This document shows positions 1-64,000 of a stretch of DNA of 64,000 nucleotides, one piece after another. Position 1 is the stretch's first letter; each line of letters starts with the position of its first letter. The translations under genes were made by a program, and so were the position numbers. Origin of the DNA: Lenzites betulinus (Eukaryota > Basidiomycota > Agaricomycetes > Polyporales > Polyporaceae); contig JABYQU010000003.1 of assembly GCA_022264855.1 (NCBI GenBank), forward strand, positions 1,178,001 through 1,242,000. Direction: 5' to 3'. Below the pieces are notes generated by a model. The model saw nothing but the letters and a program-made list of their open reading frames with translations. It was not told where the DNA came from and made no database searches.

Positions 1-1
1 C

Positions 2-2439
2 ACTGCGGAGAGCACCCTCAGCGCGACGAAGGTCGAGCGGTCCGAGGTCGAAGGGTCCCTGCTGCGCGACAAGGAGGAGGTCCGCGACTTGCAGCGCAAG
101 ATGCACGAGGTTGGCGCTCAGATCGAGGCGACGAAGGCAGAGGTCGAGAAACTCAAGAAGGACGCCAAGCAGCAGAAGGGCCTCCTCGCTATTGCCAAGA
201 AGCAGCTCGCCACCCGCGAGGCAGAGAAAGCGAAGATCGAGAAGGAGCTTGAGGATGCAAGGGCAGAGCTGCAGGAGGTTACGGCGGAGCGTGAGGAGGC
301 GGATGCACAGCTCGCGCATATCGAGGAACCTCGCGCACTGCTTGCGAACGGACACGTCTCCCCTCCTCCGACTGTCCCGAGCCCCAACCCTTCCCTGATA
401 TTTGCCGCCGCTCAGCCACTCCCGACTTCACCAGAGGTGTCGCCCCCTATTTCCGTTGCTGGCAAGAGCACGAATCCGTTCGATAGGTTGGCGAGGACCT
501 CAAGCCCGCGTCCAGAGTCACCGTTCCTTCCATTCGCAGCCTCGTCTGCTCTGCCGACCCCAACTGCCGCCGCCGCCGCCACCCCTGTGGTCGCACAAGA
601 AGAGAGCGCCGAGGATCCATTCGGGTTCAAAGCGTTCACGAGCGAAGAACCGGCCACCCCTGTGCCTGAGCCAGAAACGCCCAAACCACCCGCAGCTCCT
701 GCACCGTTGACCATCGGCTCCCCGCACTCCCAGGAAATCGTGTCTCCAGCCGACACCGACCTGTTCACGACTCCCCCATCCACTGCTACTCCAGACATTT
801 TCACGCCCGCGCCCGAAGAGCCTTCGAGCTTCCCCGCGCTCGATGACAATGCGACGGACGAGAGCGCGCCGACGCCGACGGGCCCGCCCGCTACCCAGCT
901 TGAGCTGAACCCCCAGCCCACCGCGGAGGACACGGATCTCAGCCACGAGCTGAAGGAGATCGAGGAGTCTGATAGCGACAGTAGCGATGACGAGGATAAC
1001 GAGCCGCTCACCGCTGTGAAGGCCAAGCTTGCCGAGGACTCAGCGAAACAGGCCAACGGTGCTGCTCCTGGTACATCGGCCTTCGATGATTCCTTCGGTA
1101 TCTCGGACGTGACTCCGCCCTCGCCAGCCCCCATCCCTACGACGGCCGCCATCTCCAGCCCAGTACCTGCAGAGTCCACCCCCGTGCAGGCCTCCGTTCC
1201 CGCCAATGACTTTGCGAGCATGTTCGAGACCCCCGCGGTGTCGAGGGAGCCACCGCCGTCCGCGCCGATCCCCGCCGTCGCGGAGAGCACGAAGACAAAC
1301 GGATCCGCGTTCACGCCGAGCGCGGGCGTCAGCGAGTTCGACCAGGCCCTGGGCAAGCTCCCCAGCCTCGACAACAGCGTGGCGTCGTCGCAGTTCACGA
1401 ACCTGACGTTCGACTCCGCGTTTGAAGACAACTTCGACTTTGCGGCGGCCACCGCTGTGCAGCCCGCGACCAACGGCGCCGCGTCTGAGGCGGCGGGTGC
1501 AGCGGCGTTCCCCCCGCCGCCAACTGCGGCTCACCCGGCGGCTCCTCGCCCAGCAAGCAGCTTCGACGATGTTTTTGGGACGAGCACTAGTGCTGCCCCG
1601 TTAGCGGCTGCCCTCACCGCACCCGCGCCCGCCCAGTCGATCCCTGTGTTTCCGCCCCCGGGTATAGTACCTAGCGCCCCGGCCTCCGCGAAGACGATCT
1701 CCTTCGACGACGCCTTCGGAGCCACCAACGGGGCCGCCAGCAGCGCGAGCACCGCCGCGCCCGCCCTGAACGCGAGCATGTCGTCCCGCAGCAACGGCGG
1801 CTTCTCGTTCGACGACGCATTCGGCGACGAGCCGTCGCTCGCCCTCGACAGCTCCTTCACCAGCCAGACGTCCGCGTTCCAGCCCCCGCCCGGCCCGCCC
1901 CCGGGCAAGGCGGGCCCCACGCCGTTCCCGACGTCGTCCCCCGCGTCGTCCCCGCGCGGGTCCAGCTCGACGCAGCCCGGCTGGCGCCGCTCGGAGTCCC
2001 CCTCGGCGCAGCGCGTGTCGTCGCCCGTTCCCCGCCACTCCTCCCCGCCGCCGCGCCACTCGTCCCCGAAACCGCGCCCGTCGACAGGCGACTCGACCAA
2101 GGAGAAGGCTGCCGCCACACGGCACAACAGGCTCAGCGTAAGTCTTTATCCCGACAGCGGTGGTGGTGGTGGTGTTTTGACCTGTGGCTGACGTGCGTGT
2201 GCGTGTCGCAGATCCGTCTGCCGTTCGGACGGAAGAAAAAGGACAAAGATGCGCCGCCTGTGCCGCCGCTGGCACAGCAGCAGATCGTGGAGGACCCGAC
2301 ACCCGCCGTCGAGGACGACGTGGAGGCGGTGAAGACCCTGTGTGGGATGGGCTTCAGCCGCACCCAGGCTGTGACCGCGCTCGAGGAGCACGGGTACGAC
2401 GTCCAGCGCGCCCTTAATAGCTTACTAGGTGCGCCCTGA
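2..2439 (+). CDS. EDE1: Ede1/Eps15-like endocytic scaffold, C-terminal part (5' end outside window)
   Basis: Early endocytic scaffold acting at clathrin-coated pits. The window enters the gene in frame inside a coiled coil rich in Lys, Glu and Gln (to about base 330). A long Pro/Ser/Ala-rich disordered tail follows. The tail holds an NPF motif (near 475, an EH-domain ligand), a DPF motif (near 617) and at least four copies of a short FDDxFG motif (near 1083, 1560, 1702 and 1807). Exon 1 ends at 2137 with a GTAAGT donor; exon 2 starts at 2212 and encodes a basic patch and a UBA domain (CGMGFSRTQAVTALEEHGYD) that binds ubiquitin. Coiled coil, disordered tail and terminal UBA in this order are the Ede1 layout. 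The EH domains expected at the N-terminus would lie left of the window. An EH-domain gene sits inverted at 9-11 kb (see findings). Confidence 0.88.
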
Positions 2440-3741
2440 TCGACGCGCTGCAGCGCACAGCGGCGGCGTGCTGTGCCGTGCGTGCGTGCGCCCCGGCAGG
2501 TACACATAATACGTTTGAGACCGCCGGACGTCTGCTCCTCTTCGTTCTTCCTCTTCCGGTACCCGGATGTGTGCATGATACTTCCATTCCTATGATGACC
2601 ACGGGCGCACCCCCGCCTATACCGTCGCTCGTTCGCCTCTCTCTCTCCTCCCCTCCCCCTCACCCGCGCGCGCTGCTCGTGCCACCCCGTACCCTCCTTT
2701 GGATAGCCTTATGACGCGTTCCTTATTCTTTCTCTGCCGCTGCGTTGTTCCGAGACCAAACCTAAGTAATCCCCTATTCCCGCCAATGGACGCTTCTTGT
2801 TTCGCACCGCCGCGAGCCTCCCGCGGCCCGGATGGGTGTATCCCGTGTGCTTCAAGGATTGACATGCAGGGCCGCCACAACGAACCGTCCGAATACCACT
2901 GGCACTAGTACTACGTACAAGCTCCCCCTATCCCTGGACCGACCTCTTGTTCCTCGAGTCTCGTAATACACCGATGCCTGGTACTGTCAGTCCGCTGGCT
3001 GTGTTAATTCCGACATCGACAGCCGGTGCACGCTCGGCTGCTGGGGAATGAATAAGCGTTGAATGATGCCATGTGCGCGAACATTGCATTAAATGTTTGA
3101 GAATCGAGATACCGGGGGCACTCGGATTCCCACCGCGCGCGTCGACTTCCCGGGTTCGCATCGCAGCGGGAAGCCCGCAGATGTGGTCATCGTGCTATTC
3201 CCCGCGCGTCGTGTGCACGCGCGGGAGCGCAGACAATGCGCGCGGCGGGGACAAGTGCGCATTGTACGGTGCGCACACGCCTGCTGATGCGGCGCAGGTG
3301 TGGCACCGCCCGGGGAGAGTGGCAGGAAGAGAATGCGTGAGCTCCCCAAAGAGCCGCAAACAGAGAGTCCCGATTGTCCGGGCACACCAGCCAGCCTGGC
3401 CGCCCCGAGGCACACGCCTTTTAATCCCTGCCACGCGCGCACGGACGGCCGCCAGCTGCCCCCCGCCCACAGTCGCTGGCACCAGCTGGCACCCGACGTG
3501 ATCACGCCCAGGTCGCCATCGCCGCGGCCGTCGTCGTCCGCTTCACAGCCTGCCCCGCAGATCTGAGCTAGTGCCAGCTGTCCCCGGGGCCGACTCCGCA
3601 CCCCGCTATATATACCGCGCCGCCCACGCCGTGCACTACTGTACAGTAGGTTGGCGCACGCTGCACTGGACCCGACGCGCACCCACAACCCGAACCCCGA
3701 GCCCGTGCCCGGTTGACACACTCGCAAGCAGGCCGTCCCCC
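2440..3741. other. Intergenic region between the EDE1-like gene and the phosphodiesterase
   Basis: No gene is supported here. It holds the 3' flank of the scaffold gene and the promoter of the phosphodiesterase. Pyrimidine-rich stretches near 2635-2665 and GC-rich sequence near 3200-3560 give only chance open frames without family similarity. Confidence 0.6.
3607..3614 (+). promoter_or_regulatory. TATA box upstream of the cAMP phosphodiesterase
   Basis: A TATATATA run lies in GC-rich sequence about 130 bp before the ATG at 3742. Position and orientation fit a core promoter element; the transcription start is inferred only. Confidence 0.45.
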
Positions 3742-5239
3742 ATGACGTTTGACGTCTTCGTCGTCGGTAGCGGTAAGACGCTTGCTTGCGTTTGGGTGCG
3801 CGTGACGCTTCTGCTCACACATCGCATCCTGTACTAGGCGGAGGCCCTTTCGAGGACAACCTTTCTAGGTAGGTCGTGCATGGTGCTCGATGAGATGACA
3901 CTGACGAACATACGCGCAGCTATTTTTTGAAGCCGAGCGATTCGTCCTGGAAGGATGGCATCATCGCTCTCGAAGCAGGTGCAGCATTCGCATACAAATT
4001 CTTGTACGAGTCTCAAGACATACTCACCACGCGATCGATCGTACAGGTTCTGGGCTTGGCGCCCTTAACAGGCTGCTCACGACGCACTCCGACGTGTTTG
4101 CCTCGCCAGAATCCGAGTCTGAGGTGGACGCCCCCATAACGCCTACTGCTGCCGAAATTTACTCTTGGATACAGTATGTTATCACAGCACCCCAAAAGAT
4201 ATACGGCGTGAATGGCCTCTCACGCTCGCTCTTGTTTCCAGGTGTTATCTAATAACCCATCCACATCTAGACCACATAAACGGCCTTATACTCTCCGCTG
4301 GGTCCACTAAGGGACCGCCCATACCAGTACGCGGCACACAAGAGACCCTCGAGGTCGTCGCGGACGCTTTCTCCGGCAAGCTCTGGCCCGCCCTAGCCAG
4401 CTGGACAGAATCGCCCAACATCGCATATCACCTCTCGCCGTACGCGCCCTCCCCCACCCCCTCCTCTCCTCTCCTCCCCCCACACTAACGCCACCCCCAC
4501 CGCAGGCTCTCCCTCTCCGACGCCTACATCCCACTCACCGCCACGCTCTCCGTGCGCACCTTCCCGCTCAGCCACGGCACGCCCCCCGGCGCCGCGCCCA
4601 CCTACGCCAGCAGCGCCTTCCTGCTCCGCCACACGCCCAGCGCGCGCGAGCTGCTCTTCCTCGGCGACGTCGAGCCCGACGCCCTCTCCGCGCGCCCGCA
4701 GAACCGCGCCCTCTGGCGCGCGGCCGCGCCGAAGGTCCCGCACGCGCTCGCCGCGCTCTTCGTCGAGTGCTCGTGGCCCGCGGGCCGCGCGGACGCGCTC
4801 CTGTACGGCCACCTCAGCCCGTCGCACCTCGCGGACGAGCTCACCGTGCTCGCGCGCGAGGTCGTCGCGTCCCGGGAGCGCACGCGCGCGCGCGAGCGGA
4901 ACGGGGACGGCACGGGCGGGGGCGGGGACGGCGAGGAGGACGCGGAGGCGCGCCAGCCGCGGAAGCGCAGGCGGAAGAGGGTGTCGGACCCGGACGTGGA
5001 CGTGCGCGGGGCCCTCGCGGGCCTGCGCGTGTTCATCACGCACTGCAAGGACGACCTGCACGGCGCGTTCGACCGCCCCATCCGCGAGGTGATCGCCGGG
5101 CAGGTGCGCGCGCTCGTCGACGAGCGGGAGCTGGGCGCCGAGATCGTCGCCGTAGAGCAGGGGATGCTCATTTGTACGTCCGCTCTGCCTTATCGCCTGT
5201 GTCGTGGACCGCGTGTGCTGACGCCGCGCAGCTATATGA
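3742..5239 (+). CDS. PDE1: Class II (low-affinity) 3',5'-cyclic-AMP phosphodiesterase, Pde1 type
   Basis: Hydrolyses cAMP to AMP and so dampens protein kinase A signalling. The first exon encodes MTFDVFVVGSG. After short GT-AG introns come a GGPFEDNLSSYFLKP-like segment and an ALEAGSG motif, then the metal-binding signature THPHLDHINGL that defines this metallo-beta-lactamase-fold class. Further blocks are FPLSHGTPPG, LFLGDVEPDAL, FVECSW and LYGHLSPSHL. A roughly 50-residue low-complexity insert (about 4870-5010, Arg/Gly/Glu-rich, with a PRKRRRKR cluster) precedes the conserved GLRVFITHCKD block. The last intron (GTACGT at 5174 to AG at 5231) gives the ending GMLISI and a stop at 5237-5239. 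The insert is unusual and could be a nuclear localisation signal; that is inference. Confidence 0.88.
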
Positions 5240-5727
5240 ACGGGCTGACCCGCAGAAGAACCGTCAGCGCCGTGCAACAATGTACCAACAATGTTCCGTA
5301 GATGTCTCCGAGGCAGAAGCCACATGTAGCCATAGCCACTGTATCCATACACCGTCCCCCTCTCCGCTCCCACTCACCATGTACGACTAGACCCGCGAGC
5401 CCGCCATCCTATACACACACACGTCTCAGCCTGCGCCCCCGCGCCGTGCGCGCTCCATAACTATATTATTATCGCGGTCGTAAAAGTCGTAGCGAGGTAT
5501 ATATGACTGTACAGGAAAGCAGGAACGAACCGCACACCACCCTGGCGCGCCACGCCGCAGGGAAGGAGCTCCACCAGGGCCCTCCCGCGCATGCCGGGTG
5601 CGGCGCGCGGCCGCCGACGAAGTCCACGCAACCTCAATACATGCAATGCAGAAGGACAGCAACAACGATCCGGGGGCCGGGAGGGAGGAATTATGTGCAT
5701 AGCAAGACGGGTAGGCTGGGGCGCGGC

Positions 5728-8615
5728 TCATGACGGCGACGCGGTCGCGTACAGCTTGACGACGCCGTCCGCGCCCGCGCTGGCCATGACTGGCAGCGAC
5801 GGGTGGAACACGACGTCGAGCACGCCCTCGCGCGCCTTCTCGCGGTGGCTCGTGCTCTCCTGCTTGCACGCCTTCGAGCCGAGGATGTCCCAGTAGCGCA
5901 CCGAGCAGTCGTGGCTGCCCGAGACGAGGTTGAAGCCCGCCGCATCGAGCGACAGCGACGTGACCGCGTCCAAATGCGCCATCATCGAGTGTGTGCACTG
6001 GCCTACATGGATGAGATGCATAATGAGTCTCCGTCTTTGGTGCGAGGAGGGCCAAATACTGACCGGTGTTGATGTCGAAGATGCGGATGTGCTTGTCCTC
6101 GTGGCCCGTGATAAGCAGGGGCATGGTGGGATGCGACACGATCGCGTTCGCCTGCGCCGACACGTAGTCGTCTGTGCTCGCGGTCAACACACCTTTCCCT
6201 CTCCCCGCAACGTACTGCCGGCACTCACCACCTTCGACAGGCTCGACGTGGAGCTTCATGAGCTCCTTTCCAGACTCGATCTCAAACACCTTGATCACGG
6301 AGTTCTGGTAGGCCACGGCCACCTTTTTGAGGTCGCTCTTGATCGTCTCCACCGCTGACGCCCCGGGCAGGTCTCCCTCGGGGCTGAGGTCGCCCGACGT
6401 CTCCAGGCCCTCGTACGACCACGACAGCTTCAGCGAGCCGCCGCCCGAGGGGCCCGAGACGTCCCAGACCTTCACCAGGCCCTCCGCACCACAGCTGATG
6501 AGCGTGCCCTCGTCCCGGGCGAGCGCCAGGTCCCACACCGCGTCCGTGTGGCCAATAAGCTCGCCGCGTGCCCGGCTCGCGTCATACGGCGCGTACGTCG
6601 TACGAGACGGGGGAGGCAGCGCCCATACGCGGATCGAGGAGTCCATCGAAGCGGAGTAGAGAAGACCCTTTGAGGGCGAGTGCACCAGGCAGGTAATGGC
6701 TGCCGAATGTCCGCGAAGCGTGAGCTGCGGCTCGACCTCCGTGGTCGCCCTTGACCTGTGATAAAGCTTAGTCGATTGAAGAAGGCGTGGAGCTACGCAA
6801 GGCAGTACGCACGCAGGAGCCGTCAGACTGGCGATGTCCACCCGCCAGACCTTTACGGTGCTGTCGTCACCAGCGCTGGCGAGGCATAGCTCGGTGGGGT
6901 GGAATGTAATGGCACGGACCGCGTCCAGGTGACTGGAGAATATGTTAGCTTCTAGGATGGAGTTTCCGGGCGGGTTGCGCTTGGAAAAGGGTCACGCGAC
7001 TAACTTCCTGAGGGTCCGTTTCGCCTTCCACACCTTCGTGCTCTCGCCTTCGCCCATCATGCTGCTGTCATCGTCCTCCTCCACCTCTTCCTCTTCCTTG
7101 CCATCTTCCTCATCCCTCGCGTGCCGTTCCCACGCATTGGCCCCGCTAATGTTGCTGTTGAGCTGGTTGCGCGTCTGCTCCGAGCCCTCCTGCGATAGCC
7201 GGAACCTCTCCTTCCAGTCGCCTGAGTCATCCGACATTGGCTGTTCGGGCTCTTCTCGGTCTTTACTCTCGCCTTGATATGGCTGCTGCTGGGACTGCTG
7301 TTGCTGATATTGCTGCTGTCCTTGCTGGTTGATGCCTGAGGGCGGCTGAACCTGGGGTTGGCCAAACATGTTGGTGGTGAGATTGGGGCGGTCGAAGGGA
7401 TTGCCCTGGGGGCCGTTAGATGCAGGGGGGTTTGATGGACCAGACATCATGCCGTTCATCGTAGACATATCTTTTCCTTCGGGCATTGTCTTCTTGGGAC
7501 GACCATTGTAGCCTAGCTGTTCAAATGAGGGGACGTTTGGGATCTGTGGGGGCATAGTTGCGGTAGCCAGAAGAGGTCTATTGGGGAGCGGGTTCATCGC
7601 CTGTGGGGACGTGAGATATGATACTTCTTGTAGACATCTGCAGCCTAGTCAATTATCCGCGAGCTCAGAAGACACAGAGGACGTACTGCTTCAAGAAATC
7701 TCTACTCCGGGTCCGGCTTTTTGGGTCGCGACCTGGCGCAGGTCTCCCCATGGTGCCTATCGTCGCTGCGTTCGGGTTTACACCAGTCCACGCCGTCTGA
7801 CCCACCCACGTCTGCGTACGGCTGGGAGGCCCTCCGGACGCCACACCATTAGGGAACGATCCCGTAGACATGCGATCGGGGGGGAGGGGCATGTCTAATG
7901 GGCGCGTGAGTGCTTTGCAAGGGTCGCACGACAACGGCACGGACCTTCGCTGCGCGGGGAGCTCCCGCTGCTCGCGTCGTCTTTCTGTGACGCGAGGGCG
8001 CCCTGAGACTGCAACGAGGCGAGCTTCGCAGGGGGGACGGCGGGCTGCGTAAGCTGCTTGGAGCTGCGACGCGACACGTCAATGTCGTGCGCGAGCACAG
8101 CGGCGACGGCGGGAGGGGAGCGCGTACCGTTCGACCCGGAGGGCGTACTCGAGCATCTTGATGCGGCGCATAAGGTCGAGCTTGACGTTGTCGAACGACC
8201 GCCGCTCGCCCTCGAGGAGCGCGATGCGGGCCTGCGGGGGCGCGCACGTCCGACAATGAGAAACGCGACGGGCCCGGTGGCATGCGACGGGCGAACTCAC
8301 CCTCATCTCCGCCCGCTCGATCTCCCACTCGTTCCTGTCGCGTTCGTAGCGGCGCCATTCGGTCTGGAGGTAGTGGAGGACGCTGGAGAGCGAGTAGTCA
8401 TGGCTGGGCTGGGGAATTTGCTGTATTTCGGACGTCTGGGGGCCCTGTTGCTGCTGCGGCGCCTGGGGTTGCTGCTGCTGCTGTTGCTGGCCAGGCGGAG
8501 GCTTGTTGGGACCTGCGAGGGAGCCCAGCATGGGGAGTTGGATGGTGTTGTGGTGGATCGAGTTTTGTGGAGGAGGTGGTTTCGAGTTGATTCGCAGCGC
8601 GGTGCCGTTGATCAT
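5728..8615 (-). CDS. Striatin family protein (STRIPAK scaffold; PRO11/Far8 type)
   Basis: Scaffold of the STRIPAK phosphatase-kinase complex, which in fungi controls cell fusion and sexual development. Reading right to left, the N-terminus (start 8615) has a Gln/Pro-rich stretch with a run of seven Gln. The striatin signature follows: LHYLQTEWRRYERDRNEWE, then ARIALLEGERR and RRIKMLEYALRVER, the caveolin-binding and coiled-coil region. A long disordered linker with a second Gln-rich stretch (near 7280-7330) and an acidic patch leads to the C-terminal WD40 repeats. Blades end in DSSIRVW, EGLVKVWD, DKHIRIFD, CSVRYWD and GVVKLY. Several 50-70 bp introns are needed to join the frames. The stop is at 5728-5730. 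Family assignment is firm; exact exon borders are approximate. Confidence 0.88.
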
Positions 8616-9011
8616 CGTGTCCTGTTTGGCACAAACACCGCGCGCTGCCGGCTCAGCCTGCGCTCGCGCTCGCTCTCAGCTGCCCTTGCCTCTGCTCGTC
8701 GTGCTCACAGGCCTCGTCGTCGGCAGCGTCCTCGGATGCGTCAGTCCGGACAGTGGCTCTCGGGGCAATATTTCTCTCCGCCAGCGCCGCGACGCCTGCC
8801 TCGTTTCTCTGAAATCTATCCCGTTACGTAAAGCGACGTCTCACGTTCTGATCAGATGTCAACTCTATGACCTCCGTATGACCCTTTTGACCCTTTGGAA
8901 CGCTGCAGGGTTGGCGCGAACGCAGATTACATAGTACATGTATGGGAAACGCCTTGTGCGACATAAACCATCCTCCGTCATCAGTCCGTCCATAGCCTGT
9001 GTGGCACCTAT
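8616..9011. other. Intergenic: striatin promoter and 3' flank of the EH-domain gene
   Basis: About 400 bp between two genes on the same strand. I see no further gene and no clear core promoter motif. Confidence 0.5.
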
Positions 9012-11223
9012 CTAAACCGGGGACGTCGCTATCAGCTCGTACGGCGGAGGGGGTGTGTCCGAGCGCGGGAGGTCCTCGTCCAAGTCGTCAGGCAAGGGCG
9101 TCATCGCCGGCTCTACCTGCACATTTGACACTGGGCGCGGCGGTGGCGGCGGTGCCTCCTGTGAAACAGGCCTGGAGTCCTGCCTCTGCGGTCGCAGTTG
9201 CGGGGAAGCCTCCGGCGCGGAGGACGAGGCTAGCAATGACGCAGGTACGGTGGTGGGCAGTTCCTTCCCTGCAAGTTTCTGCCGGATGAGGTGCATGGCG
9301 ACCGCGAAGTCGTCCTTCGTCAAGCGACCGTCGTGCTCAGAATCGGCCAGGTCCCTGGACACGCAAAAGGTTCATGCCTGGAATGTGGCGGCGGACTAGA
9401 AGGAGTCAACTTACCAGATGGTGGCCATGACCTCGATGGGCAGTTTCGCGCGAGCAAAGAAGGGAACCGCGATATCGGAAAGCAAATAACCCTTCCTTTG
9501 TGTATCCAATTGGTCGAAGAACCTGTCGTACCGCGCTCTCTCCTCGGAGGTGATATTCAAATCCGAAGGACTGGCAGCCGGAACTGGTGTATAGTTTGTT
9601 GAGGCATTGAGTGGGGACGCCGGGAACGGACTTGAGGGGGCAGTCGCGAAGGGGGAAGCTGGTGGATTGAACGTGGCACTGCTCCCGAGCTGCGGCGTGC
9701 TGCGGGAGGCGCGAATATGTGTCGGTCCAGGCGACAATCCACCTGTGCCGGTCGCGCTCTGGGATACGATGTGTAGAGCAGGTGGTCGAGGGTGGGACGG
9801 TGCGCTGGTATCTGGTGCAATACCGTCATATGCATCGTCGGGTTGTGCAGGCGTCAGTCCAGCAAGAAGGCCCGGTGGGAGGGTGGTAGGAAGTTGGTGT
9901 CCGTCCTTCCTGGTTTTCATGAGGAATAAGGCCACGGAAAATTCATCGCGCGTGAGGTGGCCCTTTCGGCCCACGTCCGTCAATTCCCTGTAGAATATAT
10001 GTCTAATGAGTGATTAGCTTCATTAGTGAAAAAGAACCTGCTGACAGTATTCGAGTGGCTGCGTTCGCTGAGAGTCCCCCCTGTCGTAGATACGCGTGTA
10101 TGGCGTCGCTCTTCACGCGTCCACGAGTTCGAGGGTCTAGTGACGAGAAAATATGCTCGGCTTGCACCCTAATAGCCGGTGTCACTTCCCAGCGCGGGCT
10201 TGGAGGTTGTGACGAGCCTCTGGACGGATGTCGGGGTGGTGGTACACCAGAAAAGGGTGACGACGTCAATGGAGGTAACGCAATAGGTGGGGACGATCTG
10301 GCGGGATGCAGTGGTGGTGGCGGCGGTGGATAGTGAGGTAGGGTGAACGTATAGTTAGCAACAGGAGATGGGGCGCGTGAGTGATGTGTAGCATCTTGGT
10401 ATAGTTGTGGTGGCAGAGTAGAAGGTATAGATGTAAGTTTGCCGGTCATCAGAGCCTGAATGAGATACATAGCGACCGTGAAATCGGCAAGGTCGAGAGT
10501 GCCGCGATGTTGCCGGTCAGCTAGCTCCCTGTAGTCAAAATGATGAGTGATTGTTCGTATGCGTGTGTTAGTTCTCTTCACATACCATACTTGAGACAAG
10601 GTATTCCATGGGAGTTTTGATTTCATGAACACTTCTCGTGCTTGCTGACCTGCAAAACGTCAATCGACCAACTCCAAACGCTTCGGGAAATTCCCGCTCA
10701 CCACTGAGGTATCCATTCTCAGCGCCTGAGCCCTTGAATATCTTGCGGAACTTTGCCCTATCGTGGGATGTTAAGGGGGGAAGGGCGTTCGAAGCCAATC
10801 CCGACGATGGTCCTGCGAGGGTTTCATGAACAGGAGGGGTCGAAGGGGCGTCGATGATAGCAATGGGCCCGGCTGCGACACATGTCCGTCAGATGAGGCC
10901 AAAACATACGGCGAGGATGCGCTCTCACGTCGGTTGACCAGGGCTTCCGTCACTGTCTCTCCCTTCTGTGCATGACCAATGAGGCGCAGCGCAACTCCCA
11001 CACCTTGCCTATCGAGAAGTCCATCTTTGCTATCCACGCTCGCAATTTCCCAAATCCTAGCGAGCGCGTCGGGAGCTAGGTTGGATGCACTGAATATTCG
11101 AGTAGCAGTCTGAGGGTTGATTTTCCCCGTTGTGTCGGGGTCCCCGATTGACATGACCCAGTTCACAAGCGAGTCTTCTTCCGGCGTGGCATTGAATTCG
11201 GCGATCGCAGTCAAGGCTTGAAT
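9012..11223 (-). CDS. Multi-EH-domain protein resembling the N-terminal half of Ede1
   Basis: Four EH-type EF-hand pairs are read right to left. EH1: DSLVNWVMSIGDP to VALRLIGHAQKGE. EH2: LTSHDRAKFRKIFKG to FTVAMYLIQALMTGK. EH3: WEVTPAIRVQAEHIF to LTRDEFSVALFLMKTRKD. EH4: ERARYDRFFDQLDTQRKGY to DLADSEHDGRLTKDDFAVAM. EH domains bind NPF motifs of endocytic adaptors. Splicing a GTGAGA...CAG intron after EH1 gives ALVNRPGPIAIIDAP, the junction seen in basidiomycete Ede1, so the gene model is coherent. The protein stops at 9012-9014 soon after EH4 (ending ELIATSPV) and lacks the coiled coil and UBA of Ede1. No ATG lies in frame just upstream of EH1; its exon starts at an acceptor at 11223, so coding must begin further right (see the GAT entry). 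EH1 to EH3 look diverged. Confidence 0.8.
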
Positions 11224-11291
11224 CTGAAGGATGCGTACGCATATGTGGGTTCATGGCGGGGTCGGATCCTAGGAAGAGACAATGCACGCAC

Positions 11292-12190
11292 CAGTCTCTC
11301 CGTCTTCAGCCGTTCCTCGGCCTCCTGCTCAATAGCAATCCTATCCAGATCCTCATACATCCGCAGGCACTCCGTTAATTGCTCATGTGTGACGAGGAGT
11401 GCGGCCAGAAGCTGCTCTTCCGTCGTCTCCGCGACTGTTCGTGCGGAGCGGCGCGACTTCTCTGCCTCGGAAGTGGCCCATGCAATCTGCGAGCCGATGA
11501 GATCCTGCGACGCCCTTGCGCGACCGAGGAGTTCCTAGGAGGCGCCTTCAACATGCGTTCCTCTCGCATTAGCTACGCGGGGACGCTACCTTGGTTATGT
11601 CATTCCGGAGCTCCTGCGGCTTCGCGTACACGAGCACCTCCTGAAGCAGCTCCGCGTTATTTTGGCCGACTTTGCAAACATTGAATAGCCGCTGGATGTC
11701 GTCCTCGGGCGAGATGATGGGGTTTCGGGACGCGGACGCGGTCGGCTGGAGCGCAGGCTGTGGAAAGGGCGGCGACTGGACTGGAGGTGGAGGAGGCGGA
11801 CCGTCTGGGGGCAAGAGGATCATGAAGGTGGTGAGCGGGGGGTGGCCAGAGCACGTAACGCGCGACGCGGGCGAAGCTGATCGACGTACAATACTGGCTG
11901 TAGTTGGGATAAGCCTGCGATTGCCTCGCGCTGCTGCACAGGTTTCCCGGAAGCACAGCGGAGGAACGGCGCCGGCGAGCCATGTCGATGATCACTGGGT
12001 TGCCGACGGATGGAATGGCGAGTTCGACAGCGACCACAACGACGACGATGCTGGTCTGGTCTCCACAGCCCGCACAGCATCTCCTGCCGACCTTCCAAGT
12101 TGCCCCGCAGCAGCGGCCTCCTCCTTCCTCGCTGCGGATGTTCTCAATTGCGCACTGCGGCCGAGGGAAACCTTGCGCTCTTTTCGACAT
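11292..12190 (-). CDS. GAT-domain segment of a VHS/GAT (Lsb5/TOM1-like) trafficking protein, 5' end uncertain
   Basis: A GAT three-helix domain is clear after splicing. DDIQRLFNVCKVGQNNAELL opens it, AKPQELRNDITK precedes an intron (11535-11589), then ELLGRARASQDLIGSQIAW and TTEEQLLAALLVTHEQLTE follow. GAT domains bind ubiquitin and Arf-type GTPases in endosomal sorting. Upstream, an intron (11815-11889) joins QAYPNYSQY to a poly-Pro linker. The reading frame before that (to about 12190) is not recognisable as the VHS domain these proteins normally carry; it may be diverged, decayed or lost. The last exon ends LKTERL at 11292 with a GTGCGT donor. The next acceptor at 11224 puts it in frame with the EH1 exon, so this may be the 5' part of the EH gene. 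Without that splice the frame ends about 26 codons later. Confidence 0.6.
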
Positions 12191-12274
12191 TTATTTACTG
12201 GTCATCGTTCACATGTTCACACACGATGGGTATCGGAGACCCAGAGTCAGCGTCCTGCTTGAGTCCGAGAGTGT

Positions 12275-12282
12275 CGGGCGTT
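12275..12282 (+). repeat. Left copy of 8-bp target-site duplication (CGGGCGTT)
   Basis: The octamer directly abuts the left arm of the palindromic element. An identical direct copy abuts the right arm at 14465-14472, as expected for a transposition event. Confidence 0.75.
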
Positions 12283-14464
12283 CACCTAGACATCACGACC
12301 ATCAAATCAAATAAGCTTGCCATACCGGGGTGAATCGCCAAGCTAAGAAAGCTTGATTCTCTTACTTCCGCATGTGTGCCAATAATACTGTTCGTTAATT
12401 CCTGATTCCTTAAAGCAGAAGGATCCCGTCTCCCTCCCCAATCCGTAAGTTTGCTAAGTACCCAGTAGAGTAGATTAGATAGAATGACCAATCTACCAGA
12501 GTGATCTATTGATATCTCAATCACTATCCGGGAACGTCGGGCGTCGAGTCCCGCATCAACGCCCGCTGTTGATGCCGTCGGCAACGCCTTCGCCCACATC
12601 ACCATCAGCTCGCGCACGTCGTCGCTCACGGCGCCGACGCTCCGCCCTTGTGCGCTTCTCTGTCCCGACACATCCCAATCCGGTAAGCCCTGTACTCAAC
12701 ACCAGACATCCCTCCCCCGGCAGTCTGTATCTTCCCTCCCTCTGACCCAATCCCCTCCATTCCTTCTGTATGTCATAGATGATATATAGGGCTACCTACG
12801 CCGAGTGCTCCGATGCCCACACATGCAGTAGACCTGCATGTACCAGGTGAGTACAGTGAATGCACTGTGGATAGTACTGATCAATGTATGTGTTTGTCAA
12901 TATATCTTTAACACTCTTGATATGTATTGGCCCATACACTGGGAGCATATAGCGTTTAAATGAGCCGCTTTGCGCTGGAGTTGGACCAGGGGAGCCGATG
13001 TTATACAGTGTCTTCCTGCTCGGGTACCACCCCAGTAAGGTAACCACATTTCGATTATAAACCTGTGGCGCGCTCTGGCGCGTTTGTACTACCGTTATCT
13101 ATACTACATACCACACATTATATCAGTATATCAAGGCTGCCAGGGCAATTCCGCAGATGGGAGCCTGCTATGTCCTGTACATGCCTGTTTTTGACATATT
13201 ATTCAACATACGGTGGGGTCTCCGCGGCAGATTAACGCACAAACTGTACTAATGGGTAGCCAATAACTCCACCAACATTTTGAGCCCTTACTCATGCTTC
13301 TACGCTACGATACGCCCGAGATATCCTTCAAACAGCTGTTATGCAGCTCACATGTGCCAGATTGTGTGCAAAAATCCTGTCTGTGTCTTGCTCTACTGGT
13401 GCATTCTGACGGTGTTCGAGGCGTATCTCAACCACACTATATGCTAAAAGCATGAGTAAGGGCTCAAAATGTTGGTGGAGTTATTGGCTACCCATTAGTA
13501 CAGTTTGTGCGTTAATCTGCCGCGGAGACCCCACCGTATGTTGAATAATATGTCAAAAACAGGCATGTACAGGACATAGCAGGCTCCCATCTGCGGAATT
13601 GCCCTGGCAGCCTTGATATACTGATATAATGTGTGGTATGTAGTATAGATAACGGTAGTACAAACGCGCCAGAGCGCGCCACAGGTTTATAATCGAAATG
13701 TGGTTACCTTACTGGGGTGGTACCCGAGCAGGAAGACACTGTATAACATCGGCTCCCCTGGTCCAACTCCAGCGCAAAGCGGCTCATTTAAACGCTATAT
13801 GCTCCCAGTGTATGGGCCAATACATATCAAGAGTGTTAAAGATATATTGACAAACACATACATTGATCAGTACTATCCACAGTGCATTCACTGTACTCAC
13901 CTGGTACATGCAGGTCTACTGCATGTGTGGGCATCGGAGCACTCGGCGTAGGTAGCCCTATATATCATCTATGACATACAGAAGGAATGGAGGGGATTGG
14001 GTCAGAGGGAGGGAAGATACAGACTGCCGGGGGAGGGATGTCTGGTGTTGAGTACAGGGCTTACCGGATTGGGATGTGTCGGGACAGAGAAGCGCACAAG
14101 GGCGGAGCGTCGGCGCCGTGAGCGACGACGTGCGCGAGCTGATGGTGATGTGGGCGAAGGCGTTGCCGACGGCATCAACAGCGGGCGTTGATGCGGGACT
14201 CGACGCCCGACGTTCCCGGATAGTGATTGAGATATCAATAGATCACTCTGGTAGATTGGTCATTCTATCTAATCTACTCTACTGGGTACTTAGCAAACTT
14301 ACGGATTGGGGAGGGAGACGGGATCCTTCTGCTTTAAGGAATCAGGAATTAACGAACAGTATTATTGGCACACATGCGGAAGTAAGAGAATCAAGCTTTC
14401 TTAGCTTGACGATTCACCCCGGTATGGCAAGCTTATTTGATTTGATGGTCGTGATGTCTAGGTG
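12283..14464. mobile_element. 2.18-kb fold-back (palindromic) DNA element with 8-bp target duplication
   Basis: Arms 12283-13299 and 13448-14464 (about 1,017 bp each) are reverse complements, with one mismatch noticed (near 12351 against 14396). They are separated by a 148-bp unique spacer (13300-13447). The termini read CACCTAGACATCACGACC. An 8-bp direct repeat CGGGCGTT flanks the element. Eight-base duplications are typical of hAT-superfamily insertions, so a non-autonomous hAT-like fold-back element is the best guess. Both arms hold the same short open frames (for example 83 codons at 12796-13047 and 13700-13951), which I regard as chance. No transposase is encoded. The element lies in the divergent intergenic space between the GAT/EH gene and the Pin4-like gene. 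Confidence 0.78.
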
Positions 14465-14472
14465 CGGGCGTT
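14465..14472 (+). repeat. Right copy of 8-bp target-site duplication (CGGGCGTT)
   Basis: Direct repeat of 12275-12282, immediately outside the right arm of the fold-back element. Confidence 0.75.
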
Positions 14473-15131
14473 ATTCTGTGATTCTGAGCATGCACGCATT
14501 TGGGCATAAACTCAATATAGTAGAGGGTTATATATACATCACTTAGAGTTGCTAACTTGATATGGTGTCTAATGACGAGCCTAAAGGCCACCCACTGGCC
14601 ACCCTGAGTCCTGACTGACGACCTCAGGTTGTGGGTCTGGGGTACGGTCCAGGGTAAACCGGTGGATGCAGTAAAGGTCCGAGGATGCCTCTGCCATGCA
14701 AATGTTTGGAATGCACACGAGTTTCAGTTACATAGCATCGTGACATCGGTACAGCGCTCCCCGGTATAGGGGACGGGCACAGGAGCGTCGATCGACGGAG
14801 TAAATGAGCCTCAGCCCGCCGTGGAATTGTACAAGGCATCGCAACGTCCGCAACGAGCACGGCGTGATGGACGGCGGGGAGGCGAGAGAGTGGAATTGAG
14901 CGGACTGCCTCGTGGCGTTTGGGAACAAGAATGGCTCAAGGGAGTTCACACCGCCAAGCGCCTGTCTTGCGGGCGTACCTTTTTCATCAACGACCATCTT
15001 CGCTGTCTGGTGCATTGTCCACTCCCTCATCTTCGCTAACCTCTCCATTATTTCCATCTAACGAGTCATCTCACGAACGGCTTTGTATCATCTCCCTCTA
15101 ATCACTCGCAGGCACCCCCGGATTTGACATC
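14473..15131. other. Intergenic: promoter region of the Pin4-like gene
   Basis: No family is recognised. A minus-strand frame from 15057 starts with about 26 Met/Lys/Glu-rich codons and then a GTACGC donor-like site. It could be a first exon of something, but nothing follows that I can identify. Confidence 0.4.
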
Positions 15132-16924
15132 ATGACCAGCTCCTCCTCCACCCCGGACCTCGCCTCGCAAGTCGCAACCCTCTCCCTCGGGTCGCAGCCC
15201 TCCCAGCAACGTCTTCATGATACTTACGATTACGAAGGCAACGCAGGCGGCAACGGTAGAAGCCCATACCACTACTCTACATCCCCTCCTATCCCCGCCC
15301 AGTCTCAGTATAACCCTCTCGGCATGAACCAGTCCCCCCTCAAGAACAAGCCCTCTCGCGCCGGCCTACCCACTGTACGTCTCTGGAGCGTATTCTACTC
15401 CCCCATGGACACCTAACTTACTCGCCATCGCCGTATCCAGCAATGGCTCGATAATGCCGGGGGCATACCTGACAATCGCTCTCTGTCTCCGCCCAACAAC
15501 TCCGATTTGTCTTCCTCCGGAGGCTCTCCCCCCTTGGGCCACATGCACGCTCCGCCTATCACGCCCGGAACGCCGTCGGCTGACGACGAGATCATACCCA
15601 CCGCGATTGTCATAAAGAACATCCCCTTCAACGTTAAACGTGAGACCTTGCTTGACATTATTGTAAGATCCTCCTCTCCTGCCATGCCGTTCACAGTTGT
15701 GCTAACGGCTCATCTAGGCATCGCTTGCCATCCCGACGCCTTACGCATTCAACTATCACCTTGACCAGTCCGGCCAGTTCCGCGGGTTGGCGTTCGCCAA
15801 TTTCCGGCACTCGGTCGATGCCGACGCCGTCGTAGCTGCGCTCAACGGCTTCGATGTGCAGGGCCGCAAGCTTCGCGTGGAGTACAAGAAGGTGCTTCAA
15901 GCCGGGGAGAAGGAGCGGATTGAGAGGGAAAAAGCCATTCGCCGCATGCGTTCCATGCAGCTGGAAAAGGAACAGCAAGCGATGCAGCAACAGCAGGCGT
16001 ATGATGATTACGGCACCGTGCTCTCCACGCCCTTCACGCCTCAGCGGTCGTTCTCGGCATCTAACGTGTACCAGAGCTCGCAATATTCGCCTCCACAGAT
16101 GCCGCCGCTCCCGACTTCTCAGTCCTTCACGGTCGCATCCCCTCCGCTGCCATCTGTTTCCCCATCCGCCGGGATCAAGTCTGCCTCCACGGAGTTGGAC
16201 CTCAATGATCCGTCGACGCTTGAGATCTACTCGCGCATCCTCCTTTTCAAGGACGACCCTATGCGCGACGAACTTGCCTTCTCGCGCACGTTGACACCAA
16301 AGCAGCGCCGTGTGGTGCACCTCGTGGCTCAGAAGCTCGGGGTCTACCACTACTCCGTCGGGGAGGGCGACGAGCGTTACGCGGTGGTTACGCGTTACGA
16401 TCCCAATGCTGTAAGTTGATCGAACGACCACTGCTGACCGATTGTTGCTAAGTTGTTGTAATTTCCAGAACGGCGGCCCCGGTTCGCGTCAGACACTCTC
16501 TCGCGCTCCCGCGTCGTACCTCTCGGCTTCGGCGCCCATGACCACGTCCTCTCTCCGCGTTAAGAAGTCGATGCCGGACATGAAGAGTCTCCAGGCCCAA
16601 GCCCCGCGTCTCACCACTCGCGCCTCCAACGGGAACATCCGCGAGGGCTATGCCACCATTGCTTCCCCTTCGCGTCGCTCTCCGGGCTTTGCATCCTTGT
16701 TTGGCAACGGCAGCGCTTTTGGCAACAACGGCATCCCTCCGGTGCCTACCCTCCCTTCCAGCGTCTCCGGCATGAATGGTGGCGGAATGGACAGCCCCAC
16801 TGGAGTCGTACGCCAGCCCCGCGGCCCTGGCGTCGGGGGCTTCGAGTCTAGACGGGAGCGCCGCGAGAGTCAAACCGCCCGTGGCGGCTTCGAGGCCCGC
16901 TCGCACGAGCCGCTGGAAATGTAA
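15132..16924 (+). CDS. PIN4: RRM and R3H domain RNA-binding protein, Pin4/Cip1-Cip2 type
   Basis: Predicted cytoplasmic RNA-binding protein; the yeast homologue Pin4/Mdt1 and fission-yeast Cip1/Cip2 act in cell-cycle, DNA-damage and stress responses. After a Ser/Pro-rich N-terminus the RRM spans about 15600-15890. RNP2 is IVIKNIPF and RNP1 is RGLAFANF; an intron in the middle ends at 15718. A charged helix (EKERIEREKAIRRMRSMQ) and a Gln run follow. The R3H domain is at about 16200-16410 with the RRVVH core (TPKQRRVVHLVAQKLG). A further intron ends near 16468, and the rest is a disordered tail rich in Ser, Arg and Gly. The ATG at 15132 opens a Ser/Thr-rich start, and the stop is at 16922-16924. 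Confidence 0.87.
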
Positions 16925-17826
16925 GGGACGAGGCCGGCGCCAGTGCGGTCTGCGGGTCCCAGGCGGAGTACCACGGCGTACTCTCTACATGCTACATCCC
17001 GTTCGTAAACAGACTCGCCACCCTCGTTCCCCCCGTCACCTGCTTTTGTCCCGGTCTCCCCGTGTTTTCGTGGTATTTTGCTCCTTTCCAATCCTACCCT
17101 GCTCTTCACGTTCGCGGACGTGTTCTTTGACCCCCCATGTCCCTCCCCAAGAACGTTCCGCGTGCACCTTCCCCGTTTTCACTAATCGCGGCCGGCGGAC
17201 TCCTGCAGCGCACGAGGACGCGCCGGTGCCTCCCTTCCGTTGAAAACCCTATGTTCCCCTTTCTTCCCTCTCCCCCAAGTTCTCTCCCGTTGCTCGTTTG
17301 CCTCTTCTTGCATGCCGAATTCCGCTTACCAACCGCCACAGCCCGAACCGTCCGTCCACGTACCATAGTCCAGGTTCCGCTCATGCATTCATGCTCCGTT
17401 GCTCCCTTTCTGCCTCCGTCCTCCCTCCACCAGTGCCCTTTGGTTGTATGATTGCACCGTCATAGCGCAAATTAGAGTAAGCGAGATGAATGTATATATT
17501 GGATGGACCGCGCATAAGTAACAGCTGTGTTTGATACATGTATCCATGGCTCGATCTTCCACAAAACATACAAGCTTTGTGCATTGAATTCAGCTTATGC
17601 ACATCGCAGAGGTCGTTTTACCATATGCTTCGCGATTCCACCGAGGCCATCCGAAAGTCATCCGAAGGTGTTTCTACAAGCGCCCATAAAGACCAGCGGA
17701 AGCGCGGGCCGGACACAGAAAAGTGGTCGATCGCGCCTGCGGTGGCACGTCTCTCTGTCCAGCTACCGCTGCCCGCCACTCACCTGCTCTTACCCCACGC
17801 ACAAAAGCGTCGACCTACGAAAAAAG
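16925..17826. other. Intergenic: 3' flank of the Pin4-like gene and NUC1 promoter
   Basis: Pyrimidine-rich sequence around 17020-17310 and no recognisable gene. Overlapping open frames here have no family similarity. Confidence 0.5.
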
Positions 17827-19291
17827 ATGCCGAGCGCAACGGTCGTGCACGCCGCGATGTTCGCCGTCGGCGCACTCGTCGGAGGGGGCGTCGCCACCGC
17901 CGTGTCCGCGCGCAACAGGCGGTCGGACATGCATCCCCCCGTGCCGGTGCCCGTGCATGGTCCGACGCGGGGCGCGCCCCCGCCGCCTGTCATTGACGTG
18001 TCGGCGGGACGGGGGACGCAGATGCAGACCGCGCCGGGGACGGTGGTGAAGGTCGACTCTGCGGTGCTCAAGTTCGGGAGCCCAGGTGCGTTCGGGGGCG
18101 CGGACTTTGTGGCTTTTACATGGGATGCTGAAAGAAATGGTAGGTCCTGTATCGGACATACTCGTACGGCGGGCGTATGTTGCGGGGTATGACCGGCGGC
18201 TGAGGCACCCGGCATGGGTACGTACACGTTCTTCATTGTCTTCCTGGATGTGCTCCGAACTCATCCACGTCTAGACGGCGGAGCACTTGACCCTCGCGTC
18301 GTTAGGAAAGTCTGTACTGGAGCCACGAAAACCCGACGAGGCGGGCGACCGCTCGAACTCGCAGTTCAGCGAGGACCAGTCCATCCCCGCCATGTTCCGC
18401 GCGAAGCTGCAGGACTACTTCCGCAGCGGCTATGACCGCGGACATATGTAAGTCTTGGCCAGTCGAGTACGTTACGCGTTCATACTCATGCAAAGTATGC
18501 GACAGGGTCCCTGCTGCCGACGCGAAGATTTCACAAGTGAGTACATCGTATGTTCAGCTGTGTCGCACACCCGAGCTCATAAAATTATGTGTTAGGCTGC
18601 TATGGATGAGACTTTCTTACTGACGAATATTGCACCTCAAGTCGGCGCGGGCTTCAATCGACACTGTACGTACGCTATGCTCTGACTCGCGTGTTCCCGT
18701 GTTCACAATGTTTGTACAGACTGGGCATACCTCGAGGACTGGTGTAGGCGACTTACGGGATCTTTCGCGGACGTATACGTCTTCACCATTCCTCTCTACT
18801 TGCCCAAGCTTGATGCAGACGGCAAATGGCGCGTGGTGAGTGCCCGAATCATCAATCTTTAACGTGGAATATCGATTATGACCTTTGTTCGCAGACCCAC
18901 GAAGTCATCGGCTCGCCGCCGAACATCTCGGTGCCCACGCACTTCGCGAAAGTAGTTCTCACATCTAGACCGTCGTCCCCCTCGACGCCGGACATCCCAG
19001 AAATATCGACTGGCGCTTTCGTGCTGCCAAACGCCGTGATCCCCGACGAGGCGAAGCTGGAGAGCTTCGTGGTACCCAGTAAGCCTCAGACCCCTCTCAC
19101 CAGAAGTTCCGCTGACAGGCCTGGTCACAGTCGACGCTGTCGAACGCGCCGCCGGGCTGACCCTCTTCTCCGATGCTGTGAAGGCCCAGTCGAAACACAT
19201 CTGCAAGACGGCAAAGTGTGAAGTCATCGTGCGCCGGTTCGACGACGCGGTCAAGGGCTCCTCCCGCAAGGCCATCACTGGCCCCAAGTGA
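17827..19291 (+). CDS. NUC1: Mitochondrial DNA/RNA non-specific endonuclease Nuc1 (EndoG type)
   Basis: Sugar-non-specific nuclease of the mitochondrion, homologue of EndoG, involved in mtDNA turnover and cell death. The start encodes a short hydrophobic, glycine-rich segment (AAMFAVGALVGGGVATAVSA) that fits a membrane or import signal. Splicing gives FGSPGPVSDILVRRAYVAGY, QFSEDQSIPAMFRAKLQDYF, then the catalytic motif SGYDRGHM with the general-base His, VPAADAKIS, LLTNIAPQVGAGFNR and WAYLEDWCRRLTGSFADVYV. These are the conserved blocks in the right order. A C-terminal extension follows DGKWRVTHEVIGSPP. At least six short introns are needed. The stop TGA is at 19289-19291. It converges on the mL46 gene, with only about 136 bp between the stops. 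Confidence 0.9.
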
Positions 19292-19427
19292 TCCGCTCGC
19301 ACCTTGACGCAATTTCCAGTAGAAACATAGGCTAATTCTCCGGGCACAGGTGTGCACGCCGAGTAATGAATGCAATCTAATACCGGGTACTGAGTGGGTG
19401 TGGTCCGGAGCACATTAAGGTGATATA

Positions 19428-20510
19428 TTAGAAGTCAGATAGAATACCCTGTACGCTCGCCCAGTAGTCCTTCTCCACTCGAGGCTCGATCTCCTCTTTT
19501 GTGAGCCACGCAAAGTCGGTGACGTTCTTGCCGTCTGGCCGGACCTGACCCGCGAGGATGTGCGCCTTGAGGAAGAAGGTGTATAGCTATTCGGACGAAG
19601 GCCGTGTGAGGTCTGGCCTTCTGCAGGGGAAGTGTATATGGGGGGCGACTTACCTCTCCGCCGAGAGACTTCTTAGTGCTCTCAGTTAATGAGGGTCGGT
19701 GGACAGCAATGGGCTTCTTCCCCACAATCCAGGTGTCCATATTGATACCACACTCCGCCTCAAGATCACGCGACGCTGCCTGAAAGGAACGGTCAGCGAT
19801 GCCACTATAAACCCGTGTCGAAGTGAGTACCTTGTGCAAGAGCTCGCCTTCCTCCAGCCCTCCCTGGGGGAACCTCCACACCTGCTTCCCGGTGTGATCC
19901 TTCCCTCGAACGAGGAGGTACAGGTTCCGCTCGCCCTTCCTATCCAAGCTCTTCACGTCCCCCGTCTTGTCGGACTCGTGTACCCGCGGTGCAGTCGGCT
20001 CGACGGCTTCCTCGCCCATGGTCTCCGCCTGGTCGGGCGAGGCGATGAGCACGCCGTCTTCGTCCAGCTCAGAGGCCGCCTGCTTCCGCCGCTTGATCGA
20101 CCACTGCCCCCCAAACGCTTCAGCCTCGCGTAGCCTCTCCTCCTTGGCGAACTTGCGCTCGAGCAGCGAGCCGGTCTTGAAGTAGAAGTCGGTCGGGAAC
20201 GGGTTGTAGAGCGCACGGCGGACACGCGACTGGTAGGCGTAGTACGCTCGCTCGAAGAGCGTTGGCGTACGCGTCAGGATGGGAGAGCGATTAAGGATTA
20301 CGGCGGCATTGAGGACGACGTTGGGTGCGCTGACGGCGTCGGACGTAGAGGAGGATGCGGTGGGTGCCTCGGCGACAGAGGCTAATGAGCGTGACGGGGC
20401 ATGCAAACACGCTGCGAAATCGCTGTGAGGACACAGAACGTGTACTCGCATGTCGTAGAACATACCTCGCGTGCGCCGTTTGCAGACGGAGGCGACATTT
20501 CGAGACCACA
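19428..20510 (-). CDS. MRPL17: Mitochondrial large-subunit ribosomal protein mL46 (MRPL17 family, Nudix fold)
   Basis: Component of the mitoribosome large subunit. The N-terminus (ATG at 20510, MWSRNVASVCKRRTRG) is basic and fits a mitochondrial presequence. Core blocks are NAAVILNRSPILTRTPT, FERAYYAYQSRVRRALYNP and FPTDFYFKTGSLLERKF. The Nudix-like part has WRFPQGGLEEGELLHK joined by a 51-bp in-frame intron to AASRDLEAECGINMDTW. The Nudix box is degenerate (RDLEAE in place of RExxEE), as expected for a ribosomal rather than catalytic member. A second intron leads to FAWLTKEEIEPRVEKDYWAS and a TAA stop at 19428-19430. A GT-AG pair just after the presequence would shift the frame, so I leave it unspliced. 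The promoter is shared with VMA13. Confidence 0.85.
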
Positions 20511-20718
20511 TCAGACCAGCAGCGGACAAGCAGCGTACTTCAGAAATTTCGAAAGCTGTAAGAGCGTCCTTCCCAAAGCAGGCGCGTGGGAACTCCGGCG
20601 CTTGGCGAAGACTGAGGTCACTGTCCCGATTCGCGCTCGCTCGGCGCCGCCGCTGCTTTCCTCCTCCCCCTCGCCGTCCGCACCACCTCCGTCGCCAGCG
20701 TGCTCGGGATCGCACGCC
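20511..20718. promoter_or_regulatory. Short divergent promoter between mL46 and VMA13
   Basis: Only about 208 bp separate the two start codons, so both genes must use one bidirectional control region. No TATA box is evident. Confidence 0.5.
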
Positions 20719-22587
20719 ATGTCCATCTCGCTCGTATCAAACTCTTACCTTGACGAAAACTCTGCGAAGATACGCGCGAAGCCCGTGCCATGGGAGGTAC
20801 GCGCCTCAGCCACTTGCTAGACGCGGTTGCTCAACCCGCTCGACATAGGGATACCAGCGCGCCGGCCTCATCACCTCAGAGGAGCTGGCTCTTATCAAGA
20901 AGGTCGACCGCCAGTCTAAGGCGAAGATTGAGTCTCTCCTCGTCTCGGACGGCCAAACATATGCTCTGTTGTATCTCCGGCTGCTTAAGAAGCTCCAGAG
21001 GATCGATACGCAGTCATTTATCTTGGTTCTCATTGCGGATGCACTGACCGGTATGTCTTGCGCTTATAACGCAAAACGTGGTACTATATAGATGACTTTC
21101 ATAATGCTCAGACCATGAAGAACGGATACCATGGTTTACCGATGCTGCTCAGTCGGACCCTGAGCTTCCATACGGTGCTCTTCTCAGGTACGTCTTCGTT
21201 CAGTCGTTCCCCGATATAATGGTCAATATTAATTAACGTTCTGGTAGAATATTGGACTCTCAGGATGACTTCGTGCAGCTTAAGGCTACACAAACCCTGA
21301 CCGTTCTTCTAAGGTTCGTCCGAGCCGCATTATCCTTCAGCCTGGCCTGAGCCAGTGCGCAGCTCAGAGAAGGCTCCTTTGCAACCTCAACAACTGAGCC
21401 CCTTCCTCAATACCCTCTCTCTGTTTGTCGTCAACACGTCCACCTACAAGCGTGATATTGCTGTGCAGTGTTTGGAAGCAACGTTGTCCCGTCCTGAGTG
21501 TCGGAAAGCTGTGTGGACGAATGCCTCCCTTGTCGGAGGGTAAGTCTTCGCACATGCCATGTATACATGTGCGTGTTATTGAACCACTCCATTCTGTCTC
21601 TAGGCTCGTAGATATATTGCGGCAAACTTCGACTCCGCAGATGAGCTACCAAGTAGGATTCTGCTTATGGCTGCTCTCATTTGAGCAAGAGGTAGCAGAG
21701 CAGATCCAAAAGTATGCTCGTCCCAGCTGATTCAGGAAATCGTGCTGACGTCGGACACAGGCGTTTTGACGTTATACCCCTCCTCGTCGATGTTGCCCAA
21801 GGTGCCGCGAAGGAGAAAGTGATCCGGGTCATTGTCGCGACCTTCCGGGTATGTTGCAGCGCTGATCGACCATTGCACTAATATTGACAACAGCCATTTA
21901 CAGAACCTCGTCTCGAAGGCGCCCCAGGCTAACCTTCCTGCGATGCTGGTAGCCCACCTTCTGCCTTTCGCCAAGAATCTCTCCAGCCGGAAATGGACCG
22001 ATGAGGACATCGTCGAAGATATCCAGTTCCTCCGCGATGAGCTCAGCGCACGCTTTGAAAGTCTCACGTATGTCACCAGTTAAGCCAACACTCACAACAG
22101 CAGAACTGAGATCATTTCAGGACGTACGACGAGTACCGCTCGGAACTCCTTTCCGGACATCTGTCGTGGACGCCAGTGCACGAATCCGACCTGTTCTGGA
22201 AAGAGAACGCCACGAAGCTCAACGACAAGGACTACGAGCTCCTGAAGTACGTACTTCAGACGCATCAATCTCGGGGTGATACTCACCTAACACGTCCACC
22301 CAGGATCCTGATCAGGCTACTGTCCGACTCAAGTGATCCCACAGTGCTCGCTGTTGCGTCGCACGACATTGGCCAATACGTCAAGCACTATGAGCGCGGG
22401 AAGAAGTATGTTTTCGTTAGGTTCGCTCTGTATCCCAAGTCCACGCTGACTTTGTTCTAGGATCCTGACTGACCTCGGAGGAAAGACCCGTGTGATGGAG
22501 CTTATGTCCCATGCGAACTCCGACGTACGATACCAAGCGTTGATCTCGGTGCAGCGGCTCGTGAGCCATCCGTGGGCAGCAGTGTAA
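20719..22587 (+). CDS. VMA13: V-type proton ATPase subunit H (Vma13)
   Basis: Regulatory subunit of the V1 sector that activates the assembled vacuolar proton pump and inhibits free V1. The translated exons form an armadillo/HEAT-like helical protein. They run from [20 protein letters not shown] and [20 protein letters not shown] through [22 protein letters not shown] and [15 protein letters not shown]. The signature [18 protein letters not shown] and the C-terminal blocks [48 protein letters not shown] and [20 protein letters not shown] are characteristic of the family. About ten short introns interrupt it. The stop TAA is at 22585-22587. Confidence 0.92.
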
Positions 22588-22946
22588 AGTCTGTATACAG
22601 CATGAAACATGGACAATTCTTCGCGCCCATTGATTTATGCCGCCCTTCTGCAACACGCTAATGCGACTGGAGCTTCGACGCGTATTCATAATGTGCAAAG
22701 TATCCAAACTCTGAATAATTATGGGCCACAAACAAATATATGCATTGCAAAGGTAAGTGGTCAGTAGCGAAGAAAAGAGTACGGTACGAGAGCGACGATG
22801 GAGACGGTGTAGTACACAATGAGGCTGATGGTATAAACTGACTGTACAAAGCATGATGATCTCGTCGGTGGAAGGAAACGGTGCTATCTCCGCTGCGGTC
22901 GTGTGTTCGTAGTAATGTGACAGTTCGTGAAGCGTAATGTGTCCTT
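22588..22946. other. Convergent 3' flanks of VMA13 and a P450 gene
   Basis: About 360 bp, AT-richer than its neighbours. No gene is seen. Confidence 0.5.
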
Positions 22947-25101
22947 TCAGGTGCTCATGATGAGACGGCTCGCCTCCTCCGAGCGGGGAACAATGTCGGC
23001 CTTGAAGGGCTTCGGCCAGCACGACAGCCCAGAGGTGTACTCGCCGGAGGGCGTGACCTCCTTCCCGTCGAAGCCGACGTACTTGTAGATGTCCATCGTC
23101 GCGCTCAGCGAGACGATCGCCAGCCAGACACTGTTCATCGCGAGGAAGCGCCCCGGGCAGATGCTGCGAACGCTTTAACCACTCGTAGCGACAGAACTCG
23201 TAACAATAGACTTACCGACGGCCGAAGCCGAAGGACGCCTGCGGGAACGGCTCGGGCCCGCCGTGCGGCCCAGGGAGGAACCGCTCAGGCTTGAAAGTCT
23301 GCGGGTCGTGGTACACACGCTCATCCATGGCCATGGCCCTGAGAAATAGATGCGGTATGTTAGGACACAGCCGAGCATGAGGATGCTAAAGTTGGCAGCT
23401 GACGCACCATGCGTTCGCGAAGACCATCGTGCCCTTCGGGATGAACATGCCGTTGAACGTGTCGTCTTCCATCGCGCTGTGGGGAATGCCTGCAGGACGG
23501 GTCAAGTTCTAGCCCTGCACGATGCTGGAATGTGCACTAACCGAGAGGCACGACGGGACGCCACCTGGGCCGCGAAGCACGGATGGTGAACAAACTAACG
23601 TATGCACCAACATATGCCAGCATACCTGAGCACTTCCTGGAAGATCCCTTCCATGTACGGCAGGTTCTCGCGGTCATCGAAGTCAGGCAGGCGTTTGGTT
23701 CCTACGACCCTGTCCAATTCCTCGTGCGCTTTTTTCAACACGTGTGGGTGGAGCAGCATCGCGAGGATGAACGTGTTGATAGTCGAGTACGTCTGCGCGC
23801 AGTTGCGGTCAGAGAGCGGCGGCGGGGCTTTTTGTCATGGAAAGAGACTAACCGTTTCTGCGCCGCCTGCGTAGATGGCCCCCGCGGCGTGCTTGAGATC
23901 GTCCAGGCTATGTTCTCCTTTGTAGTCGGGCTTCGAGAATTCTTCTAAGTAGTTCAAGAGGAAGGAAGGCGGCGCGTGGCCTTCAGCCTGATAGAAAATC
24001 TCAGAGATGAGGAGACGGGGCTCAGGAGCGAGACGAAAAACGCACCATTTGACGTTGTACCTGCTCAAATGGATAATCGTGGAATTTACGAATAGCCCAG
24101 TTCCATTCTGACAAGACATGGGTCAACGGGACCGCGACAGCGCTAAGAAATGATAAGACGTACTGTGGACGACACGGTTGAACCAACAGCCCGGGAACCA
24201 CCATGGGAGGTATTGAACTTCGGCTGAGTGTGAGCAACGGCGCTGACGTTGTGAAAATGCGACATACGGGAGGGGAAGAAGTCGACGGGCGCCGTGCCCG
24301 GGTCGCCGGCATCAACGTGGGCGAGCGAGACGTTCTCTGTCAACTTGATGTACTCATCGTCGTCAGACTGGATCTCGTGCCCGTAAGCGATCTTCATGAT
24401 CACAGCTGCGCCGAACCTGAAACCCTCGCGTTGAGGGCGAGTACGTTACGTCTTATGAGCCGCTCTAAGACATACCGCCGAATCAGCCAATCAAAGTCTT
24501 GCGGACGGTTGACCATATTTTTGAGCATCTTGTGGACTTCTTCAGTATGGACGGGGCAGAAGCGAGGGACCTCTTGCTTGGCCAGATACTGCTGCAGAAT
24601 GCGCCGTTGCTTGAAGAATTGCGGGCCATACTTCAGGAACGTTACGCTGATACCCCATCCCAGACTATAGGTGTTGTTTAGCCACCGTAATGACCCCAGG
24701 GACAAGTCAAGCGCCTTACTTGTAGAATAGAGGGAAAATAGGCCGATCGCTGTAATTCGCACTGCGCTTGTCCATGAGCTCGTTCGCTAGCTCATAGCTG
24801 TTTACGATAACGATCTTCCTTCCGAGAATCTCCAGGTAGAAAATGTCGCCTGTATAGCACTTAGTACATAGCTTTCAGTCATAAAATTGCGTATCTCACC
24901 ATATTTTTTCGACCACTCGAAGAACACCTCTGCTTGGTACGTACGAGGGAAGATGCGATAATGGCCGATAATGGGATCGGAAGGTGGGCCAGGTGGGAGG
25001 TTGGCGTTCTTGCGCCGCTTCAGCACTTGCCCCCTCACGACGAAGATGACGAGCGCGACACTGAAAGCCACGAAGGCGGAGTAAGAGGAAAGGAGGGCCA
25101 T
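22947..25101 (-). CDS. Cytochrome P450 monooxygenase (CYP64-like)
   Basis: Microsomal haem monooxygenase. The start at 25101 encodes a membrane anchor (SAFVAFSVALVIFVV) followed by the Pro-rich hinge LPPGPPSDPIIGHYRIFP. Later exons give the I-helix AGGAET motif, the K-helix ExxR (FQEVLR), WRPVVPLG, the FKPERFLPGP region and the haem-ligand loop FGFGRRICPGR. The stop TGA is at 22947-22949. Many short introns interrupt the gene. All landmark motifs are present, so the gene looks intact. Substrate and CYP family number cannot be read from the sequence; no biosynthetic cluster surrounds it. A related P450 lies at 57067-59271. Confidence 0.87.
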
Positions 25102-25157
25102 CTTTAGGACTCGCAGGCCACTCGTGCCGTGGCTGCTCTTCGCTGATCCTGACGTCG

Positions 25158-25164
25158 TTTTATA
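25158..25164 (-). promoter_or_regulatory. TATA box of the P450 gene at 22947-25101
   Basis: TATAAAA on the minus strand, about 60 bp upstream of the ATG at 25101. Confidence 0.45.
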
Positions 25165-27174
25165 CGTCTTGTGTCGGACAGCCCTGAGGAGCACGAGTCT
25201 TTATCTTCTATGTCGTAAGGGTGAGCAACCGGCTCCTGAGACATTGGTGTAAGGGAACGGACCTGTGCGCGGGTCAATGCCCGATGCCGCGGACGGATCT
25301 GGATCAGCTTGCCTCAGTCCGTGTCTCCACGCCGGTGACCACGTCTGAGCCATCAAAACCCTGGCTAATGCAAAAGGGGGTATTTCGGCTGTGTCTGTCA
25401 GATCAGGGTAGAAAGGCACATGGTAGGCCGGCTTCGGTGATCCCCCGAGCTATCAGTCCAATTTATCCGTTGTGGGTCCACATTCTTGCAGGTCGTATCC
25501 TAGATGAGGCGTGTCCCCTGCGTGTGCCCTCGTGTCCTCTGCGTGTCCTCTGCGTGTCTCCTGTGTGTCCCTTCCCCGCGGGAGACAAGAGCAATTGTCA
25601 ATCGTACTCCTTTGCCGTTGTATACGCGCCGCGCCTGGACGAATTGATCTGCACTACTGACCCGTGTCGCCCTGTGTCACCTCAACGATCGATTGTGCTT
25701 AGATGTTATTTGAACGTCGATATTCACTGATATCCTGCATCAACAATCACTCATCCCCGAAACCTGGTTCGCGCGGGCGTGTGCATAAAGCAACGCACGT
25801 CAGAGGTCGTGAGTTGATCGGGGGTGAGGGGCTAGGCCCCATCGCACTCAGCTCGGCCCTCGTTTTCGGGCCCAAGCCACGCATATTTGGGCGGATAATG
25901 TTGCCGTAGAACACCTGCGGGATCTACCGTCCTCGTGGCGATGGCCGGAGCAGTGTTACGTGAATGAACGGCGGGGGTTGGAGGGCTTCTAGCTGCATCG
26001 ATTCTGCGACCCTGCAATCGTAACGTAGTCGTTGTACGCCATCTGCATTGCGCATACTTAGCTGTTCTAGAATGAGTTCGTTCTCCGACGTCAGCCGCAT
26101 AATCCTCGACAGAATTGGTTCAACAACGTACAAGCACCATGTGTTGCGCAGCCTGCGCTAGCGCTAGCCGCGACTGCACGCATGAAACAAGTGAAGTCCT
26201 GCAGCATCGCCGTAATGATTGCGGCCGGCGAGGCGGATTTTACACCGCGAAACGCCTTTGGCCCTCGCCTCTCTAGAGGACCGATCCACGCGGACTGCGG
26301 CGCACTGTAGAACGGTTATTAAGTGGAAATCGGTGACACGTTCAAAGCACACGGATCCGTAATAGAGTGCTTACCGAGACAACATGCCCGAACGGCGCCC
26401 GCCTTGCCCTGTTTCGAGTCCACGCATGCTGGATCGCAAATGATGTCAACGTGAAGCCCGCAGATCTTGCGCGCGCAGTGCCCCGGGGCCGATAGCAAAT
26501 AACTCGCACTAACATGTGAACCAACTCAGCTGCGATGAGACGTGGGCGAGCGCAGGCGAATGACATCGTTGGATGTCGGCGAGAGCGCACGGAAATACAT
26601 AAAGATCTGAGATGCCCTGACTGGATACGTACTTGTACCTCTCCCACTATGTACACTACTAGTGGCGCGCGCGACTATATACTACGCGATGGGACTGTGA
26701 CGACGATGAGCCTTCAGCTCGGGAATGCGCTTGGGGACGGGGATAGCTATCTAACTTACCTACGGACTAACCTACCTACCTACTAGCTACTATGGACTCG
26801 GATGTAATGCGATGCGATGCAGATGCTACGATGTTGGCCTTCAGCCAGATGACAAAATGTGTGGGACTGTCCCGGGATGCAAGCAGACAGCGGAACGTGA
26901 AGAGATCAGAGAGGAGCGAGAGATGAAAACTCGGAATGAAAGGACATGGTGGGCTGGCAGATGACGACCGGGACGACTGGGTAACGCGCGAGGACGAAGA
27001 TCGATGGGATGGGTGTTGAGACAGTAGAACACAGAAAAGAGAGTTGGACTATGTGGAGAGTATATGGTGTATGTGTGTTGTGTTGTGCATGTGGAAAGTT
27101 CTTGGTCAGGTGAGCGAGAATAACGTATTGGACACAAGATGATCGCAGTTTGAAAGAAACGAGCGGGACATATA
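25165..27174. other. Two-kilobase intergenic region without a recognised gene
   Basis: I find no family similarity in any frame. Small features are a run of imperfect GCGTGTCCT-type repeats at about 25508-25570 and an ACCT/ACTA-rich stretch at about 26755-26790. The longest open frame (25221-25730, +) has an untypical composition and is probably chance. Confidence 0.5.
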
Positions 27175-30100
27175 TCACCGCAGCCGCCCACCCCTGCGAG
27201 TAGGCAGCTTCTTTATCGTACGCGGGCCGAACGCCTGCTGGGGTGCAGCGGATCCGATGGTGAACGCAACACCACCGCCGGGGGCGGGCGCCGGGGCACC
27301 GAAGGGCGTCGCGGGTGTCGTCACAGGGCTCGGCTGTCCGAACGCGAAACCCGTGCCAGACGATGACCCTGGAGGCTGGGGGAGTCCGGTGTTCCCAGTA
27401 GCGGGCGACGCAGGCTGGCTACCGAACGCGAACGGGTTTGAGGGAGCAGTGGCCGAGGTCGGCGTCCCGAAGCCGAATGGTGCGGGCTGGCCAAACGTCG
27501 AAGGGCTCGCGGGCGTGGAGGATACACCCTGGCCGAACCCTGCAGACGGAGCGCTTGGAGCGCCAAACGAGAACGCAGGGGCGGAGGTCGTGGGTGTGTT
27601 TGAGGCCTGGCCGAAAGGCGTAGACGATCCGAAGGGCGCTGGGGAGATCGGCGACTGCGCGCTTTCCGCCGCCTTCTGGCCGAACCCGAAGCCGCCTCCG
27701 GACGATGTGCTCGAGGCAAAGGAAAAGGGCGCAGCGGGCTTGGGCTCCGTCTTGACCTCGGGTTTTGCACCGAATGAGAATGACGTCGTCGCAGACTGAG
27801 TGGGTTGAGTGGGCTGCCCGAATGGCGAGACACCGGAGGAACCGCTGGGGGCGCCGAACGAGAATGCACTGGCGGGCTTCGGCTGCTCATGGCCGTGCAT
27901 GTCCATACCACCGCCACGCGTTGGGCTTTCCTCCATACGCATCTCCTGCTCGTGCCTGGGGGGTGTCGCTGGTCGCGTAGGGGCACCGAACGAGAACGAC
28001 TTGGAGGCATCAGCACCCGACGACGGGCCACCAAAGAGCGCGGACGGAGCAGACACCGGGTGGGCGGAGGAAGGCGCGCCGAACGAGAAGGAGGGCTTGT
28101 TCTCGGTAGTGTTTACCGGCGGAGTCGCCGGGGAGGCTCCAAACGAAAACGGCGATTTCGCAGGCGTAGCCGGGGTAGTGGCCGGAGCAGGCGCCCCGAA
28201 GCTGAATCCGCCAGAGCCCCCGGTGGACGTAGACGCAAACAGAGGCTTGGGTGCTTCGATAACGGGCGCGGCCGTCGTAGTCTGAGCTGGCTGCCCGAAC
28301 GTGAAGGGACTCTTCGGTGCGGACTCCGACGTTGCGCTCGCCGGTTGGCTGCCACCGAACGGCGAAGGCGTAGGTGCCGGCGCCCCAAAGAGCAATGGCT
28401 TCACAGGTTCACTTGCGCCGAAGAGTGGTTTGAGCTCAGATTCCTTGGCAGAATCCGTCTTCGCGGCGCCGAACGAGAACAATGCGGGGGGCGCCGGTGG
28501 TGCTGCGGTGGGGGTAGTTGCAGATGGCGCACCGAAGCTGAAGGGACTCGTGGACGGCGCAGGAGCCTCGGCGGGCTTCGCAGGCGCACCGAAACTGAAC
28601 GGTGAACTCGCGGGCGCGGGAGCAGCTACGGGCGCAGGGGGTGCCGGCTTGGGTGCTTCTGCAGCGGCAGGTGATTTAGAGAAGAGCGAGCTAACTGGCT
28701 GAGGGGCGCTGATCTCCTTCGGCGCGGCGGGGGCAGATCCGAAAAGAAGATTGGGGTTCGTTGTACTCGGCGCCGACGGCGTCACACTACCACCGAATGA
28801 GAATGGGCTTGGGGTGCTCCCAGCGCCAAACAGAGAGGATGCCGCAGGTTTCGGCGCATCTTCCTTGGATGCCTCGATTTCTTTTGGTGCCGCGGAGGGT
28901 TGAGTGCTTGCACCGAACGAGAACGAACCGCCTGGGTTCCCGAACGAGAACGGGGTCGAAGAAGCTGCGGGGGCACTCTCGCCCTTGCTCGCATTGTCAG
29001 CTACCGGGTTCTCCACGGGTGCAGGTGTAGTGATGCTGACACCTGGTTTTGAGAAAATAGACGAGGTGGCGAAGAAGTTCGGAATAGCCGGGGCACTCGT
29101 CGTTGAGGTTGACGTCTCAGGCTTCGGAGGAACGGGGCTTGGCGGGATGAGCGAGATAGAAGGCACCGGCGGGAAGAGCGGCGCCGGCGTAGCAACAGAC
29201 GCCGCCGTGGTAGTGCTCTCAGACTTCGGTGGGGAGGAAGGCGCCTTGGACGGCAAAGCCAAAGAAAACGGCTGTGCTAGCTGAGTCGCAGGAGCAGTCT
29301 GTGCAATCAGTGAGAACGGCAGAGCGGCGATCGGCGGTTCCTTGGCCTTGCCACTGTCATGAACAATAGGCGCCTTCTGTAATACAATAAGTTCTAACCA
29401 GTCGTCAGTGATGAGACAAGTTAGTGGCTCACCTCAGGAGCAAACGAAAAGCCCTTGGGACTCTCGAAGAGGGTTGGCAGCTTCTTAGGCTCCTCAGCAG
29501 CGGCCTGCTCACGCGTTTCATCAAGCATAGAGTCATCACCATCATCCTCGTCGAACGCGGCAGAGAAGCGGTTTCTCGATTTTGCGACCGGGCGTGCAAT
29601 GTGGTTGCGAGAAGTGTGAGTGCGACCAACGCGGAGTGAGGACTGTTCACGTCCTCCAACGGGGCGAACTGGGAAAACTGGCTCAGGAGGCGGCGGCGCA
29701 ATCTCAGCGGCTTTCTTCTGCACATCCACACTCTCATCCCCCTTGTATGCAGGCTTGTGTGGGCCATCCGCCTCCTCATCCAGATCGGTCTCAATGGCAC
29801 TAGCGCGTTCCCGCTCTCGTTCCTCCTCTTCCTCTTTCTTGCGCTTCGCAAGCATCTTCTTCATACCACCGCGGCCCGCGTACGGCTTGGAGGCGGTGGG
29901 TTGTTCCTCCGCATCCACCTTCTCTGACGTACCTAGACGAGGCTTCCGCTCGCGTTCCGAGCGCATCAAGACGGGCGCGTGCGTCTTCTTGGGCTTGAAC
30001 ATGTCAGGAATCGTCTGCGAACCGCGGAGACGCGAAGGGAGAAGCGGCGTCTTGTAGACATCGAGGTCATGCAAGGCCTTCTCTGCGGCATTCACCCGAC

Positions 30101-31397
30101 CAAGGTATGCTACGGAAGATTGAGCGGGGTTCAACTTTTCAACACATGAAAAGAACTTACGAGTGGAACTACTCTCAGTCATGGTACCAGAACGAGCGCC
30201 GAAGTACAGGCTGCTATGCTGGCGCAGGGGCGACCGACTCTACAGTACAATTGATCAACAACGATCTTTCTATTGGGCAAGGAAACCGGACATCCCCGCA
30301 AGAAACATAATGAGAACATGACAAGAACATTGGCAGCGTGTTTGAACTATTATCAGCATTTTTTCTGGCACTAACTCGGGAGAACACGCTCAGAGCACGC
30401 GACTTTCATTATGCGCCGGTCTCGACCCTTACTGCAGCTCTGACATACAGGCTCCGAGAATGCCTCTTCGAGCGTGTTCCACATGTTTCTTACGGGGATG
30501 TTTGGGGACTCAACGGACAAAGGAATCACATATACGTACTGTGTGGCCCTTGAACTCTGCGAGAGAGCCAAGAGTGGTGATTGGTTGCTCCGGCTGGACG
30601 TGATGGGGCTCGGGGGGCGGCTTCACGAAGACCGGGTGGGACATAAGTGACGCCAACGGTGGAGGCTCCGAAGCATCTCTGCCCTTGTGCTGCGGAGTAG
30701 GTCCAAACGTCTGGCCGGAAGGCTGAGGAGTCAGTGAGTGCCTCGCACGGAGCTGGAAGGGCGTGTGGCGACGAGTCGGTGACATGGTGACATCACGGGA
30801 GGCGGAACCTGAGAGGCCGCCCTCCATCGACGCATCGCGGGAGAGCGATATGGCGCGATAGGCGGGCGGATCCATGGATTGAGTGCGCTGGATCGCTACG
30901 GGTTGGGAGTATGAGGCGCTGATGGTCGGCGACGCCGTACGACGAGTGAGATCGGCGTCGTGCATGACGGGGACCGAGAACGAAGGAGCGAAAGACGACG
31001 AGCGGACATGGCTTGCAGGAGCCGTGAGACGCTGTCTAGAGGCCGGTTTCTTGGGTATAAGGCCCTCGGGAACGTCTAGGTAACCTTGAGTGGTACGCGT
31101 AGGCTGCCGCAGGGGCACAGAGATGGTCTCGGGGCTGTCGACGCGCTTGCGCTTTGCGCTCGGGCGATCATCCTCGACATATGCGTCTTCGTCGCGCTCT
31201 GAGGCACCGGGGTTGCGCCTGCGTTTTCCCGCGACATCCGTGAACTCGGGTTGAGACGAAAACCAGGTGAGTGGAGCAGTCACTATGTTTTTGAGGGTGC
31301 CGAGAAGAGAGCCAGAGCGAGCAAGCTGGCCGCGAGGTGAGCGGCGACGACCATGGCGTGTCCGGGGAGAGTCCCTAGACTGCAGAGACGATGGCAT
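27175..31397 (-). CDS. FG-repeat nucleoporin, Nup1/Nup124/Nup153-like nuclear basket protein
   Basis: Structural FG nucleoporin, predicted at the nuclear basket. The start at 31397 leads to an Arg-rich segment and an amphipathic stretch (GSLLGTLKNIVTAPLTWFSS) like the membrane-binding helix of Nup1/Nup60/Nup153. Next come a basic NLS-like segment (SAKRKRVDS), a small exon with NMWNTLEEAFSEP, and a charged exon with a long Glu/Arg coiled-coil-like run (KKEEEEERERERA). The large last exon (about 29420 down to 27178) is packed with FSFGAP, FGAP and FxFG repeats in Pro/Ala/Ser/Thr-rich linkers that would bind importins. The protein ends in a basic tail, IKKLPTRRGGRLR, typical of this group. The stop is at 27175-27177. 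Two introns lie near 30100-30540 and one near 29310-29430. Which yeast Nup is the true orthologue is uncertain. Confidence 0.82.
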
Positions 31398-31677
31398 TGG
31401 GCCAGTGGCGGGAGAGAACAAGCGGAAGAACAAGAGCAGCGGTGGAGGCGCGGCTCGCGAGTCGTCGCTCACTCAAGAGCGGTGGCCAGAGCGCTTAGAC
31501 CGAGACGGCACCGTCTGCAGCCCCGAGTCACGCAACAGTCACACCATCACGTGCGTGACATACGCGTTCTCGACGCGTTGTTCTCCGCGCGCCCTCGCGT
31601 TGACAAGCGACCTCATTGTCCCGAACTTGTTCGCGTTGTATCTCTAGTCATCTCTTGCTCTTGTTTCTGCTCACTAA
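31398..31677. promoter_or_regulatory. Divergent promoter between the nucleoporin and gamma-tubulin genes
   Basis: 280 bp between two opposed start codons. No TATA box is evident. The T- and C-rich stretch just before 31678 resembles a fungal transcription-start pyrimidine tract. Confidence 0.45.
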
Positions 31678-33627
31678 ATGCCGCGAGAGATCGTGACGGT
31701 CCAGCTGGGCCAATGCGGCAACCAGAGTGCGCATCCACCCGTCTGCAGCACGGCCGCACGCGCTGACAGCCGTCTCAAGTGGGTTCCGTTTTCTGGCAGC
31801 GGCTCTGTGCTGAGCATGGCATCAACAAGGAGGGCATCCTCGAAGAGTGGGCAACAGAAGGTGGCGATCGCAAGGACGTCTTCTTCTACCAAGCAGATGA
31901 TGAGCACTACATTCCTCGAGCCATCCTCGTCGACCTGGAGCCGCGAGTGCGCTGCAGCATCATTGATGTTTTGACTTGATTGACCCACTTCTGCGACAGG
32001 TCATTAACAGTATCCTAACGTCGCAATATGCCAACCTATACAATCCAGAAAACATCTTTGTATCAAAAGATGGAGGCGGCGCAGGTAACAACTGGGCTCA
32101 GGGCTACTCCGCAGGAGAGCGGATATACGAAGAAGTCATGGAAATGGTTGACCGAGAAGCCGAGGGCAGCGACTCGCTAGAGGTCAGAAATATGACCATG
32201 AGGAACCACGCACCCTAACGTTGCTTTAGGGCTTCATGCTCATGCACTCAATAGCGGGCGGAACAGGGTCAGGGCTCGGGTCCTTCCTGCTTGAGCGATT
32301 AAACGACAAGTTCCCGAAGAAGCTCATTCAGACGTACTCTGTCTTCCCGAATGCTCAGGAAGGAGACGTCGTCGTGCAGCCGTACAATGCAATGCTGACA
32401 CTGAAACGGCTCACGAACCATGCGGACTCCGTAGTCGTCCTCGACAATGGCGCCTTGACGCGTATCTCTGCAGACCGGCTGCATGTCCAGACCCCAAGTT
32501 TCGACCAAACCAATCAGCTAGTAAATGTCTTATCACGTCTAACTGGCTCAAAGTACTCACAAAACGTGAAGGTCTCGACAGTCATGGCAGCCAGTACCCA
32601 AACTTTACGATACCCAGGCTACATGAACAACGACCTCGTTGGAATCATCGCTTCGCTCATACCCACACCTAGATGTCACTTCCTCATGACGTCTTACACT
32701 CCATTCACCAGCGATCAGATCGACAAGGTAAGCATCACGCCTACAGGAAGGGGCACAGCGACTGACGTAGCTCTAGGCGAAACCGATCCGACGCACAACA
32801 GTGCTCGACGTGATGCGGCGTCTCCTTCAGCCTAAGAATTGCATGGTCTCGACACAACCGAGCAAGACTGCGTGCTACATCTCCATCCTCAACATCATTC
32901 AGGGAGACGTAGACCCAACAGACGTATGCACTGGCAACAGATATGTCGTTAATGAGTCGTGGCTCACATGTCTATCAACCAGGTCCACCAATCGCTCCTC
33001 CGCATTCGCGAGAGGCAGCTTGCCAACTTTATCCCCTGGGGCCCCGCATCGATCCAGGTGGCGCTCACGCGCCGGTCTCCCTATGTGCAGACGAACCATC
33101 GTGTCAGCGGACTCATGCTGGCAAATCACACCAGCGTCGCCTCCGTACGTTCTCTGACACGCTCCCTTCAACGTATATGCAGTCTTAAATGATGGGTCAC
33201 CGCATAGCTATTCAAGCGTATGATCGACCAGTTCGACCGACTGCGTCGCCGCAACGCCTTCGTCGAGCAGTACAAGAAAGAGAAGATGTTCGAGAACGGA
33301 CTCGAGGAGTTCGATGACGCTCGGTACGTCCTATCTCCTCCCCTCCCCTCACACCCCTTCCCCTCCTCCTTTCCCATCGTATCGACATCGGAGCCCCGGC
33401 CATCCTGACGCCTATCCGACACTCACCGCCTGTCACCCTGCCCTTCTTCTCTCTCGCTCCCTCACCCCCTCCTGCCCTATCTCCCCCGAACCGCACCGAA
33501 CTGACGGACGTCGCCCCTGCACAGCGCAACCGCCGAGGAGCTGCTCAAAGAATATAAAGCGTGCGAAAGCGCCGACTACATCACCTACGTGCGTGCCCCG
33601 TCCGCTCCCACCAGCCGCCGTCGCTAA
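31678..33627 (+). CDS. Gamma-tubulin
   Basis: Nucleates microtubules at the spindle pole body within the gamma-tubulin complex. Exon 1 is [16 protein letters not shown]; splicing to [19 protein letters not shown] follows. Later blocks are [20 protein letters not shown], the tubulin GTP-binding signature [70 protein letters not shown] and [20 protein letters not shown]. The distinctive gamma-tubulin ending [16 protein letters not shown] is present. The exact C-terminus is unclear. Reading on from that block gives a short basic tail and TAA at 33625-33627, but the GTGCGT immediately after TAC could instead be a donor to a small last exon further right. Confidence 0.9.
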
Positions 33628-34972
33628 CACCCTCGACGCCTTCCCCGCCCGTGTTTTCCCGCCGATCCCCCGCTGCGCACCCCCTCGCGACGCACGATGC
33701 ACGCACCGCAGGGCGCTGGCGAGCCCGATGCCGCGGCGTAGGGCGCGCCGCACGCACCCCAGACGCGCGGTATGCGCTGCGCAGGTGCCACGCTCGCCAT
33801 CCGACGTCGCTTCCGACACTCGACATTCGACACTCGACACAGTACCTCCGCCCGCTATCGCACACCGCCTGACGCCACCTCCTGTTCGAGCTCGCGGTCA
33901 GACCAAACGCCTGGCTCATGTCCACAGTGTTCACGCCAGGCGTGAGCACCCGGAGGTGGACGTAACGACGTCGAGATATCGATATCGCTGTATCTGTACA
34001 CGTACTCGCCACTGTACTTACGACCGCTGTGGGACTAGACTTCTTGTATTTTAGCGTGTGACCGCACCCTGCAGCACGCACGCTGAGCCGCACATCGCGC
34101 GTATGCCGTGCGGGCGGGTTCTAGCGCGCCGCCTGGTCTCTGCGTTTCTCAGGCTGAGGGTATGTTTTCCATGAGCTCTAGATCTATTATGGAGTCGCCC
34201 GCCCGGGCTCGGACTGAGCATGCACGGAGGGCACGCCGGGGCACCCTCCGTTTCGCCGGGGGCGACCCGTCTTCCGAGTCACGGCGCAGTGAGGATTGAA
34301 TATTGAATAGATGAGTTGTTCAAACTTCACGTCGGCCATGCATGTATGTTGAGACAACGATTTCGTCTGCTCGAGATCCTCCAGAATCGGGTACAGTAAT
34401 CATAACCAACATCTTCATTGTTCGCAGCCTTGCACAGCTGCGCTTGATCCACTGTTGCAAGAGCCGTGCTTAATTTTATTCTTATGCGTGTATAATCGTT
34501 GCTGTCGAGGCCAACCGCAGCCTCCCAAAGCGAATATCAGTGATGTTCAGTATCGCTTGAGCCCTGAGGATCATTCTATGCACGGGCGCAGCGTCGCAAA
34601 CGTTTTGGACGATGCTGCGGGATCTGATCCAAGCCAACCCGAACGCCGAGACTCAGACTATGTATACAACAAACCGTCTTTGATACACCAGACCCAAAGT
34701 CTTGCATCATACTGGGCAACACTGCTTCCAGTATAACTCGTTTCGGATCTCCACCCGACATCGGGCGAGAGTCGCGAGACCCCGCATACATCAACGGCAC
34801 GGCGGACACAGATCAGATGCATGCGATTAAGTGAAGTGCGACGCAGACTTTACAAACTCTACAAACACAGGGTGGGGCGGCGGATCACATCAACGGGCGC
34901 GGACACGGAGCAGGCGCAGCAAATCCGTCATAGCAAACGGGCTCGCGCGCACGCTCAGAGGGCCCCAGCCGC
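33628..34972. other. Intergenic region between convergent gamma-tubulin and MBF1 genes
   Basis: About 1.3 kb. Apart from a possible small terminal gamma-tubulin exon, I see no gene or RNA. Confidence 0.45.
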
Positions 34973-35730
34973 CTACGACTTATTCGGGCCCTCGAGCTTC
35001 TTCCCAATGTCCGCGCCGCGCAGCTTGACGCCGAGGATGCGCTCGAGCTTGGCGAGGATCTGCGCGTTCGGGATCGCCTTCCCGCTCTCGTAGTCCTGCA
35101 GCACGCTCGTCTTCTCGTTGATCTTCTGCGCGCAGTCTTTCTGCGAGAGCTGCTTCTCCGCGCGCGCCTGCTGGATCGCCTGTTTGCCGACACACATACA
35201 TACATAGTCAGCACACGTAAGAGGGAGAGGGAGAGCGGGAGAGTGAGAGCGGAGGGACAAGACATACCTTACCGACGGAGGGCGCGATCTTCGGCGGCGG
35301 CGCAACCTCGTTCTCGCGGTCGAGCTTCGCTATCCTCTGGTGGTCCGTACCTGCACACACAGACAATGCGGCAAGTCAGCACTGGGCGATCACGGGCGCA
35401 GCGCGCAAGAACGCACCCTGATGGGCCTTGTTCGAGCCGCCAGTGACCTTCTTGTCCGTCCCGACGACGGCGCCTGCCCGCCGCGCCTGCGTGCCAGCAA
35501 CACATCTCGCGTCAGCCACAGTTTCCCTTCCGCATTATCACATCTGGGGAATCAGGAAAAGCACGTACAGCTGCGGGGCACAAACGAATATCAGCATCCT
35601 GCTACACTGCACGCACAGCGGGGCGGGGCTGGAGGTACGCACCGTTCAGATCAGAGACGTTGCGGGTGACCTTCGCGGCCCTGGCCTTCTGGCCGATGAC
35701 GACCGTGCTGTCCCAGTCTACGTTGCTCAT
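34973..35730 (-). CDS. MBF1: Multiprotein bridging factor 1 (MBF1/EDF1)
   Basis: Transcriptional coactivator that bridges TBP and bZIP activators, also known from collided-ribosome responses. Start at 35730 with [20 protein letters not shown], the conserved N-terminal MBF1 domain. Then [36 protein letters not shown], and the Cro/C1-type helix-turn-helix: [54 protein letters not shown]. The stop TAG is at 34973-34975. Four short introns divide a protein of about 150 residues, the family's usual length. Confidence 0.93.
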
Positions 35731-35841
35731 ATTGTCTTAACTTCTAGTGTCTAGCGGGGGTGGTCTTAGCAGTGGGTGACGAGTGCGGGGAGGACGGAGA
35801 GCGATGATGTGGGGGAGCGCACGTCGACGGCGCGGCCGCTT

Positions 35842-35850
35842 TATATACTG
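35842..35850 (-). promoter_or_regulatory. TATA box of MBF1
   Basis: The minus strand reads AGTATATAAAGC, a good TATA element about 115 bp upstream of the MBF1 start codon. Confidence 0.5.
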
Positions 35851-36383
35851 GGCGCTTGATCACATCCGCGGGCGCTCTGAGTCACTGGACTGCATCGCTT
35901 CCTCCGACTCCGAGTCCATTAATATTCGCGCGAGCGGGCTCGGATGCAGGTTTGCTCGATTCATGAGCTTGTATGCAGTGGGGGAGATATTGCGCCGCCT
36001 CCGAAGCGCGCCCGAGATGCTCACTCATCTTGTGCACTCTCAGTATGACTGTCGCTGACTGAGGCGCGTCCGGCGCGCGATCGTGTGCACCGCGCGAAAT
36101 GCCAAAAAGGACACGAAGGTTCTAGAAGCTCGACAATATTGCATCCCTCGGCAAACGGTCGTGCACTCGATACACGCCGTGGCCATCGCGGTGAGTTACG
36201 GTCGAACAAATGCACGCGGGGTAGGCTAGGGTAGGCTGGAGACGTGAATTGCGGATATGTTACATTGCAGATTACGGACGTGCTGGAATCCAGATCCGGG
36301 GGGCGTAGCTCTATTGTCTATCTCATTGTTTTGCGGCGTGAGGCGCCTTGTATTTTGCATGCGCGCTCGTGTCGTGGAGGTCG
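35851..36383. other. Intergenic: MBF1 upstream region and 3' flank of the MET8-like gene
   Basis: No gene is seen in about 530 bp. Confidence 0.4.
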
Positions 36384-37217
36384 TCAAGGCCGCCGCGCGA
36401 AGAAGAACAACGCGGTGACCGCCGCGCCGGCAGCAAAACCGAGCGCGGTGGGGAGGAGAGGGCACGCGGACGGCGCAGCGTGGCTCGCGGCCTTCTTCGC
36501 GGGCCCGCCGACGTCTTCGAGGCGCGGCACCTGGTTCTTCTCCCAGCCCTCGTCGAGCAGACGGTCGATCATGCTGTCGTCGAGCAGGGCGAGCTCGTTG
36601 ATGTCCCAGGACGAGCAGACGTCGATCATCCAGCGCATGCGGCGCCGGCCCACGTCCCCGCCGACGCCGGGCGCGCGCTCCTTGAGCCTGGAGCGGAGCG
36701 AGCCGACCTTCTCGATGGCGTCGCCCGCGTGCTCGGGGATGCACTCCTCGACCTTGCGGCGGATGATGTTCGCGAGCTTGGGGCTGCGGCCGTTGGTGGA
36801 GATCATGATCTGCAGCGGGCCGCTGCGGATCTGCGACCCGAAGTAGAAGTCGCAGGAGGGCGGGATGTCGGCGACGTTCACGGGGATGCGGCGCTCCCTG
36901 CAGAGGGCGCAGATGGTGCGGGAGGCGTCGACGTCGTCGATGGCGGTGAGGACGAGGTCGACGCCGGCGAGGTCGTCCGCGCCGGCGAAGAGGCGGTCGT
37001 GGTGGGTGATGCGGTCGGAGTTGTCGACGAACCACTGGGTGAGCGGGTGGAGGCCGGCGCGGGGGGCGACGAGGGTGATGCGGGCGTCGGCGACGAGGAC
37101 GGACTCAATGCGGCCGGAGGCGACGTCGCCGCCGCCGACGATGAGGACGTGCTTGTCCTTGAGCTGCCATGCGAGGAGGAGGGAGCCGCCGTGGAGGGCG
37201 GCGAGGTCTGGAGGCAT
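36384..37217 (-). CDS. MET8: Siroheme synthase, Met8-type dehydrogenase/ferrochelatase, with C-terminal membrane segment
   Basis: Oxidises precorrin-2 to sirohydrochlorin with NAD and inserts iron to make siroheme, the cofactor of sulfite and nitrite reductases. The Rossmann motif is VLIVGGGDVASGRIESVL. Then come VDLVLTAIDDVDASRTIC and the diagnostic VNVADIPPSCDFYFGS, SGPLQIMISTNGRSPKLA and RRKVEECIP blocks, and the Met8 helical region with WMIDVCSSW. The first ATG in frame is at 37217 (MPPDLAALHGG), giving about 277 residues without introns, close to yeast Met8 (274). The last 25 residues form a hydrophobic helix (LGFAAGAAVTALFFF) followed by ARRP and the stop. That layout suggests a tail-anchored protein, which the yeast enzyme is not known to be. 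Confidence 0.9.
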   Translation of the reverse strand: MPPDLAALHGGSLLLAWQLKDKHVLIVGGGDVASGRIESVLVADARITLVAPRAGLHPLTQWFVDNSDRITHHDRLFAGADDLAGVDLVLTAIDDVDASRTICALCRERRIPVNVADIPPSCDFYFGSQIRSGPLQIMISTNGRSPKLANIIRRKVEECIPEHAGDAIEKVGSLRSRLKERAPGVGGDVGRRRMRWMIDVCSSWDINELALLDDSMIDRLLDEGWEKNQVPRLEDVGGPAKKAASHAAPSACPLLPTALGFAAGAAVTALFFFARRP

Positions 37218-37966
37218 CGGGCAGAGGAACAAGGAGAACAAGATATGTTTTGATCAGAAGCCGGGCGCGGGGCGCAGTCGGCTGCCCGGGCGCAAGGAGA
37301 CTGCCGGGGAGATGGCCGGAGCCGACGATCGGGAGCGCGGGCCGTGCGAGACGCGCCCGTCCGAGCCCGGGGCTGTGGGCTCTGCTTGCGCACGCCTGGC
37401 AGACAAACACCGGTCAATGGCCACAGAGAGGGTGCACTCTCGAGCTCGAGCTCAGACATTGGGCAATAATAGGACGTTTGCAGGGCGCGCTGTGGGATCG
37501 CGGGCGACGGGCTGCTGCGGGGCTCGACGGGGCTGGAGTGCGAAAGTGGCCATGGCGACGGGCGGGCGACCATCATTTATGGGGGCGACGGACTGACGAC
37601 TGCAAGGCTGTCGCTGCCACCCGCTCTGCCCCTTGCTTCTGCTCCGCGAGCCGAGCTTATACCTCCCACAGGTCCGTCCCTCCCTTTCTCCTCACCCCCT
37701 CCTTCCCCTTCGTTCTTCGCTGACCCGCCCCCTTCAGGCGTTGATCGTCCCCTTCCCTCCTTCTTCGGTGCTGCAGCCACCTCTGTCGCGTCCGCTCTCT
37801 CTGGAAGACGAGTGCCCAGGTCGCCCTTTTCACTCGAGTTGACTCGTACATCGCTCTCAAGGCCGTAGCCCCCGCCCTGGTGCGCCCCGTCCTCTCCGTC
37901 CCACTCGGGCCACCCAGCTCACCCACAGCAGTTTATACGCTTGCCGTACTTCATCTAGCAGCCAAC
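37218..37966. promoter_or_regulatory. Divergent upstream region of the MET8-like and tetraspanin genes
   Basis: About 750 bp between opposed starts. It is CT-rich near 37670-37790 on the tetraspanin side, and no further gene is seen. Confidence 0.4.
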
Positions 37967-39175
37967 ATGCCGTCCAAACGTCTCATGGGCACCTTCGCCT
38001 TCGTCGACTTCTGTCTCCTCGCCGCAGGCGTCATCCTCATCGTCTTCTCCGAGATATGGCGCATGCCGAACCTCATGTTCAACTTCACGTTCAGCAACGA
38101 GATGCTCACCGGTGCGTCCGCTCAGCGCGAGCACCCAGCTCGGCGTACTAACCTCCCAATCACCCCCCAGGCGGGTTGGTCATGGGCATCTTCTTCCTCC
38201 TGACCTTCGTCCTGTCCATCGGCGCCGTCGTGCAGAAAAACCATGTCACGATGGGCTTCGTCCTCCTTAACTGGATGCTCGTCCTCGACGCCCTCGTCGT
38301 CATCGTCGCGGGCACCATCGTCTGGTACTTCACCCTCGGCGAACGCGCGCACTACTTCACGGTCTTCAATGCCCTCTCCCGCGACACCCGCATTGAGATC
38401 CAGGACAAGGTGCGTCCCCTCGCCCTCCCCGCACCGCCCGCGCGCGCCGCCTCTCCAAGGCTGCGCGGGCGGCCGCGCCTTGATCACGCCCGCTGAAACG
38501 CGCGATCCGCGCCATCACACAGTTCTCCTGCTGCGGCTACTTCACCCAGAACGACACCGTCGAGATCGGCGGCAGCTTCTGCGCGAACCAGACGTTCGTG
38601 GACACGCTCGTGGACCCGAACAACACCGACACGTTCCGCTGCGTCGCGCCGCTCACGAAGTTCACGGACTTCACGCTGAACAACACCTTCACGTGAGTGC
38701 CCCCGCCCCCCTCGCGCGCTGCGCTGCGCCGAAATTGACTGGCTGACTGACGGATTGTGCGTTGCAGGACCGTGAGTGCCATTTCGCAGCCCGTGTGATC
38801 GCCCGCGCACAGGATCGCAAGCGGCCTGTGCGCAGCGCGCCGTTGCTATTTCGGCCGTTGCGTCATGATGAGGGTACTGACCGCTGCTTTCGCGTCGTGC
38901 GCGCACCAGATGTACGGCTTCATGGCCATCGTGGTCCTGCTATTCCTGGCGTCGATGTGTGTCATCAAGCGGGTACGTCTCTTTCTCTCGCCCTCCCCCG
39001 CTCCCTCATTCCCACTCCTGCGCACCGTCCCCGCCCTGCCCGACCCCCCTCACACGCGTCCGGAATTGGCACTGACGCTCTCGCGCCGGTGCTTTTGCAT
39101 TCGCCTTCACAGCGCACGGAAGAGGAGCGGTTCAAGAAGATCGACGCGAAGCGCGGCGGCCGGGGCTTCGTCTAA
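37967..39175 (+). CDS. Tetraspanin-family membrane protein
   Basis: Four-helix plasma-membrane organiser. TM1 is FAFVDFCLLAAGVILIVF, TM2 follows GGLVMGIFFLLTFVLSIGAV, TM3 is FVLLNWMLVLDALVVIVAG. The large extracellular loop holds the hallmark CCG (QFSCCGYFTQND), two further Cys and several NxT sites. TM4 is YGFMAIVVLLFLASMCVIK, and the cytoplasmic tail is RTEEERFKKIDAKRGGRGFV with the stop at 39173-39175. Introns lie near 38111-38171, 38409-38504, 38693-38767, 38772-38909 and 38971-39113. Keeping the frame into TM4 requires a 4-nt exon (GACC, 38768-38771), giving NTFTTMYGFM. Without it the loop exon would end at a nearby stop. Which fungal tetraspanin class it belongs to is not certain. Confidence 0.82.
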
Positions 39176-41066
39176 TCCAGGGAGAGCAGCGACGCGCCGC
39201 GGTGCCACCCCCGTGCGCATCGTATACCGCAACCAGGTTCCCCCACCCTTATCCTCGGTCCCGGTTTCTCTCTCTCCCAGTCTCTCTCGGTCGTATTTCC
39301 TGCGTCTTCTCTAACTCTCTCTATCGTCTCGCGCCGCTCCCGGATCCCGGAATGGACTTAATCCCCGCTCCCACCGCCGCCGCCGCTCGTGCGGCCCGCT
39401 GGTCTGCTCTAATTAATCCCTTCCCTTCCCGCCCACACACGCACACACACACAATCCGCCCCACACCCAGAATAGCGTCCGTCCGTTCGTTCGCGCGTTG
39501 CGTTTACGTTTGCGTTTACATGCATGCATACATAGCTGCCCCTCCCACCAGTCCCACAGTCGTACCCGTCCGGCGCGCTGTTACCTGCTAGATGTTCTAC
39601 TGCCTCCCCCCCTCCCTCCCTCCCCTCCTCCTCCCGCACCCCCTTACACCCTCGCTACACCCGCCCTTGGCGCCCGCGTCCAGGCGGCGCGGCGTGCGAG
39701 TCGCTCGCTGTACTTGTATTTCGCATTCGCCGTTCGTCCGCTACGCTCGCTGTCGCTGCTACCACTACCACCACCACCACCACCACCACCACCACTGCGC
39801 TCCGCTTGCGGTCAGTGGGAGAATAAAGGGGATTAGGAACATTTGGGGCGTGCGGCCTGTGTGTGGGCCCGTGTCCGTGTCCGTGTGAAACGGTGGTAAA
39901 GTATGGTCTCGCGAACGTCGGGGAGTGCTAGTACTGCGTAGTTTGATATATCGGCGATTCGGGCGTGCGAGCACGCCGTTCACGTTGCCAGCGCTACGCT
40001 ATCGACTGGGAACGGGCGAGTGCTATTGCGGGCGAGTGTGACGGTCGCCGCACTATGGCATTGTGGCGCTGTGGCAGATATGCAGACTCTGACGGTGCCA
40101 CGACGTCCATATGCATATGCATGTCAGCAACGTTGGACGTTGACTGACGATGCTGACCGTAGCACACAAATATACTGGCGTGTAGTTCTGATCATCATGC
40201 CCCTCCCGCCTGTTGTACGTTGTGCGTTGTAACAGGGTACAACGGAAGCGGGTGCGGGTGCGGGATGCCGGCGTGCACAACGCTGCCGCATGCCGGTCGC
40301 CGTCGTGCTGTTACCTGTATATTAAGCTGAGCCCGCAGCAGCCAGCTGCGCTTGTGGTAGGAAACGGCGTGGCAGTAGAGGGTAGCAGCGTGTGGCCACT
40401 GGCAGCGGTAGTAGGGGTAATTGACCAACAAAAGTACTGAGACTCTATCACCGTACGTATATAGCGCTAGCAAACTTGAAGGCATTTTGATCATATCCGG
40501 TACGCTACACATGGTCATTGGCAAACATCCTAGGATTTCAGGTCCGCAAGTGGCGCACGCGCGCTCAGGAACTTGAACGCGTAGCTACGCCGGGCGTCGG
40601 GGGCGCAGCGATCCGCGCGGGCGGGCAGGCTTGATATACTACATGGGGGCAAGCAACAGGTTGGGAGCACGTTCGGATGTCACTGTCATTGGAGAGTAGA
40701 AACAAAGAAATGCGGGATACCTACTAATGTTCCCTACAAATTCTGCGGGACTGGAATCTTCAGATGCCGAGCAGGACAGGCGCAGTGGCTAGGACCCGTC
40801 CTGCTGGAGGGTCAACATAGAGGGTATCCCGTATACGTAGATCCCGGGTAGTAGGCCGAAGGCGTGGCTGCGGAAATGTCGAGACAGGGACGCCGGCCTG
40901 CCTGGGACTGCGGGCAATCCGCTTTGGAGGCGGTCCATGTGGTAGTAGACGGTCATCGAAGGCGTAGGGCAGGCGTCGGCGGGTACAGATGCGATGTCAG
41001 AAACGATGAGGCTGGCAAGCTTGAGCCGCGGTGAACGGCATATCGGACGAGATCCTGGGCCTACGC
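39176..41066. other. Intergenic region between the tetraspanin and FunK1 genes
   Basis: About 1.9 kb. It contains CA-rich simple sequence (39430-39450), a trinucleotide microsatellite (39761-39795) and otherwise nothing recognisable. Confidence 0.5.
39761..39795. repeat. (ACC)n microsatellite
   Basis: About eleven uninterrupted or nearly uninterrupted ACC units in the 3' flank of the tetraspanin gene. Confidence 0.8.
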
Positions 41067-41867
41067 TCAGGCGGCGCCTCCCTGGGCCCTCTTCCTGGCC
41101 TGTATCTCCTTCTGCCGAGCGCTGACCCGTGTCCCTTGCCTAGGTGGCTGCTTCACCCGTCGTCGAGACTTCGCGGTGGGCGGAACGGCCGTCGCGCGCG
41201 TCTTCGACGCGCGCAGCCGCTTCCGGGGTCGAGACTCGGTGCCGCATTCCTCCTGGCCGCTAACCCCCGAAGCCGTGCGCAGACGTTTCCTGGGTCCTCT
41301 ATTGCCGCCAAACGGGGGTATTTCGAAAGGGGCCTCGGCGGCGAACGGACCACCGCGCTTCTCCGGGGTGTTCACGAACAGCTCGGGGTTGTCGAGCGTG
41401 CGGGGGACGGGGCGGTGTTCGCGTCCGGGATGAGGAAGGAGGTCGGTTTTGTTGGGACGAGGCGGCTGCCCTTCGGTCTTCACGGGGCCGTGTCTGAGCA
41501 CGGGCCGCGGTGGTTGAGCGGCGTTCGATGTAGGCGCATCGAGTTGGTCGACCTGGCTAACGGGTTTGTACGCGCGCGCATGGTCGTCCGTGGGCCACCC
41601 GGGCATATCAAGCGCGGTGTCAAAGGCGTCGAGGAACATCTCGTACGTTATGTAGGTCGGCCGAGAGTTGTCGAGCCCGTCGATCGGGACCTGCCCTGCG
41701 ACAAGGCTCTTCAGCTCCGCGAGGAGGTACGTGAGAGGTCCGTGGTTTTTGATGGTGAACTCAGTCTGGTCTTGAAGCCAACTGATCTTCGCACTCGCAC
41801 CCGCGTCGTCTCCATCCTTGAAAATCCGGTGGCGGAGGTCCTCGCGGTTCCCATGGTCACTGACCAT

Positions 41868-41982
41868 GCAAAGACAAGTACGTCTCTTCATACTCGGTCG
41901 TCGCTGTTACGTGACCTCATCTCTACCTGCTGCCTTACTATCCAGGGAACGCCCTATTTCATGGCGTGTGAACTTCTTGACC
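41868..41982 (+). repeat. Left arm of 115-bp inverted duplication in the FunK1 gene
   Basis: Exact reverse complement of 42062-42176, with a 79-bp spacer (41983-42061). It carries a complete GTACGT...TATCCAG intron and the exon for GTPYFMACELLD in plus orientation, contiguous with the kinase sequence in the spacer. Confidence 0.85.
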
Positions 41983-42061
41983 AACCCGGTTGTCCGCACC
42001 TAATTCGTCATGACCTCGAGGCTTACTATTGGGTCCTGCTGTGGGTCGTGATCCGCCATAC

Positions 42062-42176
42062 GGTCAAGAAGTTCACACGCCATGAAATAGGGCGTTCCCT
42101 GGATAGTAAGGCAGCAGGTAGAGATGAGGTCACGTAACAGCGACGACCGAGTATGAAGAGACGTACTTGTCTTTGC
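42062..42176 (-). repeat. Right arm of 115-bp inverted duplication in the FunK1 gene
   Basis: Same intron-plus-exon segment as 41868-41982 but in the original minus orientation, contiguous with the upstream kinase exons. Confidence 0.85.
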
Positions 42177-43163
42177 TCTGAACCTTCCTCTGGACCTAGA
42201 TACAGCATGCGGCTGTGGTCGAAGTCGTGGAGGAAACCCGTATACGTAGGGCCCGTCTCGTGCTCAGGCTTGGGCTCATCTGCAATCAGGATATTGCCCA
42301 CGCTGATGTCTCGGTGCAGTATCCGAGCATCGCCTAGCGCTAGCGCGTGGCCTGTGGGTGATCCAGGTGTAAGCAAAACGGGGCATCCGTAGAAACACGA
42401 ACATGCGTACCCTTGATCGCGTCGCGGACAGCAAGCACCAGTTCACGAGTAGATGTAAACTCCGTCAGTGGCCGTCCAACGTCGTCGATGACCATCCGCA
42501 CATGGCTGCGTTCCAAGGGTTCCGCCCTCTCCCCAAACACCAGCCGCCACGAGTATGTTTCATGCTGAGGGCGTCCTAGTGGAAAGTTGTGCCTCGGGAC
42601 GTATTCCGTGGGTGATTCGACGCTTGTGACGAGGGGCGACGCCGAGCTGCCTGTAGAGCAGAATAGCTGGGATGACAGGCTATATATCGACGGGGTGCCA
42701 GACGGCAACATGGCCTCAGGCGCCGCGTCTGGGGTGTTCGTCACGACCTTCCGTCGTCGCGACATCCCCTCCCACCATACTCGCTCGAAGTCGCCTATGT
42801 CGCCACCGTACACCATCTTCGCTAGGCCGACCCACTCCTCGGGATCGATGCGATTATGTAGTCGCTGATAGAACATTATCTCTGAATTCCTCAGCAGCTG
42901 CCGCCACGCCTCCTTCACGATTTGCGGTTTCACTGGCGACGTGCGGGTGGGGTCCTCGACCAGGCGGCCGTTGCTACACATGCGCCTGTCTTCGATCGCC
43001 CGCCACACCATCGTCGCTCGCGAGAACAGCCGCGCGTTCACATCGACCAGGTGGTACAGCAGGTACGGCACGCAGCGTCCTGTCTGGTCGTCGTACACCT
43101 CTATCCGGCGGCCCTTCAGCGTCTCGCCCATGTGGTCCTTCCAGTTCTTCGCCTTGTAGAGTA

Positions 43164-44002
43164 TACAACAGTTATTGCAACTTTCTAGGTGTAATAAATA
43201 GCGGTAGTTGCAACTTCGGTGGTTTAAGGCCAAATAGGCGCCGTTTGGCACAGCCACTGACGCGCGAGACGCGGGCGCCTATCTGCAGTTGCAGTCACAG
43301 CGAAGTGGGCGTCTATTGTAGTTGCAGCCACGAAAAGAACACGCAGCGAGCGGAATTGAACACCGGACCTACTGCAAAAGCCTAAGTAAGAGTGACACAT
43401 GTAAACCACTCGGCCACACGGCTGTACAAATGCTACGGTTGCCCACGGTTCTAGTTCAAATACATTTCCCCAGCTACTAATGGCACCCCAAGTTACTCCA
43501 AGTCCTCACGCAGCGCCAAGCTTCAGCAAGATGTCAGATTCCAGTGATAGAAATGGACCACTCAGCCACAGAACTGTACACACTATAGGAGTATATATAG
43601 TACTAGTGTTCATCCATTCCTTTGGCTACTAACAGCATTATAAGTCCTTATGCAGCACCAAGATCTGGTAAGGACTTGGAGTACCATTAGTAGCTGAGAA
43701 AATGTATTTGGACTAGTACGTGGGCAACCATAGCATTTGTACAGCCGTGTGGCCGAGTGGTTTACATGTGTCACTCTTACTTAGGCTTTTGCAGCAGGTC
43801 CGGTGTTCAATTCCGCTCGCTGCGTGTTCTTTTCGTGGCTGCAACTACAATAGACGCCCACTTCGCTGTGACTGCAACTGCAGATAGGCGCCCGCGTCTC
43901 GCGCGTCAGTGGCTGTGCCAAACGGCGCCTATTTGGCCTTAAACCACCGAAGTTGCAACTACCGCTATTTATTACACCTAGAAAGTTGCAATAACTGTTG
44001 TA
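43164..44002. mobile_element. Fold-back pair of tRNA-derived SINE-like units inserted in the FunK1 gene
   Basis: The ends are inverted repeats beginning TACAACAGTTATTGCAAC. The outer parts (to about 43440 and from about 43725) are nearly identical reverse complements; the inner part is more diverged with indels. Each arm carries tRNA-like pol III promoter boxes pointing outward. In the right arm the A box is TGGCCGAGTGGT (43750-43761) and the B box GTTCAATTCC (43805-43814); mirror copies lie at 43405-43416 and 43352-43361. The flanks fit a TA duplication (43162-43163 and 44003-44004). Removing the insert with one TA rejoins the kinase frame as KARVVLYKAKNWKDH. No protein is encoded. A short duplicated open frame in the arms (61 codons) is the SINE itself. 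Confidence 0.75.
43750..43814 (+). promoter_or_regulatory. tRNA-like pol III internal promoter (A and B boxes) in the right SINE arm
   Basis: The A box matches TRGCNNAGYNGG at 11 of 12 positions and the B box is close to GGTTCRANTCC. The spacing resembles a Ser/Leu-type tRNA, but no cloverleaf acceptor stem is intact, so this is a tRNA-derived promoter rather than a tRNA gene. Confidence 0.6.
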
Positions 44003-44964
44003 TACAACTCTCGCCTTGGCCTTCTCCAGCTCCTTCTTGATCCACTCACGGTCGCCCTGCGTCAGCTTCATGACCGTCGGGTCGCTGCCGGCCACACTGG
44101 AAGCACCGCCAACGACGGGATGCACAAAGTGCCAGAGGAATTTCTGGAGCGTCTTCTTGCCCGCATTCGTGTTGATGGTGAACGCCGGCGACACGAGCGC
44201 ACAAGTGTGGTCGAAGCGTGCCAGGCGGACAGTGTGGCCGTACACACCGATGACGAACGCGGCGAGGGCGCCGTGGGCGAGCAGGATGTTCCGTGCGTTT
44301 ATCGCGAGCTGCTTCACAGACCGCTTGCGTTCGTCCCCGTGTTTCGGGAACGGGTCTTGCCAGTCCTCGCCCTTGCACTCGACGACCATCGCAATGCTCT
44401 GCCACGCCCGGTAGAGCGGCTGGCCGGGGAACGAGACACATAGATCGGGGGAGGTGTGGTGGTGGTGGGTCTTGAATGCGTCGAAAGGGAAGTGGAGCCG
44501 GATGCCATGCGTGTTCTCGATGATCGATGATCACCTGCTTGTCATCAGGGAACTGGCTCACGAGCTTGGTGAAGCCCGACGCCTGTCGAATATGACCAAA
44601 GTGCAATTGTTAGTACCGTCAGCGACGGCTCACAACGTCGAGACCCTGGTACGTACCACGTTCGGGCCCTCTTGAACCTCCCGGCCGGCTCCAGGCTGAT
44701 AATTCGAGAACGCATCGGACAGGTCGTCATTGCGAGTGAATGGTGTCGAGCAGGGGAGTAAGTCGTCGATGAACTCGTCGACGTCGTCACCGTGGGGCAA
44801 GATGCGACCGCCGAGCTCGGTGGTCAAATCAGTGTGGACGCGAAAGCCTACTACACGGCCAAATTAGCGATGTTCTGGCTGCTCAGGCGGCAAGGAGTAG
44901 ATTGGATAGTGACCCTACCTGGGGCTTGAGGGGGGTTGTAGTAGGAGCCAGTTGTGTACGACAT

Positions 44965-45826
44965 TGTGAGGTGGTTGGTATCGAGGAGAGACGTGGTCCG
45001 TGGTTGAAGTTGATAAAAGAGAGAGGTGGTAGCCCCGGCGCCAGCGATCAACGCGGGGCTCTAAAGCTTTGTCGGAGTTTCCACATGAGCCATATGTTTG
45101 TTCCATTGTGCTAATAGGCGCGCTCACCCTCGGCATCTGCTTATGTGCTCTTTGTCCAAGTAAGTGGGGTGGAAGGCTGCTAGTGACGATCCATGCGAGT
45201 TCGTATTGATAAGAGAGGCCTTGGAACGCATGGCTTCCCTCAGACGGCAGTCATACTATGGGCAGGTTTGTAACATTCCCTGGTCCGAGATTGACAAGCG
45301 AGCTATCGCTGACCCACGATCTGCTGGACAATGGGATTTAGTCAACACTGCAGGAGGTCATTGATGCCGCTCACCGGTTTCGTGCTTGCATAGCGGTCGC
45401 GATACATATCAAACGCACAGCCGCGTTCCGACCGTGCTTTTGAATTCTGTGTTATTCTCGGCGTCGATGAACGGCGTGTTCTCATATTGCAAGGACGGGA
45501 GTACTTGTTCGTTCAACCTGAGAAGTATGGCCACATTGGGCGTTTGCACCGCAGTACTCTGGACCCACTCATTCGGCCCATCATCCCGACGTCCTGAAAT
45601 GGCAATGCCCCATCCTTATTCAGCGTTCGGCGGCTTATGCCGAATCCCGATGACTAGAAGACGAGTCGGGCTCAAACATTGAAGTAGGAGGCAGAAGCGA
45701 CAGGTAGGATCCCTATACACACCTTACAGCAGGCAAACCACGAATCACAGCTTCTCACGTAAAGTCTATGCTACCTGTTGCATTGTTGATAGCATGCCAC
45801 ATAGTATTCGGTAGTGCGAAAGACAT
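44965..45826. other. Spacer with a decayed plus-strand coding relic
   Basis: Translations around 45230-45360 (NIPWSEIDKRAIADPRSAG) and 45470-45590 (LQGREYLFVQPEKYGHIG, then LDPLIRPIIP) look like real protein. They are in different frames with stops between them and no start or splice signals that rescue them. I do not recognise the family. Confidence 0.45.
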
Positions 45827-46326
45827 TCATAACAATATGTTGAAATTGTTCCTGTCTCCTTGGCGCACCACAGTTTTCTTCTGATACAGCACATGGTCTT
45901 GGTAGGTCGTCGACACCGGAGATGATGACTTCTGAAATAGCCAATACGCCATTTTCCCGCCCTCTCTCCACCGCGCGCGAATCTGCTCAAAGCCGACCGC
46001 CGTCATCAAGCCCTGGAAGTGCTCGGGGGTCAAGTAGCGCGAGTTGAGGACACAAGGCAGCGGGAGCTGTTGATATCGGGCGGGTCAGCAAGTAGCTGAG
46101 GTCAAACATAGCCACTGGACGCACAGCAACGAAGAGGAAGCCTTTCGCCTGTAGCATCGTGTGTGCCAAGCGTAGCATGTTTCCTGCATTTGTGATGCTG
46201 TGGTCAGTATACTTGTTGCGGTATTGTATATGCCCTCACCTCTGTTCTTTGGATCTGGGACGAAATTGAGGACGAGACTGAGGCTGATTGCATCCCAGCA
46301 CTCGCGATGCTCTTCGGCATCCATTA
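45827..46326 (-). pseudogene. BMT2: BMT2 3' part: 25S rRNA adenine-N1-methyltransferase, C-terminal exons
   Basis: SAM-dependent methyltransferase that makes m1A in large-subunit rRNA in the nucleolus. The segment encodes MDAEEHRECWDAISLSLVLN, FVPDPKNRGE, an intron, MLRLAHTMLQAKGFLFVA, a second intron (GTGCGT...CAACAG), then LPLPCVLNSRYLTPEHFQGL, GFEQIRARWREGGKMAYWLF and the stop at 45827-45829. Every conserved block of the C-terminal half is present and in frame. The gene is cut at 46326 by the terminal repeat of the transposon; the N-terminal half lies 8.66 kb away at 54989-55551, same strand, on the other side of that insertion. Confidence 0.87.
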
Positions 46327-46362
46327 CATCAGGGAAAACCCCCATCTATAACGAGGGCTAAT
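46327..46362 (+). repeat. Left terminal inverted repeat of the Plavaka element
   Basis: 36 bp beginning CATCAGGGAAAACCCCC; 32 of 36 positions match the right terminus (54953-54988) in reverse complement. Confidence 0.85.
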
Positions 46363-47304
46363 GAGCATTAAATAGCGGGAATAGCCGATTAGCTCAAAAA
46401 GCAAGGTCCGGTTTTAATGAACGGTGGTTAGTGTGATGAGTTGGCGGTAAGAGCGGAATCAGCAGATGTAATGAGACCTTATGAGATCTCAATGAGCCGG
46501 GTTAATGAGGTCTAATTGACCATTAAGGAGGCCTCGTGAGTACTGAGTGGAGATGTTAACGAGAAGTAATGAGCGCACATTTGCTCGACATATCTGCCAG
46601 ATTAGTCCCTGATTAGAGTGCATTCGCAACGGCTGACACACAATAGCAGGATATTATAACGAGTCGTATGGTATTAGTAGACGTATTTTACAAGCAGGCC
46701 CATCCTCGACATGATGAGCCCACAATGGTAGTAAGTAAAGTATACTACAGCCACATCGGCGCCCGGGCACGAGCTGAGAGGACAGAAGGAAGCATACAAG
46801 AACATCCATGATCGGGCGTCGCCGCCGGAGCGATGGGTGAGTGGTACCATATCTATCATAATAGAGTGAGTTGGGATGCGGGGCTGATAGGGCGAAGAGG
46901 GCAGGGTTGTGACGATACTGTAGAGCAGGGTGTAGTAAGTAGTCCGATGACTATTGTAGGCCAGAGAACGTTACCGCTAGCAGGCAAAACAGATATGAAC
47001 AAATAAAGATACAACGACACGTCGCAGGCCTCCGCGGCGGTCGGCCTATTAGCGAGGAAATGTGGCGTGGCGACTTGGAGTGCGAGCGAACGATGCCAAC
47101 GCGGCGTGGATGCGTCGATGCAACGACTGAGTCAACATGGATGTTGACGCGACAGTGCTGGGCGTAGCGGCGTTTACGAGCGAAGTTGATGGCATGGTAC
47201 GTCACAAGGGCGGAGTGGGGAGGAAGCTGAGAGGCGGGGTGATCTGTACAAGGTAGATACAGTGCTCGGTGCCGGGCGGTGGGGTCTGACAGCGACTGCA
47301 GTGC
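46363..47304. other. Left subterminal region of the transposon, no gene
   Basis: About 940 bp. Four TAATGAG copies (46359-46365, 46469-46475, 46503-46509, 46567-46573) may be transposase-binding sites. No open frame here resembles a known protein. Confidence 0.55.
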
Positions 47305-49765
47305 TTAGTCGACCTCCATGGCATCGATGTCGAGTCGGCCGACTGCCGAGGGTGTGCCCGTCTGTGCAGGGTCTGCCAGTCCACTGAGAAACATTAGACA
47401 CATGGGTGAGCGGAGTACTGATTGTGTGAGATGTATGACGAGCCTGCATACCTTACGACGTCGTAGAGCTTGTGTGTCATGGTGTGGTACTTCTGCAAAC
47501 TCGCCGTCCTAATTGCCTTGAGCAGTGTGACGTGCTCATTATAGGCGTCGAGGTATCTATCTGCAGAGAAGCTGCTGGCGTTGATGAACTCTCCGGACTT
47601 CCAGTCGACAAGCGACGCATGAATCTGAGCAATACAATAACACGATAAGTGTTAGCTGCCGTATCGGGTGAATAGGAACTCAAAGCGCATACGGCGGTTC
47701 CTACAAGCGCAAGCATGGCAGCTGGAATCTCTTTCTCATCACGGTTGGGGAGGGAGGACCGGAAGACGTCGGGATTCCTATTGGCAAACGACTTCGGCCC
47801 CTTGAAAAATGTCTCTCTAATGACTGAGACGACGACAGAATGCTGATAGGGCTTCGCCTCGCTAATCGACTTGCTCTGTTCGACGCAAATTGTCAGAGCA
47901 CGCAAGGGAAAGAGAGATCGACCGACTTACCTCAAAATCGCACGGGTACACATAGATTAGCTCCGGAAGGAGCCAGTTCACCTTGTCACTAGATTTTCCT
48001 GAGACTAGTACGTATCCAGACGCAACAGCGGCATCACTTTTCTCCTTGACCTTGCCTCGAAAGCTGCTGATGCGCTGATTAGGCTGTAAGCAATTGTACC
48101 ATTAGTCAATGGAGGCAATGCGAGCACGGTGAATAAACAAACGATAGCAGAAAGAGCTCGTGTGAACGTTCCATCGTTGATCATGCGATGTGTAAGTTGC
48201 TTATACTTAGCTCGGGGCTCCAGGGCCTTCGCGGTTTCAACCATTGCCAGCCGGACTGAACGGCCACGATTTCGTGCATCAGGGAATGCATCATGGGAGA
48301 CAAGGTCGCGCTCCAGGCGTTGGTTCGATGCGCGAAGCACGTCTTGAATGTCAGGGTGTTGACTCTTCAGTGAGAGTTGTCCGCCGTGGGCCGGAAAGAT
48401 CACCTGATATGCATTTGCCGGGGGACTGGGGTCGATGTCAGACGGCTCGCTGGAATCGATGATTGTGTTTGGCTGTAGGTTCAAATGTCCATTAGTGCAT
48501 GGCCATACACAAAGGTACAACAACGTACCTGTCCGGGCCAATGTATCAGAGGGACAGATAGAGGGAGCGGGACGTACTTCTTCTCCTGAGCCTTGATGGG
48601 CCGATTAAGAGCAGGAGCAGAAGGAGCAGTGGCCTGAGTTTTGAACTCAGGACGCTAGCATATTGTTGAACATAGAACTTAATGACTGTAGCTCAGAGAG
48701 GACAAGGCAGTAATACTTACCTCGAGCTTGACGCGGGCATTCAGTGACAGAGCAGTACGGTTTGCTGCCGTGACCTAATTGGGGTTGTAGCACGTGGGTT
48801 CAAACTCTAATCTTGCAAACACTCACCACTTCGCCACCAGTCCCACGACTCGCTTTCATCCGAGCAGCAGCCTGTGGAGTACGTGTTTGTGCAGCTGTCT
48901 CTGATCCAACCCATCGAGGAGCCTATAGACCCTTGTAAGCATTTTAAAATCTTAATCACGGATGTTTGCTCACCTCCATGGCCAAGCTTTGGGCAAGCGC
49001 GTGACCATTGTTCTCGAGTGAGGCCATTAATTCATCCTCAGATTCAGTTTGCTCAGCCGCAAACCCTTCTTCCTCCTCAGGGTCACCATCGTCACTGTCA
49101 GTGTCGTCGACTAGTGCCTGAGGGTTGTGTACATCCGGAATAAATGAATGTGGACTCTCCGAAGGGAGTCCACCAGCCGTTTGCACCAACGCTCGTGTCC
49201 TCGGAATGGTCAGTGCTAGCGGCCTATCACTCTCATCACCTGACTCGCTAATAAGCTCTTCAGTGCATAGCGGATACCCTAGCTCGATAGCAGAATGAGA
49301 ATCTGTATATGGAATGAATACCGAGTACGTACGCTCCACTGAGGGCATACCAGGTGCCGATATGTCACCTCCCAAATGGGCGGGCATGTCTTGTTTATCG
49401 ATGATAACGGGTGCTCAGGTAGACGTAAGTCTGCATTATATGTGTCGCGGAAAACACAAGTATAACATACATGCTTTCCGAACAGCCTTGACACGCTTTG
49501 CTGCACGGCCAGCAGCTTCCTGGGACGTTAGGAGGAGCGCATGTTTATCGCCAGGTGCCGGGCCTATTTGGGTGTCATTCGACACTGGTAAGCATTATTC
49601 TCGTGAATGACAAGTCTAGCTGCTTATAGACTTACCTATGTCCTGTGCAGCGTCATCAGCAGTCGGCTTAGCAAGTCGTTGACTCCTCCGCATCTGTTTG
49701 ACTGCAGTGCCCTGGGCTACAGGAGGATGTCGACCCTTGCGAGTAGATGGCTTAGTCGCTGGCAT
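47305..49765 (-). CDS. DUF6532-type protein encoded inside the Plavaka transposon
   Basis: Starts at 49765 with a Lys/Arg-rich N-terminus (MPATKPSTRKGRHPPVAQGT) and a second basic segment (RRSQRLAKP). A long acidic disordered region follows (DDTDSDDGDPEEEEG). The C-terminal domain reads RASNQRLERDLVSHDAFPDA, KVNWLLPELIYVYPCDFE, YQHSVVVSVIRETFFKGP, DEKEIPAAMLALVGTAV, IHASLVDWKSGEF and RYLDAYNEHVTLLKAIR. The helical pattern with PAAMLALV and the 'xxASLxxWxxG' block is what I know as DUF6532, a domain of unknown function common in Agaricomycetes. The last intron (GTATGC...CTCAG) gives the ending VVSGLADPAQ and stop TAA at 47305-47307. It is transcribed away from the transposase across a 380-bp gap. 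Basic and acidic low-complexity parts suggest a nuclear protein; that is inference. Confidence 0.72.
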
Positions 49766-50145
49766 AGACGTGTAAAGATGATGAATGTATCAGATGGCCA
49801 GACGTTCAATAGTCGAGTATTGAAAAAAGCGCAGATTATTGCTGGGTTCAGGCACGTCTTGCTCTCTACTTATATGAATGCAAAATCTGACCAGCGCTTG
49901 TATTCTTTAGCCCATGCTGTAGACTCGAGCAGTTCTGGAGGGATCGAGTATCGGCTCCCGCTGCTCTGGGTGCAGTCTCAGACCGGCCTTCCCGCTCACC
50001 GCCGTGGCCGCCCGTTGCGCATGATCCGCCCGTATTCCTCATCCCGCCCCAGTTTGTTGCATGCCTTTGAGCCTCCACCTTCCCTGCCCAACCAAATCTC
50101 CCCATCTACGACAGTCTTGACATCGTCTGTTTCAAACTTGCTGCT
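49766..50145. promoter_or_regulatory. Divergent promoter between the DUF6532 gene and the transposase
   Basis: 380 bp between opposed start codons within the element. Sharing this short region would couple expression of the two genes. No definite core element is seen. Confidence 0.5.
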
Positions 50146-53100
50146 ATGCCCAGTCATCGGTGTGATGGCTGCAACACTGTCTTTACATCCAACTCTGGAT
50201 GGAGTAATCACCTTCGCCAGACTGCGCAGCTGAAGTGTATCGCTGTTCGCGATAGAGAACTTGCACATGAGCAAGCAATGTTCTCTGCAGGTGTTCAATT
50301 CGACTCCAATTCTACTGCTGATCTCTTTGATACTCCTATGGACATCGACGTGAATGCTGCTCCTATCGCATTCGAAGGCGACTTCTTTGGCAGTATATAC
50401 AGCAATAACGATCTTGGGCAACCTTACGACAATCAGGCCTCTCCTTCTCAGTCCTTTGCTTGCTCCCCGGACTCTTCGGAGTGGGAGGTTTCCGACGATG
50501 AAGCACGCCCCTCTGAGACACACTGGGAAGCTCCCGCTGCTTCGCCATCCTTCATGACACAAGACTCCCCTCCCGCTGAACCTATCACGCCAAGCCCAAG
50601 CGAGGCCAGTCCAAGCAGTCGTCGTGCTGGAGGTGAAGCATCTCTTCGAAAAACGTATGTTGTACACTTCCCTAGCAATCGAGCAGGTGCACCACTCGCT
50701 GTGGCAGACGCCGAGTACACATACAACCATTATCGTGCTGAGCTTGAGCTTGGCAACGCCTCCCCATATGCACCCTTTACATCACAGATCGATTGGGACA
50801 TCGCATCGTGGGCTAAGAGACGCGGTCCGGGCTCGACAGCACTGACTGAGCTTCTTGAGATCGATCATGTATGAGCCTTTCTTTTTATCCAACTTCTCTA
50901 ACGCTGATTTGCTTGAAGCTTGCCGAACGTTTAGGTCTCTCGTACTCGAATGCACGCAGCCTTAACAAGATCATCGACCACGATATTGCTGCATCGCGCC
51001 CACCATTTGAACGGCATGAGATTGTAGTTGCGGGGGAGGCCTTCGAAGTGTACTATCACGACGTCCTGGCTTGTGCGCGGGCGCTCTTTGGTGATCCGGA
51101 GTTTACAAAGGAACTCCTTCTAGTACCGGAGCGGCATTATACAGATGCAGACCAGAAGGTTCGTGTGTACTTTGACATGAACACCGGGCAATGGTGGTGG
51201 AGCGTTCAGGTATGTTGTGTGCTTGAACCTCTATTTACATTAGCTAACCCTTTTGAGCATATAGCAAGCACTGGAGAAGCGGCGCGAAGGCGCAACCATA
51301 ATCCCCATTATCATATCCTCCGATAAGACTCAACTCACGCTCATTGGAAACAAGTCCGCGTATCCTGTGTATATGACGTTGGGGAACCTCCCGAAGGACG
51401 TTCGCTGCAAGCCTTCAAGACGGGGACAGATCCTCCTTGCGTACCTGCCTACATCCAAACTCGAGCACATCACCAACAAGGCTCAGCGTCGCCGGACTCT
51501 TGCCAACCTGTACCATGCCTGTCTTACTCGTGTCTTGCAGCCTCTTCAAACCGCTGGTGTAGATGGGATGTGTATGGCGCGTGGCGATGGAGTCGTCCAT
51601 CGGGGGCACCCTATTCTCGCTGTTCATGTGGGGGACTATCCTGAGCAGCTTCTCGTGACTGGATGCAAAAACGGCGAGTGCGCAAAGTGTTCCATTCCGC
51701 GTGCAGAGCTCGGACAGTCGTCGGATACCCATAGACCCTTACGCGACCTTGGCAAGGTTTTCGATGCCCTCGCCTCCCTCGACGAAGGTCCCCGAGCTTA
51801 CACGAAGGCCTGTCGTGAAGCTGGGATCAAGCCCCTCTTCCATCCCTTCTGGGAGTACCTTCCATACACGAACATCTATTGCGCGATCACACCTGACATC
51901 CTCCACCAACTCTATCAGGGCGTTATCAAGCACATCATCGCCTGGCTAACAGCAGCCTATGGAGCAGATGAGCTTGATGCACGATGCCGTCGTCTCCCCC
52001 CCAATCATAGCCTCCGGCACTTTGCGAAGGGGATTACCACGCTCTCACGAGTGACCGGAAAGGAGCACCAAGACATGTGTCGGATCCTGCTGGGGCTCAT
52101 CATTGGCATACCCCTTCGTGATGGACTCTCGCCATCGCGGCTTGTTCGTGCGACTCGTGCTCTTCTTGACTTTCTCTATCTTGCGCTGTACCCCTCGCAT
52201 ACTTCAATTACCCTTCGGCTTCTTGATGACGCACTCCAGACCTTTCATGCAAACAGGTCGATCTTCGTTGATCTTGGCATTCGTGAGCACTTCAAGCTTC
52301 CGAAGCTACACTTCTTCGACCACTACCGGCAGTCCATCAAGTTGTTCGGGACCACCGACAATTACGACACGCAGTTCTCTGAACGTCTGCATATCGACTT
52401 TACCAAAGAAGCCTATCGTGCGACGAACCACAAGGACGAGCTCTCACAGATGACCATCTGGCTTGAGCGCAAGGAGAAGGTGGAACGGCATGCTGCGTAT
52501 ATGCGATGGCGACTACAGCAAGGTAATTGAGCCTTGCAGTGTACGGCTTGTATCTACTGATGTATAGCAATGTAGTGCCCGAGCCGCCTCCACAGCCTGT
52601 CACCCCTCCGGCGCCGGCATGCCTTGTGTCTCCGCTGTCTCCAGAACACCCTCTTCCTCTGACGCCAGGGCCTACCACACCCAATGTGTCTCCTCCAAAA
52701 CAACATGGAGGACGTCCAAGAACCCAGAAGCCACATGAAGACGCCTCGCACCACGTTGTTCGCAAGCCGCGCCTCGAGATGACTCGTTATCCCTCGGTCA
52801 GTGCTGCGATCACATTCCAACAGCTCGCCCTTGATTACGGAGCCACATACTTCCGCGACGTACTCGCGCGGTTCGTTGCTCAACGTAATGATGTCTTGCA
52901 TCAACTCTCGGACTCGGACACTGAGATTGAGAAAGCCTCAGCCGCCATCTATTTCCCATTTCACCGTGTCCCAGTGTACCACCGGATCAAGATTTGGATC
53001 GACGAGCCGGATGGACTCCTGGCAATCCCGCAGGTCGGGGATCTCATCCACGTTCGCCCATCTAGGCAGGACAGGCACGGAACGACTGTACCTGCTCGAT

Positions 53101-53569
53101 TCGACACCGTTCTTGTGAATGTGGGTACAAGCAGCATGCGCGATATACATCGTGAGTTATCATACCATTATCTCTATAGATTGTTCGGCTACTAATTGCC
53201 AGTGCAGGTTTTCGAGTGGCCCAGGTCCGTGTTGTCTTCAAGATCCCAAAAACGGACCTGCCGACCTTGTTTCCACGCAATGCTGGGGCGACTTACCCTG
53301 AGCATCTTGCATATGTCGAATGGTTCACACCATTCACTCCTGACCCGCATCCGGATCATGGACTCTACAAGGTATCGCGCTCGATGCGGCGCGGCGCGCG
53401 CCTAGCGAGCATCATCCCCGTCGAAGACATTGTGCGTTCGTGCCATCTTATTCCAGACTTTGGCGCAGTGGCCCCCCGTGAATGGACCTCTAGTACCGTC
53501 TTAGAACAATGCTCTAGCTTCTATGTAAACTCGTTTGCAGACCGGAATACATACAAACTACTGAACTAG
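50146..53569 (+). CDS. Plavaka transposase, apparently full length
   Basis: DDE-type transposase of the Plavaka group. The N-terminus has a C2H2-like finger (HRCDGCNTVF, then NHLRQ). A disordered Ser/Pro region follows, then YTYNHYRAELELGNASPYAP, a 50-bp intron, LAERLGLSYSNARSLNKIID, and RVYFDMNTGQWWWSVQ. The core has IIPIIISSDKTQLTLIGNKS, YPVYMTLGNLPKDVRCKPSR, VGDYPEQLLVTGC with CxxxxCxxC spacing, PDILHQLYQGVIKHIIAWLT, RVTGKEHQDMCRILLGLI and FSERLHIDFTKEAYRATNHK. The C-terminal exon (after an intron at about 53151-53208) ends REWTSSTVLEQC and FYVNSFADRN before the stop at 53567-53569. The Asp of SSDKT and that of GDYPEQ are candidate catalytic residues by analogy. No frameshift or internal stop is needed. 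Confidence 0.88.
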
Positions 53570-54952
53570 TACCGGTCCCTCAAGCGGCATCTTGCTTGCT
53601 CCCGCTTTTATCATAGCCTTTCCCACGGCCCGTTTTGGTGCGACGTGTGCGGTCGCCTACAAGCGCCTACAGCATTCCTTCCACGCCAATGTGACTGTCC
53701 TCCCCCGCCCCATTCCACCCCCACTGTGGCCGCGTGCTCTTGCTGGGCCATACCATGGCCCTCCATGCATGCTCCCATCTTCCCTAAGTCACTCTCTGCC
53801 CTGTGACATGTTCTTGCTGGGTCGCACAACGGCCCTCCATGCATGTGCTGGCAACCTCTCGGAGCCCCTCCCCGTCCCCCTCCTTTGCCCTCGGAATGTA
53901 GAGCATTGCTCACATTAATGTACCCCATTGGCTGGTACGCCTGACATGCCACGCCTATGTATATTGGGCAGATCCATCTGACCTGTAGATCGCCTCCCCA
54001 TCTAGGTCTCTTTGGTGCAAATATCAAATCTGCACCTTCGCCTGCGACGTGTTCCTGCTGGGCTGCACCCCAGCCCTCCATGCACGTACCGGCATACCCC
54101 CAGCCCCCCGCGTCCCCCACTTTTGCCCTCTCCAAACCAAGCGCCGTATGAATGGTGCAAACCCGGAGGCATGAGCCCATTTGTGGTGAGCATTTGCAGG
54201 CTGCTCTCCAGTCCCTCCCCTCCTCGAGCAGGGATGTCAGCCCGCGGGCGGATGCTCCGACGTGCATCAGCGCGTCGTGACGCCGTCCACTCGATCCCCT
54301 CCCTCATCCACTCTCGAGCAGGGACGTCAGCCCGCGGGCGGATGCTCCGACGTGCATCAGCGCGTTGTGACGCCGTCCACTCGACCCCATCCCCCCTCCC
54401 TTCTCCCACCGCACTCTGGCCTGTGACGTGCTCCTGCTGGGCTGCACCCCGTCCCTCTATGCGCGTACCGTTGAGTTTCGAACACCCTCACCAACAGACT
54501 CCCGGAAGGGCATTGCGACGATTGTCGGTATTACAGCAATCATGTAAGAACGCCGGGCGAGGATTTGGAGTGAGTGACTCGGTGCTCGGACATAGGTATG
54601 CTGTAACTCAAATAAGTCGCCGAGAATTGCTCTGCCAAACAAATTTATTGCTCGAACCGATGCCCATGGACCTCAACAATCGTGTTGTGAATGTCCTAGG
54701 CCTTGCTAATTTATGCCTCGCAAGATATGGCCTCGCGGATGTGGCTCCCCTTGAGGCGCCCGTGTCCAACTTCCAAGCGCTTCAAACCTTGGCCGCATCT
54801 CGCGGTTTCGCTGATGCCACTTAACGCATACTTATACATAGCGACACATTGGGCGAGCATGCTTTACTTACAAGTAAGTGGTCATATATGGCAAGAAGCT
54901 GTGATTAGGAGGGCCTCGAGCGATTATATGGATTATCCGGGTCTAACATGTA
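53570..54952. other. Right subterminal region of the transposon, repeat-rich, no gene
   Basis: GC-rich and pyrimidine-rich sequence. A degenerate unit of about 45 bp (core TGCTGGG...GCCCTCCATGCA) occurs four times: near 53732-53772, 53801-53846, 54041-54090 and 54419-54470. No coding region is recognised. Confidence 0.55.
54226..54405. repeat. Two tandem 90-bp repeats in the transposon's right part
   Basis: GAGCAGGGAYGTCAGCCCGC recurs at 54226 and 54316 and both copies continue nearly identically through GACGCCGTCCACTCGA. Only scattered substitutions separate them over the shared part. Confidence 0.75.
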
Positions 54953-54988
54953 ATTATCCCTCGTTAGGGACGGGGGTTTTCCCTGATG
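54953..54988 (-). repeat. Right terminal inverted repeat of the Plavaka element
   Basis: Reverse complement starts CATCAGGGAAAACCCCC; matches the left terminus with four substitutions. Confidence 0.85.
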
Positions 54989-55551
54989 TAGCAGGAAATC
55001 CTGCTCCTGGATGGACGGATGACGAGAATGCAGGTCGATAGGTGATACACTTATCCATCCACCACAGGACGAGTAGTTATCGGGTTTCAGAGCGCCGACC
55101 TCCAGGAGTCTATGTCGGTAAATATTAGCAAAGCAGGCAAAGAATAAAGGTGGACGAAAACTTGCCGTAGTTGGCAGCTCTTCTCCTTCATGGTCTGCGG
55201 AACTTGAAGCTCGCGGAGCCAGCCTATGAGGATTTTCTCGCTCCCACCTCCGCGGTCGCTGCTCTGGCCAATGGAAGACATATGTTGGTACGCCTCCAAC
55301 CCGCCGAGTTCCTCGATTTCTCGTTCTACGGTACCGAGCTCAATTTGTGCACTTGAAGCATTGCGAGCGTGTGCAGAGACGACGTTCTGGAGCTGCGACC
55401 GACGTTTGATAAGTACATGGAAGCGTCGAATGACGGTTCTCGTGGCCTGCGGGTGACTGGAGGTACCGCCGGCTTGGGAGCTTGGTCCAACCGTGGAGGG
55501 GCCGGCGACGGTCACCGGAGTCTTGCGTTTGGTTTTCCGCGCTTTAGGCAT
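54989..55551 (-). pseudogene. BMT2: BMT2 5' part: 25S rRNA adenine-N1-methyltransferase, N-terminal exons
   Basis: Start at 55551 (MPKARKTKRKTPVTVAGPS), a basic N-terminus suited to the nucleolus. Then VIRRFHVLIKRRSQLQNV, EREIEELGGLEAYQHMSSIG, QSSDRGGGSEKILIGWLREL, and an intron with an unusual GC donor (GCAAGT...CATAG) joining SCQLR to LLEVGALKPDNYSS. The segment runs through PIDLHSRHPSIQEQDFLL and stops at the TA duplication of the transposon. LLEVGALKPDNY is the SAM-binding motif region of this family. The continuation is MDAEEHRE in the other half at 46324, in frame once the element is removed. Confidence 0.87.
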
Positions 55552-55621
55552 AGCTGATGTCCGTTACATGCGCCGTCGCACATATCCAAGCTTTCAGGGT
55601 GTGTGCAAGATACCGGTCATC

Positions 55622-56216
55622 TTTCACAGGGGGCAAAGTAAAATATTCCGGAGGAAAACATGCCATGAAGATGTCGGAGTTTGAAAAGTTGTTTGTGTCA
55701 TTTTGCGCGCACGAACATGGCTGAAACATGTCAGAAATCTACGATATCACGAACTGCACATTTTTGGCATGTTGTCAGGACAAAAAAAGCAATAATATTC
55801 GAACTTTTCTAGACATGTTGTCTGCCATGTTTCTGTGGAACGAAAATGGCAAGGACATTTCCACTTTTTATGACATGGTGCGTTGTAAAATATAACGCAA
55901 ACATTGCATAGAGAACATGGGAAATATTGCTGCCATCACTATGTCGTTTTGTCTTCCATAACATGCCATGATTCCTTCATATCTTCTTGACATTTCTTTT
56001 GGACATGTTTCACTCCTAAACATTCCGCGAACATCTCTGATATTTTTCGCTATGTTTTTGGGTAGAACACACCACAATTATGTCAATAATATGTCAAAAA
56101 CTCCCATTTTATCTCAGCCATGTTCGTGCGCGCAAAATGATACAAACAAGCTTTCAAACTCCGACATCTTCATGGCATGTTTTCCTCCGGAATATTTTAC
56201 TTTGCCCCCTGTGTTT
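55622..56216. mobile_element. 589-bp CACTA-like MITE (55625-56213) with TTT target duplication
   Basis: Long terminal inverted repeats (about 105 bp per side, few mismatches) begin CACAGGGGGCAAAG. A TTT triplet flanks each end (55622-55624 and 56214-56216), fitting the 3-bp duplication of CACTA/EnSpm-type elements. The interior is AT-rich and repeats ACATG/CATGT pentamers more than ten times on both strands, like the subterminal transposase-binding arrays of that superfamily. It encodes no transposase. Its left end lies about 70 bp upstream of the BMT2 start codon, inside the likely promoter. Its termini differ from those of the Plavaka element, so it was probably moved by another transposase. 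Confidence 0.75.
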
Positions 56217-57066
56217 GGTGAGGTCAGCACACAATGTCGATGGGAAGGAGATATTATCAATATTTGAAGTGCCGAGAACTTCTAGCTCCGTAGGTTAGCG
56301 CCTGTCAGCGCTGCTGAGCGCTGAGCACTAGCGCCCGCGCCCGCGCCCGGAAGATGCCACGGCGACCCTCTTGAGTGGAAGCGGCTTCAGTGCTGCTTCA
56401 TCGACGTCGGCAATTAAAAGCTGCATGCATCATGACAACTATAAGTCCCCATGGGGAACGCCTCCGCCGCCCAACTGTTTACGTTTACTTGAATAGCTCT
56501 AGTCACCCTGCCTCACATGCATGTTCAATCAAAAGTTACCTCACACGGTGCGTCGACGTTCGCATCGAACAGTCACGTTGGCGTTGACCCTCGTTGACCT
56601 TGCGCAGTCTAAACTCGTTAAGCTCATTCAAACTCTCGCGGTGAACTTCTTTGCGCCGCTGTTTGAAATTGCCGACCACCGCCGCCCAAGGCCGAAGTAT
56701 ATATTTGATTTGAATTTTGCAGGGTTCGTAAGGGTTCCTAGCGTCCCCTGGGCAGACGTACCAATGTGCAAGCACAAGGACTGGGGGCTTGACTACGCTA
56801 TTAAACGCTAGGCTACAATGGGATTGCGATTAAGACGGTCCAAGTCAGCTGAACGACAAAACTGTGGATCCAGTCATGAAGCGACTTACCCTCGACTTTT
56901 TCGCATGCTCTCCTCCTTATCAATATCAGGGTCGTCTGAACCGAACCTGATCTGAATCGATCAGCGCCGACAGGTTTGTGCCAGACGCGCAGGGAGCCTG
57001 CATGCGCCAGAACAGCATAAAAACACATGAGGGGCAGCCGTGGTACCCACCGCCTACCCCATCGCC
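56217..57066. other. Intergenic: upstream region of the second P450 gene
   Basis: No gene is recognised. A 96-codon plus-strand frame (56521-56811) has no family similarity that I can see. A CATAAAAACA element about 50 bp before the ATG may be the TATA box. Confidence 0.4.
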
Positions 57067-59271
57067 ATGTCACTCCGAGTCGGCGAGGTTCTCGTCACTT
57101 TAACCTGCATTCTCCTGTCCGCCTTAGTGTGGAAGAATATTCGAGGACGCAAGAAAGGACCACACCCGCCTGGTCCTCCAGGGCGTCCCTTGATCGGAAA
57201 CCTATTCGATTTGCCCGATGCGCAGGGGTTTGCTTGGGACGTATACTCTAAATGGTGCAAGCAATATGGTGCGTAGTAGCTCCCCACATTCCGTACACTG
57301 TGCATTGCTCACTGCCAATCCTCGTCGTTAGACTCCGATATCATTCGCCTTAACGTGTTGGGCATGAATATTGTCATCGCTAACTCCATCGAAGTTGCGA
57401 ATGACCTCCTCGAGAGGCGTTCGGCGATATACTCGGACAGGTACCTATTCGGCATTCCTCCTTGTCTGGCCCATGCTCACATATGATCCTAGGCCTCGAA
57501 TGGTCATGTTATGCGAGCTGTACGGTCAATCTGCCTCTGAGGAGAGAACGCAACCTTGACTTTTTGCTCACAGGTGTGGAGTAGGAACAGCAATAGCTTT
57601 CCTACCTTACAATAATTATTGGAAGGACACAAGGCGAATGACGAAACAGGAATTCCATCCGGCTCCAGTGAAGCGGTTCAGGCCTAAGGAGATCAAAGCA
57701 ACTTATCGTTTTGTTCGCGATCTCCAGCGCAAACCAGAAGATTTATTTGATCACCTACGCCAGTGAGTCGCGCTTATTAAAAATGACACCGACACATGTA
57801 GGAGAGCTCATGCAATATGTTAAAAGTCTGGCCGGGGCGACGATCATGTCTGTTGCGTATGACATCGATGTGCAGTCCCATGACGACCCGTATATCCAGG
57901 TTGCAGAGGAGGTGACGACGAGTATTTCACATACTACTAACGCCGGCTCATACCTGGTAGACGTCATTCCAATATGTAAGCTTCCTCTCGACCATGACTG
58001 TCCCCATCTAAATTCGCCAGTGCGACATCTCCCAGAGTGGTTTCCGGGAGCGACTTTCAAGAAGCAAGCGAGGATATGGAGTGCCTCGGCGCATAAGTTG
58101 TTCCACGAGCCGTACGAGAATGCTTATGGACGCCTGGTAAGCACACCTAACACAAGGAAAGCATTTCGTCACAAACGCCGTTATATACATTACAGACCGC
58201 CGGACAGCTAGGCGACTGTGCGGCGAAAGGAATAATCGAAACCTTCGGCAAGGATGCGTCGGACCCGGAATACACCACCTCCGTGATGAGGTCGACGCTC
58301 GGATCCTTGTACGTAGGTACGTTATATATATCCCGACTTTCACATCTACAAAATCGTGCTAGTGACCTGACCATATAACGTTCAAAGGTGGTGCCGATAC
58401 AGTGCGTGGTATGACGAACACCTGCACACCAGTACGCTGATCCACGCACAAGACCGTCTCCGCCTTGGGAACATTCTTTCTCGCGATGACACTGAACCCC
58501 GAGCTCCAGAAAACAGCGCGCAAACAGCTCGATCAAGTTGTGGGTACTCACCGACTCCCCACCTTCAGCGACCGGCCTTCGCTTCCATATATCGATGCGA
58601 TTCTCAACGAAGCTATTCGTTGGCGCCCCGTGGTACCTTTGGGTGCGTCGTACACGCCGTGTGTATGATTACGAAGCGGGTCGTTGATCCCTGTGACCAG
58701 ACGTACCACACCGGCTGACGGAAGACGACGTCTATCAAGGTTACTACCTACCGAAGGGTACACTCGTGGTTGCCAATACATGGTGAGCATTTTGCTTCAT
58801 ACTCTTTCTTGCCTTGACAAATACCTACCTCTTTCATTACACAGGGCCATCTTGCACGACGAGAAGGCGTATCCTGACCCGTCGCGCTTCAACCCGGATC
58901 GATTCCTCAACCCCGACGGCACGCTCAACCCCGCGGTACGCGATCCCTCCTCTGCGGCGTTCGGATTCGGACGGCGAATATGCCCCGGGCGGCACATGGC
59001 GCTCGACTCAATGTGGATTGCCATTGCGTGCGTGCTCAGTCTGTTTGAGATCAAGAAGGCTGTTGGCGAGGATGGGAAGGAGATCACGCCTGACGGAGAG
59101 TATATCCGCGGATTCCTGATGTACGTGCGCCCGGTTTCAATGTTTTGGAGGTCCTGCTGATTTCAATGCGCGGGATGTTGTAGCCATCCTAAGCCGTTCC
59201 CATGCGTGATCAGGCCGAGATCGAAGGAGCATGAGCAACTGCTGAACGAGCTGGTCTACCACGAGACATAA
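57067..59271 (+). CDS. Cytochrome P450 monooxygenase (CYP64-like), second copy
   Basis: Start at 57067 with an N-terminal anchor (VLVTLTCILLSALVW) and the hinge HPPGPPGRPLIGNLF. After splicing: CKQYGADSDIIRLNVLGMNI, VANDLLERRSAIYSDRPRM, a GTGTAIAFLPYNNYW-type C-helix region with KDTRRM, the I-helix GGADT motif, PSLPYIDAILNEAIRWRP (ExxR), PHRLTEDDVYQGYYLPKG, FNPDRFLNPDG and the haem loop FGFGRRICPGRHM. The last exon begins after a short intron at about 59120-59180 and ends with the stop TAA at 59269-59271. About twelve introns are required, none of which forces a frameshift. It is similar in layout to the P450 at 22947-25101 but clearly diverged; substrate unknown. Confidence 0.86.
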
Positions 59272-59367
59272 AGATAATTACAACACTGTCAGTGCGCGCT
59301 CGGAAATCATATATGTCATCCCGAGGTCTCTCTTGATGCGTTGTATGACAAAAAAGAACTACGGCTA

Positions 59368-61711
59368 TCATGACTTGACCCACACCTCACTAATCACATC
59401 CCATTCCTTGAGCGTCCTCGGCTCTGTCGCGTACTGACCCAAGATTACTCCATCCGTGACATCTTCCTCGTCCGCGAGCCGGTCCTCAATCAGCAAGACG
59501 CGCAGGCCACCCACCGCGGTGAAACCGGTCTTCAGAGGAAGGTATGAGAGTTCAAATTCCTGCGACGCGGTGACCTTCATGCGGTCGGGTGCGTGCGAGA
59601 GGTCCTCCGCGTCGCTGTCTACCGAACTGTCTGTGCTATCTGAGACGCCGCGCGAGTGACCCGCCTGCTGGTGAGTTGCAGGAGGAGGGGCGTTGGGAGT
59701 GGGGAAACGTAGTGGAGGCAAGAACAGCGCGGACGTCCCAAGGAAGGTGACGCTGTCAGAGGCCGCGGCCTTGGATTCTGCGCCTGCTTGGGGCGGCACC
59801 ATCAGCTCTGGAGGCGGCAGCTCGACAACGGGCTCAGCGGAATGCGCAGAGGGACCCGGAGTTCGGCCGCCATCTGTCTCGGCTTCGGAGTCGGAGTCGG
59901 CGTGCATACGGCGGGGAGACGCGACGAGCAATTTTTCGGACAAGGTGTCAGGGAAGTCGCCGCGTATAGGAGTTGCAAAGGGGGACGGTGTAGAGAACCC
60001 AGAGGACGGCAGCCGAGGGCTCCAAGCCGCCTGCGCGGGTCCTGTAGAGGTGCCAACCGCAGAAGCAACGGCGGCTGCGACAGTCAACGGTTTCGGGGGC
60101 TGCACGTGCTGGACGACCAAAGAGAGGATTCGTTGCCGCGTATTGTCGTCTGGGCGCGCAACGGGGACGGGTGCGAGTGCGGTCAGCTTGAAGCCGATGG
60201 TGAACGGCTTGTCCACAGCGATCGACTCTCGGGGTATAGAGGTCACCACCAAGTCGACCTCTACGTCCTCAAACGGCCGCTGCGCAGGTTGAGCCGTTGT
60301 TGTCATCGGAGCCGGAGATTGGGAACGTGCTGGAGGACCCGCGCTCATGGGTCGATTGCGGAAAGGGGAGCCTGGTCGGTAGGGAGCTGGGCCTGGGTTT
60401 ACCGGGGGACTACCGGGGCGTTGCTGTAGCTGGGGTGTTTGAGGCCGCGGCGGAGTGCCACCGATCGTGTTGCTACGCTGCAAATGTAGTGGGATGGCAG
60501 AGGGAGGTTGTTTGATAGCTGACAGTTGGCCCGGTGGCGGCGTTTGGGGCTGCGAAACCGCTTGAATGAGGGGTATACGGCGCGACAGTGTCTATACTGG
60601 TTGCTTAGCGGATGAGTTCATTTAGAAGCATATGATGAGACTTACCGAAGTCAGCAACCGGCCGGGCTCGCCATAGCAAGACCTCCAAGAGATGTCGAGC
60701 CTTCCAAGGGATAGGATACTCCCGGGCACGTGCGTGATAGGGAAAGGAGGAAGTGTTTTGGGGGAGAGGACGTAAATGTATTGACGAACGTCTTGAGGTT
60801 GCATCAGCGCACTGGACCCGGAGAATAAGTATTCTTTCGACCCGGCAGCCGCGTTCTCTTTGATGTTCGCGTCTTGCACCTGCCAGCCTTCGACGCTCTC
60901 AAATTGCATTCGTTCAAGCCACATCGCGTCTTGAGTCAGGTTCTGGATATGGACTTCAAGGAACACCTTCTCGCGTTCTTCAGCGGATAGTAGCGCGGTT
61001 GGCGAGCACGGTACGTGCACTTTCGTCTTGACGGAAAGTGGGTTGGTAACCTGGGTAACGCCGTTTAAAATCGCACATTTACAACAAGTGCTAGGACTCA
61101 CGGCGAACTTGTAGAACTTACGGAAGGTCTGTGTGTTTGGGTCTTGCGAGTCGGCAGCTTGCGGAGGAGGTGATCGGACTCCGGGAGGTACGCGGTACGT
61201 CACAGTGCACCCAAGGACGTGCTGTCCAAGCTCCTTAATCTCATGGCTCACGACCTTCTCGAGTGATTCGCCGACCGCAAGCCTTTCATTTGCACCACCA
61301 AATTCGGCCAGGACAGCTTTTAAGGAGGCTGTTTGCATTTCCACCCTCACAGTGACGCCTTCCACATCCATGTTCGCGTCATTGTTGACGGACAGGAAGC
61401 TAGAGAACGTTTCTCCGAGTTGTATTGCACCAAACGCCGCGGGAAGCGTCAATAACTCCGTGATGTGCGTGAGGTCGCGCAAGGTTTTCGGATGTCCTAA
61501 GAGAGGCGTCTTGCCCTGAAGAGACGCAATGGATGCGGTGGAATGCGCAGACAAAGACGGAGAGCTAGAGTAGAAGGGTTCCCATGCACTCGCCAGTGAA
61601 GGTCGCTGAGGGTACGTGCATAAGCAACAGCTGCAACTTAGCATTGCTGAATACACGTACCGACACCCGCATAACCTTGAGAGATAGTAACTGACTTCCA
61701 CCGCCCTCCAT
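59368..61711 (-). CDS. TRAPP complex subunit 13 homologue (TRAPPC13, DUF974)
   Basis: Subunit of the TRAPP Rab-GEF tethering complex in ER-Golgi and endosomal traffic. Start at 61711 (MEGGGSQLLSLKVMRVS), then an intron to RPSLASAWEPFYSSSPSLS, matching the LALKVMRLxxP start typical of TRAPPC13. Further blocks are LLTLPAAFGAIQLGETFSSF, NNDANMDVEGVTVRVEMQT, YKFAVSPS, LSVKTKVHVPCS, LEVHIQNLTQDAMWLERMQF, QYIYVLSPK and LGRLDISWRSCYGEPGRLLT. A fungal-specific long Pro/Ser-rich segment follows, with a conserved beta-sandwich-like region (VDLVVTSIPRESIAVDKPFT) and the C-terminus FELSYLPLKTGFTAVGGLRV. The stop TGA is at 59368-59370. Confidence 0.85.
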
Positions 61712-62086
61712 GGTGGCTAAAATGTGCTAGACACAGAGTGATACTTGCAGTACTATTAGTAGAGGCACTGATACTTAGAACGATTGGGCAGTGATGAGGT
61801 CCAAAGTGGGTATCAAGTCTTCGAGTTATGGGCGCGCCTTGCGATAACTCCAGCAAAGGCAGCAACGTAGGCAGAGACCAGACGGCCGTTCAGGTAGCAA
61901 TAATAGTTGGCGGGCCGAGCAGCCGCGCTCGCATTGAAGCGGTTGTTTACTCTTGTTAGGATCCAAAGCCGCCGCCTTCCTGTTCAGGATTTGACGTCAT
62001 GCGTATCGGAACGCGTCGAGTTGCCGCGGTCGTGCGCCGTGCATTCATCCTCCACCTCTGCTTAATCTACGACGCCGCCGCATGCC
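61712..62086. promoter_or_regulatory. Divergent promoter between the TRAPPC13 and YME2 genes
   Basis: About 375 bp between opposed starts. No TATA box stands out. An upstream plus-strand ATG at 61999 opens a different frame, so the choice of the YME2 start rests on the presequence and the splice frame. Confidence 0.4.
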
Positions 62087-64000
62087 ATGCTTCACTCAAA
62101 GAAATTGCTGAGAACACTTGCCAGCTCATCAACGACCCAAAGACTCCTTGTCACGAGCTCCGCTGGACACACAGGACGTCTCAGACACTTTGCGGATAGT
62201 GCCACGGCCGGTGCAGTCGCGGCAGACCAGGAGTTACAACAGAACGTGCCTCATGCTCAAGTATGTCTCCGTGTCTGCCTGTTGTCATAAGCCTGACTTC
62301 CGTAGACGAGTGAAGGGTGGCTTTGGGTCGACTCTGTCTTTCCTGTCAGATTAGGCAGATGGGAGTAAGCAGGCCACTTTGTATCTTATTCCTTTGCTAA
62401 ATTGGACGGGTCTCAGTCTACGTCCGTACATCGGATACACATTTGAAGAAGGCCTGTTAGAGCGGCTTAGAATCTTGCTATCGAAGGTCAACACTCACGA
62501 TTTCCAAGTCGTATCCCTGGAGCCGCATAGTAAAGACGGCGGAGTGTTCGTCAAGTTCAAGTACAGTGCGGAGGATACAGATACCGCACTTCCAACAATA
62601 TTGGAGAACCTCCGGGAGAACGTCCACTCGCACGGAGGCGTCCCGTCGTGGGTCGGTTTGTCGACGGGGGAAGTCTGGCTAGTGAAGGGGTCACCTTGGA
62701 AAGAGGTACGCTATATCATGATCACGAAGATGATATGTGACATGCCGATATCGATGCTGCAACCCTAGGACCTGAATAGATATGCCACCGCCATTGTGAA
62801 GGTATCTTTCGACGGCCCAGATGTACCCGAAGAACAGCTATATGACCTTTTACGAGTACGTGATGTGTCAACTTTCGCCTCTCCAAGAAACTGACATGTT
62901 GTTCCAGCCATACGGGAAAATTGGCGACATAACACCACCCTCACCAGCACCCGCTGGAACTCTGAGGTCGGCAACAGTGTCCTTCCGTAGCTTGCGTGCG
63001 GCTACGACCGCCCGAAATGCAATCCATTCCGCGAGAGTCCCATTATCGAGCTCAGGACAAAGCTTGACGACATTACGTACATCGTATCAGCAGCCAATAG
63101 CTGCACATGCTATCCGAGACTATGTCACTAGTCATCCTAAACTGTTTCTGCCTGTCTTGTTCTTCCTCATAGGCACGGTAACTTATGCGGTACGTCACGC
63201 TGTGCGTCTCTGGTCATCCCTGAAATAACAAGCGTCTTCAGATTTTTGACCCCATACGCGTCCTCATGGTGGAAGGGAAGATGGAAGATTGGTTCGATTA
63301 TAAGAGTGCGCCCAGCTTACGGAGAACCGATGTACACTGGACTAATTATGTCCGAATGCAGAGTTCACCGTCTACAAGTGGTTACGCGCCAACACCGTGG
63401 AGAGGTTTTCATTCTCAGGTCACACAGAAGAGCCGTCGTTGGCATCCCAGGGCGTATGGAAGGAGCGGCAGGAGGCTGAGGATTCGTTACAGAAGTATCT
63501 CACTGACCTTCCGAGTATGATTCCTGTCCAACATCGTCCACCAACAAATCACCTACTAACCGATACGTCGCACAGGTACAATATGCTTCGTTCACGGGCC
63601 TCAGGGTAGCGGCAAGTCCCGTATGCTCAACGGTATCTTGAAGGAGAGTGGCAGGTAAACGATCCTGGTTTGTGCAACAGACAGCTGTGGACTAAATCAC
63701 GCGCCAGGAAAGCGATGATCATCGACGTCGGCGTATTATCGAAGGCCAGCTCCGACATGACGCTTGTGTCTGGTCTGGCCTCGCAAACAGGTTACTGGCC
63801 AATATTCTCCTTCCTCAACTCTATCAACAACATCATCGATCTGGCTAGTGTTGGAGTGATCGGACAGAAAGGTGGGTGACGCTCTTCAGAAAGAAACTGC
63901 ATAGTTCTGATGTATTCACGTGAAGCCGGCCTGAGCTCCTCATTAAACGATCAACTCAAGCAGATCCTGGACGTTGTTGGGAGAGGTCTCTCCCGGGTCA
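62087..64000 (+). CDS. YME2: Mitochondrial escape protein 2 (Yme2/Rna12), 3' end outside window
   Basis: Inner-membrane ATPase-like protein that maintains mitochondrial nucleoids. Start at 62087 (MLHSKKLLRTLASSSTTQRL) is a good presequence. Splicing then gives EGWLWVDSVFPVRLGRWDL, YIGYTFEEGLLERLRILL, a short matrix RRM (IVKVSFDGPDVPEEQLYDLL, then YGKIGDI), a transmembrane helix (LFLPVLFFLIGTVTYAIFDP), FTVYKWLRANTVERFSFSGH, the Walker A motif GPQGSGKSRML, IIDVGVLSKASSDMTLVSGL and the diagnostic GYWPIFSFLNSINNIIDLAS, GVIGQK. The gene runs off the right edge in frame. Confidence 0.9.

Follow-up and report, generated by a model that had tools for sequence, protein, structure and literature searches.

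For the En/Spm transposons, TNPA recognises the subterminal repeats, transposition needs TNPA as well as TNPD, and the known TnpA-type helpers bear little similarity to one another (PMC2613891). The PlavakaB elements are described as having 5'-CATCA..TGATG-3' termini and a 2- or 3-bp target duplication, with a TET/JBP gene in some families (PMC12730594). DUF6532 goes unnamed in the main text of that source, in which 'duf' appears once, inside an author name, and a Ganoderma paper gives PF18759 and PF20149 in one list of extra domains (PMC8955403). The element considered here lies in the window (the whole 64,000-nucleotide stretch of Lenzites betulinus DNA that was analysed). By its sequence, it is an autonomous-looking two-gene PlavakaB transposon, related to CACTA/EnSpm, and DUF6532 is almost certainly a regular gene of such elements.

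Structure of the element and its genes

The observation reported in an earlier note, a single TIR-bounded 8,662-bp unit with a TA duplication, was confirmed at the same coordinates as one DNA transposon (Table 1). A repeat scan of the window paired 46325-46362 with 54953-54990 (38 nt, 89% complementary), with a TA on both sides, and an empty-site reconstruction with a single TA gave an open host frame in which ...QEQDFLL joins MDAEEHREC... across the insertion point. The Bmt2 profile (PF11968) was matched on both flanks, with positions 2-55 and 53-96 to the right of the element and positions 102-221 to its left. The open frame and the two-sided profile match identify the flanking TA as the target duplication, and the interrupted host gene, as read from these matches, is a paralogue of the Bmt2 methyltransferase. 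The element ends, CATCAGGGAAAACC...GGTTTTCCCTGATG, match the PlavakaB termini and the TA fits the PlavakaB duplication length. With the 301-bp DUF-side end as query, the window copy was the sole match in the genome, in a search that skips very common words.

The description of a Plavaka transposase and a divergent DUF6532 gene 380 bp apart also held, with both gene models open from their starts at 50146 and 49765. All transposase introns are GT..AG, as are those of the DUF6532 model, in which one acceptor is uncertain (exon 3, CAAG); the deposited models differ from those built here (600 aa in P0001, 878 aa in P0016). The transposase matched the full PF18759 profile (1-325, E = 6.5e-113), and its C2H2 finger fell under the Pfam cut-off. 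The second gene, transcribed away from the transposase, lies between it and one TIR, and its product matched PF20149 with E = 1e-42 (146.7 bits against a curated cut-off of 24). The basic and acidic low-complexity parts previously noted in this multi-exon protein are located in its N-terminal half, while the conserved C-terminal domain is mostly helical (~280 residues) and was modelled with confidence (mean pLDDT 85.8); a Foldseek search returned no solved structure resembling the domain (best E 2.4).

Table 1. Coordinates of the features of the window element
Feature	Position	Strand	Details
Complete PlavakaB-type element	46327..54988	.	TIR to TIR, 8,662 bp
TA target-site duplication, left copy	46325..46326	+	
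Left TIR, DUF6532 side, CATCAGGGAAAACCCCC...	46327..46362	+	Repeat scan
Four TAATGAG repeats (46359, 46469, 46503, 46567), DUF-side subterminal region	46359..46573	+	Candidate binding array
DUF6532 gene	47305..49765	-	11 exons: 49636-49765, 49471-49584, 48974-49389, 48827-48922, 48721-48774, 48529-48654, 48143-48472, 47931-48083, 47693-47875, 47452-47624, 47305-47383; 617 aa; PF20149 at residues 362-571
Spacer of the divergent gene pair, start codons 49765 and 50146	49766..50145	.	380 bp; presumed common promoter region
Plavaka transposase gene	50146..53569	+	5 exons: 50146-50868, 50919-51209, 51265-52522, 52576-53151, 53208-53569; 1069 aa; PF18759 at residues 250-566; weak C2H2 finger at residues 4-24
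Four dispersed ~60-nt repeats and a 90-bp tandem pair (54223-54402), transposase-side non-coding arm	53717..54470	+	Repeat scan
Right TIR, transposase side	54953..54988	-	Repeat scan
TA target-site duplication, right copy	54989..54990	+	

Pairing and co-inheritance of DUF6532 and Plavaka

Across the L. betulinus genome, 17 of the 20 DUF6532 loci are divergent from and <4 kb (domain to domain) from a Plavaka domain, and orientation is divergent in 17 of the 18 loci with a Plavaka within 5 kb. Among Plavaka loci of one exon layout (the B-layout, n = 22), 17 have a DUF6532 partner, compared to none of the 31 other Plavaka loci (Fisher, 8e-10). CATCAGG TIRs, flanked by an exact duplication of 2 bp, enclose 10 of 16 pairs (units with two clear TIRs; duplications TA, AT, CA, GC, AC, CA, AA, TT, CA and TG), and in element after element an outward TIR motif occurs directly past the DUF6532 gene. 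A separate DUF6532 element nested inside the Plavaka element, a reading for which no support was found, is extremely improbable given that recurrent motif and the agreeing distances of the two genes; further, no private TIR with a duplication was noticed around the DUF6532 gene among the longest 25 of 94 inverted pairs in the window repeat scan.

Five B-layout Plavaka loci lack a DUF6532 match (C24, C46, C86, C78 and C65:142243). The transposase of C65:142243 is stop-free in its two matched exons, with a 670-aa open frame, and that of C78, which has one stop, matches nearly the whole profile, so these elements may be able to do without DUF6532 or to receive it in trans. Conversely, three of the 20 DUF6532 loci are without a divergent Plavaka neighbour, as might be expected if DUF6532 were a captured host gene or the passive cargo of one element. 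Each of the three has its own circumstance, however: C61 has a contig end ~4 kb away, C12 is a 98% copy of a 3-kb part of the C54 unit and C65:162320 has its own DUF-side TIR motif at 163544. The conserved orientation, the congruent distances and purifying selection detailed below, and the recurrence of the pairing in other genera leave the cargo reading very unlikely. In other species, 5 of 18 DUF6532 relatives have a gene number adjacent to that of a listed Plavaka (Trametes cinnabarina, three pairs in Ganoderma sinense, and Earliella scabrosa), and one DUF6532/Plavaka pair is found on a 6,974-bp contig of Dichomitus.

Distances between DUF6532 proteins, with identities down to 16% between families in this genome, track those between the transposases (r = 0.895, 17 pairs, 0 of 10,000 permutations). 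The congruence persists within clade I (8 elements, r = 0.862, 1 of 10,000 permutations) and within clades II-IV (9 elements, r = 0.874, 0 of 10,000 permutations), the trees agree, and the nearest neighbour is identical for both genes in 14 of 17 elements. Five of six DUF6532 pairs had dN/dS values of 0.09, 0.092, 0.056, 0.084 and 0.043, with 0.22 for the remaining pair (C58/C43a, 55 codons), similar to the two Plavaka pairs (0.07 and 0.09). These values indicate purifying selection on DUF6532 of a strength similar to that on the transposase, and the congruence indicates that the two genes were inherited together through the diversification of the elements in this genome, with DUF6532 as a long-standing second gene and not cargo. 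Co-inherited for so long and kept about as intact as the transposase, DUF6532 is probably required for transposition or for escape from silencing. Two Plavaka loci of other layout, for which a TIR was not found, share 27-36% identity with the DUF-bearing loci over >300 positions and form a long branch that, in the tree of the loci analysed here, attaches between clade I and clades II-IV, so that the DUF-bearing set cannot be taken to have one origin.

The proposal of the earlier note, which made DUF6532 an accessory factor encoded by the transposon and named captured cargo or a nested insertion as alternatives, is supported by the pairing, the common TIRs and target duplications, the agreement of the two gene trees and the neighbouring genes of other species. 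Association was found elsewhere, and no private TIR was noticed inside the element among the 25 longest inverted pairs; the note had named a lack of the first or the presence of the second as refuting its proposal.

Candidate roles of the DUF6532 protein

An end-binding, TnpA-like helper acting at the element ends is the role put forward here, with about even confidence. The DUF6532 protein would work in the nucleus, where its helical C-terminal domain may bind the element ends, or transposase bound there, with the low-complexity N-terminal half mediating contacts. In that way it would help in synapsis or excision, the part that TnpA plays beside TnpD in En/Spm. Against such a role, the transposase may itself bind DNA through its weak C2H2 finger.

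The predicted DUF6532 sites are family-specific subterminal repeats. In the window element, TAATGAG occurs in 4 copies in 400 bp compared to at most 2 in 1000 shuffles, for a motif chosen from the same sequence, and has no copies at the transposase-side end. In clades II/III, RTAGC subterminal repeats had 13 inward copies at three ends unseen at motif choice (shuffle mean 4.8; 1 of 2000 shuffles reached 13), though their inward orientation at these ends was not significant (13 in, 7 out, P 0.13). Subterminal repeats were weak in clade I, with 16 inward and 6 outward copies (22 of 1000 shuffles reached 16), and clade IV lacked them, with 3 inward and 5 outward copies (582 of 1000 shuffles reached that).

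The main rival to the helper role, possible though on the unlikely side, is that DUF6532 is an anti-silencing factor that would bind element-specific repeats and counter host silencing (cytosine methylation, RNA-based or RIP-like), like VANC of the Arabidopsis VANDALs, which are Mutator-type elements. Co-inheritance and purifying selection fit this role, as do the family-specific non-coding repeats and the low-complexity N-terminus. VANC targets frequently occur as tandem repeats, and these vary among related TEs (PMC5735166), and the TET/JBP dioxygenase of some other PlavakaB elements has been proposed to counter silencing (PMC12730594). A Pfam scan of 17 DUF6532 proteins nevertheless gave no known anti-silencing protein; the same scan found no other transposon-helper family, no TnpA/Tnp1 similarity and no Myb/SANT family.

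A restraining regulator, either a repressor of the divergent promoter or a transposase inhibitor that limits host damage, would be consistent with the spacer common to the two divergent genes in the window, with the many diverged families in one genome and with an element end found only once. This role is doubtful: within-genome selection to keep a self-inhibitor would generally be weak, yet DUF6532 is constrained about as strongly as the transposase.

Significance and comparison with known systems

Beyond this genome, it is somewhat favoured that DUF6532, an orphan family of mushroom-forming fungi, is in its entirety the second gene of PlavakaB, its members being transposon proteins with a helical fold unmatched here to a solved structure, acquired about once near the PlavakaB base and co-evolving with transposase and ends since. 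PlavakaB would then have two components, and the partner would represent a novel class of end-binding or anti-silencing protein. The pairing in itself identifies a domain family that appears unexplained in genome papers, and DUF6532 genes should be treated as transposon genes and not as host gene expansions. Plavaka passes from a lone transposase to a two-gene system with expressible, testable parts, and a single genome offers many naturally diverged pairs of protein and end for studying helper/site co-evolution.

VANC of the VANDAL elements (PMC5735166) is likewise a non-transposase protein encoded by an element with family-specific non-coding repeats, though VANDALs are plant elements and the Pfam scan gave no protein similarity for DUF6532. 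Harbinger/Nuwa elements (PMC12730594) are also two-gene DNA transposons, but belong to a different superfamily and have a DNA-binding Myb/SANT second protein, a family matched by none of the 17 DUF6532 proteins. As with TnpA and TnpD of En/Spm (PMC2613891), a CACTA-related transposase is accompanied by a second, fast-diverging protein, within the same TIRs in 10 of 16 pairs. Subterminal repeats are at most a partial likeness, as several families here have them (clades II/III) but clade I shows them weakly and clade IV lacks them. The two systems differ in that the genes here are on opposite strands, whereas the En/Spm proteins are alternatively spliced products of one transcript, and in that DUF6532, a putative end binder, matches no other Pfam transposon-helper family. 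The transposase (PF18759), the CATCA..TGATG termini and the 2-bp duplication are shared with PlavakaB, described in PMC12730594 by its transposase, termini and duplication, with TET/JBP in some families, whereas in the elements here DUF6532 is the regular second gene.

Structure of the element and its split host gene

The window element interrupts a Bmt2-like paralogue of the 25S rRNA methyltransferase type, the halves of which flank it in the correct order with a frame that is continuous across a single TA; an unbroken second Bmt2 match occurs in the same genome (C31:131822-132658, 365-aa open frame; C numbers denote contigs of this genome or the loci and elements on them, with letter suffixes for separate loci on one contig). 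This junction, with TA on both sides, bears out the TIR-bounded unit proposed in an earlier note, which had also correctly recognised a Plavaka transposase gene and a divergent, multi-exon DUF6532 gene 380 bp away; this distance separates the two start codons. The termini and duplication agree with the description of PlavakaB in part of PMC12730594. The hairpin unit to the right of the split gene has one further full-length copy (99% identical, C55:193987-194575).

Features in and around the two-gene element of the window
Feature	Position	Strand	Details
Two-gene transposon	46327-54988		TA on either side; read from TIRs and target duplication
DUF6532 gene	inside 46327-54988	-	11 exons, 617 aa
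Plavaka transposase gene	inside 46327-54988	+	5 exons, 1069 aa
Bmt2 rRNA-methyltransferase paralogue, split by the element	45836-46312 + 54989-55332	-	profile matches
Transposase-side non-coding arm	53717-54470		four ~60-nt repeats at scattered positions, plus a 90-bp tandem pair
MITE-like hairpin	55625-56213		589 bp, 100-nt arms 97% complementary

The acidic and basic low-complexity parts previously ascribed to DUF6532 were located as runs within residues 1-298 of the deposited protein, which were modelled mostly at low confidence except for a helical stretch (182-202). The C-terminal 289 residues were modelled with confidence and are largely helical (pLDDT 85.8, pTM 0.82), and the domain model had no match at E ≤ 0.001 among solved and viral structures. 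Consensus motifs of DUF6532 include QRIS.FRG, KPY, EKEIP..MLAL, and FSAD.Y.DAY.

Pairing of DUF6532 with Plavaka

Genome searches with profiles for the Plavaka transposase (PF18759, 132 exon matches) and DUF6532 (PF20149, 38 exon matches; 47 at E ≤ 5, with no additional locus) were clustered into 53 and 20 loci, respectively. The closest Plavaka gene was divergently oriented at 17/20 DUF6532 loci, with 2.0-3.9 kb separating the two domains (17/20 within 5 kb under random placement, P about 4e-28). A DUF6532 partner was present at 17/22 Plavaka loci with the two-exon domain layout versus 0/31 remaining loci (Fisher 8e-10). DUF6532 locus C61 lies ~4 kb from the end of a contig without Plavaka, while C12 (locus L025), on a contig without a Plavaka match, duplicates 3 kb of the C54 unit (locus L024) at 98% identity; as Plavaka is present at C54 only, this is possibly a segmental copy or deletion derivative. 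The locus at C65:162320 has its own DUF-side TIR motif and lies 4.4 kb from a same-strand Plavaka that is already the partner of another DUF6532.

Counter to the pattern, five of the 22 two-exon loci lack DUF6532. Stops are present in C24, C46, and C86. C78 (locus L002, C78:3767-7786), 81% identical to the C19a Plavaka, has one TAG in the domain read in one frame. In C65:142243-143277, no stop interrupts the matched exons, and the open frame runs to 670 aa; with no DUF6532 match nearby, both loci are possible DUF6532-less derivatives. Weak Plavaka-profile matches in long open frames (493-530 aa; C98:528527-529243, C50:132592, C50:235924, C89:48556, and C13:428210) perhaps represent another transposase family or domesticated copies.

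Ends were read for 16 pairs (the 17th, C62, lies outside this two-end set), of which ten are bounded at either end by outward-pointing CATCAGGRAA termini and flanked by an exact 2-bp duplication (TA in the window element, C25 AT, C26 CA, C59 GC, C19b AC, C58 CA, C17 AA, C19a TT, C75 CA, C43a TG; the C59 left end was picked between two candidates tied by motif), and six possess one clear TIR or none. The complete elements span 5,907-8,662 bp, and in 10/10 both domains lie inside the TIRs, with DUF6532 separating the transposase from one of the two ends.

In protein searches, other species yielded 18 DUF6532 proteins, and the Plavaka matches numbered 1,546 (120 listed). The gene numbers of at least 5/18 adjoin a Plavaka among the matches listed, including T. 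cinnabarina BN946_scf184766.g43/g44, G. sinense GSI_03309/03310, GSI_05802/05801, and GSI_00011/00012, and E. scabrosa C8Q76DRAFT_795146/795145, the last on contigs equal in size with numbers that need not track position. A Dichomitus squalens pair (proteins P0010 and P0084) occupies one 6,974-bp contig. Within the 120 listed Plavaka matches, pairing could be judged for 6/18 DUF6532 proteins.

Shared history and constraint

Distance matrices of the two genes were correlated across the 17 pairs (r = 0.895, reached by 0/10,000 permutations), as well as within clade I alone (8 elements, r = 0.862, 1/10,000) and clades II-IV alone (9 elements, r = 0.874, 0/10,000), these clades being groups of DUF6532-bearing elements. 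The nearest neighbour was identical for both genes in 14/17 elements. Identities fall to 16% for the DUF6532 domain and 27% for the transposase, so DUF6532 diverges faster along much the same tree. The divergent neighbours, shared enclosing TIRs (ten of 16 pairs), and agreeing gene histories that the earlier note named as checks are borne out in this genome. For C60 and C26 (loci L007, L013, L006, and L015), the DUF6532 genes differ by a dS of 1.07 and the transposase genes by one of 0.43, a mismatch that may reflect exchange or recombination between elements. Two other-layout transposases without DUF6532 join on a long branch between clade I and clades II-IV, and the pairing likely arose once.

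Estimates of dN/dS (NG86), rough because most dS values exceed 1, were 0.09 (C60/C26), 0.092 (C25/C43b), 0.056 (C19a/C61), 0.084 (C65a/C54), 0.043 (C62/C19b), and 0.22 (C58/C43a, from 55 codons) for DUF6532, and 0.07 (C60/C26) and 0.09 (C25/C43b) for the transposase. A passenger gene would be expected to drift towards 1, and the observed range (0.043-0.22) argues against DUF6532 as a passenger. At the level of sequence, this is one element with two genes in an old partnership under similar constraint.

End repeats and the possible role of DUF6532

The DUF-side end of the window element carries four copies of TAATGAG in 400 bp. A second short repeat, RTAGC, picked by eye after inspection of all ten complete elements, tends inward in clades II/III (19 inward and 5 outward at the four ends of C25 and C17; 35 and 13 at nine further ends, with 35 reached by 0/1000 dinucleotide shuffles). 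Clade I had 16 inward and 6 outward (reached by 22/1000 shuffles) and clade IV had 3 and 5 (582/1000). Three previously unseen ends (C60, C61, and C65b) had 13 inward and 7 outward (shuffle mean 4.8; ≥13 in 1/2000 shuffles), where the inward bias alone was not significant (P 0.13).

The earlier proposal that DUF6532 is a transposon-encoded component is supported by the ten TIR-bounded pairs and the correlated distances. The accessory role attached to it has several possible readings. With roughly an even chance, DUF6532 would be a helper working at the element ends together with the transposase, for which the CACTA comparison is drawn from part of PMC2613891. It could, with distinctly lower probability, be an anti-silencing factor, by comparison with VANC as described in part of PMC5735166, and a role as a regulator seems unlikely. 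In the literature searched, which did not extend to the 2014 Plavaka description, DUF6532 occurs in a single paper, among the entries of a Pfam list, and the main text of the PlavakaB paper (PMC12730594) does not name it; within that literature, the pairing appears to be new. Although not universal among these elements, the RTAGC and TAATGAG arrays resemble the targets of a TnpA- or VANC-like protein.
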